Shown: positions 1 through 35,733 of the stretch, piece by piece | Layout: each line of letters opens with the position of its first letter | Numbering within the stretch: the stretch's first letter is position 1 | Source of the DNA: a virus | IMG/VR virus record: IMGVR_UViG_3300032156_000042 | Location: 1 to 35,733 of that record | Length of the DNA: 35,733 bases | Reading direction: 5' to 3' (one strand) | Program-made: the position numbers and the translations under genes | The notes under the pieces: model-generated | Database searches by the model: none | The model's input: the letters and a program-made list of their open reading frames with translations, nothing else | Told to the model about the DNA's origin: nothing

Positions 1-14
1 ATAGCTGTCATCAT
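1..14 (-). CDS. Start of a gene running off the left edge
   Basis: Only the first codons are inside the window: two adjacent ATGs (14 and 11) followed by Thr-Ala. The start is supported by a strong ribosome site, GGGAGG, ending 7 bases before the first ATG. This site lies inside the last codons of the upstream gene, so the two genes are closely packed. Function cannot be judged. Confidence 0.6.
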
Positions 15-15
15 T

Positions 16-414
16 TTACCACCTCCCGCTTTGAGTTATCCATGATCCTCTTAACCTCTTCTTTGGTTCTGGGCTTAATTGTTTTGCCTTGTAATTATTC
101 CAATAACCTCTGTAATATGCTTCTTTATCCTTGTTAATTGGCAGTCTAGGTCTCACCTCCCTTCCCAAATCAAATCCAGAGTCATCGAATACAAACCTTT
201 CGTGTCTGCATCTCTTGTCTGGACTTTTCATCCTGAATCGGTTAATTGCACCATAGCAATCACATGCTACGACCCTTTCGCCTTTTCTATTCAGTTTAGT
301 TTTAATCGTGTAGGCAATATCATTGCCCTTGAAAACTACTATTATGCCTTCGCTTTCAAAGAAGACAAAAAAGTAGTCTTCCCCTCTACTACCTCTACCA
401 GAAGTTGTTTGCAT
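16..414 (-). CDS. Hypothetical early protein, 132 aa
   Basis: No family recognised. The start at 414 (MQTTSGRGS) is chosen because GGGAGG lies 6 bases upstream; an in-frame ATG at 429 has no comparable site. The first half is beta-strand-like, with alternating hydrophobic residues (YFFVFF, GIIVVF). A short Cys-containing stretch (VACDCYGA) follows, and the C-terminal half is strongly basic with many Arg and Lys. It overlaps the end of the upstream gene by 73 bases, which is long for translational coupling but seen in compact phage operons. Its last codons contain the ribosome site of the next gene. The basic tail would fit nucleic-acid binding, but that is a guess. Confidence 0.65.
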   Translation of the reverse strand: MQTTSGRGSRGEDYFFVFFESEGIIVVFKGNDIAYTIKTKLNRKGERVVACDCYGAINRFRMKSPDKRCRHERFVFDDSGFDLGREVRPRLPINKDKEAYYRGYWNNYKAKQLSPEPKKRLRGSWITQSGRW

Positions 415-671
415 TCGCCTACCTCCCACGGTAATTCGCAGTCTTCGAAAATTGATTCATTGTAATTTTTCTCCAATTCTTCCTTGAGTCCTGGATGAAA
501 TATGCAGTTCTTGAAATAATACTTTCCTGGCTTTGGAAGAGGAAGCCCAGAAATAAGCTTTGTCTTGCTTTCATTTGGAAGTTTGAAATAGGTATGCCTG
601 ATAAGTGGATAATCTACGAATGTTCCATCAGCCATTTCTACCAGTATCGCTGGTGTATCAATTAAAGGCAT
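342..671 (-). CDS. Hypothetical early protein, 109 aa
   Basis: No family recognised. The ATG at 671 is preceded by GGAGG with a 5-base spacer. A perfect 10-bp hairpin (682-705) sits directly against this ribosome site. The N-terminus (MPLIDTPAILVEMADGT) and the following strands suggest a small mixed alpha/beta protein with no signal peptide or membrane segment. The C-terminal 24 codons overlap the next gene in another frame, so one of the two ends may be flexible. It belongs to the run of small leftward genes of unknown role. Confidence 0.65.
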   Translation of the reverse strand: MPLIDTPAILVEMADGTFVDYPLIRHTYFKLPNESKTKLISGLPLPKPGKYYFKNCIFHPGLKEELEKNYNESIFEDCELPWEVGECKQLLVEVVEGKTTFLSSLKAKA

Positions 672-681
672 GTTTTCCTCC

Positions 682-705
682 TTGGGGAGCCAAAAGGCTC
701 CCCAA
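682..705 (-). promoter_or_regulatory. Perfect hairpin touching a ribosome-binding site
   Basis: TTGGGGAGCC and GGCTCCCCAA form a perfect 10-bp stem around an AAAA/TTTT loop. Read leftward, the stem runs directly into the GGAGG of the gene starting at 671. No T-run follows on either strand, so it is not a typical intrinsic terminator. An mRNA-processing or translation-control hairpin, or a terminator after the gene ending at 749, are the likely readings. Confidence 0.6.
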
Positions 706-748
706 TAAGTTGTTAATAATTGTACCTCTTCTATAGTCGTTGATGCTA

Positions 749-1096
749 CTACTTTTTGTTAAATTTCCTAGCCAATGCATCCAGGCTATTGGTGAAGATA
801 ACCTCCGGTTGTTGATTGTGTTCTTTAATACGCTTTTCCTCTTCTTTTTTGGCTATAATTGCTTGGGTCGTTTCTTTGGATTTATCAGCGACAATGGCAT
901 CCCAGCTTATGGAGACAATGCCATCTACCTTGGGACAGCTAATCCGCACCATCCTAAGGCTCCTATGGACAGATTCAACTGTCCCTTCGTAGCTGCCTTT
1001 CTGCTTGTTGGCTCCTTCATCTTCCCTCACCTTCACGGTGAATGAAGAGAAATGGAACCGCACCTTTTGACCAACATAGAAATACTGCTTTGCCAT
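749..1096 (-). CDS. Hypothetical early protein with SH3-like N-terminal half, 115 aa
   Basis: No family assigned with certainty. The start at 1096 has GGAGG 7 bases upstream. Residues 1-70 alternate hydrophobic and polar residues (YVGQKVRFHF, GTVESVHRSLRMVRI), as in small KOW/SH3-type beta barrels. Residues 70-115 are charged and helical (KEEEKRIKEH). No Cys cluster or membrane segment is seen. It is the first gene downstream of copy A of the repeated promoter-like element (1119-1147). An RNA- or protein-binding role would fit a small barrel but is inference. Confidence 0.65.
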   Translation of the reverse strand: MAKQYFYVGQKVRFHFSSFTVKVREDEGANKQKGSYEGTVESVHRSLRMVRISCPKVDGIVSISWDAIVADKSKETTQAIIAKKEEEKRIKEHNQQPEVIFTNSLDALARKFNKK

Positions 1097-1118
1097 GTTA
1101 ATGCCTCCAAGGTTTCAG

Positions 1119-1147
1119 TGTTATGAAGAAAAGTAGACTAAGTGCAT
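1119..1147 (-). repeat. Promoter/operator-like repeat, copy A
   Basis: One of four clear copies of a roughly 30-bp element in front of leftward genes. Read leftward, it has ATGCAC at one end and CATAACA at the other with 17 bases between them, plus conserved internal ACTTWTCTTC. It lies between the stop of the gene above and the GGAGG of the gene starting at 1096. The fixed spacing suggests a promoter or a regulator site; it does not match the sigma-70 consensus. Confidence 0.6.
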
Positions 1148-1525
1148 CTAACGGTTTGTGAAGGCTCTATGTTTATAATAACCCTCCGAATAAGGATGCT
1201 TATAACTATACTGACCCCTTTGTATGCCATCATAAAACTTCTCGTTTTCATCATAGTAACCGAAGCCTACGCTAAGGTTCCAGTCTTTAAACCCGAAGTA
1301 GATCATTTGTTCACCATTGCTCATGCCAAATACGATCTTATTGTCTCTCCAAGCCTTAATCCCGACAGTTGTAAATTCATGAATAAGTTCTTTTTCTAGT
1401 TGGGTGTAGGCTTTGGCAAGATCTTCAGAGTTCATGCAATCCACCGAAAATACCCTATTTTGAACCCATGAAGTATAAGGGTGGAATTCCACTGGACGCA
1501 AATGGATGAAGTCAAATTGAAACAT
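1148..1525 (-). CDS. Hypothetical early protein, 125 aa
   Basis: No family recognised. The start at 1525 has AAAGGA upstream at normal spacing. The protein is rich in aromatic residues (many Tyr, Phe and Trp), with a central helix around residues 32-52 (NSEDLAKAYTQLEKEL) followed by beta-like segments (DNKIVFGMSNGEQMIYFGF). No signal peptide, membrane segment or metal cluster is visible. The composition resembles a compact alpha/beta domain, such as small phage inhibitor or accessory proteins, but no function can be claimed. Confidence 0.65.
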   Translation of the reverse strand: MFQFDFIHLRPVEFHPYTSWVQNRVFSVDCMNSEDLAKAYTQLEKELIHEFTTVGIKAWRDNKIVFGMSNGEQMIYFGFKDWNLSVGFGYYDENEKFYDGIQRGQYSYKHPYSEGYYKHRAFTNR

Positions 1526-1572
1526 CTATTTTTCCTTTGGGCCTTTTAATGTCATGCCCAGGACTCTAAAGG

Positions 1573-1779
1573 TTAAATGAAAATTACAACTTTCTCAAGA
1601 TACATTGGGATATTGTTAATTTCCTTGACTACATTATGAAGGCTTTTAGCCTCCAGCCTATACTGTCGAAGCCGCTTCTTGGCGACCTTAGAATCTCTGA
1701 TGTTTCTGATTCTGCTAAGGTCGTTTAGAAGCTTTTGCTTCATTGCGCCATAGCTGGCGCGACCTTTGACTCGTACCAT
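1573..1779 (-). CDS. Small very basic helical protein, 68 aa
   Basis: The start at 1779 is well supported by GGGAGG 8 bases upstream. The sequence is almost entirely helical and rich in Lys and Arg (KQKLLNDLSRIRNIRDSKVA, KKRLRQYRLEAK), which suggests nucleic-acid binding or insertion into a larger complex. No known motif was recognised. Its stop codon lies in the TAACCTTTA sequence shared by several small genes of this block. Confidence 0.7.
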   Translation of the reverse strand: MVRVKGRASYGAMKQKLLNDLSRIRNIRDSKVAKKRLRQYRLEAKSLHNVVKEINNIPMYLEKVVIFI

Positions 1780-1799
1780 TTATCTCACCTCCCTTATTC

Positions 1800-2015
1800 C
1801 TAGGCAGTTGTGATGTGCCTTGCAAAAGAGGTGTGCCCGATTCTAAGCCACACCTTCATTCCTGGTTTAGGTTGATGTTTGCAAGAGATTTTGGGAATAA
1901 ACTCAAATCCCTTGCAATACTGTTCGCCAGTGACATGTTTCGGGTTTTTAGAACTTCCAGCCCGAAAAGTCTTGGTTACTAGGCGATAATAGTCTTGTAT
2001 TTCTTTTGTCTTCAT
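1800..2015 (-). CDS. Hypothetical small protein, 71 aa
   Basis: The start is set at the ATG at 2015 (MKTKEIQDYY) because GGAG lies 8 bases upstream. The in-frame ATG at 2027 is part of that ribosome site itself. The protein is basic with two Cys (EQYCKGFEF, KISCKHQPK) and ends in a beta-like stretch (GMKVWLRIGHTSF). The family is unknown. It is the first gene after copy B of the promoter-like repeat (2036-2064). Confidence 0.65.
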   Translation of the reverse strand: MKTKEIQDYYRLVTKTFRAGSSKNPKHVTGEQYCKGFEFIPKISCKHQPKPGMKVWLRIGHTSFARHITTA

Positions 2016-2035
2016 TAGAATCTCCATCGTTAGGT

Positions 2036-2064
2036 TGTTATGAAGATAAGTTAATTAAGAGCAT
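2036..2064 (-). repeat. Promoter/operator-like repeat, copy B
   Basis: Second copy of the element seen at 1119. Read leftward it contains GATGCT, 17 bases including AACTTATCTT, then CATAACA. It fills the gap between two small genes, just after the upstream stop codon and about 20 bases before the next start. Confidence 0.6.
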
Positions 2065-2292
2065 CTAAATGATCATGCAGAAAGTTTGACCTTCTTCCGG
2101 AGCAAGCCAGCCATTCTTGTTTACCGGAACGCCCAAGTCGCTATTGCGTTTCTTTACTGCATTCCAACTCCATTGTGCAGGAATGAAACCAAGATCTTTA
2201 ACTAGTTTGTGATTGCCATCTTTCTTGGCAAGGAACAAACCCATCTTGACCTTGTTGCAGAACACCTGATCGTAAATCTTCTTTGGGCACAT
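2065..2292 (-). CDS. Hypothetical small protein, 75 aa
   Basis: The start at 2292 is directly supported by GGAGGAG a few bases upstream. There are three Cys (C2, C12, C72), not arranged as a clear zinc motif. The protein is basic with helical stretches (KMGLFLAKKDGNHKLVKDLG) and an aromatic segment (PAQWSWNAVKKRN). No family is recognised. It ends directly beside repeat copy B. Confidence 0.65.
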   Translation of the reverse strand: MCPKKIYDQVFCNKVKMGLFLAKKDGNHKLVKDLGFIPAQWSWNAVKKRNSDLGVPVNKNGWLAPEEGQTFCMII

Positions 2293-2308
2293 AACTCCTC
2301 CGTTAGAA

Positions 2309-2437
2309 TTACCAAGGATATATCTGGAGTATTAGAAGCTCATAATTCCGGGGGCAAGGTACATAAAATCCATTGAGAAAGTACCATGCACAACACTCCA
2401 GCATATCAACTTCGAATTGCAGATGCCTTTCAATCAT
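2309..2437 (-). CDS. Small ORF, 42 aa
   Basis: A 42-codon ORF starting at 2437 (MIERHLQFEVDMLECC) with an excellent GGAGG 4 bases before the ATG; the spacing and packing match its neighbours. It is acidic to neutral with three Cys (two adjacent) and ends in QIYPW. The next short gene rightward (2693-2824) also ends in YPW, suggesting a shared short C-terminal signal or common origin. Function unknown. Confidence 0.6.
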   Translation of the reverse strand: MIERHLQFEVDMLECCAWYFLNGFYVPCPRNYELLILQIYPW

Positions 2438-2466
2438 AATTCCTCCACTAGAATGTCAGTTAAAGG

Positions 2467-2637
2467 TTAATGAGACCACATCGCCTTAATTAGTAGATCG
2501 CCAAGGTTCGTAGTCGCTCTGCGGGCTTCTTTCTTCCAAGCGAACTTAGCTTGATCACGTTTCTTTTCAGAAACTTCTTTAGCCAGTTCCAAAGATTGAC
2601 GAATAGCCAGTTGTCGTTCTTTAGACTTCTTTCCCAT
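2467..2637 (-). CDS. Small basic helical protein, 56 aa
   Basis: Starts at 2637 (MGKKSKERQL) behind a near-perfect AAAGGAGGTG ribosome site. It is almost wholly helical and rich in Lys and Arg (LAKEVSEKKRDQAKF, KKEARRATT), so RNA or DNA binding is plausible but unproven. The stop codon is embedded in the TAACCTTTAA sequence shared with several neighbours. Confidence 0.7.
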   Translation of the reverse strand: MGKKSKERQLAIRQSLELAKEVSEKKRDQAKFAWKKEARRATTNLGDLLIKAMWSH

Positions 2638-2663
2638 AGTTTCACCTCCTTTCTTAGTAGGCT

Positions 2664-2680
2664 AGGGATGTAAAGTCCCT
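2664..2680 (-). other. Short hairpin between two small genes
   Basis: AGGGA and TCCCT pair around a 7-base loop, in the gap between the stop of the gene at 2693 and the ribosome site of the gene starting at 2637. It is weak by itself, but it fits the pattern that several gaps in this block hold a hairpin. Confidence 0.35.
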
Positions 2681-2692
2681 GCTATTAAAGGT

Positions 2693-2824
2693 TTACCAAG
2701 GATAACGTCTTGGTGCCTCGTCTACCCAGAAGAAGTCGCGATGGTAGCCGAGGAGTTTGTAGCTCTCTAGAAGAACTACCTCCAGCCAAAGGTCTTCTGC
2801 AAACTCATCTATGTCTTTGCTCAT
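2693..2824 (-). CDS. Small acidic ORF, 43 aa
   Basis: Starts at 2824 (MSKDIDEFAEDLW) with AAAGGAGGTG 8 bases upstream. It is acidic and amphipathic, with a helix in the first half and an aromatic stretch (GYHRDFFWVDEAP) before the YPW end shared with the 2309 gene. No family is recognised. Acidic small early phage proteins often bind and inhibit host proteins, which is a possibility only. Confidence 0.65.
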   Translation of the reverse strand: MSKDIDEFAEDLWLEVVLLESYKLLGYHRDFFWVDEAPRRYPW

Positions 2825-2855
2825 GTGTGTCACCTCCTTTCCTCTGGGATTTGTT

Positions 2856-2932
2856 CCTGCTTATGCCTACTTATTAAGCAAGCATAAGCAGGAGGACTAA
2901 TGTCAGCCTCCTTGAGCGGATATTAGTCCTCC
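2856..2932 (-). terminator. Two tandem hairpins after a small gene
   Basis: CCTGCTTATGC pairs with GCATAAGCAGG (2856-2866 with 2882-2892). GGAGGACTAAT pairs with ATTAGTCCTCC (2891-2901 with 2922-2932). The two 11-bp stems share two bases, so they abut or compete. They lie just downstream of the gene ending at 2956. No T-run is seen, so factor-dependent termination, RNA processing or attenuation are all possible. Confidence 0.5.
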
Positions 2933-2955
2933 CTAATTACGCAGTAGCGATTAAG

Positions 2956-3156
2956 CTACTTCGCTTTCTTCTGTTTCTGCTGACCAACCCTGGTCTTTCC
3001 GTTGACCTTTGGCGTAGTGGGGACGAAGGGAGCCATCGGGCAGCGTCCAAGTCTCCATTTCGCTTCAACATCGGGGTAAACGGCGCAAGAGAGGAAGCTC
3101 TTGTACGGATTGGCTTCAACCACCTTCTGACATCCAGCATTCACGCAATTATTCAT
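2956..3156 (-). CDS. Small Cys-containing protein, 66 aa
   Basis: Starts at 3156 (MNNCVNAGCQKVV) with AGGAG 7 bases upstream. Four Cys (C4, C9, C24, C39) could bind a metal, although the spacing is not a standard zinc ribbon. The C-terminal third is basic (GKTRVGQQKQKKAK). A longer-looking ORF in an overlapping frame lacks a ribosome site and is rejected. It lies directly downstream of copy C of the promoter-like repeat, and its untranslated leader is very similar to that of the pnuC-like gene. Confidence 0.65.
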   Translation of the reverse strand: MNNCVNAGCQKVVEANPYKSFLSCAVYPDVEAKWRLGRCPMAPFVPTTPKVNGKTRVGQQKQKKAK

Positions 3157-3177
3157 TTTAATCTCCTATTAAAAAAG

Positions 3178-3207
3178 AGTTATGTAGATAAGTTAACTAC
3201 AGCACAT
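3178..3207 (-). repeat. Promoter/operator-like repeat, copy C
   Basis: Third copy: ATGTGC, 17 bases including TAACTTATC, then CATAAC. Similarity to copy D (4569-4598) extends another 20 bases upstream. The core GTAG...CTAC is an imperfect 17-bp palindrome here (14 of 17 positions), which would fit binding by a dimeric regulator. Confidence 0.6.
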
Positions 3208-3234
3208 GATTAAATTGTTGATATTAGTTAAAGG

Positions 3235-3369
3235 TTAGCTGTTTCTCAATTGCTTAGCGATCCTGGACAGAATGGAAAGAAGCCGATATCTCTCTTGAGA
3301 TGGCTTCATGCCAGTCAGGTATCGCCTGATCACCGACTGCCTACTTAGTCTTCTGTTTCTCAGTGTCAT
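3235..3369 (-). CDS. Small Arg-rich protein, 44 aa
   Basis: Starts at 3369 (MTLRNRRLSRQSVI) with AAAGGAGGTG 8 bases upstream. An earlier ATG in another frame (3373) opens only a 10-codon frame. About a quarter of residues are Arg, with two predicted helices, so nucleic-acid binding is plausible. Its stop codon lies in the TAACCTTTAAC sequence shared with neighbours. Confidence 0.65.
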   Translation of the reverse strand: MTLRNRRLSRQSVIRRYLTGMKPSQERYRLLSILSRIAKQLRNS

Positions 3370-3396
3370 GCATTTCACCTCCTTTCAAGGGTATGT

Positions 3397-3429
3397 GAGC
3401 CCTTAATCGAAAGCCCTGCTCAAGGGCTC
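3397..3429 (-). terminator. Hairpin between two small genes
   Basis: GAGCCCTT (3397-3404) pairs with AAGGGCTC (3422-3429). An alternative shorter pairing, AGCCCT with AGGGCT, is possible inside it. It lies downstream of the gene ending at 3441 and upstream of the ribosome site of the 3369 gene. There is no T-run. Confidence 0.45.
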
Positions 3430-3440
3430 TCTGTTAAAGG

Positions 3441-3623
3441 TTAATACCAGTTGTCCCAAACAACCATCGCTTCATCACCATACCAATAGACCCACTCAAA
3501 TGTTTTGATATCTTGAAGTTCAAGTGTAGCGACTGGGCGTTTAGGACTAGGGCAAACAAGACGACCCCAATATTGCCCATCCTTTTTAATCATTTCCCTG
3601 TAGTAGTTTTCTGTTAGTTCCAC
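3441..3623 (-). CDS. Hypothetical protein with GTG start, 60 aa
   Basis: The ORF can be read from a GTG at 3632, but that codon abuts the GGGAGG ribosome site. A second GTG at 3623 lies 8 bases after GGGAGG, the same spacing as the neighbouring genes, so it is preferred. The protein is rich in Trp and Tyr (EWVYWYGDEAMVVWDNWY at the end) and acidic to neutral. The family is unknown. Its stop lies in TTAACCTTTAAC. It is the last ordinary-composition gene before the GA/TC-free segment, whose edge is about 90 bp upstream. Confidence 0.6.
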   Translation of the reverse strand: MELTENYYREMIKKDGQYWGRLVCPSPKRPVATLELQDIKTFEWVYWYGDEAMVVWDNWY

Positions 3624-3783
3624 CTTTTTCACCTCCCTTCATTGTGGCATTCACGACTAAGCGAACTTAGCAACATTCGCTATATAGCCAACAGAGCAAA
3701 TTTTTTAAAGTTCTATCAGCATAGCATAAGCATACAAGTAGCAGCATGCTTTTATTTTGCTTAGTTGTTTAGTTGCTTGTTAC

Positions 3784-3856
3784 CCCCGTAATAGTAATGC
3801 ATATATGCTATATGCCACATATACACATTACTATAACGGGGCTAAGCCCGTTATAG
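3784..3856 (-). terminator. Competing hairpins downstream of the pnuC-like gene
   Basis: Arms at 3784-3799 and 3826-3841 pair over 16 bp with one mismatch (ends CCCCG/CGGGG). Arms at 3831-3840 and 3847-3856 pair perfectly over 10 bp (CTATAACGGG with CCCGTTATAG). Both use 3831-3840, so the two stems exclude each other. They begin 6 bases after the stop codon of the pnuC-like gene. There is no T-run. A bistable terminator or 3'-end stabiliser is possible. All of it is free of GA and TC. Confidence 0.55.
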
Positions 3857-3861
3857 TTTAA

Positions 3862-4506
3862 CTACCAAACAAAGTGCTTGCCTGCTTTATTTGCAAGGCT
3901 ATGCTTTTGTTTGCGTAGTTGTAGTTTGTTATATACCCAATTATTATTAGGCCATATTGCTTGCAATAGTGTTACATAAACCATTACTATTTGCCTAATT
4001 GCACACCCATACAATATAGGTATTGTGCTAAATACAATTACTAAATAGCAAGTTTGGTTTATTAAATAAAATATAGCAGCTAACCTTGCCTTGCCTTTGC
4101 CCTTATATAGCCTTAATGTATATGTAACGCCATATATAAGGCAATTGCACACATTAAGGTAGGCAAGCCAGCCGCCTTGCCCTATGCCTGTTATAGTGTA
4201 AACATACATAGTAATAGCTGTACTTAGTGCTAATAGTAACCATACATTGCGTAAACCCCATTTGCTATTAGCTTTAAAGCCACTATGCCATGTTTGCCAA
4301 CCAACAACATTTACTATAATAAAGTAAATTGTTTGGCTAATGTTTACATACCAACCAAAATAACAACCAAACACTAGCCAATAAATGTTGTTAAGCAATG
4401 CAAGTGCAAACATAAGCCTTTTGCCTGCAACAAAAGCCAAAAAACTAGCAAAGGCGTTTACACTATACAGCACATTTACAATGGCCCAAACATACCCTAC
4501 AAACAT
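3862..4506 (-). CDS. PnuC-like membrane transporter with no acidic residues, 214 aa
   Basis: A polytopic membrane protein with about seven hydrophobic segments. The PnuC family moves nicotinamide riboside or related NAD precursors across the inner membrane, and phages are known to carry pnuC. The match rests on length and on the segment at residues 36-76 (ALLNNIYWLVFGCYFGWYVN, then NVVGWQTW), which resembles the conserved N...GWY...W pattern of PnuC. Another small membrane family is possible. The start at 4506 has GGGGGT upstream in place of GGAGGT. The gene lies wholly in the GA/TC-free segment. It therefore has no Asp or Glu in 214 residues, and no AGA, CGA, GGA, TCN, TTC, ATC, CTC or GTC codons. 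Its leader carries repeat copy D. Confidence 0.6.
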   Translation of the reverse strand: MFVGYVWAIVNVLYSVNAFASFLAFVAGKRLMFALALLNNIYWLVFGCYFGWYVNISQTIYFIIVNVVGWQTWHSGFKANSKWGLRNVWLLLALSTAITMYVYTITGIGQGGWLAYLNVCNCLIYGVTYTLRLYKGKGKARLAAIFYLINQTCYLVIVFSTIPILYGCAIRQIVMVYVTLLQAIWPNNNWVYNKLQLRKQKHSLANKAGKHFVW

Positions 4507-4568
4507 TTTAATACCCCCTTTGTGTATAGTTGTTTATTGCTTAGTTACATATTAACAAGTTGTTAAAT

Positions 4569-4598
4569 TGTTATGTTATTAAGTTTACTACTGCACAT
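4569..4598 (-). repeat. Promoter/operator-like repeat, copy D, without GA or TC
   Basis: Fourth copy, in front of the pnuC-like gene: ATGTGC, 17 bases, then CATAACA. Compared with copy C it differs at every TC: TATCTAC is TAATAAC and AATCATG is AATTATG. It is therefore a homologous element adapted to the local rule. A weaker, partial fifth copy may sit at about 4784-4813, ahead of the microprotein. Confidence 0.6.
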
Positions 4599-4643
4599 AA
4601 TTAAATTATGTTATTAGTTTATTTATTTGTTGGTTTGTATGCA

Positions 4644-4718
4644 CTATACATATATGCATACTACTGCAACGCCAAACACACCAAGCCAAAGCACATACCA
4701 AAAATGTTTACTAGGCAT
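4644..4718 (-). CDS. Single-span membrane microprotein, 24 aa
   Basis: A 24-codon ORF starting at 4718 (MPSKHFWYVLWLG) with one hydrophobic segment filling residues 6-24, a short basic N-terminus and no acidic residue. The start context GGGGTATTAAA is the same as that of the pnuC-like gene downstream (GGGGGTATTAAA), which strongly supports translation. It lies inside the GA/TC-free segment, about 140 bp ahead of pnuC and likely co-transcribed. A regulatory or accessory partner of the transporter is a reasonable guess; there is no homology to name it. Confidence 0.6.
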   Translation of the reverse strand: MPSKHFWYVLWLGVFGVAVVCIYV

Positions 4719-4879
4719 TTTAATACCCCATTTGTTTTAAATTGTTTTGTAATTAAGTTTTTATTTTAGTTATAAGGTTAAGTTGTTATGTTTACAATTA
4801 TACAATATGCAATGCGGCTACAATAGCCGTACCCTATGTTATTGTTGGTGTTTGCGTTTAAATGTTGTTATGCTCTCAC

Positions 4880-4931
4880 CTTGATCGCTCGAGAAAAAAA
4901 ATATCTCGAGAATCTTGATCGCTCGAGAAAA
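4880..4931. repeat. CTCGAG boxes at 17-bp spacing within an 18-bp direct repeat
   Basis: CTCGAG occurs at 4888, 4905 and 4922, exactly 17 bp apart. The outer two sit in identical 18-bp units, CTTGATCGCTCGAGAAAA (4880-4897 and 4914-4931). The sites are palindromic and evenly phased, like iterons or operators. They start six bases after the edge of the GA/TC desert. Confidence 0.65.
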
Positions 4932-5012
4932 TTTAGTCTTAAAAATTATGAAGTACGGGGGAGGGTTAACGAAGGTTGGCTTTGCGTGGGTAGGTATAAT
5001 ACTAGGTGGGGC

Positions 5013-5050
5013 AAACGGTCCTTGCACCGTTTCGAAAAGTTTCAAACGGT
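5013..5050. repeat. Three AAACGGT elements forming alternative hairpins
   Basis: AAACGGT (5013-5019), its inverse ACCGTTT (5026-5032) and AAACGGT again (5044-5050). The middle copy can pair with either neighbour; the second pairing also contains GAAA/TTTC. Likely a protein-binding or RNA-switching site. Confidence 0.5.
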
Positions 5051-5129
5051 CTAAAACTTTGGTGGGCATAGCCTTTTCGACAAAAAAAATTTCGAGGAAA
5101 TATATATGCTGGTAATCTATAGGAAGAGT

Positions 5130-5151
5130 GGGCGCTCTTGAGTGAGCGCCC
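5130..5151 (-). terminator. G+C-rich hairpin after the 5158 gene
   Basis: GGGCGCTC and GAGCGCCC form an 8-bp stem with a 6-base loop, 6 bases beyond the stop codon at 5158. It lacks a clear T-run but is well placed to end the leftward operon from 7839. Confidence 0.5.
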
Positions 5152-5157
5152 GTTAGG

Positions 5158-5352
5158 TTAGACCTTATGAGGAAGGAGACGAAGGGTGAGCTTCTTAGGA
5201 GTGACCTTTACGATCTTAAAGAAAGAACCTTTAACCTGCACAACCTCCCCAACGGTGAAAATGAGCTCACCCAAATTGGGAGAAGTCTCCAATATCCTAT
5301 CTAGCTTCTCTCTATCTAACATTTCAAAATTTCCTTTACCTGTGTCCATCAT
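5158..5352 (-). CDS. Small hypothetical protein, 64 aa
   Basis: Two adjacent ATGs (5352, 5349); the first overlaps the upstream stop codon as ATGA, so translation is coupled. GGAGG lies just ahead. The first half is helical (LDREKLDRILETSPNLGELI). The second is a short beta-rich stretch (FTVGEVVQVKGSFFKIVKV, then KKLTLRLLP) resembling small barrel-like proteins common in phage early regions. No function can be assigned. Confidence 0.65.
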   Translation of the reverse strand: MMDTGKGNFEMLDREKLDRILETSPNLGELIFTVGEVVQVKGSFFKIVKVTPKKLTLRLLPHKV

Positions 5353-5675
5353 GCCTCCTCATCTATGCCGGGACGAAAGTGGCTATTATCTTCTATTTCT
5401 TTAGCTGCCTCGTTGAGATCCTTGGTTGCTTGTTCGATCTCCTTGAGGGTGGGAGGGAATGTCGGGAGGTCTTCCGGTTCAATAGCTGGAGGGGCTGGGG
5501 AAGCGAATAGGTTCTCACTATCATATTCAGAACCACACTTCTGGCAGAATATCCTGGAAATGGTATGAGGCGGGGCAGAATCGAGTTTGTCGAAGTGACG
5601 TGTCATGAAGCCGCCGTCAGTAAGATTAAGATCTGCATGAAGACGATTATTGCATTTGGGACAGTTAGTGGGCAT
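5349..5675 (-). CDS. Zinc-ribbon-like protein, 108 aa
   Basis: The start is placed at 5675 (MPTNCPKCNNRL) because AAGGAGGAG lies close upstream; the ORF is open further but without a ribosome site. Two CxxC pairs (CPKC near residue 5 and CQKC near residue 45) are spaced as in zinc ribbons. The C-terminal half is Pro-rich, then an acidic helix (LKEIEQATKDLNEAAKEIE). A role in binding nucleic acid or RNA polymerase is possible. It overlaps the genes on both sides (11 bases and ATGA), so it is part of a coupled set of four. Confidence 0.65.
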   Translation of the reverse strand: MPTNCPKCNNRLHADLNLTDGGFMTRHFDKLDSAPPHTISRIFCQKCGSEYDSENLFASPAPPAIEPEDLPTFPPTLKEIEQATKDLNEAAKEIEDNSHFRPGIDEEA

Positions 5676-5979
5676 TTTTCTCTCCTCCTTGATCAATTTG
5701 GACTTTAGAGATACCGTTGTTTTCTTTTTTGATTTTCTCATCGATTTCTCCTTTCGTCTGAATATTCATAGTGCCCTTTGGTCTGGATAAGATCAATAGA
5801 CCGAAGCTGGCAAGTAGTCGGTTATAATCTTCGTCTTTGAGATCTGCAAAGTCATGAAGAGCACCTGTGTCGTCCTGAATAATGACTCTTTTGACAAAGC
5901 CAAAACTCAGGCATGTGTTTATGATGAATAGATCCTTTACAGAAGGGATCTCGTTTCCATTGTTTGGTTTTTCTCTCAT
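5665..5979 (-). CDS. Hypothetical protein, 104 aa
   Basis: The start at 5979 overlaps the stop of the upstream zinc-finger gene as ATGA. There is no Shine-Dalgarno site of its own, so it probably depends on coupling. Residues 14-70 look like a compact alpha/beta fold (VKDLFIINTCLSFGFVKRVI, then NRLLASFGLLILSRPKG). The last third is Lys-rich and probably disordered. No family is recognised. Confidence 0.6.
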   Translation of the reverse strand: MREKPNNGNEIPSVKDLFIINTCLSFGFVKRVIIQDDTGALHDFADLKDEDYNRLLASFGLLILSRPKGTMNIQTKGEIDEKIKKENNGISKVQIDQGGEKNAH

Positions 5980-6143
5980 GTTAGCGGAGCATTCGCTCTC
6001 TTAATTGCTTGATGGACTATGAAAATGTTAGGCTTCTTTCCTGGTCTACAATCCTTGCAGAGATACTTCTTCAGGTTAGGATAGTAGGTCAGTTTTTGAC
6101 CCTCCTTTTGACATTCATCACATTTCATGTTTACTTTTTCCAT
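5976..6143 (-). CDS. Small zinc-finger protein, 55 aa
   Basis: Starts at 6143 (MEKVNMKCDECQ) with GGAGG 4 bases upstream. It has CxxC at residues 8-11 and CxxC at 29-32 with 17 residues between, a classic treble-clef or ribbon-type zinc site. A basic tail follows. Many phages encode such small fingers, often of unknown role. Its stop codon overlaps the next start as ATGA. Confidence 0.7.
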   Translation of the reverse strand: MEKVNMKCDECQKEGQKLTYYPNLKKYLCKDCRPGKKPNIFIVHQAIKRANAPLT

Positions 6144-6151
6144 CTTTCCTC

Positions 6152-6466
6152 CTAATTTGGTTGGCTCTTTTGCCCATAATTTCTTGGCTTTGCACCTTTA
6201 GGTATCCAGAAACGAGGATGGATTTTTCTTTTTTTTAGATCAAGGATTTTTATGATCTTATACATGGTATATTCCGAAGAGTCTAGCTTTTGTGAAATTG
6301 CATGGATTGAATTTTCTGGATTTTCCCACATTGTGGTAAGGCACTTGGCGAGATTATCATGGCCTAATGCGAGAGCTCTTTCTAGCATCTTGTCATAGGT
6401 ATGTTGTTGCAATGGAATTTCCAGAAATTTGGAATCCCCATGTACTATGTATTTAAGTGGTTTCAT
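6152..6466 (-). CDS. Probable helix-turn-helix protein, 104 aa
   Basis: Residues 30-77 are helical and contain a pattern like a helix-turn-helix (HAISQKLDSSEYTMYKIIKI), followed by a basic C-terminus (KKRKIHPRFWIPKGAKPRN) that could also contact DNA. The start at 6466 has no clear ribosome site but lies 8 bases after the stop of the small membrane ORF, so re-initiation is likely. It could be the regulator acting on the repeated elements in this block, but nothing shows that directly. Confidence 0.55.
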   Translation of the reverse strand: MKPLKYIVHGDSKFLEIPLQQHTYDKMLERALALGHDNLAKCLTTMWENPENSIHAISQKLDSSEYTMYKIIKILDLKKRKIHPRFWIPKGAKPRNYGQKSQPN

Positions 6467-6474
6467 AGGATTAT

Positions 6475-6645
6475 TTAGGTGAAAACAAGAACCGCCCGAT
6501 GTGCGGTTTCACCGAGCGGTTCTCTAGACAAGGAGGTTGATATGGCCGTGACGTAAAGAAAGAAGAACGACCAGTTTGCAAAGGCACTAATATAATACAT
6601 TGCAGATAAATAAACTGCAACTATTTTTATTCGCTTAAAATCCAT
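6475..6645 (-). CDS. Possible small membrane protein, 56 aa
   Basis: The ORF from 6645 (MDFKRIKIVAVYL) overlaps the end of the DUF3820-like gene by 11 bases and contains one long hydrophobic segment (residues 8-36) after a basic N-terminus. The C-terminal codons coincide with a strong hairpin (6488-6522), which raises doubt. In favour, the next gene lacks a ribosome site and would need coupling to this ORF. Confidence 0.4.
   Translation of the reverse strand: MDFKRIKIVAVYLSAMYYISAFANWSFFFLYVTAISTSLSREPLGETAHRAVLVFT
6488..6522 (-). other. Hairpin at a gene end, possible attenuator
   Basis: AGAACCGC (6488-6495) and GCGGTTCT (6515-6522) form an 8-bp stem. A competing inner pairing, ACCGC with GCGGT (to about 6507), is also possible. 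It overlaps the last codons of the possible membrane ORF, so it may be an attenuator or a terminator read through in part. Confidence 0.4.
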
Positions 6646-6883
6646 CGTCTTCAAAGCTTTCATCAAAATATAGCCCTTTTGGTTCTGGATCATCTAAAAC
6701 ATTATCAATTTCCATTGAGAGTTTTTTATGTTGTTCTCTGAACCTTGGTTGATTAACGAGCCATTGTAAATATTCGGTAGGTACATCTTCTACATATTCT
6801 CCTTCAAATTTGCCAAATGGCAAGATAGCTTTTTCCTTTAATTTTGGAACTGGCATTCTTGTTACACCTATTTTAGTTGTCAT
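6635..6883 (-). CDS. DUF3820-like protein, 82 aa
   Basis: The segment LPFGKFEGEYVEDVPTEYLQ followed by W-L-V-N-Q matches the hallmark of DUF3820: a small domain with a conserved FGK.KG....VP..YL.WL pattern, often fused to or beside exonucleases. Its biochemical role is not established. The start is set at 6883 (MTTKIGVTRMP), which overlaps the exonuclease stop as ATGA and has GAGGT upstream. Direct coupling to the exonuclease fits the known association of this domain with nucleases. The C-terminus is acidic. Confidence 0.7.
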   Translation of the reverse strand: MTTKIGVTRMPVPKLKEKAILPFGKFEGEYVEDVPTEYLQWLVNQPRFREQHKKLSMEIDNVLDDPEPKGLYFDESFEDDGF

Positions 6884-7839
6884 CTTAATACCTCTATATC
6901 CCATTTAACTTTTGTTTCGAAATTTTCTATTCTATCGTTGAATCTTTTCTTTATAGACTTTAGTACAATGCTATTAGTTCCAGCCAGTAATGTTTTGGCT
7001 TCCAAGTATTGTAATATTTCTTTATAGGAATAATTCTGTTCAGGCTTAAACAGAGTTATATTGGTTGGTTTTTCTATCTTAGTTAATTTTCTTGCTATAT
7101 TGATGATTCCTTCTTGTTTTGCTTTGATTAACTTCTTTGCGATTGCTGGCTTTTCTTTTTCTATGATATCTATATTTTCAAACACCCCTTTAACTGTATC
7201 GTACTTATTAATTAGCTCCGAAGATTTAGAAGGCCCAATTCCTTCTACTCCAGGAACATTATCACTCTGTTTACAGCCCATTAATATTTTCATTTGAATG
7301 AATTTCTTTGGAGTGGTTTTATACTTTTTCTTTAAACTTTCTAGGGTAAACAGATTGAGCATGGATCTTCTAGCAAACTTATCGTAATTCGTATTAATCA
7401 GGGAAGTTGTTGGAGAAATTAAAGCATAGCAATCTTCATCATTCGTATATAGGTCTGTATCGCCATTAACTTTTTCTATTATAGAAGAAGCAACCTCTTC
7501 ACCTTCATACCCTTTTGCGGCTAAACACGGAATGTTTAGATCATATAAAATTGCCTTGATTAATGTTTTTTCTGTAGAAAGATCTGGGATATCTATTTTC
7601 TTCCTATTTTGTTTATACTTAGAATAGATTTGCTTTTTAATGTACGGAGGAGAATCCCAAGCGGCAATGATGAAATCATACTTGTAATCACTATATAGCC
7701 TAATGATTTCTTTTAAAAAACCGAATATGGCACTTGTGAGTATCTTCCTTTTATCTTTCACAACTGCCAACTGGTTATTTTGGAAAGCAAAATGTGACTT
7801 ATAAACTAGGTAAGATGAGTCTATAACGACAGTCTTCAT
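6880..7839 (-). CDS. 5'-3' exonuclease / flap endonuclease, 319 aa
   Basis: A PolA-N/T5-type FEN nuclease that would remove RNA primers and 5' flaps, or degrade DNA, during replication. Visible signatures are an N-terminal metal Asp (IDSSYLVYKSHF, D7) and AAWDSPPYIKKQ with D62 followed by the Lys/Arg-rich arch. Then come GYEGEEVASSI (acidic residues at 112-115), YTNDEDCYAL (D134, D136), and the helix-3-turn-helix at GCKQSDNVPGVEGIGPSKS (D193). The length is typical for stand-alone phage FENs. The start is set at 7839 (MKTVVIDSSY), with AGGGGA upstream, rather than the ATG at 7857. It is the first gene of the leftward operon, right behind a sigma-70-like promoter. Confidence 0.9.
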   Translation of the reverse strand: MKTVVIDSSYLVYKSHFAFQNNQLAVVKDKRKILTSAIFGFLKEIIRLYSDYKYDFIIAAWDSPPYIKKQIYSKYKQNRKKIDIPDLSTEKTLIKAILYDLNIPCLAAKGYEGEEVASSIIEKVNGDTDLYTNDEDCYALISPTTSLINTNYDKFARRSMLNLFTLESLKKKYKTTPKKFIQMKILMGCKQSDNVPGVEGIGPSKSSELINKYDTVKGVFENIDIIEKEKPAIAKKLIKAKQEGIINIARKLTKIEKPTNITLFKPEQNYSYKEILQYLEAKTLLAGTNSIVLKSIKKRFNDRIENFETKVKWDIEVLR

Positions 7840-7873
7840 TAACCGATCCCCTTCCATAGTGATTATTTATTGT

Positions 7874-7902
7874 ATTATACAGTAGGAACAAAAAGTAAGC
7901 AA
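7874..7902 (-). promoter_or_regulatory. Leftward sigma-70-like promoter
   Basis: Read on the minus strand: TTGCTT at 7902-7897, a 17-base spacer, then a perfect TATAAT at 7879-7874. It lies about 35 bases ahead of the exonuclease start and is the only good candidate to drive the leftward operon. Confidence 0.6.
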
Positions 7903-7939
7903 TTTTTTTTATATATTTTTCTACATTTAAGAATATCGT

Positions 7940-7967
7940 TTGAAGTCTTGTTACTAGAAAGTATAAT
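7940..7967 (+). promoter_or_regulatory. Rightward sigma-70-like promoter
   Basis: TTGAAG at 7940-7945, a 16-base spacer, then TATAAT at 7962-7967. It would transcribe the virion module, leaving a leader of about 60 bases before the small terminase start. The 197-bp gap (7840-8036) is very A+T-rich and holds both divergent promoters. Confidence 0.55.
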
Positions 7968-8036
7968 ATTAGATATTAAAATGCAGACTAATGATCTTGC
8001 GCTGTATATTCTATTATAAGTGTAAAAAACCTATAA

Positions 8037-8609
8037 ATGGAGTCACTTCAAGAGAGGGTAAGGCTGGCGAAAGCTGGCCTTACCCCATGGATTATTATGA
8101 AAAAAGATGGATTAACATTTGAACAGGAAAGGGCAGCTCAACTCCTATCTCTTGGCAAAAAGCTTGGGGATAGAAGTATAGCCGAAAAGGTCGGTATTAG
8201 TCTTAATACCTTACGCTCTTGGAAATCTGACATGAAATTTAAAGTTCGGGTCATGATGCTTTTTGAAGAGAATTTAGAATACGAAAGACTAGAGAGGGTA
8301 AGGAAAATTAAGAAGTACTTGAAACCAATTTATAAAAGGCTAGAAGAAAAGTTGAGTGATCCGAAATTAACCAAAAGTGTTCCTCTTAGAGAACTTATGA
8401 GAATGATGACACAGCTTCATGGAGAACTTAGGTTAGATAAAGTATCTTCTAGAAGGGCATCATTTGAAAAAGAAGAAGATGGGCATGGCGGGAAACCTCA
8501 GATTCCTGAAGGCCATGTGGACCCACTTTCAGAAGCAAGAGCCTTATACACGGCAGGAAGAAGGGAAGAGGCTAATTCTAAAAAAGTTGTGCCATTATTT
8601 AAGGAATAA
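8037..8609 (+). CDS. Terminase small subunit, 190 aa
   Basis: The DNA-recognition subunit of the packaging motor. Residues 27-62 contain a helix-turn-helix (AAQLLSLGKKLGDRSIAEKV then GISLNTLRSWKSD), as in many small terminases. A long charged helical region suited to oligomerisation follows, and a short C-terminal tail. Position and TAATG overlap with the large subunit support the call. No Shine-Dalgarno site precedes the ATG at 8037. An in-frame ATG at 8097 (MKKDGLTFEQ) also lacks one and sits just after a strong hairpin, so the true start is uncertain. Confidence 0.8.
   Translation: MESLQERVRLAKAGLTPWIIMKKDGLTFEQERAAQLLSLGKKLGDRSIAEKVGISLNTLRSWKSDMKFKVRVMMLFEENLEYERLERVRKIKKYLKPIYKRLEEKLSDPKLTKSVPLRELMRMMTQLHGELRLDKVSSRRASFEKEEDGHGGKPQIPEGHVDPLSEARALYTAGRREEANSKKVVPLFKE
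8057..8084 (+). other. GAAA-tetraloop hairpin near the terminase start
   Basis: GGTAAGGC (8057-8064) pairs with GCCTTACC (8077-8084). The inner TGGC/GCTG continues the stem with two G-U pairs around a GAAA tetraloop, giving a 12-bp RNA stem. It falls within the first codons of the small terminase reading frame, 12 bases before the in-frame ATG at 8097. Confidence 0.5.
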
Positions 8610-10459
8610 TGAAGAATAAGAAGATAAAAAGGACCCCTGTTAAAAAAAGCGTTATTAAGAGAACGCCTGTCAAGGGTCCGCTTCTTCTTTCAAAAAAAGA
8701 GCCGTCTGACAATAAGGAGGAATATTTAAAAACGCTTGCCCAGAGCAAGCAAAGGGTTGATAAAGAATTTATCAGTAAAATATCTTCAGAAGTTGGATTC
8801 ATACAAAATCTCACCGAAACAAACCTCGAACCAACTCGCCTTTACGAATACCAACAGAGCATCATGAGCGATAAGAGTAAGTATAGACATATTGACAAAA
8901 GTCGTCAAGTTGGTATGTCTTATGGTTTTGCTTGTGAAGGCTATGCCAAAAGCCAGCTTTTAGATATTTATACTGGAATCTTTATCTCTTATAATCAAGA
9001 TGAAGCTAATGAGAAAGTTGTATATGCGAGAGCTCTTCATGACAGTGTACCATTTAAGTTTAAGAAAAAGCTTGTCATAGATAGAGTAACTGCCTTAGAA
9101 TGGGAAAGCATGGTCAGAGATGGGCGAAAAACAAGAACACGTCTTATAAGCCATCCTCAAAGGGAACCTCGTGGTAAAGGTTTCAATACTGACGTATATC
9201 TAGATGAAATTGCCCATTATCAATGGCCGCAGAAAGTATATATTGCAGCTGTTCCTATTATTACTCGCGGATTTGGTCAACTTGCAATGGCTTCATCTCC
9301 TCTTGGGCAAAGTGGTCTTCATTATGAAATAGGTCATAATGTTCAAGACTACAATATGTATTCCAGGCATAGGATTTATTGGTGGAATAACCCAGATTTT
9401 TTAAGCGATGATGCTCTCCGCCATCCTCTTAATGAAATAGAAGAATTAGCCAGAGACATGGAAACATACGATAGAGTTATGGAGTTCGGTAATGATTCCG
9501 TTCGCCAAGCCTATCAGAGCATGTTGGCAGAATACTTTCAACAGGAATACGAATTAAAAGCCATAGATGAATCTTCTTCTTATTTTTCCATGGACCTTAT
9601 TAAGCAATGCACATTTGAAGCTTTAAAGGGTTTTCAGCATTTAGAGGATGGGGATATTTATGGGGATAATCCTGTTTCTATTGATCCTGTTTTTCCTGGC
9701 TTCAATTTTCATACATATGAATCAATAGAGGAGTTATCACATGCTATCGCAATTGGAAAAGTGGGTAAAAGGTTTGTGGCAGGATATGATGTTGGTCGGA
9801 AAGAAGACGCTTCAGAAGTGTATGTTTTGGAAGAAGTCCCAAATTTAGATTATTTGCAAGTTTTAAGATTGGGAATTTCTATGAAGCGTATGACTTTTAG
9901 AAAACAATTTGATATGATATGCAAATTGTTTCAACATGTCCCGATTCTTAAAATGAAAATAGATTCTACTGGGATTGGTAGAAATATCGCAGAAGATCTA
10001 CAATCTAAATTCCATAGTCGCATAGAGGACATTAATTTTACTAATGAAAATAAAGGCGAAATGGCTGCAAATTTAAAACTTCGCATGGAAGATCAGGCCA
10101 TTGCCTATCCCAGTGAGAGAGATCTCATTAGACAAATCCACAGCATCAAGCGGAAAGTTTCTGAAACTTCTGTGATTAAATTTGAAATACCAGAATCTGA
10201 AAGAAGAAGCCATCATGGTGACAAGTTTTGGGCTTTGGCGTTAGGTTCTTCTGCCGGACAACCTGCTCAAATGCATAAGGTCGTATTGCTTTCTACTAAT
10301 ATTAGAAAGATAGCTCCTAATGACAGAATAATTAAACTTCCGCCTAACAGGATTTTTAAGAGAGATACAGTAATCGAAGGTGTTAATTACAAGAAAATCG
10401 AAATGCCTCCTCGGGTGGCTAGTGAATTCGCAGTAGATTCATTAATTTCTAACATTTAG
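8609..10459 (+). CDS. Terminase large subunit, 616 aa
   Basis: The packaging ATPase and nuclease. The ATPase part shows a variant Walker A, KSRQVGMSYG (97-106), Walker B DVYLDE (195-200, catalytic E200) and a coupling motif ASS (228-230). The RNase H-like nuclease part shows acidic residues D394 (AGYDVGRKEDASEV), D452 (KIDSTGIG) and D538 (HGDKFWALAL). Length is normal. The N-terminus is unusual: the motif KRTPVK occurs twice in the first 22 residues, and KRTPVR also opens the protease/scaffold gene. The start overlaps the small subunit stop (TAATG), so the two subunits are coupled. Confidence 0.93.
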   Translation: MKNKKIKRTPVKKSVIKRTPVKGPLLLSKKEPSDNKEEYLKTLAQSKQRVDKEFISKISSEVGFIQNLTETNLEPTRLYEYQQSIMSDKSKYRHIDKSRQVGMSYGFACEGYAKSQLLDIYTGIFISYNQDEANEKVVYARALHDSVPFKFKKKLVIDRVTALEWESMVRDGRKTRTRLISHPQREPRGKGFNTDVYLDEIAHYQWPQKVYIAAVPIITRGFGQLAMASSPLGQSGLHYEIGHNVQDYNMYSRHRIYWWNNPDFLSDDALRHPLNEIEELARDMETYDRVMEFGNDSVRQAYQSMLAEYFQQEYELKAIDESSSYFSMDLIKQCTFEALKGFQHLEDGDIYGDNPVSIDPVFPGFNFHTYESIEELSHAIAIGKVGKRFVAGYDVGRKEDASEVYVLEEVPNLDYLQVLRLGISMKRMTFRKQFDMICKLFQHVPILKMKIDSTGIGRNIAEDLQSKFHSRIEDINFTNENKGEMAANLKLRMEDQAIAYPSERDLIRQIHSIKRKVSETSVIKFEIPESERRSHHGDKFWALALGSSAGQPAQMHKVVLLSTNIRKIAPNDRIIKLPPNRIFKRDTVIEGVNYKKIEMPPRVASEFAVDSLISNI

Positions 10460-10466
10460 GTGAGAT

Positions 10467-12083
10467 ATGCGACAGATAGTAAGCATTATAGATCCAAACT
10501 TCCCTAATATGCAGAGAGAAATTTATAGAGAAGATGGTAAAAGACTTCTCAAACTTCTCAAAAAGACTAATGTTGATAAAGAAGTTCGTGATGAAATGAG
10601 GGTTTTTTTAGCTGCAAGAGATACCTTGTATAAGAAGACTAACCTAAATAAGGAAATCACCAAATATGCAAATCCTCTATTAACTGCTGGATTCGGGGCT
10701 GAAACCATTGGGGTTTATAACCCAGATACTATTCCCATAGATACATATGCAAAGATGAAAACTGATTCACAAGTGGCTATTGGATTGGCAGTAATTAAAA
10801 TGCCTATCTATTCGTTAGGCTATACTGTAGAGTGTGAAGATCCTGATATTAAAGAATTTATAAAAGTCGCTATTCAGAATGTATGGAAAAAATTGATTAA
10901 ATCAATGTTGACGGCCATAGATTATGGATTTGCAAGTCATGAATTGATTTGGGAACTGGCTGATTTAGATATTTACACTCAAACGGGAACTGGAAGAAAG
11001 AAAACTCATTTTAGTGGGAAAGGTGAAATACTCTATAAGGTCAAGGCTCATTATCCAGGAAGTATTAAAGTACGGATAGATAGCAAAACGGATGAATTTT
11101 TAGGAATAGCTCAGTCTGCGGGAGCTGGTCAGAATATTCAATTAGATGCTGATAAATGTTTTTTCTTTGCTCTTAATGATGAGTTTGGAAATTATTTTGG
11201 GCAATCAAGAATGAAACCAGCGTACAAGCCTTGGTATTGGAAAGAAGTCTTAACCCAATTCATGTTAAGGTATTTTGAAAGAAGGGGAAGTCCGACAACT
11301 ACAGTAACCCATCCGATAGGGGGAGGAATAGACCCGTCTGGCTTAACATATGATAATGCTGATATCGCTCTTAGAATAGGTCAGAACATAGTAGAAAATG
11401 GTGTCGTAACACTACCGTTTGAGGCAGACAAGGGCGGGAGCAATAAGTGGGGAATCACTTTCTTGCAGGATGACAGACGTGGTGAAATGTTTGTCAATGC
11501 ATTGAACTATTTAGGCACTCAAATATTGAGAGGCCTTTTAACTCCAGAAAGGGTAATGACACAAGATCTTTCAACTGGAAGTTTTAGCATGGCTAGTTCG
11601 CATGCTGATATTTTTCTTTTAAGCGAAGAAGGTCTTGTTTCTGAAATGGAGGATGCTATTAACACCATTATAGTTCCGCCATTAGTTCAATTCAATTTTA
11701 AGCCAACCAAACTCGTCCCTTGCAAAGTAAGGATAGAAAAAATCCAATATGATAGGAGGAGAATACTCAAAGAAATATTAGTAGAGATAATAAGGAATAT
11801 CAATGGTTTTTTGAAAGTTGGAAAGGTTCCCAACATTATGCCAAGCATTAAAGAAATGGCAGATGTGTTGGGCGTTCCATTGTCTGTTGTTGAAGAAGAA
11901 TATACTGATGATGCTAATTTAGTTCCAGCGGCGGGCGGAGCATTAGGTCCGAATGGCCTTCCTGTTCAAGGAAAAGTTCCTGCCAAAAGTCCTGGTAATG
12001 GAGAAACAGATATTACTAAAACTCCAAAAGCCAAAGGGAATATTACTAGATTTCCAGCAAAGAAAGAACAAAACAAAAAGTAG
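10467..12083 (+). CDS. Portal protein, DUF935 (Mu gp29-like), 538 aa
   Basis: The dodecameric portal through which DNA is packaged and ejected. The match to the Mu gp29/DUF935 family rests on AKMKTDSQVAIGLAVIKMPI (about residues 94-113), DYGFASHELIWE (about 152-163) and the position after the large terminase. The C-terminal 60 residues are Pro/Gly/Lys-rich and probably disordered. It uses a GGTGAGAT ribosome site 7 bases after the terminase stop. Length is usual for the family. This Mu-type portal is combined with a lambda-type capsid protein downstream. Confidence 0.85.
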   Translation: MRQIVSIIDPNFPNMQREIYREDGKRLLKLLKKTNVDKEVRDEMRVFLAARDTLYKKTNLNKEITKYANPLLTAGFGAETIGVYNPDTIPIDTYAKMKTDSQVAIGLAVIKMPIYSLGYTVECEDPDIKEFIKVAIQNVWKKLIKSMLTAIDYGFASHELIWELADLDIYTQTGTGRKKTHFSGKGEILYKVKAHYPGSIKVRIDSKTDEFLGIAQSAGAGQNIQLDADKCFFFALNDEFGNYFGQSRMKPAYKPWYWKEVLTQFMLRYFERRGSPTTTVTHPIGGGIDPSGLTYDNADIALRIGQNIVENGVVTLPFEADKGGSNKWGITFLQDDRRGEMFVNALNYLGTQILRGLLTPERVMTQDLSTGSFSMASSHADIFLLSEEGLVSEMEDAINTIIVPPLVQFNFKPTKLVPCKVRIEKIQYDRRRILKEILVEIIRNINGFLKVGKVPNIMPSIKEMADVLGVPLSVVEEEYTDDANLVPAAGGALGPNGLPVQGKVPAKSPGNGETDITKTPKAKGNITRFPAKKEQNKK

Positions 12084-12095
12084 GAGGAATTTAAA

Positions 12096-12434
12096 ATGGG
12101 AGATATTAATCCTATCAACAAACCGCTAGTCAGAGATTTACAACAGATGGGGATTTTGTCAGCTGATGCTAGTGTTCCGAGGTTTATTGCTTCTTTGAGA
12201 TGCAAGACAGAGGCCTTTATAGGCGGAAGTAATACGACCACGAAAGTTCTGGCACAAACCCCGATCAGTTTCCTGTCAGTAACGACATTTAAGACAGATG
12301 GATCCGCTGCACTTGGACTTACGAATGTTGTGCCTTTGGTGCAGAATACCCACTTTTCGCTTAGTGGGTCAACAATAACTTATATCGGGAATACGGCTTC
12401 TACCAAACTTGTTTTGATGAATTATCTTTATTAA
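12096..12434 (+). CDS. Hypothetical virion-module protein, 112 aa
   Basis: Strong TAGGAGGAAT ribosome site. There is a short helical N-terminus (NKPLVRDLQQMGIL). A Ser/Thr/Gly-rich beta-like part follows (SFLSVTTFKTDGSAALGLTN, TLSGSTITYIGNT type), as in small structural or decoration proteins. No Cys cluster or membrane segment. No family is recognised. Its place between portal and protease suggests a small virion component or neck accessory. Confidence 0.6.
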   Translation: MGDINPINKPLVRDLQQMGILSADASVPRFIASLRCKTEAFIGGSNTTTKVLAQTPISFLSVTTFKTDGSAALGLTNVVPLVQNTHFSLSGSTITYIGNTASTKLVLMNYLY

Positions 12435-12458
12435 CATTTTGAAAAGAAGGATACCGTT

Positions 12459-13118
12459 ATGAACTTTCAATGTATAGAATATATTAAAATGGAAGACGGT
12501 ACTCCGAAGGTACAGGTCGTAACGAAGGCTACTGGCAAAGATCATAATGATGTTCATTATCTTTTCAAGTTGCGAAGAGCTACTCGCTTAATTGTTGGGG
12601 ATGATAATATGAAGGGTTTTTCTGAAACTACCCTTCAAGAATTGCATACTGCAATAGTAAAGGCGATGATTGCGAATAGCATTTCACATTGGTATGACAC
12701 TTGGGATAGCGATTTGGATGAAACATTGCCTGATGATCTTAAGTTGGCAAGTAGCGGCTATTATCCACCTGCAGATGAATCTATCTTCGATATGGAAGCA
12801 GATGATGTTGCCATTCGAAAAGTATTTATGGATGAAGATGTTTTGTATCTATGGTCGGCCCCGACCGCTAGAAAAGAAGTTCCATCTGGTCATTTTTTGG
12901 ATCCTGCGAATAAAAAATATCCTTATAAAAATGCGAGTGGAACAATTAATTGTGGTGGGCTGATGGCAGCATACAAAGCTGCTCGTGGATCCAGAGGAGC
13001 GCCGAAGAGACCAGAAATCGCTGCTAAAGCAAAACGGTTGTTAAAATCTAATTGTAATAAGGAGGTTGGAGGAGAAAAGAAAATAGAAGAAGTTCATGGA
13101 CATTTAACCAAGATTTAA
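12459..13118 (+). CDS. Hypothetical protein with small C-terminal phage domain, 219 aa
   Basis: The function is not known. Residues 1-120 contain a charged helical region and an acidic segment (DDLKLASSGYYPPADESIFD). Residues 140-205 (SGHFLDPANKKYPYKNASG, INCGGLMAAYKAARGSRGAP, KRPEIAAKAKRLLKSNC) match the style of a short domain seen in various phage head-maturation and minor proteins: FLDP...YP followed by helices. It lies directly before the protease/scaffold gene, with AAGGAT upstream of the start, so a role in capsid assembly is likely but inferred from position. Confidence 0.55.
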   Translation: MNFQCIEYIKMEDGTPKVQVVTKATGKDHNDVHYLFKLRRATRLIVGDDNMKGFSETTLQELHTAIVKAMIANSISHWYDTWDSDLDETLPDDLKLASSGYYPPADESIFDMEADDVAIRKVFMDEDVLYLWSAPTARKEVPSGHFLDPANKKYPYKNASGTINCGGLMAAYKAARGSRGAPKRPEIAAKAKRLLKSNCNKEVGGEKKIEEVHGHLTKI

Positions 13119-13130
13119 GGAGTATTCACT

Positions 13131-14285
13131 ATGAAGAGAACACCTGTAAGGAAGTTGGAAGCCATGAGTGGTAAATTCTTCAGCGTTGTTTCTCTAGATG
13201 TTGCAGAAATAAGTGAGAATAAAACTGTTGACATCGAAATGCTGAGGGTTGGAACATTCAAGCATAAGAAGTATGGTGATTTAGAAATTACTGCAGAAAT
13301 GCTTGAAACAATGGTTGAAAATTTTGAAAACGATGTGGTTGGCAGAGAGGTTAGTTTTGACTGGAACCACAAAGCTGAGAATGCTTCCGGCTGGTTGAGG
13401 GGTTTGAAAGTAGCTGATGGTGTTCTTATCGGTACGGCAGAACTTACAGATAAGGGCAAAGAAAGTATCCAGAAGAAGGAATATGGGTACTTTAGTATTG
13501 AATACAGTGATGACTACGAAGACCCTGAAACTAGCGAGAAATATGGGCCGACTATTCTCGGTGGAGCATTAACTAATCGGCCATTTATGACGAAACTTAA
13601 GAAAATTGAGTTTTCAGCAGAAGACTCAGAGGACGCAATCTATCGTTATGAGGAGGAGAAAAACATGGATAAGGATAAAGTTGTTCGGGAACCTGCTCCC
13701 AAGGATGAGCCGAAATTGGAAGAAATCCAAGAAGAGAATAAGAGATTGAAGGCGGAACTCGATGAGATGAAGAAAAAACCGCCCCAGGAAAAAGACAATA
13801 AGGTTCTTACCGATTTCATCAATTCACAGAAAACAGCCATGGAAGCCATGGAAACCAAAATCAAAACTCTCGAGGATAGGAACAAGGTAATCGAGACTGA
13901 TGTTCAGACAAAAGAAGAGAAGCTTCGGAAATCTGAAGTTGAAAGAATTTGTGATAAGCTTCTCACATCTGACAAACATCATCCAGTAGTTGTTGCAGTT
14001 GCCAAAGAGATTATGTTGTCTGCTTCTGCAACGACGGTTATCAAGATGACTGAAACGAGCGGCGAAGGTGACAAGAAAAAAGAAGTTCAGCTCGATGTTT
14101 CTATTAAGGATGCTCTTCTGAGACTGCTTGCTGCTATTCCCGCAACGCAAAGAGCAGACTATGATGAGAAAACTCGTCATGGCGACGACAAGCAATTTTC
14201 TGAGGAAGAGGAAACCAAGGTCGAGCTGGAAGGCAAGAAAAGAGCCTTCGCGAAACACGGCTTGAAAATGATTAGTAGCAAGTAG
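13131..14285 (+). CDS. Mu gpI-like capsid protease with C-terminal scaffold, 384 aa
   Basis: Residues 15-165 resemble the Mu I protease family: FDWNHKAENASGWLRGLKVA (79-98) with the conserved H83, then IGTAELTDKGKESI and EYGYFSIEYS. In that family the N-terminal serine-type protease cleaves the scaffold during capsid maturation. Residues 178-384 are a Lys/Glu-rich coiled coil, the scaffold part, which can also be made alone from an internal start (13665). The N-terminus MKRTPVRK echoes the KRTPVK repeats of the large terminase. AAGGAG precedes the start. The position between portal and capsid genes is as expected. Confidence 0.8.
   Translation: MKRTPVRKLEAMSGKFFSVVSLDVAEISENKTVDIEMLRVGTFKHKKYGDLEITAEMLETMVENFENDVVGREVSFDWNHKAENASGWLRGLKVADGVLIGTAELTDKGKESIQKKEYGYFSIEYSDDYEDPETSEKYGPTILGGALTNRPFMTKLKKIEFSAEDSEDAIYRYEEEKNMDKDKVVREPAPKDEPKLEEIQEENKRLKAELDEMKKKPPQEKDNKVLTDFINSQKTAMEAMETKIKTLEDRNKVIETDVQTKEEKLRKSEVERICDKLLTSDKHHPVVVAVAKEIMLSASATTVIKMTETSGEGDKKKEVQLDVSIKDALLRLLAAIPATQRADYDEKTRHGDDKQFSEEEETKVELEGKKRAFAKHGLKMISSK
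13665..14285 (+). CDS. Nested scaffold protein from an internal start, 206 aa
   Basis: An in-frame ATG at 13665 (MDKDKVVREPAPKDEP) is preceded by GAGGAGGAG with about 6 bases of spacing, a better ribosome site than most gene starts here. The product would be the coiled-coil scaffold without protease. Phage Mu (I/Z) and lambda (C/Nu3) use the same arrangement to make excess scaffold. The heptad-like region is about residues 15-95 of the short form. Confidence 0.75.
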   Translation: MDKDKVVREPAPKDEPKLEEIQEENKRLKAELDEMKKKPPQEKDNKVLTDFINSQKTAMEAMETKIKTLEDRNKVIETDVQTKEEKLRKSEVERICDKLLTSDKHHPVVVAVAKEIMLSASATTVIKMTETSGEGDKKKEVQLDVSIKDALLRLLAAIPATQRADYDEKTRHGDDKQFSEEEETKVELEGKKRAFAKHGLKMISSK

Positions 14286-14294
14286 GAGTCTTAA

Positions 14295-14846
14295 ATGTAT
14301 CCATCTAGTGGATTTGGTCAACAGTCTGCTTATTTTGATGATTATCTATTAATTGATGGAACTTATGAAATAGTTTCGGTAACGATAGATGCTTCATCAA
14401 GAGATATCGGAAACACAGATCCACTAAAGCTTAGAAGCGGGTTGCTATTAGCCAAATCTGCAAACCTCGGTGGGAAATATATTCCTGTTAGTACGGCTAG
14501 TGGATTTCTGAATGGTGCTAGTCCAACGCAGTTTATGTCAGATATTATTGTTCTCGCTAGGGAAGAAAGAATTGGTTATGATTATATTCTTGGTTTAAAA
14601 AGAGAAAGATCAGTAATCCCTTCAGACAGGATTGTTCCTGCTTATTTTTCCTGTAATATTTGGGAGAATAGAATATTATATAACAATAGTGACGTGTCAT
14701 CCATTACGGAAGCACAATGGTCAAATTGCCAAAGGATAGTAAGGGTCCCAATGACAGCGGTTAAGTATGTTCCTTCTGAAACCGTAGCAAGGGCTCTTTA
14801 CTGGAAGAGAATAGAAACACTTGAAACAGAAAATAAATTTAATTAG
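14295..14846 (+). CDS. Decoration-like capsid protein, longer paralogue, 183 aa
   Basis: Residues 10-95 align with the next protein: YLLIDGTYEIVSVTIDASS, LKLRSGLLLAKS and ASPTQFMSDIIVLAREE match its DFQLISITLDSTA, VTIPKGTLIVKD and SATQFMKDAVVLAET. Such small beta-rich proteins beside the capsid gene are typically trimeric head-decoration proteins of the lambda gpD type. This copy has a C-terminal extension of about 60 residues, ending in a helix, that the other lacks. Spacing is 8 bases after the protease stop, with TAGGAG. Confidence 0.6.
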   Translation: MYPSSGFGQQSAYFDDYLLIDGTYEIVSVTIDASSRDIGNTDPLKLRSGLLLAKSANLGGKYIPVSTASGFLNGASPTQFMSDIIVLAREERIGYDYILGLKRERSVIPSDRIVPAYFSCNIWENRILYNNSDVSSITEAQWSNCQRIVRVPMTAVKYVPSETVARALYWKRIETLETENKFN

Positions 14847-14858
14847 GAGGATTCTATT

Positions 14859-15296
14859 ATGAAGCCTGGATTCACTTACCAAACTGGCGAATTTGATAGC
14901 GAAATATTGGCTAGTGGGGATTTCCAGTTGATCAGCATTACGCTTGACTCCACTGCCAGATATGCGACTGATGGTACAAATGGGAGTGTAACCATTCCCA
15001 AAGGGACGCTTATCGTAAAAGATACAGATCTCTCTGATGGGACATATACTCCTGTGGTTACGATTGCATCACTGAACGGAATCGCAGGATCAGCTACCCA
15101 ATTCATGAAAGATGCGGTTGTTCTCGCTGAGACAATCGTAGATGCTTCGGCAGGCGATCAGCCTGTGAAGGCATATTGGGCTGGAACATTTAAATTTCCT
15201 AAACTGAAATACAACGGCTCTGAATATACGGTTTTGACGCTGGCAAATTTCGCAGCGGTTCAGAGAATCAAGGTCATTGACGGACCGAGTTCGTAA
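14859..15296 (+). CDS. Decoration-like capsid protein, shorter paralogue, 145 aa
   Basis: Beta-rich and without Cys, it is the second of two tandem related proteins (see 14295-14846 for the matching segments). Its position immediately ahead of the major capsid gene is where lambda-like phages place gpD. The start has GGAGG with 7 bases spacing. A head-decoration or stabilising role is the best reading. Having two paralogues suggests either a mixed lattice or different sites on the head. Confidence 0.65.
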   Translation: MKPGFTYQTGEFDSEILASGDFQLISITLDSTARYATDGTNGSVTIPKGTLIVKDTDLSDGTYTPVVTIASLNGIAGSATQFMKDAVVLAETIVDASAGDQPVKAYWAGTFKFPKLKYNGSEYTVLTLANFAAVQRIKVIDGPSS

Positions 15297-15364
15297 TTCT
15301 TATTTAACAACATCATCGAAGTGATTCGAATATGAACTTAAAATGAATGTAGGAGGATATAAAT

Positions 15365-16603
15365 ATGGACGCATTGGTTAACTCTCCGCTTTTGACACCC
15401 CGTTATCTTATGACGGTGATCGACGATATACCAGCTCAAACAGAAGTATATCGTGGGGCTGAAATATTTCCGCTCGTAACTCAACCAGGACCGAAGGTCG
15501 AATGGGATATTAAAAGACCTCTCGGAGGAATGACTCAGGCAGTTGCCCGAGGCGCTGAATCTCCGGTTATTCATCGGAGAGGCGTTGGGCAAGCTTCGTT
15601 CGAGCCTGCCCATTTCCGTGAAAAAGTGATTCTCGGTGAGTCTGATGTTACTACACTGAGAAAACTCGGCACATGGGAGCAGCGGTCAACGGCTGCTGAA
15701 CTCATTGCTGAAATTATGATCGATCTTAACTCGAGACTCGACACGAGACTCGAATGGATGAGATGGCAGCCGATCGTAAACAACTCATTGGCTATCAATG
15801 AGAATAAGGTTCAGTTTACGGTTAGCTACAACATGCCAGCACGTCAAAGACCCACAGCATCTCCGCTGTGGAGCACCTATGCTACTGCCGATCCCATTAC
15901 GGATATTCAAACGTGGCTTCGACTAATCAGAGGATCTGGTGGTAAGATTAAGAAGTTTTGGTTCAACACGAAAGTAGAAATGCATCTTTTCCGCAATGCT
16001 AGAATTCTTAGTCTTGTAGATAGGGTTTTTAATTCCGGAAATGTTGGTCTTATGAGCCCAGAAATTCTTGGCGCTATCCTTAGGACCTACATTGGGAATT
16101 ATCCCTATGAAGTTTACGATGCTGGTTACAATCTAATCACATACACGACTGCCGCTCAGGCTTCTGGGTCAGTGACAAACGTGTATGTTGATGATGCAAC
16201 AGGGATCGTAGCTACGGATGTTGTTCAGATTGCTGCTGCTGATGAGTCAGCTGAGGAAAATCTCACAGTATCGTCTGTTTCTGGAAATACTCTGAACTGT
16301 ACTGGTTCCACAGTTACCGGAACATATCCCGCGAATAGCATGATTCGCTGCTATAAAACCTATCTTCCTGATAACGTATTCGTAATGGAAGCAGATTTTC
16401 CTGCTGGTTCCGGACCAAAAGGCGAAGTTATCAGTGTTGATGCTGTGTATGGTGCTGGAAGTCTTACTGCACCGAAACCTGGAAAATTCGCTGAAACAAT
16501 TTTCCTTAACAAAGATCCTAAACAGATTGAGATCATCAACGGGATCAATGCTCTGCCAGTAATGTATCGCAAGAGGGGATTCATTGTTGCGACAATTGCT
16601 TAA
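15365..16603 (+). CDS. Major capsid protein, lambda gpE-like, 412 aa
   Basis: The N-terminal part (RYLMTVIDDIPAQTEVYRGA, IFPLVTQPGPKVEWDIKRP) and the C-terminal part (GEVISVDAVYGAGS, PGKFAETIFLNKDPKQIEII) fit the major capsid protein E family, which forms the HK97-fold shell. It is longer than gpE (341 aa in lambda) because of a Ser/Thr/Val-rich insertion at about residues 262-330 that looks like a surface beta domain (TNVYVDDATGIVATDVVQIA). The 68-bp leader contains a small TCGAA/TTCGA hairpin before TAGGAGGAT. A high translation rate is expected. Confidence 0.88.
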   Translation: MDALVNSPLLTPRYLMTVIDDIPAQTEVYRGAEIFPLVTQPGPKVEWDIKRPLGGMTQAVARGAESPVIHRRGVGQASFEPAHFREKVILGESDVTTLRKLGTWEQRSTAAELIAEIMIDLNSRLDTRLEWMRWQPIVNNSLAINENKVQFTVSYNMPARQRPTASPLWSTYATADPITDIQTWLRLIRGSGGKIKKFWFNTKVEMHLFRNARILSLVDRVFNSGNVGLMSPEILGAILRTYIGNYPYEVYDAGYNLITYTTAAQASGSVTNVYVDDATGIVATDVVQIAAADESAEENLTVSSVSGNTLNCTGSTVTGTYPANSMIRCYKTYLPDNVFVMEADFPAGSGPKGEVISVDAVYGAGSLTAPKPGKFAETIFLNKDPKQIEIINGINALPVMYRKRGFIVATIA

Positions 16604-16623
16604 CGAGTGTTGATTAAAGTTAA

Positions 16624-16645
16624 AATATTCCTTGCAACTTGCAAA
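16624..16645. repeat. Inverted repeat, left copy
   Basis: This 22-bp sequence containing AATATTCCTTGCAACTT is repeated in inverted orientation at 20155-20176 with a single mismatch. It lies in the 62-bp gap after the capsid gene, just ahead of the ribosome site of the next gene. Confidence 0.7.
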
Positions 16646-16665
16646 GTTATTTATGGAGGAGGGCT

Positions 16666-17055
16666 ATGTCTAGATCAGTGAGGATACTTTTCCCATCTTT
16701 AACACATAATGGGAAAATATATGATTACGGAGAAGTTGAAAGTGAGCCGACACCGTGGCTGGTGGAAGCGGCTAAGAAGAAACTTAAAATGTTCCATAGG
16801 GATTCAAATAAAGAAGTTAGAGTCGCTAAATTTGTAGAATCTGACGACGAAGCATCACTTGATCCTGAAGAAACAGAAGAAAAACTTCCAAGAGTATTTA
16901 CATTGAATGATTTAGTGTCTGATGAAGACCTAGAAGATAAGATGAAGCCAGAACTTAGCGAACTGGCTTCATCTCTAGGTCTGAAAGATAAGCTGGTTAA
17001 GAAGTATGAAAAAGATCAGCTTAAAAAATTCATAACATTTATGAGGAAACTCTAA
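16666..17055 (+). CDS. Hypothetical head or neck protein, 129 aa
   Basis: The start at 16666 (MSRSVRILFPSLTHNG) has GGAGGAGGG 4 bases upstream. The first 45 residues are a compact beta/helix part (YDYGEVESEPTPWLVEAAKK). An acidic stretch follows (SDDEASLDPEETEEK). The C-terminal 50 residues (PELSELASSLGLKDKLVKKY) look like a small helix-extended-loop-helix module of the SAP/Rho-N style found at the ends of phage head proteins. The exact role is unknown. Confidence 0.55.
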   Translation: MSRSVRILFPSLTHNGKIYDYGEVESEPTPWLVEAAKKKLKMFHRDSNKEVRVAKFVESDDEASLDPEETEEKLPRVFTLNDLVSDEDLEDKMKPELSELASSLGLKDKLVKKYEKDQLKKFITFMRKL

Positions 17056-17877
17056 ATGGAATACACAACGATTGATGATGTTAAGAGGCTTTTGAGAATA
17101 CTGAATGTTCCTGGGGACAATCAGCATAAGATTCGTTTTTCAGATTCTTATACGGTTCCAGAGGCATATACGAACAATACGGGTACAGCTATTCTTGATG
17201 GAAAATTAGTCATCAATCCGGCTTATGCGGGAAGTGAATTTTGGCATGTAGAATTCATTTCACCGACTCAATTTAGTTTGTTTAGAAGTGAAGATACAAC
17301 TAAGAATGATGGTACTGGCTCCAAAACTACATCATTCCTTTCTCTTTCTAAAATTGTCAGAATTCCTGTTGAAGCGTGGGTTGGTGGGGAGCCTGCTGCT
17401 GGTGATAAGTTTAAGTTTAGAACCGATTCGAACATGTCTGATGACGACGTCGCTGGCTATATTGATGATAGTGGTGCGATAGTTGATGTTATGCTAAGGG
17501 AGAAAATTTCAGACACATATGTTCCTTTCTCAAATAAAAGTCTCCCAGTTGTTATTTCTAAAGCAACTGCCTATATCGCAGCAAACTTGGTTTATACATC
17601 AATATATGCCAGCATGAGCGTAGATACATTACCAACTCTTGTTAGGAGATGGTATAATCTTGGCAGAGATATGATAAAATTTTATATGGAAAGCATTGAT
17701 GGCAAGAATAAAAATGCTTTCACAAGACATGCTAGATTCATTTCAAGACAACCGCTTTTTACTAAGATTAGTGTGGCAGAAGCTGCCGGAATAGAAGGTA
17801 TGGTTGGTGAAATAGAAACTGTGAATGTTGAGTATGATACTGATTTCAATAATAGGGAGCAATTGGGGTCAACATAA
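17056..17877 (+). CDS. Head-tail connector, gp6/DUF1320-like with insertion, 273 aa
   Basis: YTTIDDVKRLLRI at the start and SDDDVAGYIDDSGAIVDVML, then FSNKSLPVVISKATAYIAAN, at about residues 128-190 fit helical adaptor proteins that dock under the portal (HK97 gp6 or Mu gp36/DUF1320 type). Between them, residues about 20-125 form a beta-rich insertion (WHVEFISPTQFSLF and onward) not usual for the family. The ATG follows the previous stop directly. The residues after about 230 are extra too. Confidence 0.6.
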   Translation: MEYTTIDDVKRLLRILNVPGDNQHKIRFSDSYTVPEAYTNNTGTAILDGKLVINPAYAGSEFWHVEFISPTQFSLFRSEDTTKNDGTGSKTTSFLSLSKIVRIPVEAWVGGEPAAGDKFKFRTDSNMSDDDVAGYIDDSGAIVDVMLREKISDTYVPFSNKSLPVVISKATAYIAANLVYTSIYASMSVDTLPTLVRRWYNLGRDMIKFYMESIDGKNKNAFTRHARFISRQPLFTKISVAEAAGIEGMVGEIETVNVEYDTDFNNREQLGST

Positions 17878-19691
17878 TGAGAAGAATCATTAGAAGACCG
17901 TCTGCTGCTCAGAGAAAAAAGTGGAATGCTGAGGGCGAAAGAGAGCTTGGTGGGAAAAGAACCCAAGTCAGCAAAAAGGCCAGGAGAAGTTTAGTTCCTG
18001 GATCCGAAGAAGTAGTTCCACTTGATTTTATGATTGATCAAAGTAGGAAGAATCAACGAACTATAGTCGAATGGAATGAAGGTGGTGGAGTTTCTAACCT
18101 TTATGGCGATCCTGTAGATACTGCCGAAGAAGCACGGGATGTTACTCACGATATAACCATCGAGGGACTTTCCCCTGAAGAAATTGATAGAAGCTTGCAA
18201 CCTTCACGAGCTCCTAGAATAGAAATTGATAGTTCATTTTTGAAAACATATCGTGAAGATCTAGAAAGTTTTCTACTTTCCTTTGCTTACGACTATAGGG
18301 CTGGAAGGGTTATTGATATCAAGGATAAAATCTTAAGGGTCGAAGAATTATTGCCAGAACCAAAAGTCGAAGGTCCCAGTGAAGGTCTCTCTGTTTCTGT
18401 AGACTTTTCAAATGTCAATAAGTTTTTAAATGCTTATAATGCGAAAGGCGGTTTTAGTTCTAAAGATCTTCGGGATTCTTCTGAAATTATTTTTGCTAAA
18501 GAAGGGTTTGATATTTATAGACAAGCTATAAATGATCTTTTGGAAGAATCATATGGTGATTTTATTGAAGATTATAATAAGCGGATGGGCATTGGTGAAG
18601 AATACGTCGCTACATTACTAGAATGCAAAGGGAGATTAGATTCATTGGTGTCTTTGATTAATAGCAAAAAGGAAGCCCAAATAGATGTTCTTAAAAATTT
18701 CCATAATATAGGCTATTTCGAATCAGGAAAGCTAGTGGCAATGGCACAGAAATTATTGACAGAAGCGCAAGCAGATATTTTAAAAATTTCAAATGATTTT
18801 GATACGCTATCGTTTGAGATAAGCGATTTTCTTAAGGAAAATAAAATCAGTCAGTGGGAAATACCTTCACAGGACATAGGATTGTTGGAACAAGCCAGTA
18901 GCACACTTATGCAATTGATGGATGATAATAATGGTTTCTATCAAGAATTCTTAAGAGCTAGATCTGGCGTTGAGCAAGGAATTGTTGGGATAAGAGAAGG
19001 GTTTCTTCATGTTACTCAAATAGATCCTACTTTTGAAGCTCAACGGATTTATACAGGAGGATTTAGAACACCTCATCCACAATTAAATATTGATTTGGAT
19101 CGTACCGAAGCAACTTATGATCTTGCAGCAGATTATGACAGTATAGATAGAGAACGCCTTCTTGCAGAATCATACGGCAGTGAAGGAAAAAGGGTTAGAA
19201 AGAGAAAGGATTTTGAACGGCCTAAGCCTCACAGAAGGAGCATCACTCTTGGCGGGGAAGGATCATATTCTGGTGGTGTCATTTTTCTCGGGATTAGACG
19301 TGGTTGTTCTTATGTGATTGATAAAATTGGTGAAATGTTTGCATTATTAAAAGACGTATCTTCAATGACAGCCTATACTGGTGAATATTCTCAAAACATT
19401 TTTCGTGATTTTCAAAAGAGTTACGATAAAATCAAAAATAAAATTTCTACTGGAGGATCATTTGTTTTTGATTCAGAAAGCAGCGGAGAAGATGAAGATA
19501 GAACCATCAAGTATATGTTTTCAGTATCAGATAACGTAATAAAAGACTTAAGAGCCTTGGGAATTAATCCTAATACGATTGACGAAATTAGGAAAGCTTT
19601 ATCTGAGGGAATTTTTGGGAGGCCAGATTTGATTCCTAAATTGGAAGATTTTATAACGGAAAGAATTATCCAAAATGTAGAGGGCTTATGA
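17877..19691 (+). CDS. Unidentified large protein between connector and tail terminator, 604 aa
   Basis: I do not recognise this protein. The start overlaps the connector stop (TAATG) and the end overlaps the tail-terminator start (ATGA), so it is made with the head-tail joining proteins. The N-terminus is very basic (MRRIIRRPSAAQRKKWNAEG). The bulk (residues 120-400) is helical and charged. A basic patch (RVRKRKDFERPKPHRRS) at about 440 precedes a Gly-rich stretch (LGGEGSYSGGVIFLG), and then more helices follow. In HK97-like phages this slot holds a small head-completion or gp10-like protein of 100-200 aa, so a 604-aa protein here is out of the ordinary. Candidates are an ejected internal protein or an enlarged neck protein. 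Confidence 0.6.
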   Translation: MRRIIRRPSAAQRKKWNAEGERELGGKRTQVSKKARRSLVPGSEEVVPLDFMIDQSRKNQRTIVEWNEGGGVSNLYGDPVDTAEEARDVTHDITIEGLSPEEIDRSLQPSRAPRIEIDSSFLKTYREDLESFLLSFAYDYRAGRVIDIKDKILRVEELLPEPKVEGPSEGLSVSVDFSNVNKFLNAYNAKGGFSSKDLRDSSEIIFAKEGFDIYRQAINDLLEESYGDFIEDYNKRMGIGEEYVATLLECKGRLDSLVSLINSKKEAQIDVLKNFHNIGYFESGKLVAMAQKLLTEAQADILKISNDFDTLSFEISDFLKENKISQWEIPSQDIGLLEQASSTLMQLMDDNNGFYQEFLRARSGVEQGIVGIREGFLHVTQIDPTFEAQRIYTGGFRTPHPQLNIDLDRTEATYDLAADYDSIDRERLLAESYGSEGKRVRKRKDFERPKPHRRSITLGGEGSYSGGVIFLGIRRGCSYVIDKIGEMFALLKDVSSMTAYTGEYSQNIFRDFQKSYDKIKNKISTGGSFVFDSESSGEDEDRTIKYMFSVSDNVIKDLRALGINPNTIDEIRKALSEGIFGRPDLIPKLEDFITERIIQNVEGL

Positions 19692-20149
19692 CAATTTCTA
19701 CAGATAGTTTGATTGATGATTTTATTTTTAATCTTGCTAAGATTTTTGAAGACAACGAGGCTAGATTAGGAATAAAAGAAATCTATAAAGATGATGTTTG
19801 GGTGGTTCCGATGGTGCCCTCTATGTCATTATCTTGCACTTCCATTTGGAATCAACTGAGGACAATAAGCAGCGTAAATGTTCGTTACGAAATTGATATC
19901 GTTGGGAGTATTTGGTATTATCACTCGGCAGCCAGTCCTGACGTTACTACTAATCTTGTTATGAGGAATGCATACAAGATAGTTGATCATATAATGAGAA
20001 ATGCTTCACTTAATGGTTTTCTTACTAACACGAGAGCAATTGTTAGATCATGCGCTTATACCCCTCGGCGCAGATCTAGAGCATTGATTTCGGCTGCTCG
20101 TATCCTAATAACTGCACCATATCAAACTAGGATATCAACGATTTCATAA
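19688..20149 (+). CDS. Probable tail terminator / tail completion protein, 153 aa
   Basis: Size and position, directly before the tail tube gene, fit the gpU-type tail terminator that caps the tube and joins it to the head. The pattern of an N-terminal helix (DSLIDDFIFNLAKIFEDN), central strands (SVNVRYEIDIVGSIWYY) and a later helix with strands is compatible. Sequence identity is too low to be sure. Its start overlaps the previous stop as ATGA. Confidence 0.6.
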   Translation: MTISTDSLIDDFIFNLAKIFEDNEARLGIKEIYKDDVWVVPMVPSMSLSCTSIWNQLRTISSVNVRYEIDIVGSIWYYHSAASPDVTTNLVMRNAYKIVDHIMRNASLNGFLTNTRAIVRSCAYTPRRRSRALISAARILITAPYQTRISTIS

Positions 20150-20154
20150 ATAAT

Positions 20155-20176
20155 TTTGTAAGTTGCAAGGAATATT
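20155..20176. repeat. Inverted repeat, right copy
   Basis: TTTG(T)AAGTTGCAAGGAATATT region matching the reverse complement of 16624-16645 at 21 of 22 bases. It lies in the gap just after the tail terminator gene and ahead of the tail tube gene. It is followed by a second AATATT. Confidence 0.7.
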
Positions 20177-20206
20177 GAAAATATTGTTAAATAGGAGGAA
20201 CACAAG

Positions 20207-22312
20207 ATGGTACGAACGATAGGACCCGCAGTTGGGAGTAAAGCGCAATTAGGGTACAAAGAAGAGTGTAAATGGGGATACCCCTCTGTTCCTGTTTCAA
20301 AGTTTTTGGAAATCACTAGCGAAGGAATTGCTAGTGAATATACAAACCTTGTGAGTGCTGGCTTGAGATCTGATAGGGCAACTCACAAACAAAGGACCGG
20401 GACAGAAGCTGCCGGTGGAGATGTTAGTTGTGAAGTTTCTCCAGAAGGCATCACTCCATTTCTCAAACACGCTTTGGGACAAAGATTAACCAAAAGGAAA
20501 GATATTGCCTTCGTTATGCATTACAAAGGTGCTGATACGAACCGTTGGGTAGAATTGACATCCAGCACGCTTACAAGTAAAGGAACCACGTCTGGTGATA
20601 ATCTTTCTATTACAATCACAAACAACATGACAGTACAGGCACTTCTTTCTACAATTCACAATTCTACAAACTGGGATTGTTATGCTCCTTGGGGCGATAA
20701 CACTGATGGCACGACCGGTGGGTATTATGCTCGTGCGCTCGCAAGCAAATTGAGTTCTACCCATAGTCTCGGTGCTTACGATTTTGGGATTGTTGGTGGG
20801 GCAAATCAATATGCAAAGAATACAGATGGTACTGTATTCTACCTTGAGCAATTTTCTGGATATGGTGGAACCGCTAATAGGGCATGGGTTGGGCATGATG
20901 ATGATTCCAACGGGTATGCTGGTATTTTCCCCGTATATTTCAAGTACGGCATTTATGAGCATACCTTGAATGCGAATCCAACTATTCCAGAAGGATATAC
21001 TCTCGAAATTGGTCGGGATGTTGCTGCATTCAACTATTATGGGGCAAAGGTTAATACCCTTGCTATGACAATCAACCCCGGAGAAATTGTTACCTCTACC
21101 ATTAACATGATGTGTAAGGGAGCAAGTACGAATGGCGATCCTGAGGTTAATGGGACTAATGTAGGATGGGCTGCTCCCTTTATTGGCATGAGATATGCCG
21201 GGACAGCGGCTTCTGCACATCTTGCAATTGCAAATGATGGTTCCAGCAATATGCTTTCATTTGAGCATGGTGCGCTGGCTTCTGAAATAACCACTTACAA
21301 ATTCACACTTAGCAGACCATTCAACACGCATAATGGTTACTATTTCGATACAACCTTGCTTCAAGGACTCGTTGAGTTCCTTGAATATAACACTTCTTAT
21401 TTTTCAATTACGAGAAAAGCGGGATGGAATCCGTATGGTGCATCGTATGGGACAGCCGGAATTACCACCGTTGCAGCTTCTACAGATATTCCTACAGCTT
21501 CAGATCTCACATTGACTATCGCAATTTCTACGACGATCTGTCCCCTTATAAGAGGGAACTATATTGGGACAGATGCCGGACAAAGTACGAATATCTATGT
21601 TGACATTACTACGGCGGGAGCAACAAGCGGAGTGGCTGCGTTTAAGGGTTCCAAGGATAATACCAACTGGAGTTCTGCAACATTGATTACCAGTGGGATT
21701 TGGTATCCGATCAAGGATGTTCTTGATGCGAATACTGGCTTTGAAGTTATGTGGCCTGAGTTGGTAACTTTGACACAGAATGACACATGGAGTTTTACAA
21801 CTTTCAAAGCAGCGGTGTCTGGTGGTGCTTCACTTTATGATGCCAGAGACCCGTACACTGGTTTTCAGGGCGCTGTCCTTTTGGATAAGGGTGCTGGAGC
21901 CGGTATGACTTCTCAGGGTGTCATGAGCCTTAATTTCACACTTAATAACAACCTTTATGGCGATAAGTATGAATTGGGCGATAGGCAGAGAGCAGCCGTA
22001 GTTGCACAGAAACGATCTGTGGAAGGAACAATCAACACTGAGTTTGATGATCTTGATCTATACAGGATGTTTGTTAACGGTGTGGCTGGTGATCTGCAAA
22101 TTACACTCACTTCAGATGAATATGTTAATGGTAGTACAGTCAAATATTCCATGATTCTTAGGTTCCCCAACATTAAATTTTCTGGGACCACTCCAGTGGT
22201 TGGTGGGCCTGATATCATCACGACTGATTTTCCGTTTACGGCTCTGTATGATGATACTGCCGTCATGCCGGAACTCGTGATTACCGTAGTTAACCATCTA
22301 AGTTTTATCTAA
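20207..22312 (+). CDS. Major tail tube protein with large insertions, 701 aa
   Basis: Forms the inner tail tube. The N-terminus (SKAQLGYKEECKWGYPSVPV), the segment RTGTEAAGGDVSCEVSPEGI (about 63-82) and the C-terminal third (TGFQGAVLLDKGAGAGMTSQ, then VEGTINTEFDD) follow the pattern of phage tail tube proteins of the Phage_tube_2 type. Those are usually 300-400 aa. Here two Gly/Ser/Thr/Tyr-rich blocks are added, at about residues 110-230 and 410-530, probably exposed on the outside of the tube. Strong TAGGAGG ribosome site. A perfect terminator hairpin follows 3 bases after the stop codon, which suits a highly expressed structural gene. Confidence 0.8.
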   Translation: MVRTIGPAVGSKAQLGYKEECKWGYPSVPVSKFLEITSEGIASEYTNLVSAGLRSDRATHKQRTGTEAAGGDVSCEVSPEGITPFLKHALGQRLTKRKDIAFVMHYKGADTNRWVELTSSTLTSKGTTSGDNLSITITNNMTVQALLSTIHNSTNWDCYAPWGDNTDGTTGGYYARALASKLSSTHSLGAYDFGIVGGANQYAKNTDGTVFYLEQFSGYGGTANRAWVGHDDDSNGYAGIFPVYFKYGIYEHTLNANPTIPEGYTLEIGRDVAAFNYYGAKVNTLAMTINPGEIVTSTINMMCKGASTNGDPEVNGTNVGWAAPFIGMRYAGTAASAHLAIANDGSSNMLSFEHGALASEITTYKFTLSRPFNTHNGYYFDTTLLQGLVEFLEYNTSYFSITRKAGWNPYGASYGTAGITTVAASTDIPTASDLTLTIAISTTICPLIRGNYIGTDAGQSTNIYVDITTAGATSGVAAFKGSKDNTNWSSATLITSGIWYPIKDVLDANTGFEVMWPELVTLTQNDTWSFTTFKAAVSGGASLYDARDPYTGFQGAVLLDKGAGAGMTSQGVMSLNFTLNNNLYGDKYELGDRQRAAVVAQKRSVEGTINTEFDDLDLYRMFVNGVAGDLQITLTSDEYVNGSTVKYSMILRFPNIKFSGTTPVVGGPDIITTDFPFTALYDDTAVMPELVITVVNHLSFI

Positions 22313-22315
22313 CAG

Positions 22316-22349
22316 AATGGGCTATGAGGTATTTACCTCATAGCCCATT
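22316..22349 (+). terminator. Strong terminator hairpin after the tail tube gene
   Basis: AATGGGCTATGAGGT and ACCTCATAGCCCATT form a perfect 15-bp stem around a 4-base ATTT loop, 3 bases after the tail tube stop codon. Only a TTTAG follows, so the T-run is short. It probably lowers transcription into the chaperone and tape-measure genes. Confidence 0.75.
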
Positions 22350-22605
22350 TAGTATGTCAATAGATTTGCAAATAGTCTTTGTCTTGACCCTTCTAATTGT
22401 AACTGAAGGGAGGGTATTTTTTAGGCTTGCAAGTCTTATTTTCTGGATTCCATATATTCTGTATATTAGTTCTGTATTTTTTACATTAGCTTTAATCTTA
22501 ATAACATCTAAGAAGCGTATAGAAGAATGGAATCTGGGGTACACATATAAGATTTGTACTAAGGCTTTTCGGAGCCTAATCAAACTAAGGGAGGTAAATG
22601 AGATT
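22350..22605. promoter_or_regulatory. Intergenic stretch between tail tube and chaperone genes
   Basis: These 256 bp are open in one reading frame from inside the terminator (22324) but lack a ribosome site until 22591. The would-be peptide is hydrophobic, as expected from T-rich DNA. A weak promoter candidate is TTTACA (about 22479) with TAACAT 16 bases on. A small AGGCT/AGCCT hairpin lies at 22562-22577. Confidence 0.35.
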
Positions 22606-22959
22606 ATGAAGGGAGTAAGATTTACAGAACCACACGATTTTATTTGTAAGTGTGACGACACCATTCCCGAGGAAGAGAAAACTCTTTTTAGAGTTAAATT
22701 CCTCACTAAAGAACAACAGGCAGAAATTCGTGACATTATGTATAGTGTCAAAGGAATCGGTGCTGCAAGACAAGAAAAATTCTTAACTGGTTCGGCAGTT
22801 CTTAAGGCTTTGGAATATGGTTTGGTTGGATGGAAAAACTTTAAATTTGATGATGGCCAAGAAATTCCATACAGCAAAGAAAATTTTTCGTGCATTCCTC
22901 CTGCACAAAGGGATGAATTAGCTAATCATATTAGAGGAATAACAGAAGGTGAGCTTTAA
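22606..22959 (+). CDS. Tail assembly chaperone-like protein, 117 aa
   Basis: The start is set at 22606 (MKGVRFTEPHDFI) because GGGAGGT lies 10 bases upstream. The ORF is open to 22324, but that start is inside the terminator hairpin. LKALEYGLVGWKNFKFDDGQ and then EIPYSKEN are typical of the small proteins between tail tube and tape measure genes in many siphophages, which act as tail assembly chaperones. The following gene shares this segment. No slippery sequence joining the two genes was found, so the usual frameshifted G/GT pair seems to be replaced by two separate paralogues. Confidence 0.65.
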   Translation: MKGVRFTEPHDFICKCDDTIPEEEKTLFRVKFLTKEQQAEIRDIMYSVKGIGAARQEKFLTGSAVLKALEYGLVGWKNFKFDDGQEIPYSKENFSCIPPAQRDELANHIRGITEGEL

Positions 22960-22971
22960 TAGGCTTATGGA

Positions 22972-23805
22972 ATGGAATATCCCGTTATTGAAAGACTTAA
23001 TCCTAAGAGTAGGTTTCCATATATCTGTGAAAGCGAAAAGGAATCCGAAGATAGGACTGTCTTCTATTTAAAATCGCTTAGTATCTTAGAATATAGGAGT
23101 TGTGAAGAGTCAATAGGGTTAGAAAAAACTAGATACGGAGCATTCGGGTTAATGGCTCTCAGACATGGTTTGGTCGGATGGGATAATCTTATCGATGATG
23201 ATGGTAGGATTATCCCATTTGATTTTTCAAATATCGATGCCATTCCATATATGGCTCAGTTAGAACTTTCTGCCGAAATAATTAATATTGCTGAAGTTAG
23301 TGATGAATTAACTGATGAACTGAAATTAGTCACAAAGTGGGCTGATTGGATTGATCATAATAAGAGAACATCAGATCAATGGGAATGTGGATTTTGTATT
23401 GAAAAAAAGTTACCCGATATAAGAAACTGCACTGGTAATCTTCCAAATAAGTGTCCAAGATGTCAGAGATCAATCCAGGATGAATTTTGCGAACAATGCA
23501 TGTTACCTACTAAGCCACAATTTGTTTTTCGGTTCAGTAACGTGATAGGAGACCATGTAAGCCGTTGTCCTGTTTCTTTGATAACAGAACGGGCTCTTAG
23601 ATTGACAAATATTATCAATTATATAGATAGTTCAAAAGCATTGCCTTTTTCCGGTGGAGCACTAGAACAAACGGCTTTTTATTATACATCTAGAATAATA
23701 GTATTGTCTGAACAGAATGCTCTTCTTAAAAAAGAACTAGATAAAACGATCACTAAAAAGCCGACCATTGGTGACATGAAAAGGGGGACTAAAGATGCCA
23801 GTTAA
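22972..23805 (+). CDS. Chaperone-like paralogue with Cys-rich zinc module, 277 aa
   Basis: Residues 60-105 (LRHGLVGWDNLIDDDGRIIP) repeat the segment of the preceding protein, so the two are related. A Cys-rich module follows at about residues 138-176, with CGFC, CPRC and CEQC pairs, likely binding one or two zinc ions. The C-terminal part is helical. The stop overlaps the tape measure start by 11 bases, so it is probably translated in step with it and helps fold or load it. A weak ribosome site suggests low expression or coupling. Confidence 0.6.
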   Translation: MEYPVIERLNPKSRFPYICESEKESEDRTVFYLKSLSILEYRSCEESIGLEKTRYGAFGLMALRHGLVGWDNLIDDDGRIIPFDFSNIDAIPYMAQLELSAEIINIAEVSDELTDELKLVTKWADWIDHNKRTSDQWECGFCIEKKLPDIRNCTGNLPNKCPRCQRSIQDEFCEQCMLPTKPQFVFRFSNVIGDHVSRCPVSLITERALRLTNIINYIDSSKALPFSGGALEQTAFYYTSRIIVLSEQNALLKKELDKTITKKPTIGDMKRGTKDAS

Positions 23806-26800
23806 TAGAGAAATTAATTTTATGATTAACATGGTTTATAAAGCCAAGGCCGAGATGGCTAATTTTAAGAAAGATATTGATGAGATTAAAGATTCTGTAA
23901 AGGAACTTAATAACCTCGGCCTAGAAAAAAGTGATGCTGGCATTAAACAAGTAATGACAACCCTTTCAGGATTTGTCAAAAAGGTTGGAGAATTAGGTAC
24001 GGGGAAAGAATTTAAGAAGTTTGCTAGTGTTGCAGATGCCTTCAGCAAATTAGCTTACGGAACTAATCTGGCAGAAGATGCTATGATAAGTTTGAATAAA
24101 ACCATAGGGCTGGCAGCTATGGCTGGAGAAAGCTTAGTTGAAAAACAAAAGGAAATAGCTGCTACATCAGGATTTTTACGAGGGATAGTTGGTACTCTTA
24201 CGAATTTGGGAAACATAAAAACCTCTAATTTAGCAGTTTTATCGAATCTTTTTGATTCCATAGGAAAAGCAGCTTCTAAATTTGGCGAAGGCGGGACGAT
24301 AGTACCAGGATTACAAAAAATTGCTACGCTAAAGGATGATTTTACAATAGTTGCAAATGCAGTCACTACAATATGCAAGCAATTATCAATGCCAGTAGTA
24401 GGGCAGAATGCTGATAAGATTGCAACGATGATGCGAGGCGGAAGCGGAGGTGGTGGAGTTCCTTTTGGAGGAGGAGGGGAGACTCTTAAGGGTGGGGTGG
24501 GGGGAACAGAAAGTTGGCGAATGGCAGGGGGAGGCTGGTCTCCTCAGACGGTTACTAATTTTAGAGATTGGTATCATCATGAAACTGAATTTATGGGTAA
24601 AACTTTTTCTGAATATAGTAAAATGACTGTTGGTCTTCAAGGGTTAGGCGATCCTGAAAGAGAAAAGGGTCCTAGTCTTCCGAGAGCGGAAGAATTAAAA
24701 AGGAATATTATTAAGATCAGAAAGGATAGCGAAGAACACTTCAGAGGGCTTTTTGAAAGAATTAAGCAAATGGGGGCTGATTATAGTAACATTGTTGAAA
24801 TGATGACTGGTGGAGGAAATCTTCCTAATGTTATCGCTGCATCTAAATTAAGTGGCGTTTTTACTGGAAAAGCTTTCAGCGAAGAAATAGGAGGCAGGGA
24901 ACTTGGAGCAGTTTCGATGACTCGTGGTACTTGGGTTCATAAAGCTGTCAGTTCTGTTTTTGATGACATCAATAAGGAGTTTGGAACAGAAGGAGGAATT
25001 GGAAGGTTCATATCAGAGGAACTGTATGCTTCTCCTAGATTTAGAAATTTTGCGATAGCACAAGCTAGGCAAGCTGGTCAGGATTTTAAATATGAAATGC
25101 TTCGTGGTGTTGCGGAAATTCAAAAAGGTCCTATGCCATTGCCGAAAGGAGTTTTGAGAGAAACAGTTAAGCAAATCAAATTTCAATCCCAGATTGTTCA
25201 ACAAGATGCCTTAGATGCGCTCTACGGCGAAAAGAGTATTTTTGCCCAAATAGGAAAAATTATTCCTAAAAATGAGTTAAAGGGACTTACTGCATGGGCA
25301 GAGGTTCCAATTACTCCGATTACTCTTTTAGAAAAAGGAGCGACTATCCCAAAAACATATCCCAAAGAAATGCAACAGGAAATCAAATATATGCTAACCG
25401 TAGGGTTAGGTCAAATGCAAAAGGCCGGACTTCTTCATTCTGATACTATGAAAGAGCTTATGGATTATTGGAGAAAGGAAGGCTTAGTTGTCTATGGCGT
25501 TGGAGATATGTTTTTGGAATGGGCTAAAGGCGAAAAGAGGATGGTTGTAGATATTAAAAGCAGTAGGGATGTTAATGCACCTAAAAAGTTAGCAAATTTA
25601 TTTCAAGTAGGAACATATGGGCTATCTGATAAATTAACGAGTGGGTTAAAACAAGCAACAACTTTTGGCGGGAAAGGAGTTTCAACAGGGATTTATCAGC
25701 CGAATCTAGGAACATTATCTCCAACCGCCTTTAGTATTCCACCAGGAGAAATGGTGTATGAAACAACTAGGCAGGCAGGGATAGAAAAAGGCATGCCTCC
25801 TTCGGAAGAAGAAATAAGACTTAAGAAGGTTGTTGTTGAAGCTACTAAGAGGCTGGTTGATGTGACTACCCAACTAACAGAAGCCAATAAGAAACTGGTT
25901 GACGTGACTACTCAATTAACAGAATCCAGAAAAGTAGGAGCAGAAGCAGAAAGAATATTAAGAAGCGGGGCCGGTGGGACAGAAGGCACAGGGGGAGGTG
26001 GGCAAGGCAGTTTCTTTTTTCCCGGTGGCGGAGGAAAGGGTGGTCAAGCAGGAGGCGGAGGACTTCTTTCTAGAGAGATGTTTGCTACTAGAGATGCGGT
26101 AACGGCATATAGCGAGATAGATCAAGCAATAACTAAAGTTTATTTGAAACAAGTAATGTTTGGAGAAAAAATCGATCTTTCTAAGGTTAAAATAGAACAG
26201 TATAATGCTGTAGTGAATAATTTGGCATCTTCTTTTAGCAAATTCGTAACAAGTCAAGATAGAGATGCTGCTCTTGTTAAAGTGGCTGCTCATTTCGAAA
26301 AATTAGCAGAAGTATCATCTAGATATGGTCAAAAAATAGACGAATTGAGTGTTAAAGAGCAAAGGATGAAAGATCTTAGAGAAAAGACCATGTACACGCT
26401 CTTCAAAGCAACTCCAGAGGGATATGGGAAACCTGGACATTTGACTACTGCTGGAGAGTTGAGAGAGGCTCCTGGGGATTATGAAAAGATAATTAGTAGT
26501 TTTTTAGGAAAAACTGGGGAAGTTGCTGTTCCAACATCTAAAGCAATATCTGGAGAAGTGGAAAGAGATTTAAAAAGTTATCAAAATCTAATGAAAGAAA
26601 AAGAACTTTTGTTGATTCAAAACAAAGAATTTCAAGCTTCTTTGGTTGAATCTATTGCATTGACTGGAAAATCTGGAGATGCTAATGAGCAATTGGTTCG
26701 TGAATTAACTCCTGTTATAGATGGGATTATTGGCGAAAATGCGGCTATGGAAACAGCTAGAAAAACAGTTGATAATTTTGAAAAAGCAATTGAGTTTCTA

Positions 26801-29800
26801 ACTCAGGCTCAACGAGCTCAACGATTAGAAATGTTGAAACAAACAACTTCTTCAGAAAGAATTTCCGAAGTAATTTCAAAATTAAGAACAGAATTTGATG
26901 CAATGGAAATTAATATAAAGGATAGCAATTTGTCATATGCTCAATCTAGTGAAGCTTTAGATTATTATGGGCGATCATTATCTCTCATACAAACTAAACG
27001 GGCTGCGACTAGTGAAACTCTGGCAATGATGAAAATGGGTCTAGTAGATGAAAAAAAAGCTTTACTTGATTTACAAAAACAACAACAATCTGGGATTAAA
27101 TTGACAGAAGCACAAACAGCTTCTATGGCAGCTTATGGAAAATCTATCGAAAACACTCAAAAGGATGTTAAAATATATACTGATAATTTAAGTAAATTGG
27201 GAGATATGGAACAGGAGTATTTAATTGCCCAATCAAACGTGAGCACAACACAAAACAGAGCATTGTCTCGAACCGCTGAACATAATCGTGGTTATTTTAG
27301 AACCACAATTCAAGGCTTTTTAGACATGATGAAATCTCAAACAGCTTGGATTGCTGGCTATGGAGTTATGTTCGGAGCTGTTGGCGCTTTTAGGAATGCT
27401 CTTGGTTCGGTGATTACAATACAACACGAATTTGCGAGGGCCATGAGAACAGCCAATGATAGCACATTGACCGCAGCTGAAACTCTTGATCTTTATAGAG
27501 AAAAAGGTGTCGGTGCAATGATTAAGTTTGGCGTGGAAGCGAAAATGGTTGGAGAAGTTCTATATCAGTTAGGCAGTTCTGGATTAACTGCAAAAGAATC
27601 TCTTGCTGCTTTAAATTCTACAATGAGTATGATAGTAGGAACTGAGGGCGAAGTTGCTGATTCTACAAAGTTGGTCGCAGCTGTCTACAATAACTTTAAA
27701 GATCAAATCAAAGGAACGGTAGATTTACAGGAAAAATTTCAATACATAAACGATGTTATTGTGGCGACATTTAACTATCATCAAGTAGAACTTAATGAAC
27801 TTTCTGATGGGTATAAAGCTTTCTTGGCAATGGGTAAGGCAGCTAATTTAACTCTTGTGGAGATGTCAGGAATTTTAGGTACTTTAAATGATCGTTTAAT
27901 AAGATCTGGCGAAGCTGGCCGTTCTATGCAAAGTGTTTTGAGTCAGATCTCTAAGAATCCAATTCAATTTGCAGAGGCTTTTGATATTGTAATAGATACC
28001 AGTAAGCCATTGGAAATCTTGGATATTCTAAGACAATTAAATTTACGCATGAAAACAACTTCTATGTCTGTTGATGAAATGGAAAAAGTTTTTGATAGAT
28101 TAGGACTCAGGGGTGCTAGAACCTTTGTAACTCTTATCAGAGATTACAAAGATCTTGAGTCAAATATAGAAAGACTGAAGATGACCTCTGAAGGTGCTGC
28201 AAGTGCTATGGCCGACGTAATGCTTAGAAAACCAGATGTGGCTTTTAAGCAATTAGGCCAGACAATGATTTCATTGGTGAGAACTGGATTCACCCCTGTC
28301 GTAGAGGCAGCAGCTTCTGTCGCATATTGGGTTTCTAGAATTGGGTTGGCTGCTAATGAAGCCAATAGTACAGTACAGAAATATGCTGGCTATTTGCTTC
28401 AATTGGTGACTACCTTAGGATTAGCAGCTGGAGCAGCCGCCGCTTTCAGAGCAGTTAAAGATAGAATGTTTGATCCAACAGGTGCGGATTTTAAATTAGT
28501 TCATGCATTCGGAATTCGTATTGCTGAAACTTTTACTGCACTTGGATCCATAGTTATAGCCTTGGCAGTATCAATCGGCAGACTTGTTAAAGAACTTATA
28601 GTTCTTCGTACAGTTCAAACTTCTCTTCTCAGTCCACTAGATATGCTTAAAAGTCAATGGGCTAATTTAGGAACGGTCCTTTTTGGAAGTGTTAAAATGC
28701 TTCATCTTGTAGGAATAGCGATTGCTGGCATACTTGTTTATAACCTTATTGATTGGTTAATCGTTACTTCTGAAGAATATGTAGCTTTGACAGGAAAGAC
28801 GGCTGAATACATAGAGACTTCTTATAGTGAAATAGAGGCGTTAAAAGCTAAGGGTCAAGAATATAGGAATTTAGGCGAAGCTACTCGGGATTATTTGGAT
28901 GCCTTAGGAGATATACAAAAGACCAAAATAGAAGATATGATGGCTAAAGCTCCTAAATCAATAGAACAAACTTCTAAGGCTTTAGAATCTATACAGCGTC
29001 AATTCGGGGCGAGTTTGGGAGGACGACCAACATTTGGAGTTGAGGGCATGTCTATAGGGCCAGAGATTGGTGGACGACAAGCACAAGAAGATTTTGAAAA
29101 GTATACCAAAGATGCCGCTCTCGAGTCTAGACGTCTTTTAGATGAGTTGGTGAAAAATAATGCGAAAACTCTTAACCCATTAAAAAAGATGAGAAAAGAG
29201 TTCTATGATGAGCTTACTCAAATAGAAAAAGAAGGTTTAGATAAAATCATTAAGCAATTAGAAAATCAAGCAAGACAAGTGGCGGATGCTAAACTAGAGA
29301 TGAGTAAATATATTACAGGCGCTCATGAAGTTAATGTAGTGCAAGCGGTAGAAAAACCTAGACAGAAGGGGATGTATGGGACACAAGTAGCGATAATGGC
29401 TGAAGCATCTACTCTGGGCCAATTAGCTAAAGCAGAATATGATATAGAAAAAGTTAAAGGTAGAATTAATGAAATGGCTTTTCATTCTGGCGTGTTGAGC
29501 AAAGAAGAAACAAAAGCTCTACAAGATCAGGGAAAAACCATATCAGAAATAAGGCAAATAGCACTTCAAAGAGCAATGGATCAGAAAGCTTATTTGGTCT
29601 ATAAAGATCAAGAAATCATGGCCGATGACGATATTGGGAAAGCAGTTAAGCAACTTATAGAGTTAGATGCAAAAAGAATAGAATTAGCACGACAGCTTGA
29701 ATTAGAGCTTAAGGGAATGACTCGTAGTTATGAGGATCAAATAAGGGGTTTTTCAAGAGGTCTTGAAGATATGGTTTCTGGGATGGCAAAACCAGGACTT

Positions 29801-31933
29801 TTTCAACAAGCTTTCAGCATGCCTACCGAACAATTTCGTAAAATCGAGGACATGACTAAAAATTTAGATGTTGCAATAGAAGGATACCAAAAAAATCCAG
29901 ATGTTCTTAAAAACTTTTTAAAACAAAATTTTGATATTGATTGGGATGTTTTCAATACGCAATTTGGGGAAGGATTGAAGTCTTTAACTCCAGCAGAAGG
30001 TGCGGATATTATTAAAACAAATCTTTTGCCATACATTGATAAATATAAAGAACTTCATAAAGTGCAGTTAAAACTTGCTCAAGATACTGCTATCAAAGAG
30101 TCTGATAAAGAACGAATTCAAGTTTTAAAAGACCAAAAAGTTGCAGTTCAAGACATTATCTCCCAATTAAAATCATATTATTCCACTCTTACTGATGTTG
30201 CAAAAGGGGTCACTGATATAGATGCTAGATCCGAAGATTATAAGATACAGATGAAGACTTTGGAAATAGAATTGTTTGCGAATAATGTGGCAATGGGAGC
30301 TATGATTCAAAAACAACAAGATGCTGAAAAAGGAGTTGGTCGCTTTACAGAACAAGAAAAAGGTCAATTGGAAGTATTAGGAAAAAGTAACGAGTTGATT
30401 GGTCTTAAAATGGGTCTTCTAAGCAAGCAAGAAACCCTTTACAATAGCTTTAAGGGAACTGATAAGGAACTCTTAAGACAAAAGGCTTCAATAGAATTTA
30501 CCGATAGACAAAATACAATATTGTTAGAAAATTCCAAAGCTGTTGCCGATCTTAGATATCAGGGAGAAAAATACCATTCAATTCAGGCAGAAGTTGCCAA
30601 AAGGGATCGTGAAATAACTGAAGAAGTTAAAGCCAAATCTAATCAGTTGTTAGTTGAGAATGACACATTAGCTGGTCAAGAAAAAGAACTGAAAAAATTA
30701 CAACAAGCTGGCAAAGATAATACGGATCAATTAGAGAGGGATATAGCTTTAACAAATTTAAGGATACAAGGCAAGAAAGATGAAATAGAGGTTTTAAAAG
30801 GAACAAGAGAAGCAATTTTGGGTCAATTGAGAGCAGAATTAGAACTTGCCAGAATTCAACAGAAACAACAAACATATGAAGGAGGAGCCGCAACTTCTTT
30901 GGCTATTCAAGATGTTGGAACATATACCGAATTTTATTTGCAGGGATTAAAGGCCAGACAAGATGCTGATCTTAAAGCTTTCGAAGAAAGCAAAAAGCAA
31001 GATGTAAATAGATATGTTTCATCAGAACATTGGGCTAGAATGGAAGCTAATATTCTGAAGAAACATGCAATCGAGACAAGAGATGCTCAATTAATAATGA
31101 TAGAGGAAGAAAAAGCAGCGCAAATGGATAGGTTAAATAAAGATGCAGAATTTGCAGTAAGATCGGCCCAAAATTATGAAGAATGGTGGAGATCTGTAAA
31201 AATGTCTATGGAGTCAGGAGCTCTTGCCTTTGCCATGAATTATGAAAATATTTCGAGACATTTAGCTGATATTACTACAAATTCATTAGATCAAATCGGC
31301 AATGCTATGACAGACATGCTTGTGACATGGGTGACAACCACAGGATCTTCTGCAGAACAAGTAAAAGAAATCATGTTTAATTTGTTCACTAGTTTGGGAA
31401 AGATGTTAATAGAATATGGGTTGAAACTCATAATGGTTTCTCTTCTTACCAAAGCCATTGGCGGTTTCGGAGGAGGCGGAGAAGTTAAAACTCCCGCAGG
31501 AGCCTCAACCGGAGCAGCCAATATGTTTCCTAATCCAGGAGCTCCACAGACATTTAATATGGCTCAGACCGGAGGATATCTCAGAGGCGGTCGCCAAGGA
31601 AAAGATTCTATTCCAATCATGGCAATGCCTGGAGAATATATGATCCCGAAGGATTCTGTAGATTATTATGGTAAAGAACTTTTTGATAGATTGCGTAAAA
31701 GAGAAATTATTAAGGCTCAAGAAGGCGGTCTAGTGACCGAAAGGAACGCTTTAAAAACGCAAGCCACTACAACGGCCACCAAAGAAGAGAAAGGAACAGT
31801 TTATAAAGAAGGAGATACGATTAACTACTTTACTATCAAAACAAATGACGTTAATAGCTTTAGGCAATATCTTTATGAAAATAAACAATTTATTAACGGA
31901 TTGGTGATCGATGAACAGCAACAACGGAGATGA
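23795..31933 (+). CDS. Tail tape measure protein with embedded nuclease-like domain, 2712 aa
   Basis: Sets tail length and is ejected with the DNA. Residues about 1180-1515 match the TP901-type tape measure core (AGYGVMFGAVGAFRNALGSV and onward). Two hydrophobic segments follow, at about 1570-1600 and 1635-1657. Long coiled-coil helices fill much of the rest. The C-terminus (MAMPGEYMIPKDSVDYYGKE, about 2609-2628) is typical of these proteins. At roughly 0.15 nm per residue a tail of about 330-400 nm would be expected. Unusually, residues about 370-625 look like a RecB/Cas4-type PD-(D/E)XK nuclease, flanked by glycine-rich linkers at about 212-249 and 723-757. The sequence also contains a tandem VDVTTQLTE repeat (about 690-710). 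The start ATG overlaps the previous gene by 11 bases. Confidence 0.9.
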   Translation: MPVNREINFMINMVYKAKAEMANFKKDIDEIKDSVKELNNLGLEKSDAGIKQVMTTLSGFVKKVGELGTGKEFKKFASVADAFSKLAYGTNLAEDAMISLNKTIGLAAMAGESLVEKQKEIAATSGFLRGIVGTLTNLGNIKTSNLAVLSNLFDSIGKAASKFGEGGTIVPGLQKIATLKDDFTIVANAVTTICKQLSMPVVGQNADKIATMMRGGSGGGGVPFGGGGETLKGGVGGTESWRMAGGGWSPQTVTNFRDWYHHETEFMGKTFSEYSKMTVGLQGLGDPEREKGPSLPRAEELKRNIIKIRKDSEEHFRGLFERIKQMGADYSNIVEMMTGGGNLPNVIAASKLSGVFTGKAFSEEIGGRELGAVSMTRGTWVHKAVSSVFDDINKEFGTEGGIGRFISEELYASPRFRNFAIAQARQAGQDFKYEMLRGVAEIQKGPMPLPKGVLRETVKQIKFQSQIVQQDALDALYGEKSIFAQIGKIIPKNELKGLTAWAEVPITPITLLEKGATIPKTYPKEMQQEIKYMLTVGLGQMQKAGLLHSDTMKELMDYWRKEGLVVYGVGDMFLEWAKGEKRMVVDIKSSRDVNAPKKLANLFQVGTYGLSDKLTSGLKQATTFGGKGVSTGIYQPNLGTLSPTAFSIPPGEMVYETTRQAGIEKGMPPSEEEIRLKKVVVEATKRLVDVTTQLTEANKKLVDVTTQLTESRKVGAEAERILRSGAGGTEGTGGGGQGSFFFPGGGGKGGQAGGGGLLSREMFATRDAVTAYSEIDQAITKVYLKQVMFGEKIDLSKVKIEQYNAVVNNLASSFSKFVTSQDRDAALVKVAAHFEKLAEVSSRYGQKIDELSVKEQRMKDLREKTMYTLFKATPEGYGKPGHLTTAGELREAPGDYEKIISSFLGKTGEVAVPTSKAISGEVERDLKSYQNLMKEKELLLIQNKEFQASLVESIALTGKSGDANEQLVRELTPVIDGIIGENAAMETARKTVDNFEKAIEFLTQAQRAQRLEMLKQTTSSERISEVISKLRTEFDAMEINIKDSNLSYAQSSEALDYYGRSLSLIQTKRAATSETLAMMKMGLVDEKKALLDLQKQQQSGIKLTEAQTASMAAYGKSIENTQKDVKIYTDNLSKLGDMEQEYLIAQSNVSTTQNRALSRTAEHNRGYFRTTIQGFLDMMKSQTAWIAGYGVMFGAVGAFRNALGSVITIQHEFARAMRTANDSTLTAAETLDLYREKGVGAMIKFGVEAKMVGEVLYQLGSSGLTAKESLAALNSTMSMIVGTEGEVADSTKLVAAVYNNFKDQIKGTVDLQEKFQYINDVIVATFNYHQVELNELSDGYKAFLAMGKAANLTLVEMSGILGTLNDRLIRSGEAGRSMQSVLSQISKNPIQFAEAFDIVIDTSKPLEILDILRQLNLRMKTTSMSVDEMEKVFDRLGLRGARTFVTLIRDYKDLESNIERLKMTSEGAASAMADVMLRKPDVAFKQLGQTMISLVRTGFTPVVEAAASVAYWVSRIGLAANEANSTVQKYAGYLLQLVTTLGLAAGAAAAFRAVKDRMFDPTGADFKLVHAFGIRIAETFTALGSIVIALAVSIGRLVKELIVLRTVQTSLLSPLDMLKSQWANLGTVLFGSVKMLHLVGIAIAGILVYNLIDWLIVTSEEYVALTGKTAEYIETSYSEIEALKAKGQEYRNLGEATRDYLDALGDIQKTKIEDMMAKAPKSIEQTSKALESIQRQFGASLGGRPTFGVEGMSIGPEIGGRQAQEDFEKYTKDAALESRRLLDELVKNNAKTLNPLKKMRKEFYDELTQIEKEGLDKIIKQLENQARQVADAKLEMSKYITGAHEVNVVQAVEKPRQKGMYGTQVAIMAEASTLGQLAKAEYDIEKVKGRINEMAFHSGVLSKEETKALQDQGKTISEIRQIALQRAMDQKAYLVYKDQEIMADDDIGKAVKQLIELDAKRIELARQLELELKGMTRSYEDQIRGFSRGLEDMVSGMAKPGLFQQAFSMPTEQFRKIEDMTKNLDVAIEGYQKNPDVLKNFLKQNFDIDWDVFNTQFGEGLKSLTPAEGADIIKTNLLPYIDKYKELHKVQLKLAQDTAIKESDKERIQVLKDQKVAVQDIISQLKSYYSTLTDVAKGVTDIDARSEDYKIQMKTLEIELFANNVAMGAMIQKQQDAEKGVGRFTEQEKGQLEVLGKSNELIGLKMGLLSKQETLYNSFKGTDKELLRQKASIEFTDRQNTILLENSKAVADLRYQGEKYHSIQAEVAKRDREITEEVKAKSNQLLVENDTLAGQEKELKKLQQAGKDNTDQLERDIALTNLRIQGKKDEIEVLKGTREAILGQLRAELELARIQQKQQTYEGGAATSLAIQDVGTYTEFYLQGLKARQDADLKAFEESKKQDVNRYVSSEHWARMEANILKKHAIETRDAQLIMIEEEKAAQMDRLNKDAEFAVRSAQNYEEWWRSVKMSMESGALAFAMNYENISRHLADITTNSLDQIGNAMTDMLVTWVTTTGSSAEQVKEIMFNLFTSLGKMLIEYGLKLIMVSLLTKAIGGFGGGGEVKTPAGASTGAANMFPNPGAPQTFNMAQTGGYLRGGRQGKDSIPIMAMPGEYMIPKDSVDYYGKELFDRLRKREIIKAQEGGLVTERNALKTQATTTATKEEKGTVYKEGDTINYFTIKTNDVNSFRQYLYENKQFINGLVIDEQQQRR
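24905..25669 (+). other. RecB/Cas4-like PD-(D/E)XK domain inside the tape measure protein
   Basis: In residue order: RGTWVHKAV (H382), AWAEVPITP (E503), GVGDMFLEW (D571), VVDIKSS (D586, K588) and LFQVGTYGL (Q604, Y608). This is the full motif set and order of RecB/AddB/Cas4-type nucleases: His, Glu, GxxD, DxK, QxxxY. The usual spacing is kept (15 residues from D571 to D586). All catalytic residues are present, so it is probably active. Evidence is by eye only. Confidence 0.7.
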
Positions 31934-31943
31934 GGTATAAAAC

Positions 31944-32387
31944 ATGTCCTTTACCGATAATAACGACAGGCATTCATTCCCACATAGGATTTCAACTGGT
32001 CATGAAATTTATGGAATTACGGTTGGTCCTAGCGAAATTAACTCTGGTCATGTTGATGGAAGTATATTGGTTTCTAATATGGAAGATGGCGTAGCTCAGA
32101 CAAGGCGCAAGAGAAGAGAAAAAAGAACATTTATTCTAACCTATGATTTTTTGGAAGTTGCCGAATGGCAAGCTCTTTGGGATTTTTATAATGATAAGGC
32201 AGAACACGAGTTGCATTATTTCTTCGTTAATTTATATTATATGGATCCTACCTATACAAATGAGTGGATAGGGGTCAATTTTTCGCAAAAAATTGATATG
32301 AGAAATTTTGATGTTGTTTTTGCAACATTTGGAATAAGACTTGTTGAAAATCTTCAAGCCACATTAACTCACACCAATCCTACATAG
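31944..32387 (+). CDS. Minor tail protein, gpM-like, 147 aa
   Basis: Position directly after the tape measure gene, size, and the central segment (RREKRTFILTYDFLEVAEWQ, then ALWDFYNDKAE) fit the lambda gpM-like tail-tip proteins, which help close the tail end around the tape measure protein. It is beta-rich with no membrane segment. GAGGT precedes the start. Confidence 0.65.
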   Translation: MSFTDNNDRHSFPHRISTGHEIYGITVGPSEINSGHVDGSILVSNMEDGVAQTRRKRREKRTFILTYDFLEVAEWQALWDFYNDKAEHELHYFFVNLYYMDPTYTNEWIGVNFSQKIDMRNFDVVFATFGIRLVENLQATLTHTNPT

Positions 32388-32397
32388 GAGTGTTAAA

Positions 32398-33318
32398 ATG
32401 CCATATCCGGTAACAACTTCTTTTAAACAAGAACTTGTCAAGCTGACACAAGATCAACTTGTAGAATGCTTTGTCATAGATTTAGCTTCTGTTCAAGGAT
32501 ACGTTAGTTTTAATAATAGTTCAAAGAAAATAATTTCTAGAGATAGGGGCGGTTTATTTCCTATAACTAGAATATTAATAGGAGATTCAATAACCATTAC
32601 TGGAACAACTTTAAATGATGCCACTTTCACGGTAGAAGGAATTAATGAAAGAGAAATTACTCTTTTAGAAGCTCCTACCACGCAAGGAACAATTGAAGCT
32701 TCGTTACATAATTATCTTTACTTCGTGAAGAATGATTATAACGTAATTGGTTGGGCAATGAGTGCCGGTGAAGCAATTAATCAAGAACAAGAATATACGG
32801 CAGCCAATATTAGAAGAGAAGATCTTAATTTTGAATTAGAGGGAACTAGTAAGGCTGCGACAATGAGAGTTTCGGTTGCTAATGTGGACAGAATTATTGA
32901 AGGATTTATTCAAGAAAGAACATACCTTAGAGGATGTAATTTATATATTCTTACAGCTTTTGCTAAGCATTTCCCGTCCGGTATTGGATATAGCTATATA
33001 GGAAATGCCCCTGATTATTTATCAAATCTAGTTGAAAAGTTTGTCATAGATGGTGCTATGAGTAATCAGGATGTAGTTACGTTTAATTGCAAATTTAAGT
33101 TTCTTTTTAGAAATGTTTCTCTTCCCGGAAGAGTTATGGATAGAGATTTTTGTTCGTGGGCAGTGAAATATAAAGGTCCAGAATGTGATCCTACAAATAG
33201 CATAGATGAAGGCTTGTATCCAACATGTGATGGGACTGTTGATAATTGTAGAAAAAGAGGTAATTCAAGAAGATTTGGCGGATTCCCAGGAATACCAAGG
33301 ACGGCGATTTATGTATGA
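32398..33318 (+). CDS. Minor tail protein, gpL-like with Fe-S cluster motif, 306 aa
   Basis: The C-terminal region carries four Cys with spacing C-x10-C-x13-C-x6-C (DRDFCSWAVKYKGPEC and onward), followed by RFGGFPGIP, as in lambda gpL, whose C-terminal domain binds an iron-sulfur cluster. Residues about 34-105 are a beta-rich insertion (ILIGDSITITGTTLNDATF) within the N-terminal part, not usual for gpL. It forms part of the tail tip. Its stop overlaps the next start (ATGA). Confidence 0.75.
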   Translation: MPYPVTTSFKQELVKLTQDQLVECFVIDLASVQGYVSFNNSSKKIISRDRGGLFPITRILIGDSITITGTTLNDATFTVEGINEREITLLEAPTTQGTIEASLHNYLYFVKNDYNVIGWAMSAGEAINQEQEYTAANIRREDLNFELEGTSKAATMRVSVANVDRIIEGFIQERTYLRGCNLYILTAFAKHFPSGIGYSYIGNAPDYLSNLVEKFVIDGAMSNQDVVTFNCKFKFLFRNVSLPGRVMDRDFCSWAVKYKGPECDPTNSIDEGLYPTCDGTVDNCRKRGNSRRFGGFPGIPRTAIYV

Positions 33319-33734
33319 GGTATAATTTTTCGAAATATTTAGGGATCCCATACAAAAACAATGGAAGAAGTTTTGATGGGGTCGATTGTTTTGGATTGGT
33401 GAGTTTAGTCTTTGCTATTGAGAAAAAAATCACATTGCCGGATTATTCTGAGAATAGAGAATTGATTAATTGTAGTATTAACAAAGATGAGCATTTGCTA
33501 GGGAGTTTAACCAAGCTATGGAGATTAGTTAAAGACGAAGAGTTTAATATTTTTGATGTTCATGTTTTTTTGGATGATTTTGCTTCTATAACTCATAGTG
33601 GAATTAATATTGGGTATAATAAATTTTTGCATGCGCTAGAGGATAGAGTGGTTGAAATTGGAAAGGTTGATATTTGGAAGAAGAAAATGGTTTTAACAAT
33701 GAGGTATATAGAAGATGCCAAAGATCACATATAA
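33315..33734 (+). CDS. NlpC/P60 peptidase, gpK-like tail-tip protein, 139 aa
   Basis: YLGIPYKNNGRSFDGVDCFG puts the catalytic Cys at C25, and FASITHSGINIG puts the His at H94, the standard NlpC/P60 pair. In lambda-like phages gpK is involved in tail-tip assembly and may cut cell-wall peptide during entry. Lambda gpK also has a JAB domain, which is absent here, so this is a short NlpC-only version. Coupled by ATGA to the gpL-like gene. Confidence 0.8.
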   Translation: MRYNFSKYLGIPYKNNGRSFDGVDCFGLVSLVFAIEKKITLPDYSENRELINCSINKDEHLLGSLTKLWRLVKDEEFNIFDVHVFLDDFASITHSGINIGYNKFLHALEDRVVEIGKVDIWKKKMVLTMRYIEDAKDHI

Positions 33735-35733
33735 AGAATTAGATCAATACTTTTCAGAACTTCAGAAATCTAGAAAAACAACAGTTCTTGAAATGGAGAA
33801 GCTTTCAGATAATAAATTATCAACTGCTGTTTATGAGTTTGCTAGATTATCTGAAGATAAAGAACTTTATAATATGGTTCTTAAGGAAAATGTTTCTGTT
33901 ATTGTTGATGGCGAGGTTAAGCATCCAGATCTTTGGCCTTATCTTAGGGTTAATGAACTTACTGAAGTAGTTATAACCCCTATGCTAAAAGGCGGTGGTG
34001 GAGGAAAATGGATTGGTATTGCTCTTGGGGTTGTGATGATTGTTGTTGGTGTTTTACTTGCTCCATGGACTGGTGGAACTAGTACATATATGGCGCAGAT
34101 TGGTTGGGGTCTTATAATCAGTGGCGCAGGGATGATTTTAAGCAGTTTAGCTGGAATGTTGTTTGCTCCAGATTTACCACAAGATGCCGCCAGTGAAGAT
34201 CAGAACAGAACTAAGACATATAGTTGGTCAGGAATAAGGAGCATTGCTAGGGCCGGAGTTCCAGTTCCTTTATTGATTGGGAGTCATATGGTTGGCGGAT
34301 ATATTATAAGTCTTTATAGTAGAGCAAAAGGAGGAGATAATTATCTGTATGCGCTTCTTGCAATCAGCGAAGGCGAGATAGAAGGTCTTTGTCAGGCAGA
34401 TAAAATAGAAAATGTTTGTATAACTTCTGATAAATCCAATGCTAATTATAAAGATCCAGCTATTTATTTAAATGATCAATTGCTTAGGAACTTTGCTGAT
34501 GTTCAGTGGTGGTTTAGAAATGGTTATAATACAGAAGATCCTGCGAAAGATGCTTATGATTGCACATCCCAGAATCAAATTCCCAATTTTAACGATGTCA
34601 GAGTTCAATTCGATGACGGAAGAGATGTCGTTCCATGGGCAGATAATGGCATAGTTTACACAACTAAATCCGCTGTAGATGCTGTGGAAGTTAATCTAAC
34701 TAGTGGCGCTCTCTACTCTATGGATCAAACCACGGGAACACTGAGTGGTAGGTCTATTAATTATCGCTTGCAATATAAAAAATCCACAGATACTTCATGG
34801 ATTAATCATACCATTATTGGAACTCAGGCTTGTTTAATGTGCCTTTATTTTACTGCAAGCGATAGTGGTGTCCTTGCTTGCGCGAATGGGTATGGAATTG
34901 CGTCATATGATGGGTGTAATAGTTCAACACCAGATGCATCAAGACCATGTTATGCTATTGGAAATAAATATCAAGCCAAACCATTTGTTAGTAGCATGTA
35001 TTATACTAATGGAAGTAGTATTTCAAAAGGATTGAATGTAGATAGTGTGAAAAGGATTAGGATTCATAGTACATCAATAGGAACCACTACTGCTCAAGGG
35101 TGGCTCGGAGCCTATCCTGTTCCTGGAATGACTATGACATTTCAGATTTTTGAAAATGGATCAACTTCATATTATAGTGCCGTTGTGCAACAATATTATG
35201 TACAAGAACAAGTATGGTCGGAAAATGTAGTGTACACTCCTTGGGATAGCGCATCTTATACGGCTCCTGGTTGGGTGATCGCTGATACATTAGTATGGCC
35301 TTCTTCTTTTACTGTAGATATTGGATCATTTAGGTTAGTTTTTGTGAATTATCTTTCAATGGTTCCATATACTTCAGGAGGATTACAATCTGAGTTCATA
35401 GCTTATTCAAAACAAGTCTATTCAGGAACTATTTGGGGAACTATAAGTTCTAAGGGCGAGCGTGAACAAGTATATCAAGTTGAAAAAATTGAATTTCCAT
35501 CTAATGATAGGTGGGACATAAAAATTGGCAGAGAGGCCGTTAAGTCTACAAGTCAATATATCTACGAAGAACTTCAATTAGGAAGTGTTGTTGAAATAAA
35601 TTATGATCCATTAATTTATCCTAATACTGCACTCTTGGGAATAGAAATAAGGGCCAATGAACAGTTATCTGGCTCTCCTCCGAATGTCACAATAATTGCT
35701 AAAGGATTGAAGGTTTCAATTCCAGAAATGGGA
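33715..35733 (+). CDS. Central tail fibre / hub protein, gpI-gpJ fusion (partial), 673+ aa
   Basis: The frame opens at 33715 (MPKITYKELDQYF), overlapping the NlpC gene by 20 bases, and stays open to the window edge. Residues about 50-150 resemble lambda gpI: a small beta domain (VSVIVDGEVKHPDLWPYLRV, then VVITP) and a Gly-rich stretch. Two hydrophobic helices follow (IGIALGVVMIVVGVLL, WGLIISGAGMILSSLAG). From about residue 175 the sequence (GVPVPLLIGSHMVGGYIISL, LLAISEGEIEGL) follows the gpJ-type hub that binds the receptor. Separate I and J genes are thus joined. Several Cys and Tyr-rich stretches occupy residues 360-430. Confidence 0.8.
   Translation, partial: MPKITYKELDQYFSELQKSRKTTVLEMEKLSDNKLSTAVYEFARLSEDKELYNMVLKENVSVIVDGEVKHPDLWPYLRVNELTEVVITPMLKGGGGGKWIGIALGVVMIVVGVLLAPWTGGTSTYMAQIGWGLIISGAGMILSSLAGMLFAPDLPQDAASEDQNRTKTYSWSGIRSIARAGVPVPLLIGSHMVGGYIISLYSRAKGGDNYLYALLAISEGEIEGLCQADKIENVCITSDKSNANYKDPAIYLNDQLLRNFADVQWWFRNGYNTEDPAKDAYDCTSQNQIPNFNDVRVQFDDGRDVVPWADNGIVYTTKSAVDAVEVNLTSGALYSMDQTTGTLSGRSINYRLQYKKSTDTSWINHTIIGTQACLMCLYFTASDSGVLACANGYGIASYDGCNSSTPDASRPCYAIGNKYQAKPFVSSMYYTNGSSISKGLNVDSVKRIRIHSTSIGTTTAQGWLGAYPVPGMTMTFQIFENGSTSYYSAVVQQYYVQEQVWSENVVYTPWDSASYTAPGWVIADTLVWPSSFTVDIGSFRLVFVNYLSMVPYTSGGLQSEFIAYSKQVYSGTIWGTISSKGEREQVYQVEKIEFPSNDRWDIKIGREAVKSTSQYIYEELQLGSVVEINYDPLIYPNTALLGIEIRANEQLSGSPPNVTIIAKGLKVSIPEMG

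Follow-up and report, generated by a model that had tools for sequence, protein, structure and literature searches.

Why should a phage carry more than a kilobase of DNA from which one complementary pair of dinucleotides, GA and TC, is missing altogether? The locus that raises this question lies in a 35,733-bp stretch, hereafter the window, which is the whole of an IMG/VR record classed as linear, a type of record that is often a fragment. Neither GA nor TC occurs at 3718-4873 (1156 bp), an island bounded by a TC at 3716 and a TC at 4874, and the second-longest GA/TC gap in the window measures only 48 bp. About 147 occurrences would be expected at the window frequency of 0.127 per step (chance about 10^-68), and 129 from the local base composition, so that the 1.16-kb exclusion claimed in an earlier note on this DNA is real. 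Every other dinucleotide is found in the island, with CG being scarce (12 vs 32) and GC abundant (78 vs 32). The same note had described sharp ends, a description that holds on the right, where the density of GA/TC reaches 0.30 in the next 50 bp against 0.127 for the genome, but not on the left, where there is no density contrast. The dense block at the right edge (4874..4923) consists of TTGATCGCTCGAG repeats, and its densest 100 bp rank among the top 0.7% of GA/TC densities in the window.

The island encodes two minus-strand proteins that contain neither Asp nor Glu. The larger is a membrane protein of 214 aa (3862..4506), which we describe only as PnuC-like, since its match to the Pfam family NMN_transporter (PF04973) scores 16.9 bits (E 0.0065) against a cut-off of 27.3. 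Its structure model has eight helices at low confidence, a model of a small protein from one island was of low confidence too, and a fold search returned nothing usable. The smaller is a membrane microprotein of 24 aa (MPSKHFWYVLWLGVFGVAVVCIYV, 4644..4718); a plus-strand ORF had been taken for the microprotein, but the conserved ORF proved to be on the minus strand. The signals of both genes are altered in keeping with the exclusion. Shine-Dalgarno sites elsewhere are of the GGAGG type, whereas that of the transporter (AAAGGGGGTATTAAA, 4507..4521, minus strand) reads GGGGGT, with GGGGG replacing GGAGG, and that of the microprotein (AAATGGGGTATTAAA, 4719..4733, minus strand) reads GGGGT. Likewise, a repeated upstream element on the plus strand contains GA in its three copies outside the island (1120..1140, 2037..2057 and 3179..3199, the last being GTTATGTAGATAAGTTAACTA), all of which are GTTATGAAGATAAGTTAATTA or near it, while the island copy (4570..4590) is the GA-free GTTATGTTATTAAGTTTACTA. 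A long hairpin with 28-nt arms, 86% complementary, lies within the island 3' of the transporter gene (3780..3845, minus strand) and is probably the 3' end of its transcript. To the right of the island is the structural module, with terminase, Mu-type portal, capsid E and tail tube genes; a probable small terminase (8037..8609, plus strand; weak HTH_Tnp_1_2 match) adjoins the large terminase TerL (8609..10459, plus strand; Terminase_6C). In the left arm, small leftward genes have TTAAAGGTTAA-type repeats at their 3' ends or close by (2460, 3230 and 3434).

Searches of phage records at the DNA and protein level with the island or its transporter gave no match, and in IMG/VR the transporter and microprotein found a single match, the 97.7-kb genome G002. 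This genome was also among the relatives that we collected through the large terminase, which is 62% identical between the two phages. G002 has a syntenic island of 917 bp without GA/TC (67745-68661), with both genes in matching order; the transporters share 34% identity (E 9e-22), and the G002 microprotein (MVSKHFWYVLWLGVFGVAVICMYV, 68497-68571) is almost identical to that of the window. Its upstream element follows the same pattern, with two copies outside the island that contain GA and an inside copy that reads GTTATATTGTTAAGTTAACAA. A global alignment of the two islands has 268 differing sites, and the chance that a random substitution in such DNA creates a new GA or TC is 1/3; that none is present after so many changes shows that the exclusion has been maintained by continued purifying selection. 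The prediction that a homologous tract in a relative would also be free of GA was thus confirmed, and the contrary outcome, relatives carrying the same genes with normal GA content, was not what we found in G002. We detected no island in the sister genome G001 (95.9 kb) nor in the partial genomes G003 and G004. G-rich non-coding DNA adjoins the island in both phages (window 4874-5157; G002 68661-69000, locus L019) and sits near the GC-skew minimum in G002, and it is possible that this flank is a replication origin or a packaging site. Elsewhere in G002, two loci (7271-8602, L016; 23574-24761, L017 3574-4761) encode proteins with long DDDDDKPKKKVVEEE repeats.

Candidates for a DNA modification pathway are present in G002, which encodes a hydroxymethylase of the thymidylate synthase family (16246-17451) and a TAGT DNA glycosyltransferase (PF20691, E 3.0e-99), together with a radical SAM protein, further glycosyltransferase and methyltransferase genes, a 5'-deoxynucleotidase and a sigma-like factor. 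The best structure match of the hydroxymethylase is the CMP 5-hydroxymethylase 5b6d (E 4.6e-24), with thymidylate synthases at E about 1e-7. However, in all 33 inspected sequences Asn occupies a position that is Asp in CMP hydroxymethylase and Asn in thymidylate synthase. According to an established rule, the residue at this position decides between uracil and cytosine specificity, and the substrate should therefore be dUMP, which would make the enzyme a dUMP-type hydroxymethylase. G001 has the hydroxymethylase and lacks both TAGT and the island. Within the partial 35.7-kb window record we found no modification genes, TAGT and hydroxymethylase included, and we infer from G002 that the window phage carries this pathway.

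The association with TAGT extends beyond these two phages. G006, a genome picked solely for its TAGT, contains a 632-bp GA/TC-free island around the gene for an unrelated basic protein of 102 aa, whose only match in IMG/VR was itself. A GA/TC-dense block lies on one flank of the island in G006, G002 and the window alike. In a wider TAGT search of IMG/VR we took the best 80 of 199 relatives and read 35 contigs in full, 33 of which also have the hydroxymethylase. Exact islands of 320-917 bp are present in 11 TAGT contigs: besides G002 and G006, these are G031/G032 (759 bp), G035 (732 bp), G036 (816 bp), G040/G063 (438 bp), G046 (662 bp), G053 (462 bp, truncated where its contig stops) and G057 (320 bp). 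Three more (G038, G039 and G050) are strongly but not exactly depleted. Islands occur in at least eight phage lineages besides the window phage. The recovery of the same islands from separate metagenome records (G031/G032, G035/G036, G040/G063) rules out an assembly artefact. Among the phages scanned, islands are restricted to those with TAGT, being found in none of 13 TAGT-free phages, including CAjan, 9g, M6, ViI and phiW-14 (Fisher exact p 0.012, rising to 0.023 once near-identical pairs are counted as one, with few TAGT-free controls behind these values because TAGT contigs were searched first). The converse does not hold, as the island is missing in about two thirds of TAGT contigs, including LuckyBarnes, DLP6 and MW202897; many of these contigs are incomplete, but LuckyBarnes and MW202897 are complete genomes, and the latter has both TAGT and hydroxymethylase. 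In MW202897 (L290), an annotated pyrimidine hydroxymethylase and a glucosyl transferase lie side by side. Island and non-island phages are not clearly separated in a TAGT tree. Shorter GA/TC-free stretches span intergenic DNA in other TAGT phages (L169 146-294, 148 bp; L157 13865-13973, 108 bp), and a 440-bp AT-free stretch in G008 (49734-50174, L128) is a serine-rich coding repeat, not a comparable island.

Across lineages, each island corresponds to one transcription unit and extends roughly 40-260 bp past the coding part, although in G057 the gene extends about 30 bp past the strict island edge. The genes themselves differ between lineages and are unrelated, without common function; the proteins of G031, G035 and G036 form one family, at 36-69% identity. 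What the units share is the imprint of the exclusion: Shine-Dalgarno sites are of the GGGG type, and Asp and Glu are absent from the proteins, save for one residue in G057, while pI values are 9.7-11.3. Several have a lysine/alanine-rich tail in common, and the C-terminal stretch of several looks by eye like a winged helix, a resemblance that neither family searches nor a model confirmed. Hairpins lie 3' of the gene within the island in G006, G031, G035, G040, G046 and G053, several with a T-run. Sigma-70 promoter scores of the upstream regions did not convincingly exceed those of shuffled sequences. In all island contigs in which TerL was found, it lies within a few kb of the island, which is usually upstream.

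The excluded context varies, and this variation helps to identify the base concerned. Most islands exclude TC, which is GA on the opposite strand. In G057 (L277, 3240-3680), TC/GA and TG/CA are cleared from one stretch (over 500 bp, GA 4 vs 59 and CA 5 vs 57), and the leftovers include the start codon ATG, one codon for tryptophan (TGG) and one for aspartate (GAC). In G045, a 71-kb TAGT phage, AGA/TCT is absent or nearly so and GGA/TCC rare over 3.3 kb (L245, 1118-4411; AGA 5 vs 66, GGA 14 vs 55), with TCA and TCG normal, in a stretch where several small ORFs have Shine-Dalgarno sites of the GGGG type. T is common to TC, TC plus TG, and TCT/TCC, which makes the thymine of TC the probable site of modification, and the combination of varying contexts with a dUMP-type hydroxymethylase points the same way. 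The hypermodified thymine of M6, ViI and phiW-14 has been inferred to lie in a TG/TC (TS) context (PMC6449724). Most likely, then, the island is free of a glycosylated, base-J-like thymine rather than of deazaguanine in GA, with the opposite adenine, or in most phages the cytosine of TC, standing as formal alternatives.

Guanine in GA, modified to 7-deazaguanine by a DpdA-type enzyme, was the proposal of the earlier note, and it has a precedent in CAjan, in which G is reportedly modified in GA and GGC contexts. CAjan-type phages do resemble the phages studied here in having DNA modification in a dinucleotide context. Nonetheless, CAjan DpdA has no match in G000-G004 (9g control, E 2.6e-157), and queC (PF06508) is likewise missing from these genomes although both CAjan and 9g match, the window phage being represented by its partial record; we used these two tests in place of PF01702 (TGT family), which misses CAjan. 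G002 thus lacks DpdA and QueC, CAjan and 9g lack a GA-free island, and G057 excludes CA/TG as well, a context that does not contain GA. We therefore regard deazaguanine as very improbable; the search for dpdA and queuosine genes suggested earlier came out negative, whereas the broader idea of an unmodified island is well supported by the homologous and independent islands, the link to hydroxymethylase and TAGT, and the varying contexts. Even less credible is a cytosine deaminase specific for TC whose mutations stripped the region of TC on both strands. TC-to-TT changes on both strands would erase TC and GA alike, but GA was lost from repeats and Shine-Dalgarno sites through A-to-T and A-to-G changes besides G-to-A (GAAGAT to GTTATT, GGAGG to GGGGG). 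These changes, not limited to C-to-T and G-to-A and including transversions, refute hypermutation and fit selection against the dinucleotide itself, and neither the sharp island edges nor the zero GA/TC of homologs at 34-69% protein identity agrees with a deaminase. Selection at the RNA level, as by an endoribonuclease, we reject since the transcribed strand is cleared of both GA and TC.

What an island without glycosylated thymine might be for is a separate question. We propose that the hydroxymethylase makes 5-hydroxymethyl-dUMP and that TAGT, acting on DNA at a fixed short context, glycosylates this base, so that the DNA of this phage group would bear a bulky, base-J-like modification on the thymine of 5'-TC-3'. 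Selection would have cleared this context from both strands of one full unit, comprising upstream element, Shine-Dalgarno site, gene or genes and terminator hairpin, and the unit would stay unmodified. Host RNA polymerase, stalled elsewhere by glycosylated thymines, could then read the bare unit, for example right after entry. We consider this combination of a modified TC thymine and a purged unit readable to host RNA polymerase reasonably probable, and transcription, at about an even chance, ranks first among the purposes. Base J, a glucosylated hydroxymethyluracil, is a strong block to transcription and a moderate one to replication (PMC4111573), and that the island is a self-contained transcription unit fits a need for transcription from modified DNA. 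Searches with the T7-like RNA polymerase family PF00940 gave no match, in the controls likewise. The symmetry of the exclusion fits transcription less well. Only lesions in the template strand would be expected to stop RNA polymerase fully, and the equal clearing of both strands is easier to reconcile with a process that reads the duplex, of which packaging or a modification-dependent nuclease would be examples.

It is accordingly worth weighing whether the island is a packaging site (pac/cos) or physical genome end, where terminase would need DNA with neither strand bearing bulky groups in the major groove, and where the surviving genes would be those able to do without Asp and Glu. Besides strand symmetry, this is favored by the constant position of the island a few kb upstream wherever TerL was found, and by contigs with an end that coincides with it or lies a few hundred bp away at most (G036, G038, G039, G053, G062). 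Against it, every island holds a full unit with Shine-Dalgarno sites, most with a terminator hairpin, island-encoded proteins are conserved, a recognition site of 320-1156 bp would be long, and in the window phage the terminase genes are 3-4 kb away; packaging is a serious but minority candidate. Somewhat less probable again is a first-entering unit whose lack of modification would keep it safe from type IV nucleases until an anti-defence product is made. A duplex-cutting enzyme would indeed require the clearing of both strands, variable unrelated genes are typical of anti-defence loci, and a unit so close to the packaging genes could sit at a genome end, with contig ends near some islands no more than hinting at first entry; but the remaining genome would still be cut, and in family searches the island products resemble no known anti-restriction protein.

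If our preferred reading, a bare transcription unit that bootstraps expression off an otherwise unreadable glycosylated genome, is correct, these phages would combine chemical protection of the genome with a built-in readable window, and the purged context would tell which sequence the glycosyltransferase of the phage itself recognizes. The di- or trinucleotide modified by an uncultured phage could then be read from sequence alone, and how the unmodified RNA polymerase of the host starts on hypermodified DNA would become testable. In the islands, moreover, coding sequences evolve under a constraint at the DNA level that forbids the codons for Asp and Glu. We give about even chances to our reading, which, judged by a narrow check of open-licence papers, would be a new principle in how phage genomes are organised.

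Several known systems share elements with this arrangement. Base J is made through JBP oxidation of T in DNA. The base J of kinetoplastids is likewise a glycosylated, transcription-blocking hydroxymethyluracil (PMC4111573), but it belongs to another domain of life and serves as a termination mark rather than being excluded from a gene. M6, ViI and phiW-14 modify thymine in a TS context via 5-hydroxymethyl-dU (PMC6449724), yet they have neither TAGT nor a TS-free or TC-free island. The TAGT of T2, T6 and other phages (PF20691) is of the same protein family, with a hydroxymethylated pyrimidine as presumed acceptor (PMC13216743). In T2 and T6, however, it adds a second sugar onto glucosyl-hmC, whereas here its partner would be a dUMP-type hydroxymethylase and its target a short context. 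Finally, the pre-early region of T5 has no known EcoRI sites. It thus resembles the islands as a defined segment without the sequence that would expose it, but in T5 the threat is restriction of unmodified DNA and what is missing is a 6-bp site over kilobases, whereas here it is every occurrence of a dinucleotide.

Follow-up and report, generated by a model that had tools for sequence, protein, structure and literature searches.

A predicted RecB-type nuclease module in the tape measure proteins of a siphovirus clade

Analysis of a 35.7-kb virus record, all 35,733 nucleotides of which are referred to here as the window, indicated that a RecB-type PD-(D/E)XK nuclease, to all appearances catalytically competent, is built into its tape measure protein (TMP) as a module. 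This conclusion is supported here by an alignment of homologous domains and by a predicted structure. The preliminary description had proposed a RecB/Cas4-type nuclease between flexible linkers in this protein, and both the model and the conservation pattern upheld that central claim.

The tape measure protein and its predicted nuclease domain

The window encodes siphovirus head and tail genes, with a head set consisting of terminase, portal, protease, and major head protein. The TMP gene is a single open frame throughout and is located between the tail chaperones and lambda gpL/K/J-like genes, the position of a tape measure gene. The product matches PHROG tape measure families and the Pfam family PhageMin_Tail (9e-18, 65.3 bits against a Pfam cut-off of 33.2). 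The tail genes are arranged as follows:

20207..22312, plus strand: tail tube protein (Phage_tube_2, 1.8e-26)
22324..22959, plus strand: tail assembly chaperone, gpG-like (phrog_313, E 0.0036, and position)
22972..23805, plus strand: second, duplicated tail chaperone, gpGT-like, with a Cys-rich tail (34% identity over ~90 aa to the preceding gene)
23795..31933, plus strand: TMP, 2712 aa, with the nuclease module
27527..28093, plus strand: PhageMin_Tail core of the TMP, residues 1245-1433 (Pfam match)
32398..33318, plus strand: gpL-like tail tip protein (PF05100, 8e-15)
33315..33734, plus strand: NlpC/P60 peptidase, gpK-like (PF00877, 4e-10)
33715..35733, plus strand: gpJ-like host specificity protein, running off the window (FNIII-A_GpJ, 5e-9)

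The two chaperone genes appear to be a duplicated pair, not a lambda-style G/GT frameshift pair, and the Cys-rich tail of the second is zinc-ribbon-like. The duplicated pair is present in the clade of nuclease-bearing TMPs described below, with a short second frame in the outgroups, and a two-gene chaperone is known from phage 0305phi8-36 (PMC2147016). Neither a tRNA nor an Rfam match hinting at the host was found.

Alignment and modeling confirmed that residues ~353-647 of the TMP form a predicted RecB-type PD-(D/E)XK nuclease domain, which is flanked by two glycine-rich linkers:

23795..24406, plus strand: TMP N-terminal helical segment, residues 1-204 (alignable in 9/9 nuclease TMPs)
24407..24544, plus strand: glycine-rich linker 1, residues 205-250 (sliding glycine content; also above threshold in L011, L027, L033, and L036)
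24851..25735, plus strand: predicted RecB-type PD-(D/E)XK nuclease domain, residues ~353-647 (A6 alignment, AF2 model, VIA matches, PF12705 in 6/9 homologues)
24938..24940, plus strand: H382 of the GTxxH motif (invariant, 9/9)
25301..25303, plus strand: E503 (invariant, 9/9)
25505..25507, plus strand: D571 of the GxxD motif (invariant, 9/9)
25550..25558, plus strand: D586-x-K588, the DxK motif (invariant, 9/9)
25604..25618, plus strand: Q604xxxY608 (Q in 9/9, Y in 7/9)
25943..26089, plus strand: glycine-rich linker 2, residues 717-765 (sliding glycine content; also above threshold in L011, L031, L033, and L036)

The span proposed earlier for the nuclease (24905-25669, residues 371-625) covers the motifs, and the domain proved slightly larger. 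The linkers, which had been noted at residues 212-249 and 723-757, are present within the measured stretches, and the seven named residues (H382, E503, D571, D586, K588, Q604, and Y608) all lie at the positions assigned to them.

The window domain matched nothing by itself, so homologues were needed. As a single-sequence query it gave no match in Pfam, PHROGs, PDB sequences, or INPHARED phages, and two viral scans queried with window sequence alone found nothing. A tblastn search of INPHARED with the L062 and L027 domains also found nothing. We therefore relied on A6, an alignment of the nine distinct TMP nuclease domains recovered, in which the identity to the window is 16-22%. Only nine columns of A6 are invariant (G378, H382, E503, G563, G568, D571, D586, K588, and Q604), comprising the six catalytic positions named in advance and three glycines. 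The chance of all six falling among the nine invariant columns is ~5e-11 by a simple hypergeometric calculation, which ignores relatedness and residue type. The Y608 position is tyrosine in seven of the nine domains, with phenylalanine and leucine in the other two. Together, the motifs H, E, GxxD, DxK, and QxxxY follow the order characteristic of RecB-type nucleases. No cysteine occurs in any of the nine domains, so the four-cysteine Fe-S cluster of Cas4, AddB, Dna2, and EXO5 is absent and this subgroup is excluded.

Profile searches with the homologues agreed with the assignment. PF12705 (PDDEXK_1) was matched by six of the nine members (best 2.2e-8), with no other Pfam family at E 0.01. In four records the TMP frame scores above the curated cut-off of this family, which the window's own copy does not reach. 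Matches to PHROG exonucleases and PADLOC Cas4 models also agreed with a RecB-type domain, and a search of PDB sequences returned MGME1 (E 0.0024).

A single-sequence AF2 model of residues 251-722 reached a pLDDT of 37 and was discarded, while the AF2 model of residues 336-665 guided by A6 reached a pLDDT of 83.5 and a pTM of 0.81. The latter contains a PD-(D/E)XK core, with E168, D236, and D251/K253 (model numbering) on core strands and Q269 in the next helix, as in RecB-type enzymes. Structural comparison by VIA-align gave AddB as the best match (Z 10.5, rmsd 4.8, 216 aligned), followed by AdnA (10.3), Dna2 (10.0), the Cas4-family protein ACE1 (9.3), Cas4 (8.5), MGME1 (8.2), and RecB (7.8). 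Unrelated helical chains also reached Z scores of ~8, and the lower scores by themselves would not convince; members of the RecB-type family nevertheless occupy almost every one of the top 22 rows. Foldseek matches in the PDB were weak (best E 0.013), yet the same family leads, and among viral models PD-(D/E)XK proteins were found at ~4e-4.

Homologues and inheritance of the module

Related contigs were collected using the major head protein and the tail tube protein as queries, and TMP-core alignment scans added more; none of the nine nuclease TMPs was found by way of the motifs. The domain is present in nine distinct TMPs, those of the window and of L008, L009, L011, L027, L031, L033, L034, and L036, all from uncultivated contigs. 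A profile of the first four domains recognized those of L027 and L031 (1e-57 and 5e-12), and a profile of the first six recognized those of L033, L034, and L036 (8e-54, 1e-28, and 7e-24). When the records of 22 relatives were searched whole, nine contained the domain, each as a single copy located within the TMP frame; as L005 duplicates L004, these nine records correspond to eight distinct relatives, in addition to the window. Within each pair of close copies (L008/L005, L036/L037, and L011/L010), the two domain sequences do not differ. The A6 profile matched 0/13 outgroup records, L062 included; many records are fragments, but for these 13 the locus read includes the start of the TMP frame. 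The domain had been described as no usual TMP component, which is borne out by this profile search, another nuclease domain occurring in an outgroup TMP only in L062.

A scan of genome_contigs returned a single TMP relative, L032 (43% core identity), which lacks the nuclease domain; its 3.2-kb contig is assigned to a Nanoarchaeota MAG, reflecting either a binning error or an unusual host.

Glycine-rich stretches flank the domain on both sides in L011, L033, and L036; L027 and L031 have one such stretch each, and in L008, L009, and L034 none passes the threshold used for the window. The segment after the nuclease domain shows clear homology to nuclease-free TMPs, and the first ~200 TMP residues show weak homology to the N-terminus of the nuclease-free TMP L022 (E 3e-8). 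As the flanks are homologous to nuclease-free TMPs on both sides, the module looks inserted. The nine carriers group together in a single clade of the TMP-core tree (support 97/96), and wherever the contig of a clade member includes the N-terminus, the domain is there as well. The only member without it, L035, is cut off by the contig end before that region. Identities among the nuclease TMPs are 14-35% in the domain and 44-63% in the TMP core (47-57% between the window and the others around PhageMin_Tail). Domain and core identities are correlated (Mantel r 0.59, p 0.009), as expected under vertical inheritance. These sequence relationships indicate that the module is inherited together with the TMP within one clade.

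L062, a distant phage contig, encodes a 4977-aa TMP with a probable RecB-type nuclease domain (L062:6908-7897), and is the only one of the 13 outgroup records with another nuclease domain in the TMP. This TMP scores 21.9 bits against the PF12705 cut-off of 22 (E 7e-6 per record) and contains the motifs GTxxH, GTMD, DLKT, and QLVGY; a local profile alignment covers 106 columns with a probability of 77%. L062 is far from the window clade on the TMP-core tree, and no nuclease domain was seen in the sister TMPs L060 and L063, so that a gain in L062 would be independent. On these sequence data, the giant L062 TMP probably gained a similar nuclease independently, and we call the case probable only because no second homologue was found.

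The TMPs of L060 (3044-17077) and L063 (3854-17671) are also giants of >4600 aa, with ~2000 residues ahead of the core; they contain no recognized enzyme domain and could hold other cargo. At the other extreme, the outgroup TMP L039:9659-13927 has only ~115 residues ahead of the core, far fewer than its relatives.

Possible roles of the nuclease

The reading we prefer, with confidence that is about evenly balanced, is that the nuclease stays in the tail, enters with the TMP, and works at the entry site on DNA ends. RecB-type nucleases act on DNA ends or single strands, and domains of this type without a helicase are poor at digesting a chromosome. The module lies in the N-terminal third of the TMP, which would be the head-proximal end, near the genome end, judging by the solved neck of 80alpha. 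In that phage, three copies of the TMP have their N-termini head-proximal and joined to the tail completion protein (PMC11661146). The lambda TMP has its C-terminus in the tail tip (PMC10721106) and, while injection is under way, becomes labelled at the entry complex in the inner membrane (PMC13190303). By this analogy, a few copies of the nuclease would remain in the tail tube until the TMP leaves immediately before the DNA, taking the nuclease with it, and would then act where the DNA enters, on the inner membrane or inside the cytoplasm. Given the end or single-strand action of such nucleases and the low copy number, its most likely task would be to process DNA ends at that site, those of the incoming genome or others, rather than to destroy the host chromosome wholesale. 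Presence of the module in virions, its delivery, and its cutting of DNA are all presumed in this scheme; ejection into the cell and the choice of DNA cut are suggested by TMP biology and the precedent of phage P23-45.

Several observations count against this preferred reading. The 80alpha DNA end is capped by the tail completion protein, not by the TMP (PMC11661146). The same phage as the window nuclease has a separate 5'-3' exonuclease (6880-7857, minus strand, with PF02739/PF01367 flap-nuclease domains), which is unrelated to the TMP domain. A folded domain of ~300 aa may not fit the tail tube, in which case storage in an unfolded state or removal is possible. Searches of nuclease-bearing records, which are fragments, turned up no ERF, RecT, or YqaJ, and this speaks mildly against resection that would supply an annealing protein.

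A role of the ejected nuclease as a weapon, damaging the DNA of the host, plasmids or prophages already in the cell, or DNA that other phages bring in, seems unlikely. Phage-host conflict is known to involve delivered DNases, as with polyvalent proteins (PMC5512222), and the domain is more diverged than the core of the same proteins. However, divergence extends over the entire TMP N-terminal segment, and rapid change is therefore no peculiarity of the nuclease. In addition, there would be few TMP copies per virion, a helicase-less RecB-type domain would digest the chromosome poorly, and no adjacent immunity gene was recognized.

A role in assembly, with the nuclease trimming DNA that protrudes from filled heads or stray tail DNA when heads and tails join, is a doubtful explanation. 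The TMP N-terminus faces the head (PMC11661146), and T4 gp4, a head completion nuclease of the REase fold, is described as required for packaging (PMC7824862). Nevertheless, related phages make tails without the domain (the 13 outgroup records), and the nuclease would be embedded in the tube and not exposed on the neck.

That the fold is retained purely as a structural spacer, no longer an enzyme, is highly improbable: TMP length and inserts vary widely and the window copy reaches no Pfam family, but it is exactly the catalytic positions that stay invariant, against a background that has diverged to the low identities seen in A6. An intein or homing endonuclease in the TMP gene, a frequent homing endonuclease target (PMC10448857), was rejected, as the C-terminal HN[CST] splice motif is absent throughout the TMP, none of the nine domains contains a cysteine, the flanks are glycine-rich, and the domain is found throughout the clade wherever the N-terminus is in the contig.

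A broader proposal, which we advance tentatively as somewhat short of an even case, is that TMPs have repeatedly become nuclease carriers: this siphovirus clade would deliver a RecB-type nuclease through the tail with the genome and employ it where the DNA enters, at the pore, mirroring on the phage side the entry-site nucleases of hosts, and at least one giant TMP, that of L062, would have acquired such a domain independently.

Comparison with known systems

No report of a TMP-fused nuclease, exonuclease, or RecB was found in the open-access literature, and absence there is no proof. The first minutes of infection and the virion cargo besides DNA are poorly known. If the assignment is true, DNA nucleases join a very short list of nucleic-acid enzymes built into the tail ruler, and the idea derived from P23-45, of the TMP as a delivery vehicle for enzymes meeting incoming DNA, is widened. 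A conserved catalytic domain at a fixed position makes the question open to point mutation.

The closest enzymes in fold and motif order (H..E..GxxD..DxK..QxxxY) with a profile match are the RecB-family nucleases without an Fe-S cluster in PF12705, namely the RecB C-terminal domain, MGME1, and RecE. Unlike these, the window nuclease is embedded in a virion structural protein and has no helicase partner. Cas4, AddB, Dna2, and EXO5 provide the best structural matches of the model, but the window domain lacks their Fe-S cysteines. The enzymes of polyvalent proteins of phages and conjugative elements are likewise thought to be delivered with the invading DNA; these are separate multidomain proteins, however, and TMPs are unmentioned in that work (PMC5512222). 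The SNIPE defence nuclease also acts at the TMP during DNA entry (PMC13190303), but is host-encoded and antiviral, whereas the window nuclease is carried by the phage itself. Among TMPs with other activities, that of TM4 has a peptidoglycan hydrolase motif, as cited in PMC13277306.

Enzyme-TMP fusion is already known, with one close precedent. The TMP of the Thermus phage P23-45, gp96, has in its N-terminal part an RNA polymerase responsible for transcription of the pre-early genes (PMC10770324). In both P23-45 and the window, a nucleic-acid enzyme is fused in the N-terminal part of a single siphophage TMP polypeptide, and action at the entry pore has been proposed for gp96 as it is here for the nuclease. 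They differ in that the gp96 enzyme is an RNA polymerase characterized biochemically and structurally, whereas the window domain is a predicted nuclease.
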